From Ruania zhangjianzhongii (GTDB lineage: Bacteria; Actinomycetota; Actinomycetes; Actinomycetales; Beutenbergiaceae): a stretch of DNA of 64,000 nt. A program made the translations under genes and the position numbers. Below the pieces are notes generated by a model, which was not told the DNA's origin, made no database searches, and saw only the letters and a program-made list of their open reading frames with translations. Location of the stretch: assembly GCF_008000995.1 (NCBI RefSeq), contig NZ_CP042828.1, positions 4,144,882 through 4,208,881 of the forward strand, written 5' to 3'. The stretch's first letter is position 1. Each line of letters starts with the position of its first letter. Below, one piece after another: positions 1 to 64,000 of this stretch.

Positions 1-1
1 G

Positions 2-901
2 CTGTTCGCCGGGGTGCAGCGGATCTTCGAGTCCGGCCTGTTCCTGGAGGACCTGCGCGGGTTCCTCGCACTCGCCGAGCCGGCGCGGGAGGACGTGCGC
101 GGCCCGGATGCCCCGGCCGGCTTCGCCGCGGTGGGCGCGGATCGGGTCTCCTTCACCTATCCCGGCTCGGAGCAGCCGGCGGTGCGCGAGGCCACAGTGG
201 ACCTGCGTGCCGGCGAGGTGGTGGCGGTGGTCGGGGAGAACGGCTCCGGCAAGACCACACTGGCGAAGATGCTCGCTGGCCTGTACGAGCCGAGCACGGG
301 CGCGATCCGGTGGGACGGCACGGACATTCGGCAGTGGTCGTTGGCGAGCGTGCGGTCCAAGATCGCGGTGATCTTCCAGGACTTCGTGCGGTATGCGCTC
401 AGCGCCGAGGACAACATCGCCACCGGTGATGTTTCCCAGCCACCGACCAGTGACCGGGTACGGCGGGCGGCGCGGGCGGCCGGGGCAGCAGAGGCGATCG
501 AGTCGATGCCAGACGGCTACGCGACCCCACTCTCCCGGCTGTTCGCCGGCGGCCGGGACCTCTCCGGAGGGCAGTGGCAGCGGGTGGCGATCGCCCGCGG
601 CTACTACCGGGATGCGCAGCTGGTGATCCTGGACGAGCCGTCCGCCGCACTGGACCCGCGAGCCGAGCACGAGCTGTTCGCGAGCCTGCGGCACACCCTG
701 GAGGGGCGCACCGCGCTGTTCATCTCGCACCGGTTCTCCACGGTGCGCGCAGCTGACCGGATCTACGTGATGGACGCCGGCTCAGTGGTGGAGCACGGCA
801 CACACGAGGAGCTGATGGCCGCCGAGGGTCAGTACGCGGACCTGTTCCGGGTGCAGGCGGCGGCCTACCTGCCGCCGGAGCAGGCCGGCGAGACGGTCTG
901 A
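2..901 (+). CDS. ABC exporter ATP-binding domain, 5' end outside window
   Basis: The reading frame is open to the left edge (codons begin at base 2), so this is the C-terminal part of a longer protein, most likely a TMD-NBD half-transporter of the ABC exporter type. Visible nucleotide-binding motifs are Walker A GENGSGKTT, a Q-loop (IFQDF), the signature LSGGQWQR, Walker B LVILDEPSAALD and the switch His in ISHRFS. The first ~30 residues would be the end of the transmembrane domain. It ends 2 bases before the stop of the convergent oxidoreductase gene. The substrate cannot be told from the NBD. It lies 47 kb from the lasso-peptide genes, so there is no positional reason to make it their exporter. 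Confidence 0.88.
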   Translation: MFAGVQRIFESGLFLEDLRGFLALAEPAREDVRGPDAPAGFAAVGADRVSFTYPGSEQPAVREATVDLRAGEVVAVVGENGSGKTTLAKMLAGLYEPSTGAIRWDGTDIRQWSLASVRSKIAVIFQDFVRYALSAEDNIATGDVSQPPTSDRVRRAARAAGAAEAIESMPDGYATPLSRLFAGGRDLSGGQWQRVAIARGYYRDAQLVILDEPSAALDPRAEHELFASLRHTLEGRTALFISHRFSTVRAADRIYVMDAGSVVEHGTHEELMAAEGQYADLFRVQAAAYLPPEQAGETV

Positions 902-903
902 GA

Positions 904-2157
904 TCAGCGCAGCGGATCGAACGGACGCAGCTCCGTCGGCCTCCGACCGGCCATGATCTGCTCAGCCAGTAGGCGCCCGGTGGTGGGGCCGAGGGTGACT
1001 CCCCACATCCCGTGGCCCCCTGCCACGAACACTCCAGGCGCGCGCGTGGCCCCGATCAGTGGTAGCCCATCCGTGGTGCAGGGCCGCGATCCCACCCACT
1101 CGTCCTCACGGTCGTCCACATCCACGCCTCGAAGGAACGGTCGAGCCGCATCGGCGATGGCTCGTACTCGTCGCTGGTCCAACGGCGCGTCGGGCTGGCG
1201 AAACTCCATCATCCCAGCCACGCGCAGCCGCTGACCCAACGGAGTACAGGCCACCCGCTGAGTGGGCAGGTAGATCGGCCCCGACGGCGGAGTTCGCACC
1301 GGCACGCTGAAGCTGTAGCCGCGGCCGGCCTGGACCCGTGCGCGTACTCCGAACGGCCTGGACAACGCGTTCACCCGGGCTCCGGTGGCGATCACCACAG
1401 CGTCACACCGGTGGATGTCGCCGTCGGCGGTAGTGAGCCGGGCTCCCTCGTCGAGGGCACGGATCGAGTCGACGGCCGCCCCGGTCTGGAAGGTACCGCC
1501 CCGCCGGCGCACTGACTCCGCGAGCGCTGCCACGTACGCGCCTGGCGCGATGTAGCGCTGCCCGTGCAGTCGAATCGCCGCCCCGATGCCCTCGGAGAGG
1601 GTCGGCTCGACCGCACGGGCCTCATCTCCGGTCAGCAGCTCAAACTCCACGTCCTGCCCGGCACGCTGGATCTGCTCCAGCTCCCCGCGCAGAGCGGCAC
1701 GCTCGCGAGTCGTCCGGAATGCTGCCAGGAACGAGTCCGCCGCCAGCGTAGGCGCCGCGACGCCGCCGTCGGAGAGCAGGTCGAACGACTCCAGGGCAAG
1801 CCGATTGATCGGTACCAGCTTGTCCATTGCCGCCGACCATCGCGATGCTGTCGAGTTCCGGGCGAAGCCGAACAGGAACCGGACCAGCGAGGCGTCGGCC
1901 GACGGCGGGACGTACACCGGCGAAGCCGGGCTGAGCACAGCCTTCGCGCCATAGCGCAGCACCGACGGTTCGGGAAGCGGCGTTGCCAGGCCGGGGGTGA
2001 GCCATCCGGCGTTGCCCCACGACGAACCGGCGCCGACACCTGCGCTGTCGAACACGGTGACCGCGGCGCCCCGCTCTTGCAGGAACCACGCCGTCGCCAG
2101 ACCCACCATCCCGGCGCCCACCACCCCGATAGTTCGCGGAGCCGTTGACTCAACCAT
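904..2157 (-). CDS. FAD-dependent amino-acid oxidoreductase, DadA/DAO family
   Basis: 417 residues. The N-terminus carries the dinucleotide-binding motif GVVGAGMVGLATAWFL followed by an acidic strand end, typical of the DAO superfamily (D-amino-acid dehydrogenase, glycine or sarcosine oxidase relatives). The C-terminal part has the FAD-binding segment VAGGHGMWGVTLGPTTGRLLAEQI. The start at 2157 is chosen because the Rossmann motif begins about 9 residues later and GGAAGGGAG lies just upstream; the frame remains open further upstream but in another gene's territory. It is the last gene of the leftward catabolic operon, 130 bp after the histidine phosphatase. It presumably oxidises an amine or amino-acid part of the transported substrate; the true substrate is unknown. 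Confidence 0.85.
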   Translation of the reverse strand: MVESTAPRTIGVVGAGMVGLATAWFLQERGAAVTVFDSAGVGAGSSWGNAGWLTPGLATPLPEPSVLRYGAKAVLSPASPVYVPPSADASLVRFLFGFARNSTASRWSAAMDKLVPINRLALESFDLLSDGGVAAPTLAADSFLAAFRTTRERAALRGELEQIQRAGQDVEFELLTGDEARAVEPTLSEGIGAAIRLHGQRYIAPGAYVAALAESVRRRGGTFQTGAAVDSIRALDEGARLTTADGDIHRCDAVVIATGARVNALSRPFGVRARVQAGRGYSFSVPVRTPPSGPIYLPTQRVACTPLGQRLRVAGMMEFRQPDAPLDQRRVRAIADAARPFLRGVDVDDREDEWVGSRPCTTDGLPLIGATRAPGVFVAGGHGMWGVTLGPTTGRLLAEQIMAGRRPTELRPFDPLR

Positions 2158-2221
2158 GCTGCTCCCTTCCGCGTGAGCCGATGACTGAACTGCGCTGGGC
2201 TGGTCGGTGAGTTGAGCGTGA

Positions 2222-2240
2222 CGCGACCGCCAGGGTCGCG
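2222..2240 (-). terminator. Stem-loop between phosphatase and oxidoreductase genes
   Basis: Inverted repeat CGCGACC / GGTCGCG with a 5-base loop, in the 130-bp gap between the histidine phosphatase stop and the oxidoreductase start. It has no U-run. It could be a partial terminator or mRNA processing/stability element lowering expression of the distal gene. Confidence 0.4.
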
Positions 2241-2287
2241 GGCCACGCTGCAGTAGCGGAGCTACTTCGGAAGCCAGCCCATTCCCG

Positions 2288-2905
2288 TCAGTAGGTCTCC
2301 ACACCCCCAGGGAGCGGCACGTTGTACCGCACCACCGCGTGGCCCACCCCGCCCAACCGGAGCACCGTCCGAGAGCAGTTGCTCGCCGGCGCCATGCTGT
2401 GGTGCCCCGGGCTGGGAAGGCCCGCCGCGTAGGCCGCGCCCACTTGGATCGACCCGCCGTGGGTGAACACGAGAACCTGGTCGAGACCGGTCTGCGCGAG
2501 CTCCTCCAGGCACTCCGAGACCCGGGCACGCTGCTCCACAAAGGTCTCCCCACCGCCACGGCGTGGGTCCAGCCCGGCCTTGGAGGCAGCCACCACCTCA
2601 GGTAGCTCCGCAGCCACCTCCTCCAGCGTTCGACCTGACCAGTCGCCCACACTGATCTCGCGCAGGCGCTTGTCCTCCACCACGGTGGCACCGGTGAGAT
2701 CGGCATACGCCTGTGCGGTGTCTCGTGCCCGGGGCAGGTCGCTGCTCCAGACTGTCTCCATTCGGCCGACTTCCTCCACCAGCGTGCGGGCCGCCTGCGC
2801 TGCTTGGGCGCGTCCCCGTTCGGTGAGGCCGGAGTCGGCCTGCCCCTGGTAGCGCTGCTCCACGTTCCAGTGCGACTCGCCGTGACGCACCATGATGACC
2901 TGCAT
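2288..2905 (-). CDS. Histidine phosphatase family protein (phosphoglycerate-mutase-like)
   Basis: 205 residues. The catalytic RHGE motif is at residues 7-10 (MVRHGESHWN), and the second catalytic His is in VFTHGGSIQV, so the branch-1 histidine phosphatase core is complete. This family removes phosphate from small phosphoesters (sugar phosphates, alpha-ribazole phosphate, nucleotides). The start at 2905 is 3 bases after the sulfatase stop, so the two are probably coupled. Neighbouring sulfatase and phosphoesterase genes suggest an intracellular sugar-phosphate or similar intermediate as substrate. The exact substrate is not determinable. Confidence 0.85.
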   Translation of the reverse strand: MQVIMVRHGESHWNVEQRYQGQADSGLTERGRAQAAQAARTLVEEVGRMETVWSSDLPRARDTAQAYADLTGATVVEDKRLREISVGDWSGRTLEEVAAELPEVVAASKAGLDPRRGGGETFVEQRARVSECLEELAQTGLDQVLVFTHGGSIQVGAAYAAGLPSPGHHSMAPASNCSRTVLRLGGVGHAVVRYNVPLPGGVETY

Positions 2906-2908
2906 GTC

Positions 2909-4297
2909 CTATGACTCCTCCCACGGCACCAGCCGTGTCTGCGACCCGTACTGGTCAACTAGCACTTGCACTTCTTGATACTGCCGCCGGCGAACCGCAG
3001 CGGCGTCCCGGTCAACGGCCTCCGGGTCACACACGGCACGCAGCTCCCTCTCGAGCTTGCCGACGATATCGGGCCGGTCCGCCCAGAGGTTCACCAGCTC
3101 CTCCGGGTCGTCACGGAGGTTGAACAGCTGGTGCGGGGCTGCCGTGTGATAGAGCAGCTTCCACTCACCCAGCCGCAGCATGAACGATCCTCCGCGGACG
3201 TTGTGTCCGTGGTAGGTGGCGAACGCCGGCCGGCTCGGGTCATCGGCGGGGATCAGCTGCAGGGGCACACCGCGCCACGCCTCCGGTCGGCGAGCGCCGA
3301 CGGCGTGGAACATCGCGGCCTGCAGATCGAGGCTGGAGACTGAGGTGCTCACCCGCTGGCCGGGCGTGAACCCAGGGCCAGCGGCGATGAGGGGGATGCG
3401 CACCGAATCCTCGTACATGCTCGTCTTGCCCCACATACCGAACTTGCCAAGCATCTCACCGTGGTCGGTGGCATAGCAGACCACGGTGTCCTCGGTCAGG
3501 CCAGCGGCGTCCACGGCGTCAAGCAGTCGCCCGAGCTGGTCGTCTACGTAACTAACAGCGCCGAAGTAGCCCTGCCGCAGCTGACGGACGAGCTCCTCAG
3601 TAAAGTCCCAGCGGCCGTTGTCGCGCGCGTCCTGGGCGTGCGGATGCTGGGCCGACTCCTGCTCGAGTCCGCAGGCGGGCACATCGCCAAGCCCCTGGTA
3701 CATCTCCCAGTAGCGCGGCTCCGTGGTGTACGGAGGATGGGGCGGGTTGATCTCGATCGTCATCGTCCAGGGTCGGGCCAGTCCTTGACCCCGAGTCTGC
3801 AGCCAGTCGATCGCATCGTCGATATGAGCTCCCTCCGGCGCATACATGTCCTCGACGGGGCCGTGGGCGGTGGTCGTCATCAGCGGCTTTCTCGAGGGAC
3901 GCTCGGCCTGGATGGAATGGGTCCCTAGGCCCTTGCCGGTGCGTCTCACTCCCAGCATCTCGGAGAATCCGAGCGCGAACGGGTCCCGGTAGAGGTTGGA
4001 CCCACCACCCACATAGACGGTGTGTACACCCTGCTCCGCAAGCTCTCCCCCGTAGCTGGGATGACGCCGTTCCAGCACCTTCGAGTTGTTGTAGGCCTGC
4101 GTCTCGTGGGTGTACCGGCCCGCCATGAAGGCCGTTCGCGACGGCACACACAGCGGCGACGGGCAGTAGGCGTTCTCGTACACCGTGCCACGAGCCGCGA
4201 GCCGGTCCATGTTCGGGGTCCGGACCACCTCGTGACCGTAGGTCGAGGAGTATCGAGGATTGTGCTCGTCGCTGACGAGCAGCACCACGTTCGTCAT
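2909..4297 (-). CDS. Sulfatase-family hydrolase (FGly sulfatase or phosphonate monoester hydrolase)
   Basis: 462 residues of the alkaline phosphatase/sulfatase superfamily. The N-terminal metal site (VSDEHNP) and the formylglycine motif CVPSR (Cys50) are intact, with a following G-R (MAGRYTHE). The metal ligand pair ATDHGE appears around residue 280. The motif is shared by arylsulfatases, choline-sulfatase-like enzymes and phosphonate/phosphodiester hydrolases, so either a sulfate or a phosphate ester is possible. No signal peptide is visible, so it acts in the cytoplasm. Its start overlaps the stop of the upstream phosphoesterase by 4 bases (4294-4297). A formylglycine-generating enzyme is not in the window. 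Confidence 0.85.
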   Translation of the reverse strand: MTNVVLLVSDEHNPRYSSTYGHEVVRTPNMDRLAARGTVYENAYCPSPLCVPSRTAFMAGRYTHETQAYNNSKVLERRHPSYGGELAEQGVHTVYVGGGSNLYRDPFALGFSEMLGVRRTGKGLGTHSIQAERPSRKPLMTTTAHGPVEDMYAPEGAHIDDAIDWLQTRGQGLARPWTMTIEINPPHPPYTTEPRYWEMYQGLGDVPACGLEQESAQHPHAQDARDNGRWDFTEELVRQLRQGYFGAVSYVDDQLGRLLDAVDAAGLTEDTVVCYATDHGEMLGKFGMWGKTSMYEDSVRIPLIAAGPGFTPGQRVSTSVSSLDLQAAMFHAVGARRPEAWRGVPLQLIPADDPSRPAFATYHGHNVRGGSFMLRLGEWKLLYHTAAPHQLFNLRDDPEELVNLWADRPDIVGKLERELRAVCDPEAVDRDAAAVRRRQYQEVQVLVDQYGSQTRLVPWEES

Positions 4298-7200
4298 GCA
4301 CGCACCCTTCGTCGGATCATCACACCGGTCAGCACGAGCATGAGCACGGCGATCAACAGCGGTAGCTGCTCCGCTCCCGTGCTCGCCAGCTCGGAGCTCG
4401 GAGCCCCTGCTGCAGCGGGTGCGGGACCCTCTCCCGGGACAGGCTCGTCCACCGCAGGCACCCCTCCCGGAGCCGAACCACCAGGAGCGGGAGCCTGCCC
4501 CGGATCAGGACTCATCGGATCTGGCTCATCTGGGGCGGGGCGCTCCGGGGCGGGCTCAGTGGGCGCCGGCTCGCTGCCCTGCGCCTCCCCTGTGCCGGTG
4601 AAGACCCCGAACTGGACGATGCCCTCATCGAGATCGGCATCGGCTGTGCCGGTCAGCGCCAACGTGCGCAGTCCGTCGACGTCGTCGGTCTCGACGACGT
4701 CCCTGGTGACGGCGAACCACCCGTACGGAACCCCGTCCTCCAGGTCCTCCCAGGTCACCGTGGCGTCCTCACCGGAGTCATGAGTCACCGCGCCGATGAT
4801 TGCCTCGGTGGGCGTCAGCCCGACGAGCGCGTCGGTGGTGAACGCCGTGGTGCGACCCTGGGTCTGGATCGGCACCCGGAAGTCGTCCTCCTCGCCGTTG
4901 TAACGCTCGTCGGTGTCATAGTCGGTGGCACCGAACTCGTCCAGATAGGCGGAGTAGGTGTCCACACTCAGTTCGCCACGGTCGAGGTCGAACTGGAGCA
5001 GCCGGAAGAACGTGGCACCGAAGGTGACGGGTGTGTCACCGTCGTAGTTGCCGATGTCGGTCAGACCAAGATGGTCGGTCCCGATCCGGTAGCCCTGGTA
5101 GTCATGGGTGAGCTCGACCACGTTGTTGCCGTTCTGTCCCACATCCTGGCGAACGTTGATGGTCACGCCGGTGACGTGCCCGGCCAGCAGCAGCATGACG
5201 TTCGGACTCTCCTCCATCACGCGCTCGCTGATGAGTTCCCCGTCGGCCGTGCGCACCCCATCGCGGCCATTCGGCTGCGAGCTGGTCTTGTGGGCCGCGT
5301 GGGTCATCACGATGCCGTTGCGAGCCGAGTACTCCTCGAACACAGCGCTGGCCCAGTCGCCTTCCTCCTCGGTGACCTGATACCCGAGAGTGACCACCAC
5401 GAAGTCCTCACCACCTGCGGAGAAGAGCACGTAGCCGTTGTCATTGTCACCGGGCTGCCACGGGTGGTACTCGGCATCGCGCTGTCGCCAGCCCTCGCTC
5501 TGGGCGAGCTGCTCGTAGCGCTCCGGGCCGAAGTAGCTGTTGTAGAGGCTGTCCGAGCCAGACTCCTGACCGTTGAGGTTGTCATGGTTGCCCGGCAGCA
5601 CGGCGTTCGGGATCCCGGTCTCCTCCAGCATCTCCTGGCTCTGCAAGGCGAGCTCGAACTGAGCGATCGCGCGGTCCCGGTCTGAGTCGTTGGCCCAGCT
5701 ATCCACGAGGTCACCCGTGTGCGCGACGAACTCGACCTGGTGCTCCTCGCCGTGCTCGGCCAGCCATCGGTAGGAGTCCTGGTAGCCGGCCAGCCACTCG
5801 TCCTGCTCGGCGGGCGGCTTGTCCGGGTTGGTCGCTGCTCCCACCATGTACTGGGTGTCGGTGATGTGCATCAGCGAGAAGTCGACGCCGTCAGGGTCCT
5901 CGAACCCATCCTCGACCGGGTTGTCCAGGTCGTCGGCGAACGGGTCAACGCCCACGACGAGGGTCCGGACCACGCCGTCGACATCGTTCTCCTCCGAAGC
6001 CGAGGTGCTCAGCTGGATCTGGCGATCTGCGGAGCCTCGGGCCGAGTCCGCCACCTCATACCGGCCGGTCTCGGTACTGAGCAGGAGTAGGTGTACTTCA
6101 CGGGCTGGGTCGACATTGCCGCGCCACACCACGGACTGGCCGGCCGCGGTGAACGGCACATCGGCCTGCAGGGCGGGGATCTCGGCGCTGGCGGGAGAGT
6201 CGAACTCTTCGCCGTCAGCCGGAAGCAGCGGATCGTCGACGGCGCTCGCCTCCTGCAGCTCGACGTCGCCCGCCACGCCCGTCTCACGGTCGAAGGCAGC
6301 CGCACGGATACTTCCGGATTCGGCCTGCTCCGCTGCGGAGAGGTCCCCGGCCAGGAACGTGGTGCGAAGCGCGCCGCCCGTTGGATGGGTCGCTCGGGCG
6401 GTGAGCTGCGCCGTCCCATCTCCGCTGCTCTGGGTTGCGCCGTCACCGGTGGGGATTGCCGCTGCGGTGAACGTGACGTCGCCGGCTATGGCGCGTCCCA
6501 GTCTGTCCATTCCTCGGTAGGCGAGGGTGTGCTCGCCCCGGCTCAGGCCAGGTCCGATCTCGTCCCCGGGCGTGATCTGCTCACCGTCAAGGCTGAGGGA
6601 CAGGTCGCCGGCGAGCAGGTCCGCATTCTGCACGTCCGCTGCCAGCGTGGTCGGTGCCCGCAGCCGCGACTCAGGGGCGGGGCTGATCAGCTCGAAGGAT
6701 GGCTCCTGGTCGGTCTGCTCGGCGAACACCTCGGCGTACCGGGCCGCCACCTCCTCGGCCGAGAGCGCGCTGCTGTACAGGGCCGCCTGAGCAAGTTGTC
6801 CGGTGGCGATGAACTCGGGGTCGCCGGCCGGGTCGGTATCCGCGGCGAGGTAGAAGTACTCGGCCGACGGGGTCCTGATCTGATCGCCCTCTGCGGCGAC
6901 CTCGTCAACGAGCTCGCCGTTGATATACAACGCGAGGGCGGCGCCGTCCCAGACCCCGGCCACGTGGTACCAGACTCCGTGGGCAATGTCTGTCTCGACC
7001 GTGTAGTAGGTCCCGTCCACGTTGAGGAGGACCTTGACCTGCTCACCTGCGTTCAGCGAGAAGCCGCCGCCCTCCTTGCTGCCGCAGAAGTTGTTGCGGT
7101 TGTCCACTTCCGATTCCGGTCCGCCTACGCGAATCGTGCACTCGACGGTGAACTCGGTGGTGTCATAGATCCCGGGCACGTAGTACCGCACGGCATTGGT

Positions 7201-7485
7201 GCCGTCGAAGGTGGCAACGGGGTGGCCGAGCGCCGGCCCCGGCGCGATCGGCGGCTCCGTGCCCACCACCGTCGGCTCGCGGCCCATGGCCGCGTCCTGA
7301 AACGGCTCCCCGGTCAGGTCCACGTCGAGCAGGTCCGGCTCCGGGGGCGCTGCCTGCCCGGGGCCCGGCTCCGCTGAGGCGGAGGCTGACCAGAGACCTA
7401 GCGCGAGCACCCCGGCGAGTGCGGTCGTGAGCGTGCGCCGCAAGGCTGAGGCGGGCAGGGGTGATGTGCGGCGGGAGTGAACCAT
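4294..7485 (-). CDS. Secreted, LAxTG-anchored LamG/metallophosphoesterase
   Basis: 1063 residues. A signal peptide occupies residues 1-38 (cleavage near SASAEP). A LamG/concanavalin-like domain lies around residues 60-250 and a calcineurin-like metallophosphoesterase around 540-800, with HITDTQ, HTGDLVD, LPGNHDN and AGHVTG metal ligands all present. A Pro/Glu-rich spacer is followed by LASTG, a hydrophobic stretch and the basic tail RRRVRA, a sorting signal of the LAxTG type recognised by class E sortases. It should be displayed on the cell wall and cleave phosphomono- or diesters outside the cell before uptake by the adjacent ABC system. It starts 25 bp after the permease gene. Confidence 0.87.
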   Translation of the reverse strand: MVHSRRTSPLPASALRRTLTTALAGVLALGLWSASASAEPGPGQAAPPEPDLLDVDLTGEPFQDAAMGREPTVVGTEPPIAPGPALGHPVATFDGTNAVRYYVPGIYDTTEFTVECTIRVGGPESEVDNRNNFCGSKEGGGFSLNAGEQVKVLLNVDGTYYTVETDIAHGVWYHVAGVWDGAALALYINGELVDEVAAEGDQIRTPSAEYFYLAADTDPAGDPEFIATGQLAQAALYSSALSAEEVAARYAEVFAEQTDQEPSFELISPAPESRLRAPTTLAADVQNADLLAGDLSLSLDGEQITPGDEIGPGLSRGEHTLAYRGMDRLGRAIAGDVTFTAAAIPTGDGATQSSGDGTAQLTARATHPTGGALRTTFLAGDLSAAEQAESGSIRAAAFDRETGVAGDVELQEASAVDDPLLPADGEEFDSPASAEIPALQADVPFTAAGQSVVWRGNVDPAREVHLLLLSTETGRYEVADSARGSADRQIQLSTSASEENDVDGVVRTLVVGVDPFADDLDNPVEDGFEDPDGVDFSLMHITDTQYMVGAATNPDKPPAEQDEWLAGYQDSYRWLAEHGEEHQVEFVAHTGDLVDSWANDSDRDRAIAQFELALQSQEMLEETGIPNAVLPGNHDNLNGQESGSDSLYNSYFGPERYEQLAQSEGWRQRDAEYHPWQPGDNDNGYVLFSAGGEDFVVVTLGYQVTEEEGDWASAVFEEYSARNGIVMTHAAHKTSSQPNGRDGVRTADGELISERVMEESPNVMLLLAGHVTGVTINVRQDVGQNGNNVVELTHDYQGYRIGTDHLGLTDIGNYDGDTPVTFGATFFRLLQFDLDRGELSVDTYSAYLDEFGATDYDTDERYNGEEDDFRVPIQTQGRTTAFTTDALVGLTPTEAIIGAVTHDSGEDATVTWEDLEDGVPYGWFAVTRDVVETDDVDGLRTLALTGTADADLDEGIVQFGVFTGTGEAQGSEPAPTEPAPERPAPDEPDPMSPDPGQAPAPGGSAPGGVPAVDEPVPGEGPAPAAAGAPSSELASTGAEQLPLLIAVLMLVLTGVMIRRRVRA

Positions 7486-7510
7486 GCGGATGCTCCTTGG
7501 TCGGCGATGA

Positions 7511-8374
7511 TCAAGACTTGACAGAGCCGATGAGCACTCCCTTCTGGAAGTGCTTCTGGATGAACGGGTAGACGACGATCATCGGCAGGGCGGTGATCAC
7601 TACCGCGGCCATGCGAAGCGTGAGCGCGGGTGTCACCTCATCCGGGTCGAAGGCTGCATCGGGGTTTGAGGTGAGCAGGTCGCGCAACACCACCTGCAAC
7701 GGCTGTAGTGACGCGTCCCGCACGTAGAAGATGGCAGCGAAGAAGGTGTTCCAGTTGGCCACGGCGTAGAAGAGCCCGATGGTCAACAGCACCGGCACGG
7801 CGAGCGGGAAGATGATCCGCAGCAGCAGCCGCACCTCACCGGCCCCGTCCAGCCGGGCTGACTCCGATAGCTCGCTGGGTAGCCCCTCGAAGAACGTCTT
7901 CATGATGAACACGTTGAAGACGCTCAGCGCCGAGGGGATGATCATTGCCCAGATCGAGTTGAGCAAACCTGTGTTCTTGACGATGAGGTAGGTGGGGATG
8001 ATTCCCGCGTTGAACACGGTGGTGAACACCAGCGCCAGCAGGATGAAGGTCCGGCCCGGCATTTCCTTGCGGCTCAGGGGCCAGGCGATGCCGGTGCTGA
8101 GGATCATGTTGAGCGCCGTCCCCACCACAGTGACGAAGGTGCTCACGAGCATCGCTTGCGGGATTCGTGTGGTGTTCCACATCGCGATGTAGCCCTCAAG
8201 GGTGAAGCTCGTCGGGAACAGCACGTACCCGCCATTGGCGAGAACCTCGGAGTACGGTGTCAGCGAGGCGGCCACCACCACGAGCAGCGGCACCAGGGCG
8301 AAAAGCCCAATGACGATCAGGGCGACGACAACGATACCGTCGAACACCCGGTCCGGTGTAGATCGCTTTACCAT
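7511..8374 (-). CDS. Carbohydrate ABC transporter permease, LplC/YtcP type (CUT1)
   Basis: 287 residues with six predicted membrane spans and the cytoplasmic EAA-type loop ESARLDGAGEVRLLLRIIFPLAVPVL that contacts the ATPase. The C-terminus ends in the typical PFIQKHFQKGVLIGSVKS pattern of LplC-like permeases. It overlaps the stop of the first permease gene by 7 bases. No ATPase is encoded in the operon. CUT1 systems in actinobacteria commonly use a shared MsiK-type ATPase elsewhere in the genome, and this is inferred here. Confidence 0.92.
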   Translation of the reverse strand: MVKRSTPDRVFDGIVVVALIVIGLFALVPLLVVVAASLTPYSEVLANGGYVLFPTSFTLEGYIAMWNTTRIPQAMLVSTFVTVVGTALNMILSTGIAWPLSRKEMPGRTFILLALVFTTVFNAGIIPTYLIVKNTGLLNSIWAMIIPSALSVFNVFIMKTFFEGLPSELSESARLDGAGEVRLLLRIIFPLAVPVLLTIGLFYAVANWNTFFAAIFYVRDASLQPLQVVLRDLLTSNPDAAFDPDEVTPALTLRMAAVVITALPMIVVYPFIQKHFQKGVLIGSVKS

Positions 8375-9354
8375 ACTTGACCATCCCAGCGTCGCGCCAT
8401 CCGATTCACCGTCACCATGAGAACGAATCCGATCACCGACTTGAAAAGACCCACCGCGGCTGCCTGGCTATAGTTCAAATCGACAAGACCCGCTCGATAT
8501 ACCCAAGTATCGATAATGTCGCCTACCGAGTACACCTGCGGGTTGAGAAAGACGAAGATCTGATCGAACCCGGCGTCGAGGATTCCGCCGATCTTCAGCA
8601 CGAGCAAAAGGATAATGACGTTCCTGATCCCAGGCAGTGTGATGCTCCAGATCTGACGCAACCTCCCGGCACCATCCATGCGAGCAGCCTCGTACAAGTC
8701 CTGGTTGATTCCCACCATTGCGGCCAAATAAATGATCGCTCCCCAGCCAATGTCCTTCCAGACGTCGGAAGTGACCAGGACGGTGCGGAACCAGTCGGTG
8801 GAGTTCAGAAAGGGAACCGTAAAGCCGAAGGTATCCGACAGGAAATTGTTCAGCACCCCGGTACTTTGCGAGAGCAGAGCGACACACACACCGTAGACAA
8901 TCACCCAGGAGAGGAAGTGCGGCATATAACTGACGGTCTGCACCGTGCGACGGAACCAGTTGGTCCGGCACTCGTTGAACAACAGCGCCACCACGATGGC
9001 CGCAACCGTTCCGATGACGAGTTTGTACACCGAGATGAGGAGGGTGTTCGTCAATAGCTGGCCGGCGTAAGGCGAGCTGAAGAATTCTGAGAAGTGGCGG
9101 TACCACGGGTCGGCCCACTGACTCGCCAGGATCCCGAGGCCCAGGTTGTAGTTCTTGAAGGCAATAAGCAGGCCATACATCGGGCCGTACTTGTACACAG
9201 CCACATACGCAAGGGCCGGCACCATCATGATGTACAGGGCCTTGTACCGCTTGATATGAGCCCAGGTGCGGCGCCTGCGGGAGGGAGCCGGTCGCTTGGC
9301 GGCCCTCTGCTCCGTATGACTCAGCTGGTGCTGAGCGGATTCTGCCATCACCAT
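8368..9354 (-). CDS. Carbohydrate ABC transporter permease, LplB type (CUT1)
   Basis: 328 residues, inner-membrane subunit partnering the following permease. It has an N-terminal basic segment (RRRRTWAHIKRYK) followed by about six spans, and the EAA loop YEAARMDGAGRLRQIWSITLPGI. The start at 9354 is preferred: GGAGG lies 8 bases upstream and it overlaps the end of the DUF624 gene by 7 bases. The in-frame extension to 9444 would read through that gene and adds non-conserved residues. Confidence 0.92.
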   Translation of the reverse strand: MVMAESAQHQLSHTEQRAAKRPAPSRRRRTWAHIKRYKALYIMMVPALAYVAVYKYGPMYGLLIAFKNYNLGLGILASQWADPWYRHFSEFFSSPYAGQLLTNTLLISVYKLVIGTVAAIVVALLFNECRTNWFRRTVQTVSYMPHFLSWVIVYGVCVALLSQSTGVLNNFLSDTFGFTVPFLNSTDWFRTVLVTSDVWKDIGWGAIIYLAAMVGINQDLYEAARMDGAGRLRQIWSITLPGIRNVIILLLVLKIGGILDAGFDQIFVFLNPQVYSVGDIIDTWVYRAGLVDLNYSQAAAVGLFKSVIGFVLMVTVNRMARRWDGQVW

Positions 9355-9998
9355 GTCGACCGCCTCCGTCCGGCGCTCTTGACCTTCTGCCGACCCTCTA
9401 GCACGGAGGCCGACAAACTCGTCACCAGAGTCGCCCAGACCCACCCCAGGACAAGCAGCAGCGGCGGCACCAGCACCACGCCGACCACGACGGCCACCGT
9501 GAGCATCAGCGCCGCGACCGTAGTCATCGGCCGGCCGAGGCCGGCCGCCCCGGCGATCCGCAGACTCGCAAGCAGCGACCGGCCTTCCGGCTGTGCACGC
9601 AACGGCAACGCGGTGACTACGGCGCCACCGACGGCAAGAAGGCCGAGGAGGCCCGCAGCCTGGAAGACTACGGCCAGCGTCGCATCGCGCAGGGCCATGC
9701 CCGTCGTCAGCGTCTGCACCGCACCAAGCAGCGCGAGCAGGATCACCAGCGTGATCCCGGCACGCGCTAGCGGCGCCCGCCTGAACCCCGCCCAGTAGGC
9801 CCGGGCTATCGGACGGTACTCACCACGGCGGCGCTGACCGACCACCTCGAAAAGCGCCACGGTCGAGCTGCCCGCAGTGAGCACCGGCAAGCAGCCCAGT
9901 ACCCAGAGGGTATTGAGGCCGACACATTCCCAGAACCGCTCGAGCACGCCATACAGGCGAAGCGTGCCTCGAGCGGGTGCGGTCGCCGTCCGTGCCAC
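9348..9998 (-). CDS. DUF624 (YesL-like) membrane protein
   Basis: 216 residues with about five membrane spans. The N-terminal pattern LERFWECVGLNTLWVLGCLPVLTAGSST and the G-x(3)-PIARAYWAGFRRA segment are characteristic of YesL/DUF624. Members are regularly encoded beside LplABC-like sugar transporters in Firmicutes and Actinobacteria, but their job is unknown, possibly assembly or regulation of the transporter. It sits 4 bp after the binding-protein gene and overlaps the LplB-type permease gene. Confidence 0.82.
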   Translation of the reverse strand: MARTATAPARGTLRLYGVLERFWECVGLNTLWVLGCLPVLTAGSSTVALFEVVGQRRRGEYRPIARAYWAGFRRAPLARAGITLVILLALLGAVQTLTTGMALRDATLAVVFQAAGLLGLLAVGGAVVTALPLRAQPEGRSLLASLRIAGAAGLGRPMTTVAALMLTVAVVVGVVLVPPLLLVLGWVWATLVTSLSASVLEGRQKVKSAGRRRSTW

Positions 9999-10002
9999 TT
10001 TC

Positions 10003-11487
10003 TCAGTTCTCAGTGTTCACGTCTGCGAGTTGCTCGCGAGCAGCATCAACAAACTCCGCGTAGCCGAACTGCCCTTGCAGCGTGTCGACGACGTCCTGGT
10101 AGTTGGACGCAGGCTGCTGACCGGTCATCAGCTGCACCATCTGATCCTCCGAGAACCTGTCCGCGTCTGCACGGTTGTAGCCGTCCGGCGGGACGACGTA
10201 CTCCTCCCACGTGGTCACCGTGGGCTGGCCATGAGCGACTTCGATGTAGTCCATCAGGTCGGGGAAGAGGGCTTCCAGGTAGGGCAGTTCCTCACGGCCG
10301 GCCACCAGGTAGATGAAGAAGATGCCATTCTCAAAGTCATCTCGGGCCGGAAGTGCGGAGATGTTCCCGTCATCGTCCACCTCGTAGTGAGTCCCCTCCT
10401 CGCCCCACATGGCGAAGCGGTTCCCCTCCGGCGTGGAGAGATAGTTGATCAGCCCTATGATCTTTTCGATCTTGGCGTCGTCGCCTTCCAGAGATGATGG
10501 AATGGCGTACATCGAGGCGGAGTCGGTGCTGACGGGCAGCATCCCCGGGGATCCGTCGGCCTGCTGGAGCTGGTCGATCTGCGCCCACTCAGCATCGGGG
10601 TTGGCCTCCCGCCCCAGGCTCGCCGAGGGCTCCTTGACCACGGCGGTCCAGCTCACACCCATGACTCCAGCCGTGCCCTGGAAACCGCGGTCACGCGCTT
10701 CCAGCCCATCGATGGTGTAGCTGTCGGGATCGACAAATCCGGATGTCTCAAGATCTGCGATGTACTCCACAGCTTCGGCCATGCCCTCGTCCTGGTAGCT
10801 GTCCCGGATCTCACCGGCTTCGTCGGCGTAGATCCGCCCGGGCCCGGGTGTGCCGAAAGCTCCCCACAGGTACTTGTAGGTTCCCGGGGAGGAGCCGGTG
10901 AGTCCGTACGTGTCGTCGCTACCGTTGCCATCGGGATCGTCCTCGGTGAACGCTCGGAGCACTTCACGGAACTCCTCGGCGTTGGTGGGGATCTCCATGT
11001 CGAGGTTGTCCAGCCAGTCCTGGCGGACCCAGTACGTACCATCGTTGGTGTTGTTCTGATAGGGCGTGATGGCCATCAGCTGGCCATCGATTCTGCCCTG
11101 GTCGACGGTGTCCTGTCCGACGAAATCGACGTAATCACCCAACTGGTCCTCATAGGGAGTCAGGTCCAGCACCAGACCTTGTTCCATATAGGTGTTCAGT
11201 TCGTTCCTGGTCACCTGGAAGATGTCCGGGGAGTCACCCGCCGCCAGTGAAGCCGAGACGTCTTCCGGCTCCTGGTCATGGATGACGGTGGCGCCAATCG
11301 CCTCACCAATTCCGGTGGCAATCGGATTGTCCTCGGGCGGGTTGTGGTTGTTACCCGATCCGCCCAGTGCGATATGAATCGTCACATCGTCACCTGAGCT
11401 TCCACCGTCGTCAGAACAGGCCGTGAGCGCCATCAATGAGATTGCGCAGGCACTAGCAATGATGGTGTACCGCTTTGACGTGGTCAT
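10003..11487 (-). CDS. Extracellular solute-binding lipoprotein (LplA-like)
   Basis: 494 residues. A lipoprotein signal with lipobox LTAC places the acylated Cys at residue 24, followed by a Ser/Asp/Gly linker. The rest resembles family 1 carbohydrate-binding proteins paired with LplBC permeases (IATGIGEAIG, DSPDIFQVTRNEL, TNDGTYWVRQDWLDNL). It is the first gene of operon A. Its ATG lies about 137 bases from the predicted transcription start inside the operator-flanked promoter at 11614-11674, and GAAGGGTG precedes the start. The ligand is unknown. The accompanying phosphoester and sulfate-ester hydrolases suggest an oligosaccharide or polyol carrying such esters. Confidence 0.9.
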   Translation of the reverse strand: MTTSKRYTIIASACAISLMALTACSDDGGSSGDDVTIHIALGGSGNNHNPPEDNPIATGIGEAIGATVIHDQEPEDVSASLAAGDSPDIFQVTRNELNTYMEQGLVLDLTPYEDQLGDYVDFVGQDTVDQGRIDGQLMAITPYQNNTNDGTYWVRQDWLDNLDMEIPTNAEEFREVLRAFTEDDPDGNGSDDTYGLTGSSPGTYKYLWGAFGTPGPGRIYADEAGEIRDSYQDEGMAEAVEYIADLETSGFVDPDSYTIDGLEARDRGFQGTAGVMGVSWTAVVKEPSASLGREANPDAEWAQIDQLQQADGSPGMLPVSTDSASMYAIPSSLEGDDAKIEKIIGLINYLSTPEGNRFAMWGEEGTHYEVDDDGNISALPARDDFENGIFFIYLVAGREELPYLEALFPDLMDYIEVAHGQPTVTTWEEYVVPPDGYNRADADRFSEDQMVQLMTGQQPASNYQDVVDTLQGQFGYAEFVDAAREQLADVNTEN

Positions 11488-11818
11488 CTGGCTTTCACCC
11501 TTCTATCGTCCCGGGCTGCATCACCCGGGAACTCTGCCGCGCGAATCACGTCAAGCGCGGATGGTTCAACGCGTGCAAGATGTTGATGAGTAGTATCGCG
11601 GCCGACCCGGTCAGTAGATCGGTTTACCAAAGCGTAATCACCCTGTTCTTGTGGATCAAGTAAAATCGGTTTACTGGTTCTGACCTGCATCGATACCAGG
11701 CGTCGGCGGATCAGCGAGCGTCTCGGTCGGTCGGGGCCCCGTGACCAGTCCGTTGCATTGACGCCGCGGGCCATGGTTACCGTCGCCAGCGATCTGTTGT
11801 TGATCTCTGGCAGAGCCC
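11488..11818. other. 331-bp intergenic region between catabolic operons
   Basis: Holds the promoter and two operators of operon A (11614-11674) and the untranslated leader of the binding-protein gene. The part from 11675 to 11818 is the 3' flank of the esterase gene and shows no convincing gene or strong hairpin. Confidence 0.7.
11614..11674 (-). promoter_or_regulatory. Operon A promoter flanked by two LacI-type operators
   Basis: Reading leftwards: operator B at 11660-11674 (top strand GTAAAATCGGTTTAC), -35 TTGATC at 11654-11659, 17-bp spacer, -10 TACGCT at 11631-11636, then operator A at 11614-11627 (top strand GTAGATCGGTTTAC) covering the expected transcription start. Both operators share ATCGGTTTAC. 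The same layout, with the same 47-bp operator spacing, occurs at 16439-16499 in front of the operon that encodes a LacI protein. The binding factor is inferred, not shown. Confidence 0.75.
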
Positions 11819-12601
11819 TCACGCCGACATTCGATCCAATGCTGCCACCGCCTCCGGGAGCCAGCCGGAGTCCCACCGGTGGTCGCGGTAGGTGTCGTTG
11901 TCGTACACATGTGGGATGCCGAGGCTGGTCATCAGCTCGTGCGCAGCGCCCAGGTGATCGAAGGTCCACTCCGGCGCGTTCTTACCGAAGTTTCCGTAAC
12001 CAAACAGGCCGATCCGCGGGTCCGAACCGAGATCGCGACCTCGAGTACGGAGGAGGTGTGGGATCGCGAAGTCCTGGAAGTGCTCCGGGTTCGGCCAGAA
12101 GTAGGGCATCTCCCACTGGTCGGGCTGCTCCTTCATCACCGGCGAGTCGAAGGCCGCCGCCGCCTGGAACATGTCGGGGTAGCGCAGCAGCAGCTGCAGC
12201 GCCGCTGATCCGCCCTTGCTGTAGCCGATGAGCAACCGTGTCGCATCCGGATGGAGCTGGTCGATGAAGCCCACGACATCTTCGATGAAGTACAGCACCT
12301 GCTGGAACATCTGCTGATCCGGCAGGTCGGTCATCCATGGCCAGTCGGCGAACGTGGGGGCCACGGCGATGAACCCATACCGGTTGTGCAGGTCGTGCTT
12401 GAGTACCTCATCGAGGCCATCGCCGGATCGGTGACTGAGCTCTGGGCAGGAGGGCAGGAGGAAGAGGATCCGAGGGCGGACAGTGGTGTCCAGACGATCG
12501 GGTTCGAGCACGCGAATCGTTGTCTCGACCATCTGCCGGTTTGAGGTCACGACGTACTGCAGGTAGTTGAGCCGCAAGGGCGCGGAGTACTGCGCGGGCA
12601 C
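11819..12601 (-). CDS. Alpha/beta-hydrolase esterase (PHB depolymerase/esterase-D-like)
   Basis: 260 residues. The nucleophile elbow GYSKGG (Ser around residue 131) lies after a predicted oxyanion segment (ILFLLPSCPEL), and a C-terminal His (YRDHRWDSGW) could complete the triad. The fold pattern is that of esterase D or PHB-depolymerase-like carboxylesterases. No signal peptide is seen. A GTG start with AGGAAAGGA upstream is used. Last gene of operon B, 96 bp after the small unknown gene. It could remove acyl groups from the imported substrate. Confidence 0.72.
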   Translation of the reverse strand: MPAQYSAPLRLNYLQYVVTSNRQMVETTIRVLEPDRLDTTVRPRILFLLPSCPELSHRSGDGLDEVLKHDLHNRYGFIAVAPTFADWPWMTDLPDQQMFQQVLYFIEDVVGFIDQLHPDATRLLIGYSKGGSAALQLLLRYPDMFQAAAAFDSPVMKEQPDQWEMPYFWPNPEHFQDFAIPHLLRTRGRDLGSDPRIGLFGYGNFGKNAPEWTFDHLGAAHELMTSLGIPHVYDNDTYRDHRWDSGWLPEAVAALDRMSA

Positions 12602-12697
12602 GGGGGTGTTCCTTTCCTAGGGTCAGGCCGTTCCGGGACTGAGCGAACGCCGCGGCATCCTCGGTTCTCGCTGCACCTTCAGGTGCCGGCGCCGCCG

Positions 12698-13024
12698 TCA
12701 GCCCTTGAGATTAACGTGCACGAGGACTCGGGCAGGATGTTGTGAGCTCGCGCCTCGGATCCGCACCCGCACCCAGGTCCCGAAGGTGGTGAGCGCGTTC
12801 TCGGTGATGGACTCCTCGATGGTGAGAGTGCTGCGCCCACCTCGCTCGATCCAGGTGATGCCGTCAGGCGAGATCTCGGTGGCGACCGTCAGCTCGGGAT
12901 GCTCTCCTTCCACCTGGGTGAAGAACACCGCCTCGCTTGCCCAGCCAGCCTCGTAGGCGAGCGTGGCGTAGTCGTCATCAATCCATATCCGGCGTGCGAG
13001 CACGGAGGTGTTGGTGGTCTGCAT
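12698..13024 (-). CDS. Small protein of unknown function
   Basis: 108 residues, not recognised. The sequence alternates short hydrophobic strands and contains a Trp (GITWIERGG) and a Val-rich C-terminus (ARVLVHVNLKG), suggesting an all-beta sandwich. The start at 13024 has GAAGGGAA upstream and lies 17 bp after the preceding gene. The pattern ATEISPDGITWIERGG is reminiscent of carbohydrate-binding sandwich domains, but that is only an impression. Encoded in the LacI operon with a larger unknown protein, so likely part of the same substrate pathway. Confidence 0.65.
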   Translation of the reverse strand: MQTTNTSVLARRIWIDDDYATLAYEAGWASEAVFFTQVEGEHPELTVATEISPDGITWIERGGRSTLTIEESITENALTTFGTWVRVRIRGASSQHPARVLVHVNLKG

Positions 13025-13041
13025 GGGTGATTCCCTTCGCG

Positions 13042-13971
13042 TCACTCGGTGGAGTAGACAACCGAGTCCAGGAACAGGTGTACTGGGCGGTCGGTGTCGG
13101 TCTCGACGTAGAAGATCGGGTTGATGAGGTTGTCGATAGAGCGGTACCGGTCGGCCAGAGTGGGCTGGATGCCCCGCATGTCGAAGGTCTGGTCCATGCT
13201 CTGCAGTTCGATGTACTCGCGCTTGCGCACGTCCACGAGCAGGCGTAGGTAGAGCCAGTTGATCTTGTCCGGGCTCTCGTTGTAGAGCAGGTCCTGCTCG
13301 CCGCCGGGCAGCCACTGATAGCCGTCGGTGGAGCCGTCCTCGTAACGCCGCCCGTACCAAAGGTTGTCGATGCCCGGCGCGCACCAACCATCTTCCACGC
13401 CGAAGTTCCAGTCTGCGTGGGTGATGCCCTCGCGGGCCTTCCAGTACTGCCACCGCTTGACGAGTTGGCCATCGAGAGAGTTCACGTAGCGCACACCAGG
13501 CATATACCGGTGCTCGCCGTCCTGAATGTCGAAGTAGAACCCAAAGGCGCGGATGTCCTCCTCGCCGATACCTTCACGGTCCTGGGCCGGGGTGTAGGAG
13601 TACCACGTCTCCATCTGGATCTTGTCCGGGTCACTGAACCGCGAGAGCCGCTTGACCGCTACGCCCATGCTGCCGTCTGCCGGCGGCTCGGTGTGCGGGG
13701 CAGCAGCGGCCCGGGTGGTCAGTTTGAGCGAGTACGTCCCCTCCATCGACCCATGGGAGGCGGCGAAGCGCATCGGGGCCGAGCTGAGCATGCAGGGCGC
13801 CCAGCTAGTGAGGTCGACGGCGCTGTTGAAGGACTCGTAGTTGTCGTAGACGAAGTTCGGGGTCAGGTCCATCCACCCGTTGAAGCCGGTGTCGAAGTCA
13901 TCGAAGGTGATGACCCGATCCAGGGGGTTGAACCGTTCAAGCTGCCTGTCGTAGGCGATGTGTCGTTGCAT
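13042..13971 (-). CDS. Unknown protein, possible carbohydrate-related beta-sandwich
   Basis: 309 residues, family not identified with certainty. No signal peptide or membrane span. It is rich in aromatic residues and beta-type segments (FDDFDTGFNGWMDLTPN, ETWYSYTP, FGFYFDIQDG, YLRLLVDVRKREY), a layout reminiscent of jelly-roll or concanavalin-like proteins that bind glycans. It begins 8 bp after the LacI stop. The role should be in the same catabolic pathway as its operon partners. A hydrolase activity cannot be supported from visible catalytic residues. Confidence 0.7.
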   Translation of the reverse strand: MQRHIAYDRQLERFNPLDRVITFDDFDTGFNGWMDLTPNFVYDNYESFNSAVDLTSWAPCMLSSAPMRFAASHGSMEGTYSLKLTTRAAAAPHTEPPADGSMGVAVKRLSRFSDPDKIQMETWYSYTPAQDREGIGEEDIRAFGFYFDIQDGEHRYMPGVRYVNSLDGQLVKRWQYWKAREGITHADWNFGVEDGWCAPGIDNLWYGRRYEDGSTDGYQWLPGGEQDLLYNESPDKINWLYLRLLVDVRKREYIELQSMDQTFDMRGIQPTLADRYRSIDNLINPIFYVETDTDRPVHLFLDSVVYSTE

Positions 13972-13979
13972 GCCCTTCC

Positions 13980-15032
13980 TCAGTTGCTATCGGTGTGTGC
14001 TGCTGGCGCAGCCACGGACTCTCGCGGGCGGATCTGCGGCGCCGCCCCCACCGTTTCGGACTCCTGCACGTCCTCACCGTCGATATAGGCGATGAGGGTG
14101 CGCACCGCGCACTGCCCCAGCTCCCTGAGTGGCAGCGCCACCGTGGTGAGCCGGGGCGTCGTGAACTCCACCGCCCAGCTGTCCTGAACGGCCACCACCG
14201 ACAGGCTCTGCGGCACTGCGCGGCCCGACTGCTGGGCAGCTGCCATGGCGCCGGTGCCGATGAGCACGTTGGCGGTCACGACTCCTGTGGTTCCCGGCGC
14301 TAACCGGAGCAGCTTCTGCATCGAGGCGAAGCCGCTCGGCGCGCTCCAAGGCCCATGGACGGTCTCCAAGGTCCCACCGACCTCGGCAACTGCGGTGGCG
14401 GCACCCTCGAGGCGGGCGGAGTTGGTGTAGGTGCCGGCCGGGCCGCCGATGAAACCGATCTGACGATGCCCTGCCCTGATGAGGCACTCGGCTGCGCTCC
14501 GGCCGGCGCTGCGTTCATCGACCTGGATCCCGGGCGAGAGGCTTCGGCCGGGGGTGTTGAATACGACGGTGGGCAGCGTCCCGGCGATCTCGTCGATGGC
14601 TGACCCCAGATGGGCGTGGCCGTCCTGCATGATGAGGCCGTCGATGCGGGCTCCTCCCAGGTACAGCCGCCTGCTGGAGTCGTGAAAGGCGATCTCGTCG
14701 GCGTCAGTGAGCAGCAGCAGGTAGTCGCGGGAGGTCGCCTCCTCCCGGGCTCCCTCGAGCAGGTCGACGACGATGGTGCTCGCCAGGTCGTGCACGGCCA
14801 AGCCGATGACCTTGGTGCGTTGCTGGCGCAGCGCCCGTGCCGAAGCGGATGGCACATAGTTCAGCCGCTGCGCGGCGGCCTCCACTCGATGCCTGGTCTC
14901 ATCGCGCACGCTGACTGTCGGGTCGTTGTTCAGCACGCGAGATGCCAGCCCGATGGAGACCTGGGCCGCCTTGGCCACGCTTGCCAGCTTCGGCGCCCGT
15001 GCCTTCGGCAAGGTCGAGGATGGTCGCTTCAT
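13980..15032 (-). CDS. LacI-family transcriptional regulator
   Basis: 350 residues. An N-terminal LacI helix-turn-helix (LASVAKAAQVSIGLASRVLNND) with hinge (YVPSASARALRQQRT) is followed by a periplasmic-binding-protein-like sensor domain, residues ~70-340. It lies 3 bp after the phosphodiesterase stop in operon B and is the only LacI protein in the window. The two operator-flanked promoters (11614-11674 and 16439-16499) are therefore its likely targets, with the operon-B site giving autoregulation. The inducer is unknown. Confidence 0.93.
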   Translation of the reverse strand: MKRPSSTLPKARAPKLASVAKAAQVSIGLASRVLNNDPTVSVRDETRHRVEAAAQRLNYVPSASARALRQQRTKVIGLAVHDLASTIVVDLLEGAREEATSRDYLLLLTDADEIAFHDSSRRLYLGGARIDGLIMQDGHAHLGSAIDEIAGTLPTVVFNTPGRSLSPGIQVDERSAGRSAAECLIRAGHRQIGFIGGPAGTYTNSARLEGAATAVAEVGGTLETVHGPWSAPSGFASMQKLLRLAPGTTGVVTANVLIGTGAMAAAQQSGRAVPQSLSVVAVQDSWAVEFTTPRLTTVALPLRELGQCAVRTLIAYIDGEDVQESETVGAAPQIRPRESVAAPAAHTDSN

Positions 15033-15035
15033 GGA

Positions 15036-16343
15036 TCAGCCTCCCACCAACACATCCGTCATCGCCGGCGTCGACGCGTCGGGCAGACTGACACCGAGCA
15101 CGGCAGCGAAGGTCGGCGCCTCGGCGAGCATGCTCCGCCGGCCCAGATCCAATCCCGGCCTGAACGCCGGGCCTGCCGCGATGAACAGCGGCTGACCGCC
15201 ATAGGCGGGGATGTGCCCGTGCGAACCTCGACCGCTGGGAAAATCCGCGTCGCCGTCCGCCATCACCGGCCGCCGGGTCCATGAAGCACCCACGGACACA
15301 CCGGGATCGGACTCGACCACCCACTCGAAGGGCCCGTCCAGGCCGAAGGCCTCACGAGTCTCGTCGGAGGTCCAGATCCGCCTGATCCGGTACTGCGGAT
15401 CAGCCTCGATCTCGGCCAACAACTCCTCAACCTCGCTCCGACGTTCGGGGGTGATGTCCGGGCCGAGGAAGAGCTGCCCGGACAGGCCGGCTCCCAGGCA
15501 GAACACGTCATAGCTGGCCACTGTGTCGTCGTTGCCGATGCGCAAGAAGCCACGGTCGGCGAACACGGCGTTGAGGCTGGTGTGCTGGACCAGGTCGATG
15601 TGGCCATGGTCGGAGATGATGGCGATGTTGGTGGCGTCCAGCAGCCCGCCCTCCTCGAGCACATCGAGGTAGCGGCACAGGGTGGCGTCCACCGCGCGCA
15701 GCGCTTGCTCCACATGAGGCCCATAGGTGCCGTGGGCGTGACGTGCGAAGTCAAGCTCCACCAGGTGCGCGAGCATGAGGTCGGGGCGCTCGGCTCGAAG
15801 GATCTCGGTGGAGACCTCACTGACGAACCGCACGTACCGCGGCTTCGGCTGTTCGCGGATGAGGTCCAGGTTCGGGAGGACGTACCGCTCCAGCGTGGCC
15901 GCGTTCGTGGTCTGGCGGTACTGGTCCTCGAGCCCGGTGAACAACCACGGGCTGGCGATCTCTGGGATCAGCCAGTCGACGTTCGGCTCGTTGGCTGTGA
16001 CGGGCCACTGGACCGATGCCGTACTCAGGCCCGCTTGCTTCGCCGCGGCGAAGATGGTGGGTACCTGGATCAGTCGCGAGTCCCAGAACCACTCCGGGCG
16101 GGTCCCGCGCTGTGGCTGGAACTGCTCGTTGTTGTACACCCCGTTGACCGCAGGTGGGCAGCCGGTGATCTGGGCAGCATGGCTGGGGTAGGTGTTGGTA
16201 GGAAAGACACCCTCGATCTCCGCGACTGAGGCATGCTCGAGGATCCGGGCGAACCCTGGCAAGGTGCGCGCGAACGGCAGGTCGTCGATCTGCATCGCGT
16301 CCACAGAGACGACCAGAAGCTTGGCTCGTGGCTGTTCAGACAT
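15036..16343 (-). CDS. Type I phosphodiesterase/nucleotide pyrophosphatase-family enzyme
   Basis: 435 residues of the alkaline phosphatase superfamily (NPP type). Metal ligand Asp in VVSVDAM, nucleophile Thr51 in FPTNTYPSHAAQITG, and metal ligands ISDHGH and GSHGH near the C-terminus are all present. These enzymes cleave phosphodiesters or pyrophosphates. There is no signal peptide with the start used here. The ATG at 16343 is chosen because GGAAGGAAGG stands directly upstream; an in-frame extension to 16421 lacks a ribosome site. First gene of operon B, about 105 bases behind the predicted transcription start. Confidence 0.88.
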   Translation of the reverse strand: MSEQPRAKLLVVSVDAMQIDDLPFARTLPGFARILEHASVAEIEGVFPTNTYPSHAAQITGCPPAVNGVYNNEQFQPQRGTRPEWFWDSRLIQVPTIFAAAKQAGLSTASVQWPVTANEPNVDWLIPEIASPWLFTGLEDQYRQTTNAATLERYVLPNLDLIREQPKPRYVRFVSEVSTEILRAERPDLMLAHLVELDFARHAHGTYGPHVEQALRAVDATLCRYLDVLEEGGLLDATNIAIISDHGHIDLVQHTSLNAVFADRGFLRIGNDDTVASYDVFCLGAGLSGQLFLGPDITPERRSEVEELLAEIEADPQYRIRRIWTSDETREAFGLDGPFEWVVESDPGVSVGASWTRRPVMADGDADFPSGRGSHGHIPAYGGQPLFIAAGPAFRPGLDLGRRSMLAEAPTFAAVLGVSLPDASTPAMTDVLVGG

Positions 16344-16438
16344 GCCTTCCTTCCCTCGGGCGCGGTCCGCCGTTGGCATCAGAAAAAACAGATGCGCGCT
16401 GCTTGTGGGCGGCTGTGCCACCGAGATAAGGCGCTTCA

Positions 16439-16499
16439 GTAGATCGGTTTACCGAGCGTATTCACGGGAGGGTCGCCTCAGCAAGTAAAATCGGTTTAC
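16439..16499 (-). promoter_or_regulatory. Operon B promoter flanked by two LacI-type operators
   Basis: Reading leftwards: operator B' 16485-16499 (top strand GTAAAATCGGTTTAC), -35 TTGCTG 16479-16484, 18-bp spacer, -10 TACGCT 16455-16460, operator A' 16439-16452 (GTAGATCGGTTTAC). Both operators are identical to the pair at 11614-11674 while the bases between them differ, which points to functional conservation rather than plain duplication. Confidence 0.75.
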
Positions 16500-16628
16500 C
16501 CCAGCGATGAGGCGACTCTTGGGTGCCTGCGCGTCGTTGAGTTGGGCCGGGAACTCAGGGCGCAGTCAGTCGACGGCGGAGGTTCAGCTCCTCTCGACGG
16601 CACGGCTGTCGATCGGCAACAGCGCGGC

Positions 16629-18308
16629 TCAGCCTGGGACTTCGTTCTCCTTGCTCACCGCGGTGTCGTCGATTGCTGGTCGCGCATCGACCAGGTGATG
16701 CGCGAGCCGCACGGCGAGCGCCGCGGCGAAGAACGTCGGGTTGGCTTCGGCCGAGGTCGGAAAGACGCTGGTGGAGGCGAGGAAAAGGTTGCGCGTACCG
16801 TGCACACGCAGGTCGGCGTCCACCACACCCGCGGCCGGATCTCGACTCATCCGGGTCGTGCCGATGCTGTGCAGGCCGTGGACTGCCTGTTCCCACGCCA
16901 ACGCACGGATTCCGGCGGGGTCCTTGGCGAGATACTCGAGCCGTCCGAGGCCGGCGGATCGCAGATCGGCGTCCAGCAGTTCGTGGCACCGCAGAACCGA
17001 ATCGATATCGGCTTCGAGGTAGCGGTAGTCGACGTCGAGCACAGCCTCCCCGTCATCACTGGTGTGCATCATGACTCGGCTGTCAGGATTCGGAAGCTGT
17101 TCGGCGTGGTAGTGAACGGCATATCGACCGCTGTCGTTGCGGAGGATGAACCCCGGCTTGCGGACCGGCGAGAGATAGCGCCGGCGGATGATGTCAACGA
17201 CATCGGCAACGATGCGCCACGGGTGGCGCAGGATGTTCCTTAGGTGCATTCCTACGCGGTAGGGACGCGGTCCGATGTGCCGCAGCCGCATGCGTTCGGC
17301 AACGATCCTGCGACCGATCGGCGGGATCGCCATCGCGAGAAAGACAGCCGACAAGGTGGCGTTGTGGTGTTCGTACTCGTAGAACGCAGGGTTGTCGAGA
17401 TAGAAGCTGGTATTGAGTACGCGATTCTCGCGCTGTGCTTCCTCGGAGAGGGTGAACCGCCGGCGGACGTAGGAATCGTGCCCGTCGCGGACGAAGTCGA
17501 GGTCGACCACCTGGGCAGGGTCGTCGAGGACGATCTCGGCAATGCTGCCGGTGGTGTGCCCCATGTAGAAGCGACCCAGCGGCCCGTCAATGCCACCGAA
17601 GGCAGTGGGCAGCCTGCGCTGAACCTCGAGCAGAAGGCGGGGAATCTCCAGACCACCCATGGCCAGTACGTACTGGTCGGCGTGCAACCGGATCCGTGCT
17701 CCGTTGTGCTCGGCAACAACTGCGGCGATCGATCCGTCGGCGTCGATCTCCAGATCGGCCAAGCGAGTATCCAGCAACGTGGTGACCTGCGGGTGAGCGA
17801 GTACTCGCGCGCCGAGGCCCGGGTCCAGCCGCGGCTGCCGCGACCACCGTTCCAGATTCGACATCTCGAAATTCGACAGGCCGGGCCAGTCCGGTGCCTC
17901 GGAGCGGAATACGGGCGGCCCACAGTCGAGGTGGCGCGCGGCCGCCCGGTACCAGGGCACCACATCCTCGAGGGTGATCGGCCACTCGCCGCCAGGCACA
18001 TAGTCGCGCTCGGCGAGGTCGATCGGTTCGAGCGCCACGCATCGCCCGCCCCACAGCTGTGAGGTGCCGCCGATCCCCCGACGGATGGCTTGCTCCAGCG
18101 GAGCGTGGCGGTCGGGATCGACGATATGGGTCTGCTGGCCGGACAAGGAGGAGATGGGCCGTCTCGCCGATTCGCCGTTGCCGGCGTCTATCAGCAGCAC
18201 GCGAGCGCCCGCGTTGGCCGCCTCCATCGCGAAGGTCAGCCCTACAGGCCCTGCGCCCACCACGCAGCAGGCATAATCTTCGGCCGGTCCGGGGGGCGGG
18301 GCGGTCAT
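16629..18308 (-). CDS. GMC-family FAD oxidoreductase in polysaccharide locus
   Basis: 559 residues. FAD-binding GAGPVGLTFAMEAANAGARV at the N-terminus, the glycine-rich GIGGTSQLWGGRC segment, and a GMC C-terminal domain (HGLHSIGTTRMS, STSVFPTSAEANPTFFAAALAVRLA). GMC enzymes oxidise alcohols, often sugars or choline. Translation starts at 18308 in an ATGA overlap with the glycosyltransferase stop; an upstream in-frame start would sit inside that gene. Last gene of the wzz-wzy-glycosyltransferase operon. It may oxidise a sugar hydroxyl of the repeat unit or its precursor. Confidence 0.85.
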   Translation of the reverse strand: MTAPPPGPAEDYACCVVGAGPVGLTFAMEAANAGARVLLIDAGNGESARRPISSLSGQQTHIVDPDRHAPLEQAIRRGIGGTSQLWGGRCVALEPIDLAERDYVPGGEWPITLEDVVPWYRAAARHLDCGPPVFRSEAPDWPGLSNFEMSNLERWSRQPRLDPGLGARVLAHPQVTTLLDTRLADLEIDADGSIAAVVAEHNGARIRLHADQYVLAMGGLEIPRLLLEVQRRLPTAFGGIDGPLGRFYMGHTTGSIAEIVLDDPAQVVDLDFVRDGHDSYVRRRFTLSEEAQRENRVLNTSFYLDNPAFYEYEHHNATLSAVFLAMAIPPIGRRIVAERMRLRHIGPRPYRVGMHLRNILRHPWRIVADVVDIIRRRYLSPVRKPGFILRNDSGRYAVHYHAEQLPNPDSRVMMHTSDDGEAVLDVDYRYLEADIDSVLRCHELLDADLRSAGLGRLEYLAKDPAGIRALAWEQAVHGLHSIGTTRMSRDPAAGVVDADLRVHGTRNLFLASTSVFPTSAEANPTFFAAALAVRLAHHLVDARPAIDDTAVSKENEVPG

Positions 18309-19231
18309 CGGATGTCTTCGGTGTTCGCTCGACTTGATGCGTCGCGGTCCCAACCACGGTGGCCCTGGCGCCAGGTTCGGAGTGCGCGCCGACGCGCCAG
18401 CAGGGTCAGGACTGTGTACCAGCCTGCGTCGATGGCGCTGCGCGGACCGCGGACGGATCGCAGCAGCGCTCGACCGCGCGAGGACGCCTCGTCAGTAGCG
18501 CCGAGCTCGAGGACGCCGCGACGACGACGGGCCAGGACGGCGACCAGGTCGGCAGCGTTCCGGGGCGTCCGGACGCGCATCGGAGCGGTGGCGACCACCC
18601 GTTTCTCGCTGGCGTGGAACTGTTCGTCGAACCACGAGTCATCGGCGATGACATCAGCAAACCTGCCAAACCGGCGGTGGCCCTTCTCGGTGGTCGCATA
18701 CCCTCCGGCGCCCCACAGCCGAGCGGGTGGAGCGGGAATGCGACTCCGGGCCCGGTAGTACGCGCGCACCGGGATGCTCACGCCGATCGCGTCATAGACA
18801 TACCTTGCCCGAGCAGCGAGCACGCCGGGCTGTGCGAGTGCGGCGAACACGGCGAGCACGCTGTGTGGGTCAGCGTCGATATCCGCGTCGAGATACAGCC
18901 GCGGCCACGCTGTCGCTGCGTCATCACCGAGATTCATCGCTACCGTCTTTGACGCCTGATCGGTCTCGATCACCTGAACGCCGGCAAACTCACGGGCGAT
19001 CTCGGCGGTGTCATCGGTGCACCCGTTACAGGCCACGATGACTTCCATGCCCTCGACGGCAGTCAGCGGGGCGAGAGCGCGCAAAGTGCGAGCGATGACT
19101 GCGGCCTCGTTGTGCGCCGGAACGATGACCGCGCCGTCAGCGGAGGTCGGGAGTGGCCCCGCTGCGAACTCGGGCATGCGCCGGAACTCCACGGACCCGT
19201 CCTTCGGGTACTCAGACACACCTGGGGCCAT
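18305..19231 (-). CDS. Glycosyltransferase family 2
   Basis: 308 residues. GT-A fold: VIVPAHNEAAVIARTLRAL at residues 35-53, VIVACNGCTDDTAEIA, and the metal/nucleotide site YLDADIDADP. The C-terminal part has a basic, partly hydrophobic end that may lie on the membrane. It adds a sugar to the lipid-linked repeat unit; donor unknown. It overlaps the GMC gene by 4 bases and lies 97 bp after the Wzy-like gene. Confidence 0.88.
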   Translation of the reverse strand: MAPGVSEYPKDGSVEFRRMPEFAAGPLPTSADGAVIVPAHNEAAVIARTLRALAPLTAVEGMEVIVACNGCTDDTAEIAREFAGVQVIETDQASKTVAMNLGDDAATAWPRLYLDADIDADPHSVLAVFAALAQPGVLAARARYVYDAIGVSIPVRAYYRARSRIPAPPARLWGAGGYATTEKGHRRFGRFADVIADDSWFDEQFHASEKRVVATAPMRVRTPRNAADLVAVLARRRRGVLELGATDEASSRGRALLRSVRGPRSAIDAGWYTVLTLLARRRALRTWRQGHRGWDRDASSRANTEDIR

Positions 19232-19328
19232 CCGGAATCACCCGCCATCGAGATGCACTCGGACGAGTGAGACAGTACTCCGGATGGTCTCCCTCCGGGT
19301 GCGTATACGGAACTCGTCGCTCAGCTGA

Positions 19329-20888
19329 TCACCTCGAGTTCCTCGCCAACAGCGGGCCCCTGGCCATGCCAGCCCGCAGCCGCCTGCGGATGTCGGCCAT
19401 CAGGGGGCTGGTGACGAACCGGTCGCCGGGTGCTGCCAGCTGCAGCGGAGAGTGCACGGTGATCCCTACTATTCGGTGCAGCGCGCCGATGGCCCCGAAG
19501 ATGATGAACATGGTCCCCACGAACGTCGAGAAGGAGAACGAGTCGAACGTGCCACTTGCCATGAGTGCAGCCGGAAGAGTGGCCGCCAGCGCCTGACCCA
19601 AGTGGCGCGTCTCCTGATCCTTGGCTCGCAGTCGAACGCTCCGCGCCAGCAGATACGGCACGAAGAACAGCATGACGAGGCCGAACAGCCCGAGAACCCC
19701 ACCGGCCAGCAAGGTCATGTACAGCTGGTTGTCCAGCAGGATGTATCGCTCTGGGGTGACCATCCCGGCGCCACGGCCGAGCCAGGGTCGCAAGGACCAG
19801 AGGTCAATCACGTAGTCGGTGCGGGCAATCCGGTCCTGCACGCTCGGGTCATTATCCGCGTTCAGAAACAATCCCTTGATCGTTCCCAGTACCCCTCGGT
19901 TCACGACGTGGAAGGCAGCCGTCGCAAGGATCGCGATCACCCCTGCGTTGTACCGCTGCCGCCATGGCCAGACCACGGCCAGCATCGACACCGCCACCAT
20001 GACGGTGAGGATCGCTGATCGGGAGATCGAGAAGGGGATACCGGACGCGATGAGGCCGACCGCAACCCACCGCCACACCCGCGTGCGCCCTGGAGGGGAG
20101 AAAAGTGCGTAATGCAGAGCAATCGGAAGCATGAGGGCCAACACCACACCAAACTCAATGTAGTGATTCGCGGTGCTGGCGACTCTGGGGAAGTTGCCGT
20201 CACCGCGAGCGCTGATCCCGATCTGCTCGGCATTGAGATGGAGTCCCGGGATTCGAATGTAGCGAGTCAGATCCACGATGCCGAAGAACTGCAAGGCCCC
20301 GATCAGAGCCATCACCGCCGCGACAAGGACCACGGCGCAAAGCAGGCGATCAACCTCGCGCCGATCCCGCAAACCATCCGACGCTGCCAACGCAACGCCG
20401 GCCATGGCCAGGATGAAGATCAGCCACATGTTGGCGCTGCTCAACTCATCCGGCGTCGGCCCCCGATCCACGCCGATGGCGTATCCGAACAGCTGTAGCG
20501 CCACGAAGCCACAGATGAGCACTCGGATCGGTGCGGTCCCTGAGGGAAGCTGATGCGGCCGGATAGCCGCAACCAACCAGAGGAAGGCGATCATGACACC
20601 GACGGCCACGGATGGACGGCCCGCAGCACCCATCCCACCGATGACAAGCCTGGACGGGATCAGAAACTGCAAGGCCACAAACGCGATCAGCAGGCCCAGC
20701 ACCGTCAATTGTCGACGACGGAGCAGCAGGGGGATCCAGTAGACCCACAGTCGATGGAGAACTGGGGGCACACGCAAAAGTGCGGGTTTCCACTCGTCGT
20801 TCACCGTGCGGGTCCTGCGGTTCCCGGTGATCGCCGGTGCGCGACTGGCCGGAGTCATCGCACGATCAAGCCGCAGTATTCGGATCAC
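19329..20888 (-). CDS. O-antigen ligase/polymerase-like membrane protein (Wzy-type)
   Basis: 519 residues with 10-12 hydrophobic spans and a long extracytoplasmic loop around residues 330-370 (DPSVQDRIARTDYVIDLWSLRPWLGRGAGM), the arrangement of the Wzy/WaaL (O-antigen ligase) family. It would polymerise undecaprenyl-linked repeat units at the outer face of the membrane. The start is uncertain: a GTG at 20888 or an ATG at 20858 are both possible, neither with a strong ribosome site. The gene follows the Wzz-like gene by 24 bp. Confidence 0.82.
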   Translation of the reverse strand: MIRILRLDRAMTPASRAPAITGNRRTRTVNDEWKPALLRVPPVLHRLWVYWIPLLLRRRQLTVLGLLIAFVALQFLIPSRLVIGGMGAAGRPSVAVGVMIAFLWLVAAIRPHQLPSGTAPIRVLICGFVALQLFGYAIGVDRGPTPDELSSANMWLIFILAMAGVALAASDGLRDRREVDRLLCAVVLVAAVMALIGALQFFGIVDLTRYIRIPGLHLNAEQIGISARGDGNFPRVASTANHYIEFGVVLALMLPIALHYALFSPPGRTRVWRWVAVGLIASGIPFSISRSAILTVMVAVSMLAVVWPWRQRYNAGVIAILATAAFHVVNRGVLGTIKGLFLNADNDPSVQDRIARTDYVIDLWSLRPWLGRGAGMVTPERYILLDNQLYMTLLAGGVLGLFGLVMLFFVPYLLARSVRLRAKDQETRHLGQALAATLPAALMASGTFDSFSFSTFVGTMFIIFGAIGALHRIVGITVHSPLQLAAPGDRFVTSPLMADIRRRLRAGMARGPLLARNSR

Positions 20889-20912
20889 GCACGGCGGCGT
20901 GACGACCGGTGA

Positions 20913-21704
20913 TCACGATCGCTCACCGACAGGCGACGTGTCCCGAGAACTGCGTACTTCAGCGTCAGGCCGATCCGGTTCCCGCGGAACTCTCGACGGA
21001 ACTTCCGTCGTGACGCCCTCGGCCGGGTCCACCTCGTTGGCTCGCTCAGCACCATCGTCGGTACGGGCCTCCTCCGCCGAATCAACTAGTTCGTCTGCTC
21101 GTGCTTTGCGCCGACGGCGACGACGCCTGACGAGCCCCACGATGTCATCGAACAGAACAGCGACCACGAGTGCGACGCTTGCGCCGAGGATGCCGATAAT
21201 CGCCTGCACCCGCAGTTTGCCGTCGTAGATCGCCTCAAGCACAGAAGGGGGCGCGAGGACATCGATTCCGTACTGGCTGGAGCTGGGCACCTCCGCCGCA
21301 CTCTGACGGGCAGTCAGTTCTGCCTCGACCATGTCGATGAGGGCTACCCCGGTAGTGACGGCGGTTTCCGGATCGTCTGCCCGCACGGTGAAGTACATGA
21401 TCGTGCTCCGCGACTCTGGGACGACCTCGTACTCGGTGCTCAGCCCTTGTTCGACGATCTGAGCACGGGACTCCGTGCTGTTCAGGACGATGCCGACGGC
21501 CTGGTTCGCCTCTTCGAGCCCGCCGTACGGGTTCGGGACTTCAGTCGCCGCCGTTCCCGGTGTCAACATGATCGTGGCCTGTGCCTCGTACTCCGGCTGG
21601 ATCCCGTTCCCGGCCGTCCAGGCTCCCCACCCGGTCAGGGCCAGTAGGGGCAGCAGGATGTACCAGCGACGCAATGCCGCCAATGTGATCCGCCAGACGT
21701 CCAT
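20913..21704 (-). CDS. Wzz-like polysaccharide chain-length determinant
   Basis: 263 residues. An N-terminal membrane span (~15-32), an extracytoplasmic domain starting YEAQATIMLTPG, and a second span (~170-190, IIGILGASVALVVAVLF) followed by a basic stretch RRRRRRRKARADE and a long acidic, disordered cytoplasmic tail. No Walker motifs, so there is no fused tyrosine kinase. It sets chain length with the Wzy-like polymerase encoded next. First gene of a leftward operon, divergent from the pyruvyl transferase gene. Confidence 0.85.
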   Translation of the reverse strand: MDVWRITLAALRRWYILLPLLALTGWGAWTAGNGIQPEYEAQATIMLTPGTAATEVPNPYGGLEEANQAVGIVLNSTESRAQIVEQGLSTEYEVVPESRSTIMYFTVRADDPETAVTTGVALIDMVEAELTARQSAAEVPSSSQYGIDVLAPPSVLEAIYDGKLRVQAIIGILGASVALVVAVLFDDIVGLVRRRRRRRKARADELVDSAEEARTDDGAERANEVDPAEGVTTEVPSRVPREPDRPDAEVRSSRDTSPVGERS

Positions 21705-21970
21705 CGAGCGCCACCTCTCTCACGTTGCGCATCGTTGCTCTCAACACCGGACATGTTAGGCGCGAAGAGCCTCCACGTTAGCGGTCCGCGCCGGATCCGC
21801 GCAGGAGTTCTCCAGCGACAACACAAGAGGCACATAACAGCACCACAATTTCCTGCGTGGATGCGCCGGTCCACAGCGAAACCGTAGTACAACGAGGGTG
21901 CATGATTTCGGCGCGTGATTCAGGTGTAGAAACGCTACTCAGATGCGTCGCCACCGGCCATACTGGAGCT

Positions 21971-23254
21971 ATGTCCGGGCTTCAGGTAGTACTCGCTGGT
22001 GCCGCTATCGGCAACGGCAACCGGGGCGTCGAGGCGCTCGGGCGTTCCGTTGCGGATGCGATCCAGCGAGACTCGCCGGGGAGTCGGCTCACGATCCTCG
22101 ACGACGGGTGGGGTTGCCGCCCGGACTCGAGCGGTCGCTACCCCGCTGCGGAGATCGAGTATCTCGGCGTCCGTATGTCACGACGGTGGCACCGCCCCGA
22201 GAGCTGGGCACAGATCCGTCTGGCGCAACGGCTCGCTCCGCGACTGAACCCCGCAGCACGTCGGTTTGTCGACGCAGATGCAATCCTCGACATCTCCGCC
22301 GGTGATAGTTTCACCGATCTATACGGCCCCACCCGGCTCGCGTCGGTCTCTGAGCCGAAGGAGGCGGCACTACGCGCCGGTCGGCCGCTGGTCCTGCTGC
22401 CACAAACCTACGGACCGTTCACCACCGCGGACGGCCGGCGGAAAGCCGAACGTTTGGTGCGCGCGTCCGCCATCGCGTACGCCCGAGACGAGTGGAGCTA
22501 CCACCAGCTCCACGACCTCGCCGGTCCCGACGCCGACCTCTCGCGCCTGCGCCAGGGTGTCGACGTCGCCTTCGCGCTTGAGCCTCGTGAACCCGACAGC
22601 GCCACGGTCAGTGCACTGAACGGTCTCGGCGAAGACGTCCGCGCTGGCGTCAACGTGAGCGGACTTCTTCGTGACCGATCCGGCCACGAACGGTTCGGTC
22701 TAGCAGGCAACTACATCGAGACGATGACGAGTCTGGTACGGCGTCTGATTGCCGATGGGGCACAGGTCGTCTTCGTGCCTCATGTCCATCTGCCAGGTGG
22801 CGCCGGCGAGAGTGATGTGGCAGCCATCGAGGCTGTTCGGTCCGGGCTCGACGAGACCGAGGTTGCACGCACCAGCGACATCCCTGCCACCCTGGATGCA
22901 GCCCAGTTGAAGTGGTGCATCTCGCGGATGGACTGGTTCGTCGGCAGCCGGATGCACTCCACGATTGGCTCCCTCTCGACCGGAACACCGACGTTCGGGT
23001 ACGCCTACAGCGACAAGACCCAGGGCGTTTTCGACAGTTGTGGAATGGGATCCGAAGTTGCCGACGCACGTCGCATCGCCGGCGAAGACGCTGTCAACGC
23101 CATGTTCGAGTCGTACGCATCGCGTTCTCGCCTCCGTGCGGAACTCACCCGTTCGATGCCCCCAGTAGTCGAAGAGTCGCAACAACAGCTGCGCGACGTC
23201 CTGGCCACGGTGGCCGGATGGCCCAAATCTGACATTGTGAGTGCGATCGCATGA
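21971..23254 (+). CDS. Polysaccharide pyruvyl transferase family protein
   Basis: 427 residues. The N-terminal GAAIGNGNRGVEALGRSVADAI and the C-terminal SRMHSTIGSLSTGTPTFGYAYSDKTQG match the polysaccharide pyruvyl transferase family (CsaB/ExoV-type), which transfers pyruvate from PEP to a sugar as a ketal. The ATG at 21971 is chosen because the family fold starts at once; earlier in-frame ATGs (21857, 21902) would add residues without similarity. It shares a 4-base overlap with the FrhB-like gene. Pyruvyl ketals would give the polymer acidic groups. Confidence 0.85.
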   Translation: MSGLQVVLAGAAIGNGNRGVEALGRSVADAIQRDSPGSRLTILDDGWGCRPDSSGRYPAAEIEYLGVRMSRRWHRPESWAQIRLAQRLAPRLNPAARRFVDADAILDISAGDSFTDLYGPTRLASVSEPKEAALRAGRPLVLLPQTYGPFTTADGRRKAERLVRASAIAYARDEWSYHQLHDLAGPDADLSRLRQGVDVAFALEPREPDSATVSALNGLGEDVRAGVNVSGLLRDRSGHERFGLAGNYIETMTSLVRRLIADGAQVVFVPHVHLPGGAGESDVAAIEAVRSGLDETEVARTSDIPATLDAAQLKWCISRMDWFVGSRMHSTIGSLSTGTPTFGYAYSDKTQGVFDSCGMGSEVADARRIAGEDAVNAMFESYASRSRLRAELTRSMPPVVEESQQQLRDVLATVAGWPKSDIVSAIA

Positions 23255-24486
23255 ACACCCGCCTCAACAGCATCGATGCCGTGGTCGACGCGCACCTGTG
23301 CACCGGCTGCGGCGTCTGCGCCCACCTGCGACCTGATGCCCTCCGGATGCAAAACATCGACGGCGTCGGTGCACGTCCGCTGCCTATCGTCGGAATCACC
23401 TCTGGCGTCGCTGGCGATGCCCTCGCAGCGTGCCCCGGTCGTTCCCTGGAGCACGAGAAGGTCAGCCTCGAGGGGGCACCGTTCCGCGGCGAGTGGGGTC
23501 CAATCCTCGATCTCTACGAGTGCTGGGCTTCGGACCCCGAGGTTCGACATCGCGGTTCCTCCGGCGGAGTGGTCAGCGCCCTTGCGGCCCACGCGGTCAC
23601 GTCCGGGGCGGCCGTGGGCGCTCTTCAAGTACAGGCACGGAAGGACGCTCCGCTGCTGAACGAAACGCTGCTGAACCGCAGCTACGCGGAGATCGTCTCG
23701 GCAGCCGGGTCGCGGTACTCACCGGCGAGTCCTTGTGAGCGCCTCGATCTGGTCGAGGCAGCCGAGGGGCCATGTGTGGTGGTCGGCAAACCATGCGACA
23801 TCGCCGCGACCCGTGCAGCTGCAGATCGACGCCCGGAACTAGCCGAGAAGGTCGGGCTCACCATCGGGATCTTCTGTGCCGGCACACCGTCGACGGCCGC
23901 GACGGCCGACCTGGTCCGTGGCCTCGGAGCTGACCCTGCGGACGTCGAGCGCCTGGACTACCGAGGCGAAGGCTGGCCCGGTGAGTTCCGTCTCCAGACC
24001 CGATCTGGAGATAGCCACTCGCTCAGTTACGCCGAGTCGTGGGGCTCCTTGACGAAGCGGCGTCAATGGCGGTGCATGATCTGTCCCGACCATACCGGTG
24101 AGTTCGCTGACCTATCCGTTGGCGACCCCTGGTATCGCCGTACCGAGGGGCAGGACGGCCGTTCGCTCGTGGTGGTGCGCACCGAGCGCGGTCGAGCGGC
24201 CCTGCGCCAAGCAATCGCCGACGGCGCAATCGAAGGCGGGCAGCTACCGCTCGACAAGCTTCCCGCATCGCAGCCCAGCCTGGAGTCGAACCGAGGGGCT
24301 CTCTGGGGACGATTGGTCACGCTGCGACTCGCCCGCGTGGGCCGGCCGACCTATCGTGGCCTTCCCACCTTCCGACTCTGGCTCACGCTCAAGCTGGGCC
24401 AGAAGTTGTCCTCGTTCGCAGGCACCATTCGTCGAATAAGAGTGCGGAGCCTGCGCCGACCTGAGTTCGACCGAGAGCAGCGCTGA
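23251..24486 (+). CDS. FrhB-like iron-sulfur oxidoreductase (F420 hydrogenase beta-subunit family)
   Basis: 411 residues. A ferredoxin-like site CTGCGVCAHLRPDAL occurs near residue 16-30, but only one short Cys cluster of the usual 2[4Fe-4S] is complete. The rest resembles the FrhB N- and C-terminal domains (RGSSGGVVSALAAHA, VVGKPCDIAATRAA, WRCMICPDHTGEFADLSVGDPW). The family also includes proteins fixed next to pyruvyl transferases in polysaccharide loci, where the role is not well defined. Start overlaps the upstream stop (ATGA at 23251). Confidence 0.85.
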   Translation: MNTRLNSIDAVVDAHLCTGCGVCAHLRPDALRMQNIDGVGARPLPIVGITSGVAGDALAACPGRSLEHEKVSLEGAPFRGEWGPILDLYECWASDPEVRHRGSSGGVVSALAAHAVTSGAAVGALQVQARKDAPLLNETLLNRSYAEIVSAAGSRYSPASPCERLDLVEAAEGPCVVVGKPCDIAATRAAADRRPELAEKVGLTIGIFCAGTPSTAATADLVRGLGADPADVERLDYRGEGWPGEFRLQTRSGDSHSLSYAESWGSLTKRRQWRCMICPDHTGEFADLSVGDPWYRRTEGQDGRSLVVVRTERGRAALRQAIADGAIEGGQLPLDKLPASQPSLESNRGALWGRLVTLRLARVGRPTYRGLPTFRLWLTLKLGQKLSSFAGTIRRIRVRSLRRPEFDREQR

Positions 24487-24487
24487 C

Positions 24488-25333
24488 GTGTCACATCGGG
24501 CGGACATCCTGATGATCACTTACAAGAGCGCGGGCTACCTTCACCTGAGCCTGCCGAGATTGCTAGAGACCTTGGGAGAACACGACCGAGTCTGGCTCTG
24601 GCACAACGGTGACGACGAGGCCACCATTGAAGCCTTACGACCGTTCACCACCGACTCTCGAGTTCACCGGTACCACCACAGCCGGGAGAACGTGAAACTT
24701 CGCGAGCCCACGACGTGGTTGTGGCGCGAGTCGACGGCACGATTCGTCTCGAAGGTAGACGACGACTGCCGAGTAGCACCGGGATGGCTCGACACCTTCG
24801 CGGATGCTCATGGCACCAATCCCGAGTTTGGCGTCATCGGAAGTTGGCGGCACCCCGAGGAGGACTTCCGCCCGGAGTTGGCCAGGAAGAAGATCCAGAC
24901 TTTCAACGGTGGCCACCAGTTGATGCGCAACCTGTGGGTGCAGGGAAGTGGCTATCTGATGTCTCGCGCCCTCACTGACAGGCACGGCTACCTGGAGCCC
25001 GAAGAATCGTTCACTGGCTACTGCATCCGGCTGGCACGCGCAGGGGCGGTCAACGGTTTCTACTTTCCGTTCGTTCCCGAGGATCACATGGATGACCCGC
25101 GATCCAAGCACACCCTCATCCACACGGACACCGATCTCCGCGAGCGAATGCCGCTGTCGGCCCAGGCGAACGGGGTGCGCACCGTCGCAGAGTGGACCGC
25201 GCAACTTGTGCAGAGTGCCGCGGTACTGCAAAGCGCCTCGCTCGATCCACGGGCTTACGGAGGTTGGCGAAAGAAGCTGAAGTCCGCGCAACGCCGACTG
25301 CGCACCATGAACGGCAGACCCGCCCAGTGGTGA
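24488..25333 (+). CDS. Glycosyltransferase (GT-A fold, family 2-like)
   Basis: 281 residues. The N-terminus DILMITYKSAGYLHLSLPRL and the acidic site VSKVDDDCRVAPGW around residue 95 indicate a GT-A nucleotide-sugar transferase. A GTG start (24488) follows the FrhB-like stop by one base. It acts on the cytoplasmic face in repeat-unit assembly; donor and acceptor are unknown. Confidence 0.8.
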   Translation: MSHRADILMITYKSAGYLHLSLPRLLETLGEHDRVWLWHNGDDEATIEALRPFTTDSRVHRYHHSRENVKLREPTTWLWRESTARFVSKVDDDCRVAPGWLDTFADAHGTNPEFGVIGSWRHPEEDFRPELARKKIQTFNGGHQLMRNLWVQGSGYLMSRALTDRHGYLEPEESFTGYCIRLARAGAVNGFYFPFVPEDHMDDPRSKHTLIHTDTDLRERMPLSAQANGVRTVAEWTAQLVQSAAVLQSASLDPRAYGGWRKKLKSAQRRLRTMNGRPAQW

Positions 25334-26295
25334 TTCAGGAGCCTGTGCTCGCTCCGACCTCCAACGTCGATAGCGCTCACAGTTCACCACCCGACGTTGG
25401 CGTAATCGCGGTGACCTACAACGCTGCAGCAATCATCGAAGATTTCCTCCGTGCTCTCCCGGATGCGCTCTGCGGTATCGACTCCACAGCAGTCACCATC
25501 GTGGACAACGCGTCTGCGGACGGCACCGCCGACTTGGTCGAGAGAATCGCCCCCTGGGTCAGACTCGTCAGGTCTGACGTGAACCTGGGCTACGCAGGAG
25601 GTATCAATCTCGGCTACGAGCGGGGACTCGGTAGTCGCGGTACCTACATCCTGAACCCCGATGCCGTTCCTGCGAGCGGAAGCGTGCGCGTCCTGCTTGA
25701 CGTGATCGAACGTGACCCCACCGTTGGGGTGGTGGCCCCGATGATCCAGAACGCCGAGGGCGGACTCAAATTCTCGCTCCGGCGGGAGCCGACACTGCTT
25801 CGCGCCGTGGGGGAAACCGTGCTCGGCGGACACCGAGCCGCCCGCTTCGCCCCGCTCGGCGACATGATCCGGGATCCCACCGCATACCGTGAAGGCGCCA
25901 CTGCCGACTGGGCGACAGGCGCCGCTATGTTTCTCTCCCGTCAGGCAATCGACGACGTGGGCCTCTGGGATGAGAGCTTCTTCCTCTACTCGGAGGAGAC
26001 CGACTACGCGCTCCGGATGCGTGATGCGGGCCACCGCCTTCACTACACTCCCAGGGCAGCCGTTCAGCACCCGGGTGGCCAGATGAGCAGGTCGCCCTTT
26101 CTCTGGAGCCTGGTGGCGACAAGCCGCATGCGCCTCTACCGGAAGCGACATGGGCCGGTCCGGTCGGCTGCCTACTGGGCCATTCTCGTGGCGAACGAAG
26201 GCATTCGTGCTGCTATGGGTCGCCCGACTCACAGGGCCGCATTCCGAGCGCTGCTCGGCATCGGGGAAGACCCGCGCGCCCAACCCACCTCCTGA
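25330..26295 (+). CDS. Glycosyltransferase family 2, rhamnosyltransferase-like
   Basis: 321 residues. VGVIAVTYNAAAIIEDFLRAL, IVDNASADGTADLV, NLGYAGGINLGYERG and YILNPDAVP are the classic block pattern of WbbL/RfbF-like rhamnosyltransferases. The RFG/WATGA acceptor region (ADWATGAAMFLSRQAIDDVGLWDESFFLYSEETDY) is complete. The start is the GTG at 25330, overlapping the upstream stop by 4 bases (GTGA). dTDP-L-rhamnose is a likely donor because rmlABCD are in the same locus. Ends 24 bp from the convergent asparagine-synthase-like gene. Confidence 0.87.
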   Translation: MIQEPVLAPTSNVDSAHSSPPDVGVIAVTYNAAAIIEDFLRALPDALCGIDSTAVTIVDNASADGTADLVERIAPWVRLVRSDVNLGYAGGINLGYERGLGSRGTYILNPDAVPASGSVRVLLDVIERDPTVGVVAPMIQNAEGGLKFSLRREPTLLRAVGETVLGGHRAARFAPLGDMIRDPTAYREGATADWATGAAMFLSRQAIDDVGLWDESFFLYSEETDYALRMRDAGHRLHYTPRAAVQHPGGQMSRSPFLWSLVATSRMRLYRKRHGPVRSAAYWAILVANEGIRAAMGRPTHRAAFRALLGIGEDPRAQPTS

Positions 26296-26319
26296 CCTAC
26301 GCCCGGTTGGCAGGCGCTG

Positions 26320-28242
26320 TCATTCACCTGCGGGCGGAGGTCTGGAAACAAGCGCAGGGTCCCGGCTGCTCTGCTCGCGGTGGAGGTTCTGCTCTCGGCT
26401 CTCGAAGTCACTCAGCCAGTGACCAAGGGATGCGACTTTAGCTACAGTCGCGACGGGAACACCGCGTCCCGCCTGCAGGGCCGAGACGGCGGCCGCGATG
26501 GCATCCTCCGACACCAGCCCGGGGACAGCCATCGAGCTCTGCACGAACGTTGCGATTCGGTCGGCGAAGGTCGCCCTGGTTTGAGCCCACAAGTCGAGGG
26601 GAAATACGTTGGTCCGCTCGTCCCACCATTTCGTGACGGCGTTGGCTGCGTAGCGCTGATCCAGTCGTCGTGCGCCGACGGCGCCGGCCCGTCGACCGAC
26701 GCGCCTCAAACCGGCGATCGGATGGCGAGACGCCAGTTGCGCCAGCTGTGCGCCGTAGCCTCGGTCACTCGACCAGTAGACGTGGTTCAAGGAATCAGGG
26801 CTGTTCCCGTCGTCGCCTCGTCCAATCCCTGCAGTCCTGGTAAACACCTGTCGCTGGACCTTCAGATGCAAGCGGCCGTTCAGCCGCTGCTCGGCTGTGA
26901 GTGCGGCGCAAAAGCGCAGGAACCGCGAGTCGAGGAACGGGGTCTCCGATCTCATCCCGCCTCGACGAACAGCAGTCACGAGCGCATTGCCCCATCGGAC
27001 CTGACGGTTTGCGATTCGCCAGAAGACCGAGAGGTCGCTTCGATCCCAGCCGGACCACGTCGAGAGCGAAGACGCGACGCCATCTGCGAGTACCGACGTC
27101 AGACCGTCGCGCACGTCAGCATCGAGAAACGGTCGAATTGCGGCGATGGCCCCGCCGTAACGGCGGACCGTTGCGTTCACGATCTCGTTCGGCTGACGTA
27201 GCCCCATGGACTTCTCATCACCCCAAAGCGGACCACCGCCGGCTCCGTTCACGAGAACGTCAGCCACCGTCGACAGCGTCTGTCCGAACCACAGTTCGTA
27301 CATCTCTGCGGGGCTGTGGACGCCGTCCAACCTCGCGAGAATCGACGGAGCCGCAGGCATGAGTCGCTCGTCCACGACGGGCAGCTGCAGATGATCGAAA
27401 CCGAGTGTGGCCGCGACCTCAGCAGCCACCCGCGACTCGATCACCTGCTCAGTTCCATAGGCGAACGTGAGCGGCCGTGCACCGACGAGGGCGGAGCCTG
27501 CCGCGACCGCGCGACTATCCAGGCCGCCGCTGACCCCCAAGGCGACGCGTCGCTCAGCATTCCGCTCGAACATCTCCCCCAGCAGGGTCTTCCAGACGTC
27601 CTCGAACGTCTCGATCGCCTCCGCATCACTCATCGCGTCGTTGTTGGGCGTGAAGATCGGGCGGGCCTGCACCCGAGCCCCGCCCAGCGGCGACCACTCC
27701 AGCAGGCCACCGGGCGGCAGCACCCGGACCCCGTTGAGGATCGTCTGATCACCGAGTGGATGGAGGAGCACTAAATACTCGAGTGACGCCCCCTGATCAA
27801 GTCTTGCCGGAACGCCCAAACTCACCAACGACGCGAGATGGGTGGAAACGTAGAGGCCATGCTCATCTGCGAACCAGTAGACCGGGACAGCACCGATGCC
27901 GTCTCCGCTCACCCGTACGCGCCCATCGGGTTCAATGGTGATACGGACGTGCCCAGCCTCCGAACCGACCGACCGGGCTTCCTCAATCGGGCCAGCTCCG
28001 GCCGAGAGCCCGCGCGCGTTGGTAGCCACAACAGCTGAGACCATTCCGGCCGTGCTCCGGAGCTCGCCCTCAGATCCGCCGGGCGGGTCGGTCGCTACGA
28101 GAGCAACAGCCGTGGCACCCAGCGATCCCACCTCACTGCCCGTTGCCCCTGGCACCCGCACAGCCGCATGACGCAGCGTGCTGGACACCGGTCCGGTCTG
28201 TGCTGACCGTGCCTTGGCGATCGCAAGCAGTTCGTATGACAT
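26320..28242 (-). CDS. Asparagine-synthase-like amidotransferase lacking the N-terminal Cys
   Basis: 640 residues. An N-terminal Ntn-hydrolase-like domain is followed by an asparagine-synthase ATP-binding domain with the PP-loop LGVSGGLDSRAVAAG around residue 238 and NGAGGGPLWGD. The second residue is Ser (MSYELLA), not the catalytic Cys2 of glutamine-hydrolysing AsnB, so ammonia release from glutamine is doubtful. Such proteins in polysaccharide loci may amidate a uronic acid or attach an amine, as in WbpS/AsnB-like enzymes. It follows the beta-helix lipoprotein gene by 42 bp. Confidence 0.8.
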   Translation of the reverse strand: MSYELLAIAKARSAQTGPVSSTLRHAAVRVPGATGSEVGSLGATAVALVATDPPGGSEGELRSTAGMVSAVVATNARGLSAGAGPIEEARSVGSEAGHVRITIEPDGRVRVSGDGIGAVPVYWFADEHGLYVSTHLASLVSLGVPARLDQGASLEYLVLLHPLGDQTILNGVRVLPPGGLLEWSPLGGARVQARPIFTPNNDAMSDAEAIETFEDVWKTLLGEMFERNAERRVALGVSGGLDSRAVAAGSALVGARPLTFAYGTEQVIESRVAAEVAATLGFDHLQLPVVDERLMPAAPSILARLDGVHSPAEMYELWFGQTLSTVADVLVNGAGGGPLWGDEKSMGLRQPNEIVNATVRRYGGAIAAIRPFLDADVRDGLTSVLADGVASSLSTWSGWDRSDLSVFWRIANRQVRWGNALVTAVRRGGMRSETPFLDSRFLRFCAALTAEQRLNGRLHLKVQRQVFTRTAGIGRGDDGNSPDSLNHVYWSSDRGYGAQLAQLASRHPIAGLRRVGRRAGAVGARRLDQRYAANAVTKWWDERTNVFPLDLWAQTRATFADRIATFVQSSMAVPGLVSEDAIAAAVSALQAGRGVPVATVAKVASLGHWLSDFESREQNLHREQSSRDPALVSRPPPAGE

Positions 28243-28284
28243 CAATGCTCTCTGACGATTATCGTGCTGATGCAGCGTGACGGT

Positions 28285-29259
28285 CTAGCCCAGTGACACA
28301 TCGTCGCCGGTGTCCTCCCAGGTGTTTCCCTCCCATATAAACCCCGGGCCACCCCCACTGTTCAGGCCGGCAACCGGGCCGTATCTCCCGCAGGTGTCGA
28401 AGAACTCCTGACCGAAGACGTTCTCGATATAGCGAACGTCTAGGGCAGTCGGGAACGGTTTCGAATCAAGCGATCCAGCGTACGTACAGTAGGACCCCGT
28501 TGTATTGAAAAGGTTCCGAGTCACAAGAGTGTCCGTGATGCGCGAGTTGCTCCCATACATGACGAAAGCACCGGAACAGCCCGGCCCGTCGCAAGTGACC
28601 GTATTCCCTTCAATGACGTTGTGAGATCCTCCATTGATCCCGATGGCAGACCGGTGCGAGTCGGAACCCTCGTTGCTAAGATCGGCCAGGATGTAGTTTC
28701 CTCGGATGACCGACCCCGAGGTGAGCCGTACGGCGGATCCGACCCCGTAAATCCGAGAGTCTTCCAGGGTAAAGGGACACGGTGCATACACGGCTTTAGC
28801 TTGATCGTCCAGTATCGCCGGATCGCCGACAACTTCGATATTCTGAACGATGACACCCGTCGGGCACGTCCCGTCGGGGTCAGCCTCGATGAGAAGCGCA
28901 TACTGGCCGGGCACGGTAGCGATGTGGTTGATCCGGACGTTGCGCAGAACGACGTTGTCGTGGACGATACGCACCCGGCCGTCCACCTCGACACCCTCGA
29001 TCACCTCCCCCACCTCTTCTGAGGAGACGGATTCGGAGTGTTCCAGCTCCGATCGCGGCACGAGTGGGCCCGTCGATTCCATGGTGGGAAAGGCACCCTG
29101 CTCCTGTTCTCCCGCGGCACCAGCTGCGACTGTAGGGCGCTCGGAAACTGGCTCACCCTGCGTCGTGGGTGAACAGGCAGCCATCAGTGCCGCACACGCC
29201 ATCGTGACGAAGACCACGGACGGCCATCGCGGTCGCCGACCAACTGTTCGGATCTTCAT
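28285..29259 (-). CDS. Right-handed beta-helix lipoprotein
   Basis: 324 residues. The signal peptide ends in lipobox MAAC (Cys29), followed by a ~60-residue linker. Residues ~95-324 form repeating beta-helix rungs (NVVLRNVRINHI, GVIVQNIEVVGD, GSHNVIEGNTVTC). Homologous over ~230 residues to the protein at 31101-32537; shared blocks include HDNVV, DGTCPT, TTGSYC, SKPFP/SKPYP and YGP. Beta-helix proteins in such loci are often polysaccharide lyases, epimerases or modifying esterases. The start overlaps the flippase stop (ATGA, 29256-29259), so export and this surface protein are coupled. Confidence 0.8.
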   Translation of the reverse strand: MKIRTVGRRPRWPSVVFVTMACAALMAACSPTTQGEPVSERPTVAAGAAGEQEQGAFPTMESTGPLVPRSELEHSESVSSEEVGEVIEGVEVDGRVRIVHDNVVLRNVRINHIATVPGQYALLIEADPDGTCPTGVIVQNIEVVGDPAILDDQAKAVYAPCPFTLEDSRIYGVGSAVRLTSGSVIRGNYILADLSNEGSDSHRSAIGINGGSHNVIEGNTVTCDGPGCSGAFVMYGSNSRITDTLVTRNLFNTTGSYCTYAGSLDSKPFPTALDVRYIENVFGQEFFDTCGRYGPVAGLNSGGGPGFIWEGNTWEDTGDDVSLG

Positions 29260-30779
29260 GGCTGCTCCACGGCCGATGCGTCCTGATCCATTCGGCCTCG
29301 CGATGTCCGTACTTCAGCGGGGCGACGCCTCAAACGCTCGCGCGCCACGGCAACGACGTCGCGCAGTTCGGGCGATACTGCCAGCACGACCAACCCGGCA
29401 GTGAGCCCACCTGCAGCCCCAGCGATCACCAACTCGAGAAGCGGCGCCAGACTCAGGACCCACACCACACCCCCTGTGACAACGACGGCGACAAGTGCTC
29501 CTACTCCGCCAGGTACCCAGGCGCTCATCATGTCCGCCAGCCGAACCCCTAAGACTCGGGCAGCCACAGCCACGATCAGGATCGAACTCATAGCCGTGGC
29601 GGTGATCATCGCAACACACAGCACGATTAGGCCACCCGAGCCGCCCGCCAGCCAGGCTGCTGCAGCAAGCGCGAGGACTTTCAGCCCACTGGAGATCCAG
29701 ATGACGATCGAAAGTGTGCCCGGTCGGTTGCGGGCTTGGAGTGCTGGACCCAGCAGGAGCGAGATGGCTGTGAAAGCCTGCATGATGGCGAGCAGTTGGA
29801 TGGCTGTTGCGGTGCCCTCCCACTCCTGCCCGAGGATCTTTTCGAGTGGCGACGCAGCTCCGGCGAGGAGCCCTAGCAGCGGGAGTGCCAACATGCTCGT
29901 GATCCGCTGCATTTTCAGGAGGCGGGTCGCGAACGCCGTCGAGTCATCCTGGATGCCCGACAGGCCTGGCAGTGCGACAGCTTGCATCCCCCGCGCGGTG
30001 ACGTCGACAGCCGTCGACGTCAGCCGCTGAGCGAGGCGGTAAAGGCCAACGACCACCGGCCCGAAGAAGAGACCAGTGAGAAGAACGTCGACCCGGCCAC
30101 CGATGAACAGCCCCAGACTAGAACTGGCGGCACGCGTCGAGTACGACCAGAGCTCGCGGGCCGCCACGCGGTCAACCCGAAACCGCGGCCGCCACGGCGA
30201 GACCGTCCAGAGAACGATCACCACCACGACCGACGTGACAACCTGCTGAAGCACCAGGGCCCACACCCCTAGGCCGAAAACTGCCCCAAGGACCCCAGCG
30301 ATCCCGCCGGCAACCAGCGACACCCAGGTCCGCACCGTCAGCTTCTTGAAGGCGAGGTTGCGCCGCAGGAGGGCCTCATGGATGACCACAGTTGAGGTCA
30401 GCGGGACCGTCAGAGCGAGGACTCGGATCACCGGCGCAAGTTCAGGCAGGCCATTGAGGTCAGCCCACCACGGAGCGATCACGACCGCGGCAATGGTGCA
30501 CGCCAGTCCTACGGCAGTTACCAGCCAGAACGCGGTGTCGGCATGCCGATCGGTGAGCACTTTCCTCGACACGATCGCCGGCATGAGGCCCTGCTGCTGC
30601 AGCATCTCGACAAAGTTGATAAATACCAACGCCATCGCGATGACGCCAAATGCCCGCGGGCCGAGGAGCGCAGCCAGTACGAAAGCGAGGCTCAGGCTGA
30701 TCGCCATCTTCCCCAACGAGAGGGCGTAGGACCAACTGGTCGCCCGCCGCAACGAAGTCTCCGGCGCACGCTCTGCCAT
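29256..30779 (-). CDS. Wzx-like oligosaccharide flippase (PST/MOP superfamily)
   Basis: 507 residues with about 14 hydrophobic spans. The N-terminal GKMAISLSLAFVLAALLGPRAFGVIAMALVFINFVEMLQQQGL is typical of the PST flippases that move undecaprenyl-diphosphate-linked repeat units across the membrane. The start is set at 30779 (ATG with GAAGGG four bases upstream); in-frame ATGs up to 30872 exist but add basic, non-conserved residues. Transcription probably starts near 30888 from the repeat-containing promoter at 30890-30934. Confidence 0.85.
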   Translation of the reverse strand: MAERAPETSLRRATSWSYALSLGKMAISLSLAFVLAALLGPRAFGVIAMALVFINFVEMLQQQGLMPAIVSRKVLTDRHADTAFWLVTAVGLACTIAAVVIAPWWADLNGLPELAPVIRVLALTVPLTSTVVIHEALLRRNLAFKKLTVRTWVSLVAGGIAGVLGAVFGLGVWALVLQQVVTSVVVVIVLWTVSPWRPRFRVDRVAARELWSYSTRAASSSLGLFIGGRVDVLLTGLFFGPVVVGLYRLAQRLTSTAVDVTARGMQAVALPGLSGIQDDSTAFATRLLKMQRITSMLALPLLGLLAGAASPLEKILGQEWEGTATAIQLLAIMQAFTAISLLLGPALQARNRPGTLSIVIWISSGLKVLALAAAAWLAGGSGGLIVLCVAMITATAMSSILIVAVAARVLGVRLADMMSAWVPGGVGALVAVVVTGGVVWVLSLAPLLELVIAGAAGGLTAGLVVLAVSPELRDVVAVARERLRRRPAEVRTSRGRMDQDASAVEQP

Positions 30780-30889
30780 GGAGCCCTTCGTCGCGCTCAC
30801 CTTCCCCGCCCTCATCCTCGGATGCCGCATAGCGTTTCCGATGCTTGGCCATTGGTGCATGAGGACATGCACCAGATAGCAGTGCTTCG

Positions 30890-30934
30890 ATGCTAGGTCA
30901 CGGGCAGATTAGCGAGAAGGTGAACAGCGGGTGA
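30890..30934 (-). promoter_or_regulatory. Flippase-operon promoter with 11-bp TCACC direct repeats
   Basis: On the minus strand TCACCCGCTGTTCACC gives two TCACC units exactly 11 bp apart (top-strand GGTGA at 30930-30934 and 30919-30923). They abut a -35-like TTCTCG (30913-30918), a 17-bp spacer and -10 TAGCAT (30890-30895). Repeat pitch and position next to the -35 are those of OmpR/PhoB-type response-regulator sites. Similar promoters lie at 43408-43453 and 50279-50334. Confidence 0.6.
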
Positions 30935-31026
30935 TTCCAGGGCTGCTTCAGAGGTCACCCTCAGGGTGACCTGAGGGCGATGCACTGGCGTGCGTTGGCA
31001 CTACGGGGCTTCTCAACGGCTTCAGA

Positions 31027-31068
31027 GCACGTGGAGCCAAGCCCAAGTAGGGGCATGGCTCCACGTGC
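31027..31068 (-). terminator. Hairpin downstream of secreted beta-helix gene
   Basis: Arms of 13 bp (GCACGTGGAGCCA / TGGCTCCACGTGC) continued after one A-A mismatch by GCCC/GGGC, closing a 6-base loop. It lies 33 bases after the stop at 31101. There is no U-run, which is usual for actinobacterial terminators. Confidence 0.7.
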
Positions 31069-31100
31069 ATCGACGAAGTGCTCAGCGAGCACACCTTCGA

Positions 31101-32537
31101 TCAGAAGGTGATCGGCTCTCCACTCTCGTGCCAGACGTTCCCACTCCACTCGTTGCCACGGACACCACTATCGAACGCCGCTATCGGTCCGTACTGGCCG
31201 CAGTTCGGGCCGTACCTCGTGGAGAAGTGGTTGTCGATGAATCGAATATTCGACCCGTTGGGGTAGGGCTTGCTCCCGACGCTCCCGCCGTACGCGCAGT
31301 AGGAGCCGGTGGTGGCAAGCAGGTTGTGCTCGACCAGGTAGTCATCCACCTGGGCGAAGTCGCCGTACATCGGGATCGCCGCGGAACAGCCACCGCCCTC
31401 ACAGAGGAGCACATTGTTGATCAGCGCGTTCCCTGTGCCTCCGTTGTGCCCCACCGCACCGCGGTGTGCTCCAGAGTCGCCGGTACGGGAAGAGAAGATG
31501 TAAGAGTTGCTGATGGTCGTGTCGTTGACCACGCGCGAGGACCGCCCGACGTCGTGGATGTACCCATGGTCGAAGGTGTAGCCACACTCCGGCGAGTACA
31601 GCGGGATATCATTCTCCGCCGCATCCGATCCGTCGATCTCTACATAGTTGAACGTCACGTTCGTGGGGCAGGTGCCGTCAGCTGTCGGGACGACCTGAAT
31701 CATGTAGGTCCCGGTGCCGTTGACGAGGACATCGCGCACAACCACGTTGTCGTGGCTCACGGTGAGTCGCCCGTTGACGGTCGTGCGCTCGATGACCTGT
31801 CCTTCGCTCGAGGAACTCAGTGATCCAGTCGAGGACTGCGACGCGTACCGCGGGCCGGTCGTCTCGGGTGTGGGCCAGTCACCGTCCATCTCGGGAGGAG
31901 TCGTGGGCTCCGGCTCCGGCTCAGGCGTGGGCTCCGGCTCAGGCGTGGGCTCCGGCTCAGGCGTGGGCTCCGGCGTGGGCTCAGGCTCCGGCTCAGGCGT
32001 GGGCTCCGGCGTGGGCTCAGGCTCAGGCGTCGGCTCGGCACCAGTCGGAATCAACTCGAACGCCTCACCGTCCACCGTGCTGTCGATGACCGTCGTGGAG
32101 TTGTCGCCGTTGCTCATGAAACCGTTTCGGCAGCCCTCAAGCTCAACCCGCTCTGCGATGTAGCCACCGAACACGATCCCGTTGGTCCGCTCAGAATCGA
32201 GGCACTCGACCGTGGAGTCCTGGATGAGAGTGCCGGTGGCACCTGGATAGATCCTGATGCTGTGGTACCCGCCATAGGTGACGGTCGTGTTCTTGATCGT
32301 GACATCGTCGGCCTGGACCGCGATGGACCCTTCGACATGGAGCGCGTCGATGACCGCGCCATCCTCGGTGACCGTAATGCTCCCTGACTCCGTCAGGTCG
32401 CTCGGCTGATCGCGCGGAGTACTTCCGCCTGGACTTGCAGTAGCAGAGGCCATGCTTCCGACAGCGGTGAGCAGCACAGCTGCCATCGCGATTCGAGTAC
32501 CCCGTGTACGGCGTTCTCTCGTTTTGTTGCTGATCAC
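31101..32537 (-). CDS. Secreted beta-helix protein with Pro/Glu/Thr linker
   Basis: 478 residues. A signal peptide (cleavage near ASATASP) precedes a first short helix-like domain (~60-165, [18 protein letters not shown]). A ~55-residue PTPEPEP-type linker follows, then a second beta-helix domain (~240-478) homologous to the lipoprotein at 28285-29259. The GTG start at 32537 is chosen because GGGAGAA stands upstream and the signal peptide begins shortly after; a longer in-frame reading lacks a signal. Extracellular, possibly glycan-modifying or glycan-degrading. Catalytic residues cannot be assigned. Confidence 0.75.
31911..32040 (-). repeat. Short tandem repeats encoding the PTPEPEP linker
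   Basis: Irregular 12-24 bp tandem units of GGCTCCGGCTCAGGCGTG type. They encode the Pro/Glu/Thr linker between the two domains of the secreted beta-helix protein. Slippage here would change linker length without breaking the frame. Confidence 0.85.
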
Positions 32538-33051
32538 AGCTTGGGTTCTCCCTCGGTGTTCAGGCTGATCTCGTGGAGACCGCCTCGGACGTCGAGGCCC
32601 TGGCAATTCGATGTACCCGGACCTTCCGCACCACGGCTCAACACCCAAACGTCAGCTCAACGCTAGGAGACGTGCAGCCGACTGTGTCTCGCTATGGCGC
32701 GGGTGGGTACCCCCGCCCGGAGCGTCCTCGGCCTCGCAACAATTGCGGTGCGAAGGAGCACCCGGACCCGCGGTGGTTGCGATCCGATGTTGCGGAAGCA
32801 CAACCACCATTCAGATGTAACGGCAAGGTAACAGCGCCCGGGAGAGGGCGAAAGTTGACTTCCCGCGCCTCCTCCGCCGGCCGGCCCGGATCGGCCAGCG
32901 AACCGTTCCTCACCGCCATCAACCCATTCGAACCGGGATCATTCAGCCTGTGACAAGGATCACTTTATTGCCTGTGTCCGCCCCAGGTGCCCTCAGGGCC
33001 TCATCACAGGTGCGCGCGACCTCGCGCGTGGATGGGACTGGCAGGCTGCCG
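32538..33051. other. 514-bp gene-free region
   Basis: The left part should carry the promoter of the secreted beta-helix gene, but no clear -35/-10 pair or TCACC repeats were found. Near the right edge, CGCGCGA/TCGCGCG (33013-33028) could fold as a short hairpin 24 bases after the epimerase stop and may be its terminator. Codon bias breaks down in all frames between them. Confidence 0.55.
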
Positions 33052-34074
33052 TCAACGCCAGCGCAGCTCCTCATCGAGACGCCCGGCTTCCTTGTGGTCG
33101 AGGACCGTCCGGATCCGCAGGTACTTGGCCGAGGTGAATTCTTCCGCGGTGAGCCCGTGGTCCTGGTAGGCACGGTAGAGCTCCGCGACCCCGGCTGGCA
33201 CCGTCCACTTCGCTTGAAAGCCCGGCAGCTCTGCGGCGATCCTGGAGAAGTCCACCCGGTAGTTGCGCGCGTCCGGGCTGGCCCCGGGCGCGTACTCCAC
33301 GACCGATCCCGGTACCACCTGCTCGACGATCTCGGCGACTTCCTTGACCCGGTAGTTCTCCGACGTCACGCCCACGTTGAAGGCCCGATCATGCACCACC
33401 TCGCGCGGCGCCTCGAGTGCGGCCAGGAACGCGCGGGAGATGTCCTCGATGTGGATCAGTGGCCGCCACGGCATGCCGTCGGACTTGATCAGCACCTTGC
33501 CGGTGGTGATCGCGTAGCCGACGAGGTTGTTCACCATCAGATCCGCCCGCAGGCTCGGTGAGACGCCATAGGCCGTGGCATTGCGAAGGTAGACCGGACT
33601 GAACGTCTCGTCGGCGAGATGGGTCAGGTCCTGTTCGACCTTGATCTTCGACTCCCCATAGGGAGTCAGGGGGTTGAACCCGGCCGCCTCGGTGAGGTGT
33701 TCGTCGCCAGCGGCACCGTACAGGCTGCAGGAGGAGGAGAAGAGAAACCGGTCGACCCCTGCCTGCTTCGCGGATTCGGCCAGCTGCACAGTGGCGAGGT
33801 GGTTGATGTCGTAGGTCAACTGCGGGCGCAGGTCCCCCAGTGCATCGTTGGACAACGCGGCCAGGGCGATCACCGCGTCGATCCCCTCGAGGTCGGTCGG
33901 TTTCACGTCGCGCATGTCCTTGCGGATGACATCCGTCGGGCTGACCTCGGCATCGAACTGGCAGCCCTCGTAGTAGAAGGTATCCAACCCCACCACGTCA
34001 TGACCGGCCGCGCGCAGCAGCGGCACCATCACCTGTCCGATGTAGCCATTGTGGCCGGTGACCAAGACCTTCAC
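33052..34074 (-). CDS. NAD-dependent sugar epimerase/dehydratase (SDR)
   Basis: 340 residues. NAD-binding KVLVTGHNGYIGQVMVPLL (GxxGxxG), catalytic Ser in FLFSSSCSLYGAAG and the YxxxK motif YGESK: a complete extended SDR. It could act as a nucleotide-sugar epimerase, 4-ketoreductase or dehydratase. GTG start at 34074 overlaps the PIG-L stop (GTGA). As the last gene of an operon with a cytidylyltransferase and C-methyltransferases, it likely finishes a branched deoxysugar, for example by 4-keto reduction. Confidence 0.87.
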   Translation of the reverse strand: MKVLVTGHNGYIGQVMVPLLRAAGHDVVGLDTFYYEGCQFDAEVSPTDVIRKDMRDVKPTDLEGIDAVIALAALSNDALGDLRPQLTYDINHLATVQLAESAKQAGVDRFLFSSSCSLYGAAGDEHLTEAAGFNPLTPYGESKIKVEQDLTHLADETFSPVYLRNATAYGVSPSLRADLMVNNLVGYAITTGKVLIKSDGMPWRPLIHIEDISRAFLAALEAPREVVHDRAFNVGVTSENYRVKEVAEIVEQVVPGSVVEYAPGASPDARNYRVDFSRIAAELPGFQAKWTVPAGVAELYRAYQDHGLTAEEFTSAKYLRIRTVLDHKEAGRLDEELRWR

Positions 34075-34742
34075 GGCGCGTCTCCTCCGAGTAGTACTGC
34101 CTTGCGGCTGTAGAACGCCTCGGCGTAACGGCCGGGCGCGTGGCATTCCATTCCGCGTAGGCGCATGAGCCCGCGGAAGGTGTCGTCGTCGTACCAGGGC
34201 TTCGCGAACTGCGAGGCGTAGTGCTCACCCAGGACCCGCAGCTTGGTGGCCACATCCTCCGCCGAGAGCGGCACAAACACTTGGGGGGCTCCCATATCGC
34301 CGTCCCACTTCGGGATCTCGTACTCGAGGATCAGGTGGTCCCGGAAGGTGTTCCAGGTCAGGTCCGAGATCGTCCGGTGATCCTGGTGTCGGTCGTGGCG
34401 TTGATGGGTCAGCACGAGGTGGGGGTCGAACTCGGCCTTGATCAGCTCAAATCGGTCCTTGATCGCATCCCCGACATACGGGAAGTACGACTCCCGGTAC
34501 TCCCCCACCCAGATGCTGACGGAGCGGGCGAGGCTCAGCAGATCGGTCGCCGCCGCGCGTGCCTCCTCGGCGCGCTGAGGGGTGGAGGAGAACACTTCGT
34601 ACCGGACCTCGAGCCCTCCGGCTCGCTGGGCCAGTCTGCTGAGCGTCCCGCCGCAGCCGATCTCCACATCGTCGCAGTGGGCGCCGAGCGCGAGCACGCG
34701 CAACGGTTCAGACTCATCGATCCCGAGGTCGAGCGAGATCAT
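34071..34742 (-). CDS. PIG-L family deacetylase
   Basis: 223 residues. The zinc site AHCDDVE around residue 21-27 is a variant of the usual AHPDDxE, and the second part HDRHQDH is present. PIG-L enzymes remove N-acetyl groups from sugars. The start at 34742 is in an ATGA overlap with the cytidylyltransferase stop. In this operon it may free an amine on a branched or amino sugar, or act on the lipid-linked unit. Confidence 0.87.
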   Translation of the reverse strand: MISLDLGIDESEPLRVLALGAHCDDVEIGCGGTLSRLAQRAGGLEVRYEVFSSTPQRAEEARAAATDLLSLARSVSIWVGEYRESYFPYVGDAIKDRFELIKAEFDPHLVLTHQRHDRHQDHRTISDLTWNTFRDHLILEYEIPKWDGDMGAPQVFVPLSAEDVATKLRVLGEHYASQFAKPWYDDDTFRGLMRLRGMECHAPGRYAEAFYSRKAVLLGGDAP

Positions 34743-35536
34743 GCTGACGCCGCCGGGTCCTGCTCCCAGACCTTCCACGGCGCCCGGCCGCGGGCGTTCA
34801 TCTCGTCCATCTCCTGGCGGTCTTTGAACGTGTCCATTCCGGCCCAGAAGCCCTCGTACTTATAGCCCACCAACTGGCGAGCCTCGAGAAGCCGGCCGAA
34901 CGGCTCGTAGACGAGTTCCTCACCGGGACCGATGTAGTCGAAGACTTCCCGGCGCAGCACGAAGAAGCCGGCGTTGACCCACATGTCGGCACCGCTGGAC
35001 TCACTGATCCCGGTCACGTGCGGGTCCTCGTCGTCGAAATTCACGATGTGGAACGTCTGGCTCGGTTTGGTGCACAGGAAGGTCGCGATGGCGTCGTGTG
35101 CGTGCGCGTGGTCGATCAGCGCGGGCAGCGGGACGCTGGAGAGTCCATCGCTGTAGTTGGCGAGGAACTCGGTGTCGTCGCCGAGGAAGTCCTTGACCTT
35201 CACCATCCGCTGGCCGATGTTGGTGGTCAGCCCGGTATCCACGAACGTGATCTTCCAGTCCTGGGCATCGGTGTGCAGCATGGTGATCTCGCGGCCACCA
35301 CCGGAGAGCACGAAGTCGTTGCTGAGCCATTCCTTGTAGTGGAGGAAGTACTCCTTGATGACCTCACCCTTGTAGCCGAGGCACACAATGAACTCCGTGT
35401 GCCCGTAGTGGGCGTAGTACTTCATCAGGTGCCAGATGATCGGGCGCGATCCGATCGGCACCATCGGTTTAGGAACGGACTCGGAGAACTCACGCATCCG
35501 CATCCCCATGCCGCCGGCGAACAACACCACCTTCAT
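34739..35536 (-). CDS. Glucose-1-phosphate cytidylyltransferase-like nucleotidyltransferase (RfbF type)
   Basis: 265 residues. FAGGMGMRMRE and KPMVPIGSRPIIWHLMKYY are the RfbF-type nucleotide- and sugar-binding motifs, followed by FIVCLGYKGEVIKEYF. The family makes CDP-glucose from CTP and glucose-1-phosphate. A CDP-glucose 4,6-dehydratase, its normal partner, was not seen in the window. The start at 35536 overlaps the methyltransferase stop (ATGA). Likely first step of the branched deoxysugar pathway encoded here. Confidence 0.85.
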   Translation of the reverse strand: MKVVLFAGGMGMRMREFSESVPKPMVPIGSRPIIWHLMKYYAHYGHTEFIVCLGYKGEVIKEYFLHYKEWLSNDFVLSGGGREITMLHTDAQDWKITFVDTGLTTNIGQRMVKVKDFLGDDTEFLANYSDGLSSVPLPALIDHAHAHDAIATFLCTKPSQTFHIVNFDDEDPHVTGISESSGADMWVNAGFFVLRREVFDYIGPGEELVYEPFGRLLEARQLVGYKYEGFWAGMDTFKDRQEMDEMNARGRAPWKVWEQDPAASA

Positions 35537-36807
35537 CGCAGACTCCCTTCGGCCGGCCAGTCGACGATCGCGGCCTCCGGGATCGGCACGACGCATCTGC
35601 CGCCCCACTCCTTGATGTAGTCCAGCTGTGCGACGATCTCGCCGGTGAGGTTCCACGGCAGGATCAGCACATAGTCGGGCTTCGTCTCCGCGATCCGGCC
35701 CGGTTCGTGGATCGGGATGTGGGTGCCGGGGGTGTAGCGGCCGTGCTTGTACGGATTCCGGTCCACGGTGTAGTCGAGGAAATCGGTGCCGATCCCGCAG
35801 TAGTTGAGCAGGGTGTTGCCCTTGCCGGGAGCCCCGTAGCCGACGACCTGCGCACCGTCCCGCTTGACGCCGATGAGGAACTCGAGCAGCTTGCGCTTGG
35901 TCTCGCGGACCTGCTCGGCGAACAGCTCGTAGGTCTCCGGCCGTTCCAGGCCCGCATCCAGTTCACGTTGGCGCAGCTCCAGCAGGCGTTTGCTCAGTGC
36001 CGGTGCATCCGCGCCGGCGTGGGTGGCGTGGATCCTCAGCGAGCCACCGTGGGTCCACAGCTCCTCGACATCGTGGATGACCAGCCCGTGCGCTGCGAAG
36101 ATCCGCTCCGCGGTCACCAGCGAGAAGTAGGAGAAGTGCTCGTGGTAGATCGTGTCGAACTGGTTCTCCTCCATCAGCCGCAGCAGGTGGGGGAACTCGA
36201 TGGTGATCAGTCCACCGGGTGCGAGGAGGAGCTTCATCCCGGCGACGAAGGTGTTCAGGTCCGGCACCTGCGCGAGCACGTTGTTGCCGGCGATCAGGTC
36301 CGCCGCAGTACCCTCGGCCACCAGTCGCCGCGCCAGCTGTTCGTCGAAGAACTCGACCAGGGTCGGCACGTCACGCTCGTCGACGGCAACCTTGGCGACG
36401 TTCGCGGCCGGCTCGATCCCGAGGACGGGCACGCCGGCCTGCACGAAGTACTGGAGGAGGTACCCGTCGTTGCTGGCGAGCTCCACCACCAGGCTGTCCG
36501 GGCCGAGACGTCGTTCAGTGATCATCGTCTCGACGTAGGTCCGGGCGTGCTCCAGCCAGGCGTCGGAGTAGGAGGAGAAGTAGGCGTACTCGGTGAAGAT
36601 CTCCTCTCGGGTCACGTACTCCTGCAACTGCACCAGGAAGCACTGGTCGCACACCCAGGTGTGCAGAGGGTAGAACGGCTCCATCGCGTTGACCTGGTCC
36701 GCTGGTACGAAGCTCTCGCACAGCGGGGACATGCCGAGGTCGGCGAAGGTGCGGGTCAGCGGTGCCCCGCAGAAGCGGCACGGGCCGCCGGTCAGCGCAT
36801 CGGACAT
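35533..36807 (-). CDS. Sugar C-methyltransferase with zinc-binding N-terminus
   Basis: 424 residues. N-terminal zinc site CRFCG...CDQC, a SAM-binding domain (VVELASNDGYLLQYF, GIEPAANVAKVA, FDTIYHEHFSYFS) and the C-terminal C-methyltransferase domain (GYGAPGKGNTLLNYCGI...DRNPYKHGRYTPGTHIPI). This is the three-part layout of NDP-hexose 3-C-methyltransferases such as TylC3/NovU. It should install a methyl branch on a keto-deoxysugar. It lies 12 bp after the related gene at 36820 and overlaps the cytidylyltransferase gene. Confidence 0.88.
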   Translation of the reverse strand: MSDALTGGPCRFCGAPLTRTFADLGMSPLCESFVPADQVNAMEPFYPLHTWVCDQCFLVQLQEYVTREEIFTEYAYFSSYSDAWLEHARTYVETMITERRLGPDSLVVELASNDGYLLQYFVQAGVPVLGIEPAANVAKVAVDERDVPTLVEFFDEQLARRLVAEGTAADLIAGNNVLAQVPDLNTFVAGMKLLLAPGGLITIEFPHLLRLMEENQFDTIYHEHFSYFSLVTAERIFAAHGLVIHDVEELWTHGGSLRIHATHAGADAPALSKRLLELRQRELDAGLERPETYELFAEQVRETKRKLLEFLIGVKRDGAQVVGYGAPGKGNTLLNYCGIGTDFLDYTVDRNPYKHGRYTPGTHIPIHEPGRIAETKPDYVLILPWNLTGEIVAQLDYIKEWGGRCVVPIPEAAIVDWPAEGSLR

Positions 36808-36819
36808 CGTGGCTCCCGA

Positions 36820-37995
36820 TCAGAGGGTCTGGATGTGGGCATCGACACCGAGTTCCGCGAGCGTCTGCCCGATCTCGGTGGCGTAGTACGGGTTCATCAC
36901 CAGGACGGTGCCGGGCGGGTCGGTCACCAGCGCCTCCGGCGCCACCACGGCCTGCCCGGTTCCGGCGAGGAAAGTCCCCTGCTTGCGGGGATTGACGTCG
37001 ACCACACGATCGACGGCGTCGGTCACGCCGAGCAGGTTGAAGACGCCGACGGCCTTGGCCCCTGCGCCCCAGGCGACCACGCGTTCGCCGTCATTGGCGA
37101 GTTGAGCCAGTTGGTCCGCCCACGCCGTCACTCGCTCCCGGGCGCGCTCATCGAAGGCCTGGATGTCGGCCAGCACGTCCGGGTCCGGGGGCGTAGGTGA
37201 CGGGCGCTGTGGCAGTTCGGCGGGCCGGGCCTCGACGGCGAGGAACTGCCCGTCGTAGGACTCACGCAGGTCCAGGATCTCGAATCCGGCGGACTCCACG
37301 GCGGTGCGCAGCGAGGATGCGAGGAAGTAGGAGACGTGCTCGTAAATGAGGTCGCCGACCGACAGCCGACGCAACGCCAGCAGTCCGTTCGGGACCTCGA
37401 GGTACAGCACGGTGTCGGAGCGGTCACCGATGCCCTCCCGAACGGAGCGCAGCATCCCGGCCGGATCGGCCACATGCTCCAACACGTGTCGACAAACCAC
37501 CAGGTCCGCCTCCGCGTCGACGTGGTCCCGGGAGAAGTACTCATTGACCACACGCACCCGGTCCGGGAGCGGCTCGGCGTGCTCGGCGTCGTAGCTCGGG
37601 TCGAAGCCGGTGCCGCGGTTCTCGCCGAGGGCGCAGACGAGGCCGAGGAAGTGCCCGCTCCCACTGCCGATCTCGACGACATCGGCATCCCGGATGCCGT
37701 AGGTATCGATGAGCCGCTGAGCCAGGTTCTGCTCGTAGTCCTGGAACACTGCGGAGAAGTGCAGGGCGTTGTCGTAGCTGTGTCCGTAGGCGTTCCGGCT
37801 CGCGTCGAAGCCAGTGTTGTAGACCAGCCCGCACGTGGTGCAGTAGCCAAGCTCCAGGTCCCCGCGCGGGCACTCAAGCGCCTCCCGGCGAGTGGGCCAG
37901 AGGATTCCAACGTGCGTCGGAACGCCCGCTTGCGCGTAGAACGGGCGGAGCTCCGCCGCATCGCACACCGGGCAGCGCATCCCCGGACGCACCAT
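36820..37995 (-). CDS. SAM-dependent methyltransferase, C-methyltransferase-like, paralog 2
   Basis: 391 residues. Zinc-type CPVC...CTTC pairs at the N-terminus, SAM site VVEIGSGSGHFLGL, and a C-terminal domain with VVAWGAGAKAVGVFNLLG and DVNPRKQGTFLAGTGQ. It is closer to the protein at 42071-43279 than to its neighbour at 35533. The start at 37995 has GGAGGGTG at 6 bases; the in-frame extension has no such site. The substrate may be a nucleotide sugar or lipid-linked sugar. Confidence 0.85.
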   Translation of the reverse strand: MVRPGMRCPVCDAAELRPFYAQAGVPTHVGILWPTRREALECPRGDLELGYCTTCGLVYNTGFDASRNAYGHSYDNALHFSAVFQDYEQNLAQRLIDTYGIRDADVVEIGSGSGHFLGLVCALGENRGTGFDPSYDAEHAEPLPDRVRVVNEYFSRDHVDAEADLVVCRHVLEHVADPAGMLRSVREGIGDRSDTVLYLEVPNGLLALRRLSVGDLIYEHVSYFLASSLRTAVESAGFEILDLRESYDGQFLAVEARPAELPQRPSPTPPDPDVLADIQAFDERARERVTAWADQLAQLANDGERVVAWGAGAKAVGVFNLLGVTDAVDRVVDVNPRKQGTFLAGTGQAVVAPEALVTDPPGTVLVMNPYYATEIGQTLAELGVDAHIQTL

Positions 37996-38076
37996 TGACG
38001 TCACCCTCCAGACACTAGTCCAGCGCGGCACCGACCGTAGGGCGATTGGATCGCGTAGTGCATGTGAACCCATCGG

Positions 38077-41000
38077 CTAGGGCACCGGCGTCACGGTGAC
38101 GTTCCCGAACGTGGCGTCCACGTGATGAGCGATCAAGACGACCGACCCGCTGGGGACCGAATCGTCGTCGGTGATCGTGCCCATCCACGACGTCGGCTCC
38201 GCAGTACCCTGCTCCCACATCTTCATCGAGTAGGTAGCACCGCCAGAGGGCAGCGACTCAGCTCGGACACGCATGATGTAGGTATCGCCGGGGCCAAAGT
38301 CGATAGCGTTCCGCCGACCCCGATCGACTGGGGTGTTGTGGTTGCCGAAGAGTTCCCAGCGTGGCCCATTGTCGTGGAACCGGTACCAGGAGTAGGCGCC
38401 GGCCGGGTACCAGCCGTATGGCAGCGGCTCACCCTGGACCCGAGTGTGTCCCTGCCATCGGAGACCGATGCCGATCATGGCCGCACCGGAGAGATATTGC
38501 CCCGCCCCGGGTCCGAAGGCGTGCAGGGTCATCGGCACCGTGACCTCGTAGTCCGTCCACGACGAGTCGCCGACCGCGAGGATCCGGTCATAACCGAGCT
38601 GGACCGTGCTCACCGACCCGTTGCCTGTCTGCCAGAGGCCGTCCACCGATTGCGCCTGCAGCTGCAGCGGTTCGCTGGCGGACCAGTCGGTGGCGTAGGG
38701 CAGAGACAATGCCTCAGCGGCGTACACAGTCACGTTGACCGTTTGGGTCGCGGACGATCCGTCCGAGCCGAGGGCACTGATGGTGACGACATTCTGCCCG
38801 GTGTTCAGGTCGGTGTACGGGATGTCGGCGTTGAAGTCTCCGGGTGCGGCCAACCTCCGGTTGTCGGGCCCGATCGACAGGCCCCGCGCCGATCCACCGT
38901 TGACGCTGTAGGTCAGGGAGGTCACGCTCGCCGAGTTACTGACCGACCCGACGATGTTGACGCGTTCCTGTGGCCGCGCCGGGGACCCGAACGACTGGTC
39001 AGGGCCGTACCAGACATCGATGGCCACGGACGATGCCGGCGTCGTGAACACACCGTCCCCCGTCACCGTGGTGTTGCCGCTGGTGTCGGTGGCGGTGACG
39101 CGGTAGTGATAAGTGGTCTCTGCGGCTAGTCCGGTCAGGGTCGCCGAGTGCGACGTACCCGATCCCGACGACGTCCTCGTACTCCCGTAGGACGTGGTCT
39201 CCCCGAAAGCCACCGCCCCGGTGGTCTCCTCATCCGTGGACCACGAGATCACCGCCGACGACGACGTCGGCGACGCCTCCACAGCGCTGACCACCGGCGC
39301 CGTCACATCCGGCTCAGGCTCCGGGTCAGGATCAGGATCAGGCTCCGGGTCAGGATCAGGATCGGGATCTGGATCCGGGTCCGGTGCAGGACCAGCGCCA
39401 CCATCCTCAGGAACAATCGGGTTCGCCCGATCGAACACAAAATCCACCAACGCCGTGTACTCAGCAGGGTTCGACCCCGCATTCGCCGCGAACGGGCCCA
39501 CCGCACCGACCGTCAACGCCTGCGAGAACGTGCCAATCACCTGCGGCGAACCACCATCAACCGCCACCGTCATCGTCCAGACATTCCCCGCCCGACTCAC
39601 CCCCACCACCACAGAGTCCGAAGGCTGAACCGGCAACACCTGATTGAACCGCATCTTCGACGACCCATTCGTCGTCGCCCCCGCAAACGCCCGCACCACC
39701 CCACCACTGGAGAAAACATCGAACCGCAACCAGTTCGAAGCATCCTGCTCCACCAACACACCCTGATCATCATTCGTCGCCGCAGGAACCGAATCAAACC
39801 CCGCATCCACCGCGAAATCAGAATCCGACACCGCCTGCATCACCCGCAACGACCGATTAGTCCGCCACGCATCATGCGACTCCCCCGCCCCCACCGTCAG
39901 CGACAAATACGCATCCCCCGTACCCTGCGCCACCAACTCCACCGACCCATCCCCCACGTGATCAGTCACCGACCACTCAGACCCCAACACCGACCCAGAA
40001 AAATCATCAGAAGACAACACCGCAGCCGCGGGGCTAGCCACCGAAGTGGTGAAGGTCAGGTCGGTCGAGCTGCCCGCATTGCCGCTGGTGTCGGTGGCGG
40101 TGACGCGGTAGTGATAAGTGGTCTCTGCGGCTAGTCCGGTCAGGGTCGCCGAGTGCGACGTACCCGATCCCGACGACGTCCTCGTACTCCCGTAGGACGT
40201 GGTCTCCCCGAAAGCCACCGCCCCGGTGGTCTCCTCATCCGTGGACCACGAGATCACCGCCGACGACGACGTCGGCGACGCCTCCACAGCGCTGACCACC
40301 GGCGCCGTCACATCCGGCTCAGGCTCCGGGTCAGGATCAGGATCAGGCTCCGGGTCAGGATCAGGATCAGGATCGGGATCTGGATCCGGGTCCGGTGCAG
40401 GACCAGCGCCACCATCCTCAGGAACAATCGGGTTCGCCCGATCGAACACAAAATCCACCAACGCCGTGTACTCAGCAGGGTTCGACCCCGCATTCGCCGC
40501 GAACGGGCCCACCGCACCGACCGTCAACGCCTGCGAGAACGTGCCAATCACCTGCGGCGAACCACCATCAACCGCCACCGTCATCGTCCAGACATTCCCC
40601 GCCCGACTCACCCCCACCACCACAGAGTCCGAAGGCTGAACCGGCAACACCTGATTGAACCGCATCTTCGACGACCCATTCGTCGTCGCCCCCGCAAACG
40701 CCCGCACCACCCCACCACTGGAGAAAACATCGAACCGCAACCAGTTCGAAGCATCCTGCTCCACCAACACACCCTGATCATCATTCGTCGCCGCAGGAAC
40801 CGAATCAAACCCCGCATCCACCGCGAAATCAGAATCCGACACCGCCTGCATCACCCGCAACGACCGATTAGTCCGCCACGCATCATGCGACTCCCCCGCC
40901 CCCACCGTCAGCGACAAATACGCATCCCCCGTACCCTGCCCCACCAACTCCACCGACCCATCCCCCACGTGATCAGTCACCGACCACTCAGACCCCAACA

Positions 41001-41151
41001 CCGACCCAGAAAAATCATCAGAAGACAACACCGCAGCCGCACTGGCCGAGGGCACTACTGCGGCGAGGATCAGGGCACTCGTACCGACGGTCGCGAGCAG
41101 TGCCCGGACCGCACGGACCTGCAACACTGGCGAGGTCATCTGGGGGTTCAT
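38077..41151 (-). CDS. Secreted multidomain protein with duplicated lectin-like and FN3 domains
   Basis: 1024 residues. The signal peptide ends near SASAAA. Order after it: concanavalin-like domain 1 (~40-250), Asp-Pro linker, fibronectin type III 1, domain 2 almost identical to domain 1, linker, fibronectin type III 2, an Ig-like domain (NIVGSVSNSASVTSLTYSVNGG) and a C-terminal lectin-like domain (WYRFHDNGPRWELFGNHN). No anchor is visible. It may bind or organise the polysaccharide outside the cell. The start overlaps the glycosyltransferase stop (ATGA), so a secreted protein is translationally coupled to a biosynthetic enzyme. Confidence 0.82.
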   Translation of the reverse strand: MNPQMTSPVLQVRAVRALLATVGTSALILAAVVPSASAAAVLSSDDFSGSVLGSEWSVTDHVGDGSVELVGQGTGDAYLSLTVGAGESHDAWRTNRSLRVMQAVSDSDFAVDAGFDSVPAATNDDQGVLVEQDASNWLRFDVFSSGGVVRAFAGATTNGSSKMRFNQVLPVQPSDSVVVGVSRAGNVWTMTVAVDGGSPQVIGTFSQALTVGAVGPFAANAGSNPAEYTALVDFVFDRANPIVPEDGGAGPAPDPDPDPDPDPDPDPEPDPDPDPEPEPDVTAPVVSAVEASPTSSSAVISWSTDEETTGAVAFGETTSYGSTRTSSGSGTSHSATLTGLAAETTYHYRVTATDTSGNAGSSTDLTFTTSVASPAAAVLSSDDFSGSVLGSEWSVTDHVGDGSVELVAQGTGDAYLSLTVGAGESHDAWRTNRSLRVMQAVSDSDFAVDAGFDSVPAATNDDQGVLVEQDASNWLRFDVFSSGGVVRAFAGATTNGSSKMRFNQVLPVQPSDSVVVGVSRAGNVWTMTVAVDGGSPQVIGTFSQALTVGAVGPFAANAGSNPAEYTALVDFVFDRANPIVPEDGGAGPAPDPDPDPDPDPDPEPDPDPDPEPEPDVTAPVVSAVEASPTSSSAVISWSTDEETTGAVAFGETTSYGSTRTSSGSGTSHSATLTGLAAETTYHYRVTATDTSGNTTVTGDGVFTTPASSVAIDVWYGPDQSFGSPARPQERVNIVGSVSNSASVTSLTYSVNGGSARGLSIGPDNRRLAAPGDFNADIPYTDLNTGQNVVTISALGSDGSSATQTVNVTVYAAEALSLPYATDWSASEPLQLQAQSVDGLWQTGNGSVSTVQLGYDRILAVGDSSWTDYEVTVPMTLHAFGPGAGQYLSGAAMIGIGLRWQGHTRVQGEPLPYGWYPAGAYSWYRFHDNGPRWELFGNHNTPVDRGRRNAIDFGPGDTYIMRVRAESLPSGGATYSMKMWEQGTAEPTSWMGTITDDDSVPSGSVVLIAHHVDATFGNVTVTPVP
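39074..40029 (-). repeat. Internal duplication, downstream copy
   Basis: About 955 bp nearly identical to 40079-41040. The offset is 1005 bp before the Asp-Pro linker and 1011 bp after it because this copy has one fewer 6-bp GATCAG-type unit. By eye the rest differs at a single base, giving VELVAQG against VELVGQG. Encodes one concanavalin-like domain, linker and fibronectin type III domain. Confidence 0.9.
40079..41040 (-). repeat. Internal duplication, upstream (N-terminal) copy
   Basis: Partner of 39074-40029, encoding the first concanavalin-like/linker/FN3 module directly after the signal peptide. The near identity at silent positions implies recent duplication or ongoing gene conversion. 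Confidence 0.9.
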
Positions 41152-42074
41152 GAGACTTTCCCGTCCACTTCGTGGATGAGCTCGGCCGGGGCGGCCGCCG
41201 TACCGCGGAACCTGGCGCGCAGTCCGCCCGCCGCTATCCGGGCTCGGCGAGCCGAGTAGGCAGCGGCAAATCCGGCAGCAGCACCGAGCCGATCAGGGAT
41301 CGGTGCTGCCCCCGTTGCCAGAGCTCCGGTAGTGCGTCCGAGCAGCTTGAGCCGGACGAACGATGGCGCGCTCCGCGAGGCTGGATCGAACCACCTGGCC
41401 ACTTCCGCCGCAGTGGTGTGGCCCTGCCGCGAAGAACTCTCGTGGACCCGGCGCAGGAACAGCCGCTCATCGACCAGTGCGAACGAACCGAGCGCCGCCA
41501 TCTCCGCCAAGAAAGTCACGTCGGATGACATGTACGGCCGAATCAGGCCAGTGCTGGCCATCGTCTCTCGCCGCATCACCCCGAAGCAGGCATTGCAGAG
41601 ATTGAACCGCCAGGCAAAGGACGCAACGCGGCGCCATGGTGTCGAGGCGACGACGTCCAGCTTCTCCGCATAGGGACGGATTCGCCGGCCAGCACCGTCG
41701 ATGATCGTCGCTTGTGCGAACGCAATCACGGCCGCCGGGTTCGCATCCAAAGCCGCCACACAGGAACGCACGTAGCCCGGTTCGAGAAGATCGTCGTAGC
41801 CGGACCACTTGAAGAGTTCGGCGTCTGAGTCTGCGACGAGACGGTTGTAGTTGTAGGCCGCTCCCCTGTTCCGGTCATTCCGGACGAGCCGGACCCGCGC
41901 ATCCCGTTCAGCGAACGACTCGACGATGCTGACGGTGGCATCGGTGGACGCATTGTCCGAGACGACCAGCTCGAAGTCCTCGAAATCCTGCGCGAGGAGG
42001 CTCTCCAGCGTCTCCGCCAGGTAGGCCTCGCCGTTGTACACGGGCAGGCCGATGGTGAGCCGGGGGGTACTCAC
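41148..42074 (-). CDS. Glycosyltransferase family 2
   Basis: 308 residues. GT-A fold with LTIGLPVYNGEAYLAETLESLLAQDFEDFELVVSDNASTD and the acceptor/metal site FKWSGYDDLLEPGY. Its GTG start overlaps the upstream methyltransferase stop (GTGA at 42071-42074) and its stop overlaps the secreted repeat protein's start. It adds a sugar, perhaps the branched one made by this operon, to the repeat unit. Confidence 0.87.
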   Translation of the reverse strand: MSTPRLTIGLPVYNGEAYLAETLESLLAQDFEDFELVVSDNASTDATVSIVESFAERDARVRLVRNDRNRGAAYNYNRLVADSDAELFKWSGYDDLLEPGYVRSCVAALDANPAAVIAFAQATIIDGAGRRIRPYAEKLDVVASTPWRRVASFAWRFNLCNACFGVMRRETMASTGLIRPYMSSDVTFLAEMAALGSFALVDERLFLRRVHESSSRQGHTTAAEVARWFDPASRSAPSFVRLKLLGRTTGALATGAAPIPDRLGAAAGFAAAYSARRARIAAGGLRARFRGTAAAPAELIHEVDGKVS

Positions 42075-43279
42075 AACGCTTCCACGATCGGAGTGAGTCC
42101 GAGGTCGGCGAGCTCGTTGCCGATCTCGGTGCGATAGGCCCCGTTCATCACGATCACCAGCGCGGGTTCAACAGTGGTCAGCTCTTTCGGTGCCAGCACC
42201 CGGTGACCGGTACCGGCCATGTACTGGTTCTGCTTGAACGGGTTGATGTCGACCACTCCGGCCACGAGGTCGGAGTGCGCACCGAGCGCGGCCAGAAATG
42301 CCACCCCTTTGGAACCTCCGCCCCAGATGACGGTTCGGCCACCGCCGGCCTCGACGGCCTGGATCCGGTCCCGCCAGTGCTCCACCATCGCCTGATGACC
42401 GCGCGCGAATCGCCCGGCGGCTTCGGCCAGCTCGGCCGGGCTCTCCTCGATCGGGAGCACCCCTGCTAGACCACCGATCGCGGGCCGAGCCTCGACGAGC
42501 AGTGTCTGGTCGGAGTACGCCCGCTCGATGCGGAGCACCTCGAAGCCGGCCGCCCGGAACAGCCGGCCCACCGAACCGGCAGAGAAGTAGGAGCTGTGCT
42601 CGTAATACACGTCCCAGAACGCCACCTCGTCGAGGACCCGGAGCACATCGGGGACCTCGAACAGGAGCACGGTACGGTCCGGCTCGGTGATCGCTGCCCG
42701 GATCGAGGTCAGGAACTCTCGGACCGGGGCGATGTGTTCCAGCGTGTGGCGGCAGACGATGGCGTCCGCGCGCAGCTCGGGCAGGTCCTGCGGGAAGAGC
42801 CCTTGGATCCAGGTGATCGGTACGTCGTCGGCAACCCGGGAGGGCTGCACGCCCGGGTCGATTCCGATCGCGGTACCGACGCCGGCGCGGGTCATCTCCA
42901 CCAGGAACTCCCCCTTGCCGCAGCCGATCTCGACGACGGTCCCACCGCTGAGCGAGTACCTCTCGGTCCAGTCGGTGGCGAGCTCGCGGATGAACGCCTG
43001 GAAGGTCGGTGAGAACCCTTGGGTCTCCTCGTAGTCTTGCGAATACGTCGTGAGCGCCGGGTCGAACTGGCCGTTCCAGATGAGTCCGCACGCCGGGCAC
43101 AGGGCGAGCGCGAGCTCCCCCTGCGGAAAGTCGACGGCGGCGGCCCGGTCTCGCAGGAGCAGGCAGCTGTTCACGGGTACGGGTTCGCCCAGGTGGAACG
43201 GCTCGGGAGCTGCGGCGCCGCAGGCGGGGCAGCCACCGACGTCATCGATGCTCCCGATGACCACTTCGGTGCCCCTCAT
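42071..43279 (-). CDS. SAM-dependent methyltransferase, C-methyltransferase-like, paralog 3
   Basis: 402 residues. CPAC...CPAC N-terminal pairs, SAM site VVEIGCGKGEFLVEM, CRHTLEHIAP, and the C-terminal segment VIWGGGSKGVAFLAALG...DINPFKQNQYMAGTGHRV. The start at 43279 (GGAGACGAG upstream) is preferred because residues encoded further upstream are basic and without similarity. First gene of a long leftward operon to 33052, behind the repeat-containing promoter at 43408-43453. Confidence 0.84.
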   Translation of the reverse strand: MRGTEVVIGSIDDVGGCPACGAAAPEPFHLGEPVPVNSCLLLRDRAAAVDFPQGELALALCPACGLIWNGQFDPALTTYSQDYEETQGFSPTFQAFIRELATDWTERYSLSGGTVVEIGCGKGEFLVEMTRAGVGTAIGIDPGVQPSRVADDVPITWIQGLFPQDLPELRADAIVCRHTLEHIAPVREFLTSIRAAITEPDRTVLLFEVPDVLRVLDEVAFWDVYYEHSSYFSAGSVGRLFRAAGFEVLRIERAYSDQTLLVEARPAIGGLAGVLPIEESPAELAEAAGRFARGHQAMVEHWRDRIQAVEAGGGRTVIWGGGSKGVAFLAALGAHSDLVAGVVDINPFKQNQYMAGTGHRVLAPKELTTVEPALVIVMNGAYRTEIGNELADLGLTPIVEAL

Positions 43280-43687
43280 CTCGTCTCCGCTCCCATCCGC
43301 GTTCTGCACGACCCCCGAGACGGGTGACGCCCCGGCGTCGCGGCTCCGGCTCCGACCTGCCGGACGACCTCGTGACGCGCTTCTTCGCGCCCCATACCGG
43401 CATCGCCAGACTAGCGTTTTACGCATGTCCGGACAGGGGTGAACCATGGGTGATCCTGGCCCTCAGAACGCCTCACCCCGAGGGTGAGACGCCGTAGGGT
43501 CGCGAGAGTAGTTCCGGCTCGATCACGGTCCGGCAAGGGCTGAGTTACCATGTTCCCGATGGAAAAGACCGGCGTCGGCCTCCGATCGGATGCCGACGCC
43601 GGACACCGACAGTGAGAACGACGTTGACCGCGCTGGAGGTCGGCATGGCCCGCCTGGGGTGGCATCAGCAGGCCTGGGACAGAATCC
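43280..43687. other. 408-bp divergent intergenic region
   Basis: Contains the long leader and promoter of the leftward methyltransferase operon (43408-43453), an inverted pair CTCACCCC/AGGGTGAG at 43472-43488, and the unseen promoter of the rightward lipoprotein gene. No open reading frame with coding character. Confidence 0.65.
43408..43453 (-). promoter_or_regulatory. Branched-sugar operon promoter with 11-bp TCACC direct repeats
   Basis: Minus strand TCACCCATGGTTCACC has two TCACC units 11 bp apart (top-strand GGTGA at 43449-43453 and 43438-43442). The -10 TAGTCT lies at 43408-43413, 29 bases after the second unit; the flippase promoter has 28. A further TCACC/GGTGA pair at 43474-43487 may extend the site. 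Confidence 0.6.
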
Positions 43688-44302
43688 ATGCGTTGGAGTA
43701 GACCTGGGTTCTCGCCCGGGGTGGGAAGCGCACACCTGCTGCTGGTAATCACACTGCTGGCGCTCCTGACCGGTTGCTTCACCGTCCGGGACAACAGGTC
43801 CACCGCGCCAGAGGGCCCCGAGCCGACCGCCCGAACCGTCGTCGACGGCGTCGAGACATGGGATCTGACCTTCGAGCCGAGCGAGGAGGGGTTCGGCATC
43901 GAAGGAGACAGCACCGCCGAGATCTACGAGACCGACGAGCCGAGGACCATCGTCCTGAAGCTGCCGGGCGGGGAGTCTCTTCGCCTCGACGCGCAGGTCA
44001 TCGCGTTCTCGCGCTTCTCCGGAGCCGCCGGTGATCGGTACACCGTCGGGGTTCGGGGAGCGACTGTCGAGCCCGAAGATCTTGGCGAGCAACTGCGAGT
44101 CCTCCTCGAGCAACTGGAGACCTCCCCCGACGAGGTGGACGAGTTCATCGCCGAGGTGAACGATGCTCCGGCCGATCAGACCGAGCGGGTCCGGTTCTCC
44201 TCACCACGGGTGACCTTCGGCGATCTGAGGCTGGGCGTCGGGGCCAACGTCGCTCCGATCGCCGAGGGGGGACGCTTCACCCTCGGCGGGGCATGGGACT
44301 GA
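43688..44302 (+). CDS. Lipoprotein of unknown function
   Basis: 204 residues. A signal peptide with lipobox LLTGC (Cys around residue 30) and then an acidic alpha/beta protein without recognised motifs. It stands with the next gene as a rightward pair between leftward polysaccharide genes. The 129-bp gap to the next gene would allow co-transcription. It could be a surface accessory factor of polymer export, but nothing in the sequence proves this. Confidence 0.7.
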   Translation: MRWSRPGFSPGVGSAHLLLVITLLALLTGCFTVRDNRSTAPEGPEPTARTVVDGVETWDLTFEPSEEGFGIEGDSTAEIYETDEPRTIVLKLPGGESLRLDAQVIAFSRFSGAAGDRYTVGVRGATVEPEDLGEQLRVLLEQLETSPDEVDEFIAEVNDAPADQTERVRFSSPRVTFGDLRLGVGANVAPIAEGGRFTLGGAWD

Positions 44303-44431
44303 CCGTTGGGTCGACGTGACAGAAGGGGAATCATTGATAGCGCAGTCGGATTCGAGGGGAACGCCTGACCTGCCGGGGGGCGACAAGGGCGGACCTGCCT
44401 GGTCGAGACTCGGGAGAGAACCGGAGAAGGA

Positions 44432-45820
44432 ATGACGACACGCACCGGCACGCACCACCCGCGAACACGACGCTGGACCATCGGTATCTGCGCCGCTCTT
44501 GCTCTGGCCCTGGCTGTCGGCCTAGGGCTGTGGTTGCGATCCGACGGTTTCCGCATCGCCAACGAGATCGGCGACCTGACCGGGGTGGAGTCCGCCGGGC
44601 TCGTGCCCACGGAGGGGGCCGCATCCGAAGAGATCCTCCGGGTGGAGATCGCTCCGTCGACGGGAAGGGCGGAGATCGAGACGATCCTTGAGACGACCGA
44701 GGAGGTGATCGACGACGAAGTGGTGCCCGCTGCCAGAGTCTCTCTGGGGACTGCAGAGGTGAAGGTGGGCGCTCGCTACAGGGCCGGGATCCGCGATGCC
44801 GCGCAAGTCCTCGTCGCGCTCAGCACGCTGGCGGACGGCCGGGCCATACTCGACGAGCGGAACATCGTCTTCGTCGAAGCGACCGAACCCCCCTTGGCGA
44901 ACATTCTCGATTGGCTGACGCTGATCGAGGAGGAGAGTCTCCGCGTCGAGGACGTGACGGTCGAAGGTGAGGACGGCTGGAACGCGATCTCCATCTACCG
45001 GCCGCAGACGAACCATCGAGAGGCCCTGGAGGCTCTGCGCGAGTGGGACCCGGATGTCACCTCCATCACTCTCGAGGAAACCTCTCTGACAATCCGGACG
45101 ACCATCCCGTTCCTCGATCTCGGGCCGCTCGCCCAGGATGCGCAGTCGGCAGCACGCATCCTGAACCCTGAGTCACCGCGCGTCAGGCTCGAGACTTCCG
45201 ATCAGCGCAGACTCTCCGTCGGTGACGAAGACCCCGGCACCGCCTTGGAGATGGCGGGCAAAATCGAGGACGACGGCTGGGCAGTGCACAGCCTCAACAG
45301 CGGTCTCACATCCATCGACGTGGCGCACGCGGATCGAACCGTGGACCCGTCGCAGCTGCCCGACCTCGCAGAGGCTCTGCGCTCCGCTGGTCTGCCACAG
45401 GAGGCGACGACCCGGGTCGACGAAGGTGCTCTGTTCTGGGGAACGCGCTCCGACCTCGAGGACCTGGCGCCGTCGATCGCGCAGGCGCACGCGGACGGGT
45501 ACCTCGTGCGCTGGACGCGTGATGACCGAGGCCCGGGTCCTGATGCGCGCGTCTGGGTGGAGCTGCCCACCGGCCACTCCTTGTCCGAGGGCTCCGATCT
45601 GGCGGGCGCCATCGACGTGGCACGTTCCATCCCATGGCCCGGCACCGGCCTGATCACGCTCCAGACCACACCCGAGTCCGGGTCGTACAAGGACGAGCGG
45701 GAGGTGACGCTCAACTCCACTGCCACCGGAACCGCGGAGGACGTCCAGGTCGACCCGGACTACCTCCCCGGGGAGGGGCAGGTGCAGGATGCGTGGGACG
45801 CCACCGCGACAGAGAACTAA
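44432..45820 (+). CDS. Membrane-anchored extracellular protein of unknown function
   Basis: 462 residues. One N-terminal membrane span (~15-36) leaves the acidic remainder outside the cell. No catalytic motif or known domain was recognised. The C-terminal third has repeated alpha/beta character (DLEDLAPSIAQAHADGYLVRW). Its stop overlaps the convergent glycosyltransferase stop (45817-45820). Confidence 0.7.
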   Translation: MTTRTGTHHPRTRRWTIGICAALALALAVGLGLWLRSDGFRIANEIGDLTGVESAGLVPTEGAASEEILRVEIAPSTGRAEIETILETTEEVIDDEVVPAARVSLGTAEVKVGARYRAGIRDAAQVLVALSTLADGRAILDERNIVFVEATEPPLANILDWLTLIEEESLRVEDVTVEGEDGWNAISIYRPQTNHREALEALREWDPDVTSITLEETSLTIRTTIPFLDLGPLAQDAQSAARILNPESPRVRLETSDQRRLSVGDEDPGTALEMAGKIEDDGWAVHSLNSGLTSIDVAHADRTVDPSQLPDLAEALRSAGLPQEATTRVDEGALFWGTRSDLEDLAPSIAQAHADGYLVRWTRDDRGPGPDARVWVELPTGHSLSEGSDLAGAIDVARSIPWPGTGLITLQTTPESGSYKDEREVTLNSTATGTAEDVQVDPDYLPGEGQVQDAWDATATEN

Positions 45821-47019
45821 GACCTCCGGCGCTCCACCAGCTGGTCGAACACCCCGACGTAAGCTCTCGCCTGGAGCGACCACGCCAGCTCGGTCTCGAT
45901 CCGAGCCCGGCCGGCTCGCCCCATCTCTGCCCGGCGTTCGGGATCGTCCAGCAGCTCCGCGATCGCAGCCGCGGTCTCGGCCGGGTCCGCACCGGAGACG
46001 TAGACCGCGGCGTCCGCAGCACACCGCCGGGTCTCCTGCAGATCGGTGGCCACCACGGCCACCTCGTGCGCCATGTACTCCAGCGTCTTGTTCATCGTCG
46101 ACCGGTGGTTGAACTCGTTCTGCGGGTCCGGGGTGACGCCGAGGTCCGCCGTCGAGAGCCACCGGCCGAGCTCCTCATGGTCCACCCGACCGGTGAACGT
46201 CACCCACTCATCGAGCCCCCGCCGGGTGCAGTCCGCCATCAGCCCCTCGAGGCTGTCACCGAAGCCGAGCAGCACAAACCGGGTATCCCGGCGGTCGAGC
46301 TGGTGGACGTACACGTCGACCGCGGCGAGCAGCGCGTCGACGCCGTCCTGCGGGCCCATGATGCCGACGTAGCAGACCAGGTGGCTGAGCCCGCCGCGTA
46401 GCTCCGGGTGCTCGGCTGCCCGCCGCATCCGCTCCGGATCCGGAGTACTCATCACGACGGCGGTACGCGCCTGGGGTAGGCGGCCTCGCTGCACGGCGAG
46501 GTCGCGGTAGGAGGGATTGGGCGAGACCACCCGATCGGCAACCCGATAGGTCTGCCGTTCGAGCCAGAGCAGCGCCCGGTGGAGGAAGCCGCGCTTGCCG
46601 AAACGGGCCTCGTAGACCTCCGGGCACAGATCATGCTGGTCGAAGACGAACCTGCGACCCCGCAGCTTCCACCACGCCCCCAGCAACCAGTAGGTATCGG
46701 GCGGATTGCACGCCTGCAGGACATCGAAGCGCCGCTCCCGGTTCACCCGGACGCTCAGGCGCGCCGCGTGCAGCCAGCAGACGACGAACTCCCGTGCATA
46801 GGACAGCAGCCCTCGCGCACCTTCCGGCGCCGGGTAGGAGAACACCACAGCACCGTCGATCTCGTGCCGATCGGGCTCGGCCGAGTCCTCCTTCGGACAG
46901 ATCACGCTCACGTCGTACCCGGCGTCCAGCAGCGCCCGGCACTCGTTGCGCACCCGCCGGTCCAGGCGCAACGGCAAGTTCTGAATAATGATGAGGGCAT
47001 GGCCTCGAACGAGGGCCAT
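45817..47019 (-). CDS. Glycosyltransferase family 4 (GT-B fold)
   Basis: 400 residues. The N-terminal Rossmann domain (IIIQNLPLRLDRRVRNECRALLDAGYDVSVIC) and the C-terminal donor domain (VCYVGIMGPQDGVDALL, FTGRVDHEELGRWLSTADLGVTPDPQNEFNHRSTMNKTLEYMA) with the E-x7-E-type site show a GT-B enzyme. Single gene, leftward, just left of the lasso cluster. It adds a sugar to the lipid-linked unit; donor unknown. Confidence 0.88.
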   Translation of the reverse strand: MALVRGHALIIIQNLPLRLDRRVRNECRALLDAGYDVSVICPKEDSAEPDRHEIDGAVVFSYPAPEGARGLLSYAREFVVCWLHAARLSVRVNRERRFDVLQACNPPDTYWLLGAWWKLRGRRFVFDQHDLCPEVYEARFGKRGFLHRALLWLERQTYRVADRVVSPNPSYRDLAVQRGRLPQARTAVVMSTPDPERMRRAAEHPELRGGLSHLVCYVGIMGPQDGVDALLAAVDVYVHQLDRRDTRFVLLGFGDSLEGLMADCTRRGLDEWVTFTGRVDHEELGRWLSTADLGVTPDPQNEFNHRSTMNKTLEYMAHEVAVVATDLQETRRCAADAAVYVSGADPAETAAAIAELLDDPERRAEMGRAGRARIETELAWSLQARAYVGVFDQLVERRRS

Positions 47020-47192
47020 CGGTGGTCTCCCTCAGCTCCGGCGGGACAGGTGTGCAGCGCTAGGGCAAGGATGGCACGGTTCGCTGCCGGGCGAGGGCTC
47101 ATTCACACGATGCGTGCGGCGGCGATGCGCTAGATTCCAGATCAGTCACCTGCAGCGACGAGGCGGCGGTGAGAAGCAGCTGGAGGCTGGCG

Positions 47193-47453
47193 ATGAAGTT
47201 GCGGGCGAACGAAGTCAGCGTGCGTGAGATCGACGGCGAGATGGTGTTGCTGGACCTGCGCACCTCCAAGTACCTGAGCGCCAACCGGGTGGGCACGATC
47301 CTGCTTCAGCTGCTCGCCGAGGAGCGGTCCGCCGACGAGCTGGCCGATGCGCTGGTGGCGGAGTTCGACGTCCCGCACGAGACGGCCCTGGCCGATGTCA
47401 CCATGTTCGTGGACGAGCTGCGCACCCGCGGCCTGCTCGAGCCCGCCGGCTGA
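47193..47453 (+). CDS. Lasso peptide RRE protein (PqqD-like, B1)
   Basis: 86 residues. The winged-helix PqqD/RRE pattern VREIDGEMVLLDLRTSKYLSANRVGTILLQLL is clear. Such proteins bind the leader's YxxPxLxxxG motif, which is present in the precursor at 50064-50204, and hand it to the B2 protease. The ATG at 47193 has GGAGG 6 bases upstream; an earlier in-frame GTG (47169) lacks this. First of three rightward genes. Confidence 0.92.
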   Translation: MKLRANEVSVREIDGEMVLLDLRTSKYLSANRVGTILLQLLAEERSADELADALVAEFDVPHETALADVTMFVDELRTRGLLEPAG

Positions 47454-47471
47454 TCGAGCGGTGCCGAGCCG

Positions 47472-47909
47472 ATGAGAAGGGTGCCGGTCCGCGAGGTCCC
47501 CGCGGTGATCGCCGCGCTGGCCCTGGCCTGTGCGGTGGAGGTCGGGCTGCGCACCCTCTCCCTGCCGCGCACGGCACGACTGGTCGGCGCACCCCTGCGC
47601 AGCACCTCCTCCCCCACCGCTCCGCAAGTGCGCGGCGCCCGGCTTGGCCGCAGGGGACGGCGTCAGGCACGTGCGGTACAGCGGGTGATGCGGCACTGGC
47701 CGTTCGGGGACACCTGCCTGCGGCACGCGCTGGTTGCCGGCCACCGGCTACGCCGGTTCGATCCCGAGCTGGTGGTCGGTGTGGCCAAGGTGGACGGCGA
47801 GATCCGGGCGCACGCCTGGCTGGAGTTCGACACCGGTCTGTACGACCCGTTGCGCGCCGCCCAGGCCTACCTCCCGCTCGGCTCGCCCCGGCCCGTGGAG
47901 GAGGAGTGA
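47472..47909 (+). CDS. Lasso peptide leader protease (B2, transglutaminase-like)
   Basis: 145 residues. Catalytic Cys in GDTCLRHALVAGHRL and His in IRAHAWLEF with a following Asp match the lasso B2 cysteine proteases, which cut the leader after the residue following a conserved Thr. The Arg-rich middle replaces a membrane segment. It lies 18 bp after the RRE gene and overlaps the kinase gene by 4 bases. Confidence 0.92.
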   Translation: MRRVPVREVPAVIAALALACAVEVGLRTLSLPRTARLVGAPLRSTSSPTAPQVRGARLGRRGRRQARAVQRVMRHWPFGDTCLRHALVAGHRLRRFDPELVVGVAKVDGEIRAHAWLEFDTGLYDPLRAAQAYLPLGSPRPVEEE

Positions 47910-48949
47910 GGACCGCACTGTACGGCCTGGTGGTGGACAGCGAGATCCCGCTGCACCACGACCGTGCGGCCACCGGGCCGGCCGACGTCACGATCCGGTA
48001 CGGCGCACCACGGCAGGCCACGCACGAGCCGCCGGACGGGCGCCGGATGCTGCACCTGGAGACCGACCGCTCCCTGTTCACCGCCGCGGAGACCGAGACC
48101 GGCTACCTGCTCCGGTTCTACCAGACCTGCGACTTCGTGATCGATGCGGACCTGGGCGCTGTGACGGTGCATGCGGTCCCGGGTGCGAAGGAGGACACCC
48201 TCGGTGTGCTCATCTCCGGCACGCTGCTCTCGTTCCTGCTCTCGCTGCACGGCGTGGCCGTGCTGCACGCCAGCGCCGTGCAGGTCGGGGAGTCCGCCCT
48301 GGCCTTCGTCGGCAGCTCCGGGATGGGGAAGTCCACGATGGCCACGCTGGCCTGCGCCGGTGGAGCGCAGCTGATCACCGACGACGTTCTCCGCCTGGAT
48401 CTGGCCGCAGACCGGCCACGGTGCCACCTGGGCGGGACAGCCTTGCGGCTGCGCAAAGCGGCCACCGACCTCTCCACCCTCTTCGGTGCCGCGCCGGCCC
48501 ACCGAGTCACCGGCGACGGCCGGGACGCGCTCACCATGACCCCGGCGGTGCAGGAGCTGGTGCCGCTGGCGGCGATGGTGATCCCGGCGCCGCAGCACGA
48601 CTCGGTGCTCACCCGGCCCGAGCTGGTCCGGCTGGAGCCCAAGCAGGCACTGCTGGCACTGCTGCAGTTCCCGCGGATCGTCGGCTGGGAGGACGCGGGA
48701 GTGCTGGACCGTCAGCTGCAGGAGCTCGGCGTCATCGTGGCGCAGACCCCGGTGTACGTGGCCCGGCTCCCGTGGGGGCCGCCGTTCTCCCCATCGCTGG
48801 CTGCTGACCTGTTCGAGGACCTTCGGCTGCGACCCGCGGCAGCTGCGGCAGGCCGTGCTGGTGCAACCACGCGATCTGCGCAAGGAAGTAGCTCACCGGG
48901 TGCGGTCGCGGACTCAGCCACACCTCCTGCAGGCGCGCATCGTCGATGA
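47906..48949 (+). CDS. Lasso peptide kinase (HPr kinase homolog)
   Basis: 347 residues. HASAV and the P-loop GSSGMGKST (~136-144) followed by LITDDVLRLD define the HPr-kinase-like fold of lasso tailoring kinases (PadeK/ThcoK type), which phosphorylate the C-terminal Ser of the precursor. The precursor here ends in Ser. The GTG start overlaps the B2 stop (GTGA). The last ~70 codons lie antisense over the cyclase 3' end (48732-48949); the recognisable domain ends near residue 305, so the tail may be dispensable. Confidence 0.88.
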   Translation: MRTALYGLVVDSEIPLHHDRAATGPADVTIRYGAPRQATHEPPDGRRMLHLETDRSLFTAAETETGYLLRFYQTCDFVIDADLGAVTVHAVPGAKEDTLGVLISGTLLSFLLSLHGVAVLHASAVQVGESALAFVGSSGMGKSTMATLACAGGAQLITDDVLRLDLAADRPRCHLGGTALRLRKAATDLSTLFGAAPAHRVTGDGRDALTMTPAVQELVPLAAMVIPAPQHDSVLTRPELVRLEPKQALLALLQFPRIVGWEDAGVLDRQLQELGVIVAQTPVYVARLPWGPPFSPSLAADLFEDLRLRPAAAAAGRAGATTRSAQGSSSPGAVADSATPPAGAHRR

Positions 48950-49994
48950 GATCCGGATCGAAGGCGCCGCCGGTGTAGCTGCGCGCGAACTCGCGTTCGG
49001 GCTCTGCCCAGCGGGAGGCGTTGAACGCAGCCTTGCTCCGCCGGGCGAGCACGGCGTCCGGGAGCAGATCCGCGCCCAGCCGGCGGAACAGGTGCGTGCG
49101 GCCCGGGAAGCCCCACCCGCCGCCTTCGGCCGCGAGCGCGGCGACCACCGCAGTCTCGGCGATCGGGTGCCGCATGGTCAGGCCATACTCGGCGGCACTG
49201 ACCACGGCGTTGTCCAGACCCAGCCGGGTGGTGCGCTGGTGGTGGATCGCCCAGGTGGCCACATCCCAGCGGAGCGGGCCGCGCAGCGCCGCTTCGTCGG
49301 CGGCGAGGATCTCCCGCGCTGCCGGCCGCAGCCAGGGCAGCAGGTCCGGGTCGGCATAGGTGCGCCGAGCCTGCGCACGCACCACCGCCGCAGGCAGCAG
49401 CGCTGCTCCCGCCGCGCGGAGCAGGGCGAGGCTCGGGAGCCGGCGGCGCCGGCGGAGCAGAAACAGCGGCGTGACCCGCCGCCCCTCGAGGAAGGCGTCT
49501 CCGCCCTCGCCGGTGAGCACGGTGCCGCTGCCGAGCTGGGCGAAGAACAACGGTTGGGTGTGCACCGCTTCCGGCCACACCAGCCCGCGCCGGCGCAGAT
49601 GCGTGGTGGCCAGCTCGCCCAGGGTGGAGCGTTCGTCGGTGACCGAGAGCACCAGGCGTTCGGTGAGGCCGAGATGCTCGAGCACCAGGTCCTGCCAGTC
49701 GGTCTCGTCGGCCTGCTCGTCCCCCGGGTAGACGGCGGTGACCGGGACCGGATCGTCCGCGCCCAGCTGGCGGGCGGCGTGGGTGGCCAGGGCGAGGATG
49801 AGCGAGGAGTCCCGGCCGCCGGAGAACAGCACATAACAGGGGCCACTGCTGCTGACAGCGTCGGTCACCGCCCGCTCCAGGGCGGCCCGGACGGTGCGGG
49901 CGTCCGCTGCGGGATCGTCATTGACCACCGCAACGGAGCCCAAGGGTGCAGCGACGCCGACCTCGGTGTCGGTCAGCCGCTGGTAGATCAGCAC
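48732..49994 (-). CDS. Lasso peptide cyclase (asparagine-synthetase-like, C)
   Basis: 420 residues. PP-loop FSGGRDSSLILALA around residue 55 and LTGEGGDAFLEGRR, with the C-terminal RHPIAETAVV and RSKAAFNASRW blocks, match lasso macrolactam synthetases. It adenylates the ring Asp side chain and closes it on the core N-terminus. The GTG at 49994 with AGGA 7 bases upstream is used; the alternative at 50051 would place the start in the hairpin 50018-50052. Convergent with, and overlapping, the kinase gene. Confidence 0.9.
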   Translation of the reverse strand: MLIYQRLTDTEVGVAAPLGSVAVVNDDPAADARTVRAALERAVTDAVSSSGPCYVLFSGGRDSSLILALATHAARQLGADDPVPVTAVYPGDEQADETDWQDLVLEHLGLTERLVLSVTDERSTLGELATTHLRRRGLVWPEAVHTQPLFFAQLGSGTVLTGEGGDAFLEGRRVTPLFLLRRRRRLPSLALLRAAGAALLPAAVVRAQARRTYADPDLLPWLRPAAREILAADEAALRGPLRWDVATWAIHHQRTTRLGLDNAVVSAAEYGLTMRHPIAETAVVAALAAEGGGWGFPGRTHLFRRLGADLLPDAVLARRSKAAFNASRWAEPEREFARSYTGGAFDPDLIDDARLQEVWLSPRPHPVSYFLAQIAWLHQHGLPQLPRVAAEGPRTGQQPAMGRTAAPTGAGPRTPGSAPR

Positions 49995-50017
49995 GCCGGG
50001 ATCCTTCCGATCAGAGG

Positions 50018-50052
50018 TGTGCCGCGTGCCGGCTGGGCCGGCACGCGGCACA
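50018..50052 (-). terminator. Perfect 16-bp hairpin between lasso precursor and cyclase genes
   Basis: Arms TGTGCCGCGTGCCGGC / GCCGGCACGCGGCACA with a 3-base loop. It begins 11 bases after the precursor stop and ends 23 bases before the cyclase start. This position is typical of the partial terminator that keeps precursor mRNA in excess over enzyme mRNA. Confidence 0.85.
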
Positions 50053-50063
50053 GTGGGGTGTGC

Positions 50064-50204
50064 TCAGCTGAACTCACCCGGAAGTGGGATGGTGACCTTC
50101 CACAGCCGGATCTCGTCCGACCAGTCCTGCAGGTTGGCACCGCCAAGGGTCATCTCGCGCACGCTCCCGACTTCGGTGAGCATAGGAGCCTCGTAGATAC
50201 TCAT
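50064..50204 (-). CDS. Lasso peptide precursor (A), 20-residue leader and 26-residue core
   Basis: 46 residues. The leader contains YEAPMLTEVG, an exact YxxPxLxxxG recognition motif (residues 4-13), and Thr19 at the -2 position. Cleavage after Leu20 gives a 26-residue core starting GGANLQDW and ending PLPGEFS. Gly1 is the expected ring amine. The only acid in the usual window is Asp7 (positions 8 and 9 are Trp and Ser), so a 7-residue ring is predicted. The C-terminal Ser suits the lasso kinase in the cluster. GGAAGGGAGGGA lies directly upstream of the ATG. Confidence 0.92.
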   Translation of the reverse strand: MSIYEAPMLTEVGSVREMTLGGANLQDWSDEIRLWKVTIPLPGEFS

Positions 50205-50278
50205 GTGTCCCTCCCTTCCTCTCTTCCAGCGGTGTGGCACCGCGCCGCCCCCTGGACGGGTGCCCAGGCGATCTGACC

Positions 50279-50334
50279 AGACTAGGAGGAGGGGCCCTCC
50301 GGCGGCACTGAAGCGCCGGGTGATCTGAGGGTGA
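50279..50334 (-). promoter_or_regulatory. Lasso precursor promoter with 11-bp TCACC direct repeats
   Basis: Minus strand TCACCCTCAGATCACCC has TCACC units 11 bp apart (top-strand GGTGA at 50330-50334 and 50319-50323). A third, degenerate unit TTCAGTG follows in phase, then a weak -35 (TGCCGC, 50302-50307), 17 bp and -10 TAGTCT at 50279-50284. Two more GGTGAG units at 50353 and 50362 lie upstream. The leader to the ATG is about 70 bases. Confidence 0.62.
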
Positions 50335-50389
50335 GGCCCGGCAGCGATCGAGGGTGAGGAGGGTGAGCCGCTACGCCTCACCCCCACGG

Positions 50390-51577
50390 TCAGGACGTGG
50401 CTTCCACCCGGTCCAGGTACAGATCGAGCGCACCGTCTCCGGCCGGGGACCGGCCGGTGCGAGCCTGCGCGGGCCGCTCGCTCAGACGCCGGGCCACGCT
50501 CTGCGCGGACGCCAGCGTGGTCCGCACTGCCCCGGGCCGTACCGCCCGTGCCACCAGTCGGGCCACCCCAGGCTCGGTGCGGGCGGCGGCGACCGGAGCC
50601 GCGCGGTCGACCGCGGCGGTGAGCGCTCGGAACGCCGCCGTGCTGCCGAGCAACCGGTCCAGACCCTCCGGGAGCTCACCGCCGAGGCTGCGCTGGGCCC
50701 GGTGCAGGACGAGCGCCACGTGCGGGGCCGCCCGCCAGTCGGCCGCCCGCTCCCCCACCAGCGCCCAGTCGGTGATCCGCGCGGCCATCCGCTGCGCATC
50801 CACCAGGTAGAGCAGCTTGTTCGCCCCGGTGAGCGCGGCGTGCAGGCAGACGTGCAGCAGTCCGTCCACCGGATCGAGGGTCCACGCCGAGGCGAACCCG
50901 AGCGAGACCTGTTCCCGCCGGTGCAGCAGGTCCGCAGTCGGTACCGTCAACCGCCGGCGCCGGTCCGCCATATTGATCATCGACCAGTGCAGGTCCATCA
51001 GCACCCCGGTAGGGCTGCGCCAGTGCATCTCGCCGGGCAGCTGCGGGTTGCGGAGCATGTCCTCGAAGTCGGCGATCGTCCAGCCCGCGCCGAGCAGTCG
51101 GACGCTCACCTCGCGCAGGTCCTCCGGGCGGACCAGCAGGTCCAGATCCTGATAGCTGCGCAGACCGGGCACCGGATGGGCGAGCTCGGACAGCACGGGA
51201 CCTTTGAACACCACCCAGCCCACGCCGTCGAGCAGGTCCCCGAGGTGACCGAGGAGCGTGGTGGCGTGCAGGTGCAGCGCCCGGGCCTGGTCCCGGTCCC
51301 GCTGGACCGCCTGGGCCAGGTCCGGCTCGCCATCCCGGAGCAGCACGTGCGCCAGCGGCGCGAGGCGGTGATAGCGCGCGGCGCCGGCGAACGCCGCCGG
51401 GTCCGCACGCAGCGCAGGGGTGATCGACGGGCGCTCACCACGGGCGATCGCCACCAGGCTGCGCGACAGCGCCTGTTGCCGCGCAGCGTCCTGCGCGGCA
51501 GGTCTCCGGCTCAGAGTTCGTCCTCCCGCTCGGTCGGCGTCAGCACGCCGCTGGACGTCAGGATAGGGGACGTGCAC
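50390..51577 (-). CDS. Nucleotidyltransferase-family protein associated with lasso/RiPP clusters
   Basis: 395 residues. The central VVFKGPVLSELAHPVPGLRSYQDLDLLVRPEDL has the G-x(n)-DxD nucleotidyltransferase signature of the NTP_transf_5 family. These proteins recur beside lasso kinases and have been linked with further modification of the phosphorylated C-terminus. It precedes the precursor gene by 185 bp in the same direction and follows rmlCD by 80 bp, so it could be transcribed with the rhamnose genes. The GTG start is uncertain. Confidence 0.8.
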   Translation of the reverse strand: MHVPYPDVQRRADADRAGGRTLSRRPAAQDAARQQALSRSLVAIARGERPSITPALRADPAAFAGAARYHRLAPLAHVLLRDGEPDLAQAVQRDRDQARALHLHATTLLGHLGDLLDGVGWVVFKGPVLSELAHPVPGLRSYQDLDLLVRPEDLREVSVRLLGAGWTIADFEDMLRNPQLPGEMHWRSPTGVLMDLHWSMINMADRRRRLTVPTADLLHRREQVSLGFASAWTLDPVDGLLHVCLHAALTGANKLLYLVDAQRMAARITDWALVGERAADWRAAPHVALVLHRAQRSLGGELPEGLDRLLGSTAAFRALTAAVDRAAPVAAARTEPGVARLVARAVRPGAVRTTLASAQSVARRLSERPAQARTGRSPAGDGALDLYLDRVEATS

Positions 51578-51657
51578 ACCCGCCGTGATGCGAACGACGG
51601 CGCACGCCGGGTTGGCCGTCCGGCGGCAGCTTCTCTGCCGGTATCGCGGGCAGACGC

Positions 51658-54934
<3,277 letters not shown>

Positions 54935-54979
54935 GGCATCACCCTTCGCCGGGCCCAGCAGGGCCTCGGCCGGGAACGG

Positions 54980-56479
54980 TCAGTACGCGCCACGGCCACC
55001 GAACACCGCCCGGAAGGTCCGGCCGAGGATGCCCAGGTCCATCAGCAGCGACCGGTTGTCCACATAGTGCAGATCGAGCCGCACCGTCTGTGCCCAGTCC
55101 AGGTCCGAGCGGCCACTGACCTGCCACAGACCGGTCAGGCCCGGCTTCACCCGGAGCCGCTGCCAGGCGTCCTGGTCGTAATCGGCGACCTCCTCGCGCA
55201 ACGGCGGCCGAGGACCGACCAGCGACATGTCCCCGCGAACCACGTTCCACAGTTGCGGCAGCTCGTCCACGGAGAACCGGCGCAGCATCCGCCCCACCGG
55301 GGTGATCCGCGGATCGTTGCGCATCTTGAACATCACCTCGTTGCCGTCGCTGTGGGCCAACAGCTCGGCCCGGCGGCGGTCCGCGTCCACGTACATCGTG
55401 CGCAGCTTGAACATGGTGAAGGTCGTGCCGTCCCGGCCCGCCCGCTGCTGGGTGTAGAACGGCGAGCCCGCAGATCCGATCCGGACCAGGAGCGCCGCGA
55501 CGGCCAGCACCGGCAGTGCACCCGCCAGCAGCACACCGCCGAGCACCCGGTCCAGGGCCACCTTGATCGAGTGCTGGGTGCGGCTCGGCCCGATCGCCAC
55601 GGTGAGCAGCGGGGTTCCGGAGACCGGGCGGACCGCGACCCGGGCCGCCGCCACCTCTTCGATGTTCGGGGCGATCAGCAGCTCCACCCCGCGGCTCTCC
55701 ACCTCCCAGCAGAACCGGCGTAGCTCGGCCGCCGCCATGCAGGAGGCCGCCACCACCACCACACCCACGCCGTGCTCGGCCACGACGTCCGCCGCCTCGG
55801 TGACATCCCCGAGGACGGGCACTCCGGCCCAGCCCGGGGCAGCCCCGTTGACACACAGACCCACCACGTCCAGCCCCTGGTGCGGATCCTGGCGCAGCTG
55901 CATGGTCAGGCTGCGCAGATGCTCGGGGTCGCCGACGAGCAGGGTGCGGCGCTGCCACTCCCCGTGCCGGCGGCGCCGGCGGACCAGCGCGCGCTCCAGT
56001 GTGCGGGCGAGCAGCACAGCGGTGAGGCTGCCCGCGATCGCCCCGATGACGTAGATCGGCTCGATCGCCACCTCGGCGACGTACAACACCGTGATCAGCA
56101 GAGTGGCCCACACCCAGCCGGCCCGGACGATCACCTTGTACTCGTGGCTGCCGGACCCGGTGCGGCGCAGGTCATAGCCGCGGGTGGCGCCGATCAGCAG
56201 GGTGAAGGCCATCCCCGCGGCGAGGCCCCCTGCCAGAGCGAGGTCGAGGCCCAGGGCGGATGCCAGGACAACTGCGACGGCCGCCGTCACCAGCAGGAGA
56301 TCGCCAGCGGCGATCCCCCACTGGTACGCGCGGCTCCATGTACCTTCTGGCCGGATTCTCGAGCGAGCGCCGGATCTCGTCGCGGCCAGTGGGGTGGGAA
56401 CAGTCGGATCGGGGAGAACAGTTCCACGGAGGGGGCGGTGCGCACGGACGTGAGTGAGGTCCAGCGCCACCGCCCTCAC
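54980..56479 (-). CDS. Polyprenyl-phosphate sugar-1-phosphate transferase (WcaJ/CpsE type)
   Basis: 499 residues. Four to five N-terminal spans, a CoA-binding-like middle domain, a further span and a C-terminal bacterial sugar-transferase domain (FKLRTMYVDADRRRAEL, FSVDELPQLWNVVRGDMSLVGPRPPL, KPGLTGLWQVSGRS). It starts repeat-unit synthesis by loading the first sugar-phosphate on undecaprenyl phosphate. The start is either the GTG at 56479 or that at 56470; the second has better spacing from AAGGAAGG. Repeats upstream at 56588-56702. Confidence 0.92.
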   Translation of the reverse strand: MRAVALDLTHVRAHRPLRGTVLPDPTVPTPLAATRSGARSRIRPEGTWSRAYQWGIAAGDLLLVTAAVAVVLASALGLDLALAGGLAAGMAFTLLIGATRGYDLRRTGSGSHEYKVIVRAGWVWATLLITVLYVAEVAIEPIYVIGAIAGSLTAVLLARTLERALVRRRRRHGEWQRRTLLVGDPEHLRSLTMQLRQDPHQGLDVVGLCVNGAAPGWAGVPVLGDVTEAADVVAEHGVGVVVVAASCMAAAELRRFCWEVESRGVELLIAPNIEEVAAARVAVRPVSGTPLLTVAIGPSRTQHSIKVALDRVLGGVLLAGALPVLAVAALLVRIGSAGSPFYTQQRAGRDGTTFTMFKLRTMYVDADRRRAELLAHSDGNEVMFKMRNDPRITPVGRMLRRFSVDELPQLWNVVRGDMSLVGPRPPLREEVADYDQDAWQRLRVKPGLTGLWQVSGRSDLDWAQTVRLDLHYVDNRSLLMDLGILGRTFRAVFGGRGAY

Positions 56480-56587
56480 CCCTTCCTTGCAGGTACATAG
56501 AGCCGCGCCCGGCGACCAAGGACGAGGTGTCCGGGCTCATCCATTACTCAAACAGAACCCGAGCCGTCAGCACAGAATGAAAGACGG

Positions 56588-56702
56588 GTGAACAGCGGCT
56601 CAGCAGGCCGTACCCCCCAGGGTGAGATCAGGGTGAGGCAGGGTGAGGCAGGGTGAGTCGTCACGCGGTGGGGGTGAGGGGTCACGCGGTGGGCGTGAGG
56701 CG
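56588..56702 (-). promoter_or_regulatory. Cluster of TCACC-type repeats upstream of sugar-transferase/rml operon
   Basis: Top strand GGTGA units at 56588, 56622, 56633, 56643, 56653 and 56674, mostly 10-11 bp apart within AGGGTGAG(GC). Two 21-bp tandem units starting GTCACGCGGTGGG at 56661 and 56682 complete the array. Nearest the gene, TCACCCG and TCATTCT on the minus strand stand 11 bp apart. Same unit as in the flippase, branched-sugar and lasso promoters, but no matching TAGnnT -10 at the same distance was found. Confidence 0.5.
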
Positions 56703-56760
56703 TGCGCCGAGACGGTGTGGCGAGTGGGGGGGCGTAGTCGGGTGCGGGCGATCTGGCGCG

Positions 56761-57546
56761 CTACTGGTCGTTGAGGAAGTCGGCGAGGATGGCGTTGAAC
56801 GCCTCCGGCTGACACAACGGGGTGGGGTCGTTCGAGTCGGGGACCCGGATCAGATGTGTGCGGGGCACGGCACGTCGGAGTTCTTCCATGAAGGTGAGCG
56901 ATCGCGGCCAGGAGTTCTCGCCGACGACACCGAGGATCGGATAGTTCGCGGCGTTCAGCGCGGGTGGGTAGTTGACGAGGTTGATCGCGCATCGAGTCTT
57001 GAGCGCATCGAGCGGTCTCAGCCGCGTCACGGCCTCGGCAAGGTAGTCGGCGGCGTGCGGCCACCGGCGGTACTGATCTCGCATGAGGCGAGCCAGGGCG
57101 GCAGGCGGGAGGAGATTGGAGATCGAGCCGGCGTAGACCGACGCGAGCCACAGCGCTTTGCCCACGGAGGTTGGCCGAGTGTCGCTGTAGGCGTCCACGA
57201 CGATGAGCCGCTGAACACGCTCTGGATGACGTGCGGCGAAGTGCTGGGCGATGACACCCCCGAAGCTGACCCCGCAGACCGCTGCCTGTTCCTCCGCGAG
57301 GTGGGTCAGCAACTGTGCGATGTCATCGGCGATCTGATCACGCACCTGCCACCATCCGCTGATCGGTCCCGATCGACCGACCCCGCGGGCATCGAACACG
57401 ATCACGCGGTGGTCTTGCGAGAACCTCTCGACCTGAGCCGACCACATCCCGGCTCCGGCGCTGATGGCGTGGATGAGGACCAGTGGGCGACCCCGGCCAT
57501 GGGTTTCGTAGTAGATCGGCGCGCCACCGGACCAGAAGACTGGCAT
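56761..57546 (-). CDS. Alpha/beta-hydrolase-fold protein with atypical catalytic triad
   Basis: 261 residues. Oxyanion segment LIHAISAGAGMW and nucleophile elbow GVSFGG are normal. At the usual C-terminal His position the sequence reads PDSNDPTPLCQPEAF, where relatives have G-H, so the His is missing or displaced. The acid position ILGVVGENS has no Asp. It may be non-catalytic or use another residue. It shares one base with the TetR stop, so the regulator likely controls it. Confidence 0.78.
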   Translation of the reverse strand: MPVFWSGGAPIYYETHGRGRPLVLIHAISAGAGMWSAQVERFSQDHRVIVFDARGVGRSGPISGWWQVRDQIADDIAQLLTHLAEEQAAVCGVSFGGVIAQHFAARHPERVQRLIVVDAYSDTRPTSVGKALWLASVYAGSISNLLPPAALARLMRDQYRRWPHAADYLAEAVTRLRPLDALKTRCAINLVNYPPALNAANYPILGVVGENSWPRSLTFMEELRRAVPRTHLIRVPDSNDPTPLCQPEAFNAILADFLNDQ

Positions 57547-58190
57547 CAGCGGTCGGCTCCCTCATCGCCGGCGGTAGCCCGGGCGGCGTCCAGCAGGTGT
57601 GAGTCGGTGTAGAGGCCGTAGGTGTACAACTCCAGCAGCGGGATCGTGATCCGGCGGGTGACCGCCTCCAGATCGGGGGCGCCATCCAGGAGGCCGCGCA
57701 GCTGCCGCTGCATCACCAGCGGCAGGAGACCCTGCAGTGTCACCAGGACCGCGAGCATGCGGGGGTTCTCGTGGGCACGGATGGTGCCCGCTGCGACACC
57801 ACCTGCGATCCCCTGCTCCGTCTGGGACACGAGCCGTTCGAGCAGCGAGCCCGAGGCCTCTGGGCCCTCGACGAGCATCCGTGCTAGGTAGTTCAGCAGC
57901 ACTGTCTCTGACCGCGCTGCGTGCAGCCATCGCTGGATAGTGGCCGCAGGGTCGGCGGCGCCCAGTTCATCCTTCGCGTCGAACACCGCGGCGAGGACGT
58001 GCTCGTCGCAGGCCCGGCGCAGGTCCGGCTTCGAACCGAAATGGTGAGCGACCAGTGCCGAGCTGACCCCAGCGGCCTCGGCGATCGCGCGAACACTCGC
58101 TCCGGCATACCCCCGTTCGGCGAACAGCGCGAGCGCTGCATCGCGAATGCGCGCACGTCGGGTCAGGTCCGTGTCTGGTGCTGAGCGCAT
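57546..58190 (-). CDS. TetR-family transcriptional regulator
   Basis: 214 residues. The N-terminal TetR helix-turn-helix is RIRDAALALFAERGYAGASVRAIAEAAGVSSALVAHHFGSK, with a variable ligand domain after it. The ATG at 58190 is used. A palindromic candidate operator at 58198-58219 stands immediately upstream, which suggests self-regulation together with the hydrolase that follows. Confidence 0.93.
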   Translation of the reverse strand: MRSAPDTDLTRRARIRDAALALFAERGYAGASVRAIAEAAGVSSALVAHHFGSKPDLRRACDEHVLAAVFDAKDELGAADPAATIQRWLHAARSETVLLNYLARMLVEGPEASGSLLERLVSQTEQGIAGGVAAGTIRAHENPRMLAVLVTLQGLLPLVMQRQLRGLLDGAPDLEAVTRRITIPLLELYTYGLYTDSHLLDAARATAGDEGADR

Positions 58191-58197
58191 GGTCAGC

Positions 58198-58219
58198 AAA
58201 CTACACGATCGATCAGTTT
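58198..58219. promoter_or_regulatory. Candidate TetR operator
   Basis: 22-bp imperfect palindrome with outer arms AAACT/AGTTT and centre CGATCG, starting 8 bases upstream of the TetR ATG. Size and place fit TetR autoregulation; binding is inferred. Confidence 0.55.
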
Positions 58220-58260
58220 TACAGGACGGCAGGTAGCGGCAGTGTTGCGGGCAAAGAGCA

Positions 58261-58995
58261 TCAGGGCACAGGTCTGGGGTGTGCTTTCCATTCCTGGCTG
58301 AGCCGGGCGAGCTGGACCACCACGCGTGCGAAGATCTCCGGCTGATGCGCCGTGATGATGTGACCGGCACGCGGGATCTTGACCAGACGCCCATACTGAA
58401 CGGCGTCGAGGAAGGCACGCTCCTCGATCCGGAAGTGGTCCCAGGTGCCGTTCACCAGCCACACCGGCACCTTGATCCGGGCCAGGTCCTCCAGTGGGTG
58501 GACGGCGGCCATCGCGCGCAGCGCCGGCACCATCACCTCGAACGCCACGTCCTCGTTCAGGTCCGCAGCGGAATCTTCACCGAGCACCAGCCGGGCCATC
58601 AGGTCGTTCACCGCCCGGCCCTCGTCGGGCAGCTGGGCGAATACCTGGGCGGCGAGCTGGTAGGCCCACAGCGGCAGCCCTCGGGGGCGGACACTGCACG
58701 AGGCGGCCAGTACTGCCAGCGGTGGGTTCGCGGTCCGTGCCGCCCAGTTCAGGGAGAGGAAGCCGCCGAGGGAGAGACCGGCGACCACTGCCTCGCCACC
58801 GAGTCCGGCCATCCCCTCCTCGATCGCCTCCCGGCATGCGGCGATGGTGAACTCCTCACCCCGCCGGCGCCCGTGCCCGGGCAGATCGATCACCGCGTGG
58901 CGGATCCCGGCCCGGTCCAGCAGCGGCTGCACCGGGCGCCACATCGTGCTCGAGCTGCGGATGCCGTGCACGAGCAGAACGGGCGCGGAGTCCAT
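58261..58995 (-). CDS. Alpha/beta-hydrolase
   Basis: 244 residues. LLVHGIRSSSTMW, nucleophile elbow GLSLGG (Ser ~95), acid in GTWDHF and His in RAGHIITAHQP form a full triad. Esterase or lipase-like small-molecule hydrolase; substrate unknown. It sits 71 bp upstream of the TetR gene in the same direction, with the operator between them, and 257 bp after rplQ. Confidence 0.85.
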   Translation of the reverse strand: MDSAPVLLVHGIRSSSTMWRPVQPLLDRAGIRHAVIDLPGHGRRRGEEFTIAACREAIEEGMAGLGGEAVVAGLSLGGFLSLNWAARTANPPLAVLAASCSVRPRGLPLWAYQLAAQVFAQLPDEGRAVNDLMARLVLGEDSAADLNEDVAFEVMVPALRAMAAVHPLEDLARIKVPVWLVNGTWDHFRIEERAFLDAVQYGRLVKIPRAGHIITAHQPEIFARVVVQLARLSQEWKAHPRPVP

Positions 58996-59068
58996 CGCCT
59001 CAGTCTACGGACCGCCGGCCCCGCGACCTGCGCCCCGCGAGCTGGCACCCATCGGAATCCACTTCAGA

Positions 59069-59100
59069 CCTCGGAATCCACTTCCACCCGGATTCCGAGG
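59069..59100. terminator. Inverted repeat between rplQ and hydrolase gene
   Basis: Arms CCTCGGAATCC / GGATTCCGAGG (11 bp) with a 10-base loop. Partial copies of GGAATCC and GGATTCCGAG on both sides could give alternative foldings. Probable back-up terminator. Confidence 0.55.
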
Positions 59101-59156
59101 CGCAAGGCGGATTCCGAGCCGGTGGATGTGCGGGGCAGAGCGGACGCACGACGACG

Positions 59157-59189
59157 GGCCCGGACCGGGAGATCATCCCGGGCCGGGCC
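59157..59189 (-). terminator. Terminator hairpin downstream of rplQ
   Basis: 14-bp GC-rich stem (GGCCCGGACCGGGA / TCCCGGGCCGGGCC, one mismatch) with loop GATCA. It begins 63 bases after the rplQ stop and ends the ribosomal/rpoA operon. Confidence 0.75.
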
Positions 59190-59252
59190 GGTCGGTGGCC
59201 GACGTTCGACCGGTCAGGTCGGGGTGCGGCGCATCCTCACGAGGAGGAGTAC

Positions 59253-59882
59253 TTACTTCGAGTCGTCCTTGGACGCCTCGGTGTCCTCGGTGTCCTCCGC
59301 AGAGGCGGCGGAGGAAGCAGCGGCCTCCGGAGAAGCAGCAGACTCAGCGGCGGCGTCCTCCGGCGAGGCGGCTGACTCAGCCGATTCAGCAGATTGAGCC
59401 GACTCAGCGGACTCCGCCGACTCAGCTGCAGCGTCGGTGGCGGCAGCAGTGGCGGCCGCATCCTCCTTGACCGCACGCTTGGTGGCGCCCTCGGCCTCCT
59501 TCACCGTGGCCTGCTTCGGGCTGACCGGCTCGGTCACCAGCTCGATGACCGCCATCGGGGCGTTGTCGCCCTTGCGCGGGCCGATCTTGGTGATCCGGGT
59601 GTAGCCACCGTGGCGCTCGGACATCGACGGTGCGATGTCGGCGAACAGGGTGTGCACGATGTCCTTGCGGGAGAGCACCGCCATCACCTGGCGGCGCGCG
59701 TGCAGGTCACCGCGCTTGGCCTTGGTGATGAGCCGCTCCGCGACCGGACGCAGTCGCTTGGCGCGGGTCTCCGTGGTGCGGATCGCACCGTGCTCGAACA
59801 GCGACTGGGCCAGGTTGGCCAGCATCAGGCGTTCGTGCGCCGGTCCGCCACCGAGACGAGGACCCTTCGTGGGCTTAGGCAT
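59253..59882 (-). CDS. rplQ: 50S ribosomal protein L17 with long Ala/Ser/Glu-rich tail
   Basis: 209 residues. The first ~120 are normal L17 ([45 protein letters not shown]). After a variable region, the last ~75 residues are an acidic, low-complexity Ala/Ser/Glu/Asp tail absent from most L17 proteins. It lies on the surface near the tunnel exit in ribosome structures. The gene follows rpoA by 37 bp. Confidence 0.97.
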
Positions 59883-59919
59883 GATCTTTCCTCAGTTCCT
59901 TGTGTGATGGTCCGGCGGC

Positions 59920-60924
59920 TCAGCTGTACGCGTCGAAGTCGTCGCCGTCGTCGTACGCGCTCGCCACCAGCGACGGGTCGAAGTCCGCGGGGCTGTCCTT
60001 GAGCGAGAGGCCCAGGCCGACCAGCTTCTCCTTGACCTCGGTGATGGACTTCGCACCGAAGTTGCGGATGTCGAGCAGGTCCGCTTCGCTCCGGGCGACA
60101 AGCTCACCCACGGTGTGGATGCCCTCGCGCTTGAGGCAGTTGTAGGACCGGATCGTCAGGTCGAGCTGCTCGATCGGCAGCGCCAGGTCCTCGGCCAGGG
60201 CCGCATCTGTCGGCGACGGGCCGATCTCGATGCCCTCGGCCTCGACGTTCAGCTCGCGGGCCAGCCCGAAGAGCTCCACCAGGGTCTTCCCGGCCGAGGC
60301 GAGTGCGTCCCGCGGGTCCATGGACCGCTTGGTCTCCACGTCCACGATCAGCTTGTCGAAGTCGGTGCGCTGCTCCACACGGGTGGCCTCGACCTTGTAG
60401 GTGACCTTGAGCACCGGCGAGTAGATCGAGTCGACCGGGATCCGGCCGATCTCGGCGTCGCTGTACTTGTTCTGCGTGGCGGAGACGTACCCACGGCCGC
60501 GCTCGACGGTCAGCTCGATCTCGAGCTTGCCCTTGTCGTTGATGGTCGCGATGTGCAGGTCCGGGTTGTGGATCTCCACACCGGCCGGCGGCGTGATGTC
60601 CGCAGCGGTGACCGTGCCGGGGCCCTGCTTGCGCAGGTACATCACCACGGGCTCGTCGTTCTCGGAGGAGACGACGACGTTCTTCAGGTTCAGGATGATC
60701 TCGGTGACGTCTTCCTTCACACCGGTGATCGTGGAGAACTCGTGCAGCACACCGTCGATGCGGATGCTGGTGACCGCTGCCCCCGGGATGGAGGAGAGCA
60801 GGGTGCGGCGCAGCGAGTTGCCGAGGGTGTAGCCGAAGCCAGGCTCGAGCGGCTCGATGACGAACCGGGAGCGGTAATCGTCGACGACATCCTCAGTGAG
60901 GGTGGGGCGCTGTGCAATGAGCAC
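59920..60924 (-). CDS. rpoA: RNA polymerase alpha subunit
   Basis: 334 residues. N-terminal assembly domain ([31 protein letters not shown]) and C-terminal DNA/activator-binding domain ([41 protein letters not shown]) are complete. It follows rpsK by 94 bp without an rpsD gene between them. Confidence 0.98.
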
Positions 60925-61018
60925 GGGATAGTCCTTTCAGCAGGCGTCCGCTATATGACGCCTTGCAAAACCCCTCGGCCATCGGTCCGGACGAGGGGGT
61001 CCTACAAAGTTCGCGGGA

Positions 61019-61426
61019 TCAGACCCGGCGGCGCTTCGGCGGGCGGCAGCCGTTGTGCGCCTGCGGCGTCACGTCCTGGATGGAACCGACCTCGAGGCCC
61101 GTGGCCGTCAGCGACCGGATCGCGGTCTCCCGGCCGGAACCGGGGCCCTTGACGAACACGTCGACCTTCTTCATGCCGTGCTCCTGCGCCTTACGGGCGG
61201 CAGCCTCGGCGGCAAGCTGGGCGGCGAACGGGGTGGACTTGCGCGACCCCTTGAAGCCGACCTGGCCGGAGGATGCCCAGGAGATCACCGCACCGGACGG
61301 GTCGGTGATCGAGACGATCGTGTTGTTGAACGTGGACTTGATGTACGCGTTGCCCGCGGAGACATTCTTCTTCTCCTTGCGGCGGGGCTTGCGGGCGCCA
61401 GCTGCCTGGCGAGTCTTGGGAGGCAT
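61019..61426 (-). CDS. rpsK: 30S ribosomal protein S11
   Basis: 135 residues. [48 protein letters not shown] and the C-terminal [17 protein letters not shown] are diagnostic. It follows rpsM by 61 bp. Confidence 0.98.
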
Positions 61427-61487
61427 TCGCTTCTCTCTTCTTCGGTGAGGTCGTCGGTCCGCGCGCTGGCGTGCGTCAGCGGACTAC

Positions 61488-61865
61488 TTAGCGGCCGGCC
61501 TTCTTCTTGCCGGCGACGGTGCGCTTGGGGCCCTTGCGGGTACGCGCGTTGGTCTTGGTGCGCTGGCCGTGCACCGGCAGGTGACGGCGGTGACGCAGAC
61601 CCTGGTAGCAGCCGATCTCGACCTTGCGGCGAATATCGGCGGCGATCTCGCGACGCAGGTCACCCTCGAGCTTGTAGGTGCCCTCCAGGTAGTCGCGCAG
61701 CTGCACCACCTCGGCGTCGGTCAGGTCCTTGACCCGGACCTCCGGGCTCAGACCGGTGGCGGTCAGGGTCTCCGCGGCGCGGGTCCGCCCCACCCCGAAG
61801 ATGTAGGTGAGTGCCACCTCGAGCCGCTTGTCGCGGGGGAGGTCGACACCAACGAGTCGTGCCAT
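61488..61865 (-). CDS. rpsM: 30S ribosomal protein S13
   Basis: 125 residues. [29 protein letters not shown] and [25 protein letters not shown] are typical (here [10 protein letters not shown]). The ATG at 61865 is used; a 14-codon in-frame extension is not conserved. It lies 139 bp after rpmJ. Confidence 0.97.
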
Positions 61866-62004
61866 GAAATTCTCACTCCTGTGAGTTACGGAGGTCTTCC
61901 ACATCACCGCCCCGCGTGCTGCGGGCCCCGGCCTCCGACCGGGGGTGACCCGCCAGGCGGCGGGTGGTGATGCGCTGGTGCGTCAGCTGACGCTCAGGTG
62001 TTGC

Positions 62005-62118
62005 TCAGCCCTGGCGCTGCTTGTGACGCAGGTTCTCGCAGATCACGCGCACAGTGCCGTGGCGACGGATCACCTTGCACTTCGGGCAGATCTTCTTGAC
62101 ACTCGGCTTGACCTTCAT
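62005..62118 (-). CDS. rpmJ: 50S ribosomal protein L36
   Basis: 37 residues, [20 protein letters not shown] onward, ending RHKQRQG. It has the zinc-binding CPKC pair and a downstream Cys/His (C27, H32), so this is the zinc-containing form. Located between infA and rpsM as in other bacteria. Confidence 0.97.
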
Positions 62119-62190
62119 GGATTTCCTTTTCCCGCGCGACGGCGCTCCCGGCAGACTGCCTGGTCGCGTGGACGTGATGGTGGAGGTGGA

Positions 62191-62412
62191 CTACTTGTAG
62201 CGGTAGACGATGCGGCCACGGGTCAGGTCGTAGGGGCTCAGCTCGACCACCACCCGGTCCTCGGGGAGGATCCGGATGTAGTGCTGACGCATCTTGCCCG
62301 AGATGTGAGCGAGTACCTTGTGACCGTTGCTCAGCTCTACGCGGAACATCGCGTTCGGCAGTGCCTCGACCACGTGGCCCTCGATCTCGATGACCCCGTC
62401 CTTCTTAGCCAT
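62191..62412 (-). CDS. infA: Translation initiation factor IF-1
   Basis: 73 residues, an OB-fold protein starting [20 protein letters not shown] with the [29 protein letters not shown] block. The start at 62412 is the family start; the in-frame extension is not conserved. First gene of the infA-rpmJ-rpsM-rpsK-rpoA-rplQ block. Confidence 0.98.
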
Positions 62413-62606
62413 GTCCTCCGCTAACTGCAGTGCTGTTCTGACATCGGTGCGCATGCGACACACCTCACCCACCCCGACGAGCAAGAGGGACCAACGACCT
62501 CACGCGATCGTCGGAAAGGTGAGCACACGACACGCCCAGCGACCTACTCTACGCCACGGACCAGCTTTGACGAAACCCGCCCGGGACGCCAGCCGTGCGG
62601 TCTGCC

Positions 62607-64000
62607 TCACATCTGCAGCTGGTCCGGCGCAGCAGGCAGCAGCCGCAGCTCTCGTGCCCGGTCGACAGCACGCTGGCGGTCATGCACCCCGAGCTTGCGA
62701 TAGATCGCGCGAAGCTGGCTCTTCACCGTGTTCGCGGAGACGAACAGCCTACTGGCGACGGCGACCACCGGCTGCCCCTCCGCGATCGCCTCCAACACCC
62801 GCAGCTCACCCCGGCTGAGCTCGACCACCGGAGCGGGGAGGCCGAACAGGTCCACCTCGTTCAGCAGTGGTGGCTCGCCGAGGAGCTCGCGCATCTGGGG
62901 CACCAGAGTGGCGATAGCCTCCAGATCGCCGCGAGGAACCAACAGGTAGGGGCGCACCAGGCCATGGGTATGCGCGATCAGCATGGCGCTGTGCAGGGTG
63001 TCGGCCGCCTCCTCGATCCGGTCCAAGCGATGCAGGGCGCAGGCACGCAGGAGGATGATCTCCACCTCGAACCGCGGAAGCAGGCCGTCGGGGTCGGCGT
63101 ACCCGCCGCCGCGGTCGTGTCCGAGCACCCCGGTGAAGTCTCCGGCGTAGAACGCCAACCGGTGCCGCAGCCACCGCTCCGTCGCATCGGCGGTGCTCTC
63201 GGCAAAGGCGAGCAGCTCCCGGCACCGCTCCAGCTGGTGCCCGGCCAGGAACACCGTGGTCAGCACCTTGACCAGCACCGTCCGGGCGAGGGTGTACTCC
63301 ACCCCCGCGAGTCGATGCAGCCGCAGCTCGAGCATCCTGCTGTGCTCGGGCACCGGCGAGCTGAGATTCAGCTCGCGGGTCACGGCCAAGGCAGTCTCGA
63401 TCAGTTCCAGTCCCGCGGGCACGGTGATCTCGGCAGGGGGCGGCGGGGTACCGATCGTATACGTCGAGAGGTCCGGCCAGATGTCCTCGTCCGTGAACGT
63501 CATCGAGTCCAGAGCAACCAGTTGCTTCGCCACCCGGACCAGGCCGGCAGTCGCCGGAAGATCGTCGCGACAGGTGCGCAGCCACTCCTCAGCCTCGCTC
63601 ACCGCGCCGGCCATCGCCCGGCCGAAGGCCAGACCCGCGACCGCCTGCTGCGCAACGTCCACTTGACCGAGCGACTCTGCCCGGTCGAGCGCATCCCGCA
63701 GCGCTTCTTCGCCGTCGGCGAGCTCACCGGCACCGAGCCGGGCCAGGCCCCACTGCGCCAGTGTGCTCGGCAGCGCCGCACCGACCTCGCCCGGCGGTGG
63801 CGGACCGGACATCAGCCCGGCATCGACGGTGGCACCGCTCTGCCGACTGAGCACCCAGGTGCGCGGATCCTCGTCCAGACTGACCGAACCCAGGCTGGCC
63901 GCAACCTCGCGAACCAGCTCGGGGTCGTCGGCGAGGCGGAGCCACTCCTGAAGCAGGATGCGTCGGCACCGATCGGCGTCACCGGCGTGCAGCGCATGGC
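62607..64000 (-). CDS. LuxR-type transcriptional regulator (LAL/MalT-like), 5' end outside window
   Basis: The frame is open to the right edge, giving at least 464 residues. The C-terminal LuxR helix-turn-helix is LSRGELRVLEAIAEGQPVVAVASRLFVSANTVKSQLRAIYRKLG. The long region before it is helical and resembles the TPR-like repeats of large ATP-dependent LuxR (LAL) regulators. The ATPase domain, if present, lies outside. It ends 194 bp before infA and is not part of that operon's function. Confidence 0.88.
   Translation of the reverse strand, partial: HALHAGDADRCRRILLQEWLRLADDPELVREVAASLGSVSLDEDPRTWVLSRQSGATVDAGLMSGPPPPGEVGAALPSTLAQWGLARLGAGELADGEEALRDALDRAESLGQVDVAQQAVAGLAFGRAMAGAVSEAEEWLRTCRDDLPATAGLVRVAKQLVALDSMTFTDEDIWPDLSTYTIGTPPPPAEITVPAGLELIETALAVTRELNLSSPVPEHSRMLELRLHRLAGVEYTLARTVLVKVLTTVFLAGHQLERCRELLAFAESTADATERWLRHRLAFYAGDFTGVLGHDRGGGYADPDGLLPRFEVEIILLRACALHRLDRIEEAADTLHSAMLIAHTHGLVRPYLLVPRGDLEAIATLVPQMRELLGEPPLLNEVDLFGLPAPVVELSRGELRVLEAIAEGQPVVAVASRLFVSANTVKSQLRAIYRKLGVHDRQRAVDRARELRLLPAAPDQLQM

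Follow-up and report, generated by a model that had tools for sequence, protein, structure and literature searches.

A lasso-type gene cluster with a short cyclase in Ruania zhangjianzhongii, predicted to make a C-terminally phosphorylated peptide

Peptide clusters that include a kinase have been described in several forms. According to the accessible parts of the published accounts, paeninodin and the ThcoK and SyanK systems combine an HPr-kinase-like enzyme with a C-terminal Ser; the pseudomycoidin (psm) cluster pairs its kinase with an annotated nucleotidyltransferase, PsmN, which yields a hexose on the phosphate; and in the Bsf lasso cluster of Bradymonas and the LPP clusters of Bacillota the kinases BsfK and LppK phosphorylate Ser3. 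Reviews, also seen in part, give the range of lasso ring sizes as 7-9 residues.

The window analysed here is a 64,000-nt stretch of the Ruania zhangjianzhongii genome. Positions 47193-51577 hold a lasso-type gene cluster that is real: every part named in a preliminary description of this DNA (precursor, RRE protein, B2 protease, cyclase, HPr-kinase homolog and a nucleotidyltransferase) was located as an open reading frame or by Pfam and NCBIfam profiles.

47193..47453 (+), B1, an RRE / PqqD-like leader-binding protein (PqqD PF05402, E 2.7e-18)
47472..47909 (+), B2 leader peptidase (NF033537, 64.6 bits, cut-off 33)
47906..48949 (+), HPr-kinase-like peptide kinase K (P-loop, residue conservation, PEPCK/HPrK fold)
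48732..49994 (-), single-domain macrolactam cyclase C, 420 aa (PF00733, E 3.2e-21)
50004..50055 (-), approximate bounds, 16-pair G+C-rich hairpin without a T run (RNA fold)
50064..50204 (-), lasso precursor A, MSIYEAPMLTEVGSVREMTLGGANLQDWSDEIRLWKVTIPLPGEFS (open reading frame with Shine-Dalgarno-like GGAAGGGAGGG; NF033521)
50390..51577 (-), NTP_transf_5 nucleotidyltransferase N (PF14907, E 5.8e-33)

Precursor A consists of the leader MSIYEAPMLTEVGSVREMTL and a predicted 26-residue core, GGANLQDWSDEIRLWKVTIPLPGEFS. As first described, the leader carries an exact YxxPxLxxxG motif (YEAP) with Thr at -2, and the last residue is Ser; the lasso leader model NF033521 scores 32 bits against a cut-off of 19. 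B1 reaches 62.8 bits on the lasso-specific model NF033530, under its cut-off of 70. B2, the only gene of its kind in the genome, has Cys82 and His114 among the residues conserved in at least 93% of 28 aligned B2 rows, and nucleotidyltransferase N has D144, D146 and other residues conserved to the same level in 23 rows, with no solved relative found by sequence (best E 0.85). In related loci, which were picked by their kinase, the kinase recurs in 39/39, the cyclase in 39/39 and B2 in 37/39, and a core nearly identical to that of precursor A occurs in two other genomes (G001 and G009). The composition of the cluster is therefore not a product of chance. Rfam and tRNA scans of the whole window gave no matches.

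We propose, with a probability of roughly 0.7 for the pathway as a whole, that the product of the locus is a lasso peptide phosphorylated at its C-terminus. B1 would bind the YxxPxL leader, B2 would cut two residues after Thr(-2), kinase K would phosphorylate the C-terminal Ser, and the short cyclase would activate an Asp and link it to Gly1. Nucleotidyltransferase N would then probably extend the phosphate with a sugar or a nucleotide, as the accessible part of the psm account reports for PsmN. The calculated monoisotopic masses are 2927.482 for the linear core and 2909.471 for the cyclised core, and the latter would rise to 2989.438 with one phosphate, 3069.404 with two and 3151.490 with phosphate and hexose. 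Phosphorylation, the order of steps, sugar addition and threading are all read by analogy with characterised relatives.

The kinase itself is well preserved. Its P-loop, GSSGMGKST, is intact; H121, G136, G139, G141, K142, S143, D159 and D160 are invariant in a 27-row alignment; and the H-G-G-G-K-S-D-D spacing is identical to that of BsfK as printed in the accessible part of PMC10368454. The model (mean pLDDT 90.6) has the PEPCK/HPrK fold. The tail of the gene overlaps the opposite-strand cyclase gene by 218 bp. Every named family scores kinase K far below its cut-off, including Hpr_kinase_C (18.4 bits, cut-off 33.3). A housekeeping HPr kinase/phosphorylase, or some other enzyme that is a mere neighbour of the cluster, is a very improbable reading: the weak HPrK-like similarity speaks for it, but the same kinase family is found with B2 and a short cyclase across many genera, and the TIGR00679 score of 13.8 bits against a cut-off of 240 led us to reject HPr kinase/phosphorylase proper.

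The proposed target of this kinase is better supported now than when the terminal Ser was first suggested. Related kinase clusters yielded 53 distinct precursors with divergent cores, of which 48 end in Ser, compared with 2/18 in kinase-less lasso loci (Fisher p 8e-10, not corrected for kinship). The 53 come from 47 loci with a short cyclase, that is, 62 loci with a kinase above 100 bits, minus 9 repeat genomes and minus six in which no short cyclase was found (L105, L111, L112, L114, L152 and L160, with precursor ends of Val, Ile, Ser, Ser, Val and none found). Seven search-pattern matches were excluded: six antisense or unrelated-looking frames and a probable second precursor in L080, itself Ser-ended. 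The 18 kinase-less precursors contain near-copies (L060/L062, L127/L128), and a weak kinase-like match of 75 residues was seen in L157, a locus counted with them. Four of the five exceptions among the 53 belong to a sister group and end in Ser-Arg, and the fifth ends in Gly. The penultimate residue is of 13 kinds and Ser makes up 5.6% of the remaining core residues; the terminal Ser is the sole near-constant hydroxyl residue across the set.

A phosphate elsewhere in the core is quite improbable. Such a site would have precedent in the Ser3 targets of BsfK and LppK (as partially accessed), and kinases of other loci do accompany precursors with a different last residue: only 15/24 precursors in kinase-bearing loci outside this family are Ser-ended, so having a kinase is not enough to set the site. 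A Ser3 target of the Bsf or LPP type is ruled out here, since residue 3 of the window core is Ala, and Ser or Thr stands at that position in only 7/53 cores. The window core has just two other hydroxyl residues, Ser9 and Thr18; neither is conserved in the subclade, where other members have Lys, Gln, Asn or Arg at position 9. The related precursors support the C-terminal Ser as the likely kinase target.

Cyclase C is unusual in its length. It lacks the N-terminal portion of approximately 200 residues that ordinary lasso cyclases have: the PF00733 profile aligns solely after residue 204-219 of solved two-domain relatives, and the AlphaFold2 model (mean pLDDT 91) contains the synthetase domain alone. 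Cyclase C thus shares that domain with beta-lactam synthetase and asparagine synthetase B but lacks their first approximately 200 residues. That Pfam gives no GATase match does not count as evidence of domain loss, because only 1/8 long cyclases scanned reaches the GATase_7 cut-off; what indicates the loss is length, the alignment offset and the model. The likely start is a GTG at 49994, preceded by GGAAGGA; an upstream GTG at 50051 was rejected because it lies inside the hairpin. NCBIfam lasso-cyclase models score far below their cut-offs (NF033561, 33.7/300 bits; NF033535, 21.9/525 bits). A single-domain cyclase is common to the whole kinase family. We met no single-domain lasso cyclase in the accessible literature, which is weak evidence of novelty as most subscription literature lay outside it. 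If functional, these would be the smallest natural lasso-type cyclases met in our analysis and would reveal which portion a two-domain enzyme can do without.

A single-domain cyclase throughout the family raises the alternative that the product is an unthreaded branched or cyclic phosphopeptide, for which the LPP clusters, described in the accessible text as kinase-RRE RiPPs lacking a lasso fold, would offer a parallel. We consider this decidedly unlikely, given the lasso-like B1, B2, leader and Thr(-2) and the conservation of one acidic column in the core. A lasso-type ring remains our preferred reading, and that acidic column bears on its size.

The Asp that the family conserves lies at core position 10, not 9, in the subclade of the window. 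The Asp10 column is the only invariant core column in a 20-row alignment that leaves out four cores in which neither position 9 nor position 10 is Asp, and the window's Asp10 aligns with Asp9 of 39/53 cores. Four sister precursors whose cyclases sit on the window's branch (fork 93/96) have no acid at 7-9. The conserved Asp at 10 and these four relatives together predict either a 10-residue ring or a shifted leader cut. Most likely, judging from the aligned precursors, the acceptor is Asp10, and the ring would then have 10 residues.

The window core also contains Asp7, which makes a ring of known size possible: a 7-residue Gly1-Asp7 ring would fall within the range given by the reviews as accessed, and position 7 is Asp or Glu in each of the six precursors that make up the window's closer subfamily. 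We regard this as a doubtful but genuine contender, as position 7 alternates between Asp and Glu, the sister precursors that share the cyclase branch dispense with an acid there, and it is Asp10 that matches the family's Asp9. Alternatively, the leader could be cut one residue later, giving a 9-residue Gly2-Asp10 ring with Thr at -3. The published range would be preserved and residue 2 of the window core is Gly, but among the 10 Asp10-type precursors the first residue is Gly in all 10, and the second varies, being Gly in three, Lys or Arg in four and Leu or Trp in three, kinds that make poor first residues compared with those observed according to the accessible part of PMC12670498. A shifted cut is therefore unlikely. 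If true, the preferred Gly1-Asp10 ring would widen the published 7-9 range; we met no 10-residue lasso ring in the accessible literature, again weak evidence of novelty, with most subscription literature outside it.

The hairpin between the precursor and cyclase genes, like the short cyclase, the Asp10 question and the polysaccharide locus, lay outside the preliminary description. The fold of 49995-50066 has an energy of -40.6 kcal/mol (z -4.88), and comparable helices lie 3' of other family precursors, with z <= -3 in 30/40 family loci versus 5/17 other lasso loci (folding energy, thinned set). Perfect stems of at least 10 pairs, reached by 0.2% of shuffles, did not set the family (17/55) apart from other lasso loci (7/30). 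The hairpin is a candidate attenuator or mRNA stabiliser. A promoter and terminator scan found no promoter and a single terminator-like site, within the cyclase gene (shuffles mean 0.5).

The cluster sits within a polysaccharide locus, as judged by Pfam matches of the flanking genes.

45817..47019 (-), family-4 glycosyltransferase (Pfam; polysaccharide locus)
51658-53145 (-), fused RmlC/RmlD-like sugar-nucleotide gene (Pfam)
53067-54062 (-), RmlB-like sugar-nucleotide gene (Pfam)
54980..56479 (-), undecaprenyl-phosphate sugar transferase, Bac_transf (PF02397, E 2.7e-61)

No clean empty site was found in same-genus genomes without the cluster, where the flanking glycosyltransferase is absent too. 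Scanning 24 kb around the cluster for ABC ATPase motifs found none, and an ABC exporter gene is present in 3/47 loci of this kinase family versus 8/12 kinase-less lasso loci. Taken together, the polysaccharide genes around the cluster, the missing ABC exporter and the presence of a nucleotidyltransferase make the purpose of the phosphate testable.

The preliminary description expected such a cluster to be unusual in actinobacteria, and this is not borne out in genomes: of 396 genomes sampled from the window's order, 24 have B2 over the cut-off, and 16 of these have this kinase type, while all but one of the 42 strongest loci in a scan of named genomes carry actinobacterial titles. Clusters of this kind are common in relatives of this actinobacterium, yet little noticed in the searchable literature; we met no study of an actinobacterial lasso kinase in the accessible portion (PMC10368454, PMC8498205, PMC9266682, PMC13381572, PMC7533575, PMC12670498, PMC13352647, PMC13192320, PMC10425560, PMC12187853, PMC11212047), which is weak novelty evidence. 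This large kinase set, with divergent precursors sharing only a terminal Ser, is material for testing how such kinases select a C-terminal Ser. We also put forward a broader hypothesis, which we think unlikely to hold in all its parts: an actinobacterial phospho-lasso family with single-domain cyclases, in which the window's subclade has the first 10-residue macrolactam ring, Gly1-Asp10, and a sugar added to the C-terminal Ser-phosphate would let the peptide leave the cell together with the polysaccharide made by the surrounding genes, or be fixed to it, with no ABC transporter taking part.

How does the locus compare with known systems, as far as their accessible descriptions go? With paeninodin and the ThcoK and SyanK systems it shares an HPr-kinase-like enzyme with His-Lys-Asp-Asp, the C-terminal Ser and split B1/B2, so that the chemistry of the suggested paeninodin type fits. 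Membership does not, because the leader is YxxP where Trp (WxxP) is nearly invariant in paeninodin-like precursors, no ABC exporter adjoins the cluster and the cyclase is single-domain; the host is also actinobacterial. Pseudomycoidin offers the same pairing of kinase and nucleotidyltransferase but differs in host phylum, cyclase length and export, and PsmN is likened to nucleotidyltransferase N by annotation only. The Bsf cluster likewise has discrete B1 and B2, a kinase of identical motif spacing and a nucleotidyltransferase, but its precursor is Asp-ended and modified at Ser3, whereas that of the window is Ser-ended with Ala3. The LPP clusters resemble the window in having an RRE, an HprK-like kinase and an NTP transferase within polysaccharide loci, and depart from it in their signal-peptidase-like protease, their lack of a cyclase and their phosphate on Ser3.

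The gene content at 47193-51577 predicts a cluster of the phospho-lasso type, a member of a widespread, little described actinobacterial family. All lasso components named in the preliminary description are present there, as are the kinase and the nucleotidyltransferase, arranged as two gene groups facing each other:

47193-51577, plus-strand group: leader-binding protein (B1/RRE), leader peptidase (B2) and HPr-kinase-like gene
47193-51577, minus-strand group, in order: NTP_transf_5 nucleotidyltransferase, precursor and cyclase
50204 (ATG) to 50064, minus strand: precursor, with GGAAGGGAGGG upstream of the ATG

For the cyclase, the GTG at 49994 is the most likely start codon; its gene overlaps that of the kinase tail to tail by 218 bp because the precursor-cyclase pair is inverted. 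In most relatives, the loci of the L074 type (Occultella glacieicola), precursor, cyclase, B2 and kinase all run in the same direction, while in the window type (47906-49994) the precursor-cyclase pair is turned around. The genome holds one B2 gene.

Sixty-two loci encode a kinase scoring >100 bits, and the 47 distinct ones with a short cyclase form the family set. Of its 53 distinct precursors, 48 have Ser as the last residue, four Arg (always Ser-Arg) and one Gly, while 13 different residues occur in the penultimate position and Ser accounts for 5.6% of the remainder of the cores. By comparison, terminal Ser occurs in 2/18 precursors of lasso loci without such a kinase (Fisher p 8e-10, uncorrected for kinship). 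However, kinase-like loci outside the family have terminal Ser in only 15/24 precursors, some kinase-bearing ones ending in Pro, Val, Ile or Asn, which counts against reading the terminal Ser as the phosphosite. In the accessible text of the published work, paeninodin-type kinases target a C-terminal Ser, whereas BsfK (PMC10368454) and LppK target Ser3. The window core has Ala at position 3, and its other hydroxyls are Ser9 and Thr18, neither conserved among its closer relatives. In three loci of one genus (L064, L065, L066) the precursor ends in PPVGSR, an Arg following the otherwise terminal Ser; trimming of the Arg or an altered kinase would explain this, and the L065 kinase residues are intact in the alignment. 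The lasso-type precursors of three kinase-like loci (L132, L133, L135) terminate in NPQHRP or NPQNRP; a cyclase motif was not found within the stretch, and these precursors are possibly LPP-like or Ser-internal targets.

The window kinase residues H121, G136, G139, G141, K142, S143, D159 and D160 are invariant in 27 aligned rows, and their spacing is exactly that of BsfK as printed (H148 to D187) in the accessible text. The kinase structure model (mean pLDDT 90.6) best matches PEP carboxykinases (E 1.6e-8) and also HPr kinase 1ko7 (E 3.6e-5), with low TM-scores, as expected in that fold class.

The window genome groups by relatedness with the Occultella family, labelled Ruaniaceae in the tree. 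Kinase matches occur in 13/149 related genomes, the window's own counted, ten of them strong (E < 1e-70). Across 396 genomes of the order, 24 have B2 above the cut-off; this kinase type lies beside it in 16 and is absent there in eight. A scan of named genomes found 52 loci, and the best 42 (E up to 1e-29) are all titled actinobacterial (41/42) bar one titled Acidobacteria; they include Georgenia, Occultella, Pseudactinotalea, Jiangella, Phytoactinopolyspora, Nocardioides, Isoptericola, Cellulosimicrobium, Tessaracoccus, Terrabacter and others. Kinase-type lasso clusters are therefore a common feature of this actinobacterial group, contrary to the earlier expectation that an actinobacterial example would be unusual. 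The genome paper of Isoptericola sp. AK164 mentions a lasso cluster, and its accessible text makes no mention of a lasso kinase. Tandem pairs of different precursors, each with terminal Ser, occur at six loci (L078, L079, L081, L082, L083, L086) in Jiangella, Phytoactinopolyspora and one MAG.

Family cyclases are 383-473 aa long and their SGGxDS motif falls within residues 55-141 (start codons chosen mechanically), as against 530-712 aa and 161-321 for the 12 cyclases of kinase-less lasso loci; because the set was selected for short cyclases, 47/47 describes the set and is no test. Where a cyclase was located at a distinct kinase locus scoring >100 bits, it was short in 47 cases; in four the motif lay far inside a longer frame. 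When 31 short cyclases are combined into a profile, its alignment with the solved structures of asparagine synthetase B, beta-lactam synthetase and a hydroxyamidotransferase begins only at residues 204, 207 and 219, respectively, and the window cyclase model (mean pLDDT 91.0) comprises a synthetase domain and a short N-terminal stretch. Among the top families listed for 39 clustered loci, no conserved extra family able to replace the missing part is evident; those recognisable, by eye or by window member, besides kinase, cyclase, B2 and nucleotidyltransferase are mostly sugar or polysaccharide genes. A second, full-length asparagine-synthetase-like gene (641 aa; 26323-28245, minus strand) lies in the same polysaccharide locus, apart from the lasso cluster.

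Counting from Thr(-2), Asp stands at core position 9 in 39/53 cores, and an aligned Asp at position 10 in ten; four (L087a, L104, L106, L109) fit neither pattern. The L087 precursor at 14339 has its own short cyclase and a terminal Ser, with no acidic residue in core 1-12. When 20 chosen precursors are aligned with MAFFT, Asp10 and Asp9 share a single column, the sole invariant one of the core. In a tree of 62 cyclases, the nine Asp10-type rows fall under one fork (93/96, slightly below the tool's mark of 95); a comparison with labelled groups scored 99/99, but takes no account of 38 unlabelled rows. Together with a constant Gly1, the shared column and the cyclase fork lead us to predict a 10-residue ring for the window peptide, where reviews, in their accessible text, give 7-9 residues. 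Closure at Asp7, giving a 7-residue ring, is a less likely alternative: the window, L015, L016, L073, L087b and L102 do carry Asp or Glu at 7, but L064, L065a, L065b and L066 lack an acid at 7-9. A leader cut displaced by one residue is less likely still, as residue 1 is Gly in 10/10 Asp10-type precursors while residue 2 is Gly, Lys, Arg, Leu or Trp. The predicted 10-residue closure at Asp10 and the single-domain cyclase are two structural departures deserving experiment.

After the precursor gene lies a 16-pair stem (-40.6 kcal/mol, z -4.88). Helices of >=12 pairs occur in 34/40 thinned family cases versus 7/17 kinase-less lasso precursors, and z <= -3 in 30/40 versus 5/17, although a stricter first measure gave no separation (17/55 family versus 7/30 other lasso loci). 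Its most plausible role is that of an attenuator or stabiliser, which would set precursor over cyclase expression.

The cluster is flanked by a family-4 glycosyltransferase on one side and rhamnose-type sugar-nucleotide genes, then an undecaprenyl-phosphate sugar transferase, on the other; the same stretch has Wzy-like, Wzx-like, pyruvyl-transferase, family-2 glycosyltransferase and C-methyltransferase genes. Also in this locus, a 1024-aa gene (38077-41151) contains two near-identical stretches about 1 kb apart (99% and 97% identity over 300-nt samples), a recent internal duplication. Homologues of the window's sugar genes occur at 22/47 family loci, 1/12 kinase-less lasso loci and 4/13 other kinase loci; NTP_transf_5 at 35/47, 0/12 and 9/13; and an ABC ATPase, by motif scan, at 3/47, 8/12 and 4/13 (family versus kinase-less: sugar genes, p 0.02; ABC, p 3e-5). 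According to the accessible text of published accounts, paeninodin-like and LPP clusters of Bacillota, like the window cluster, also lie in polysaccharide loci.
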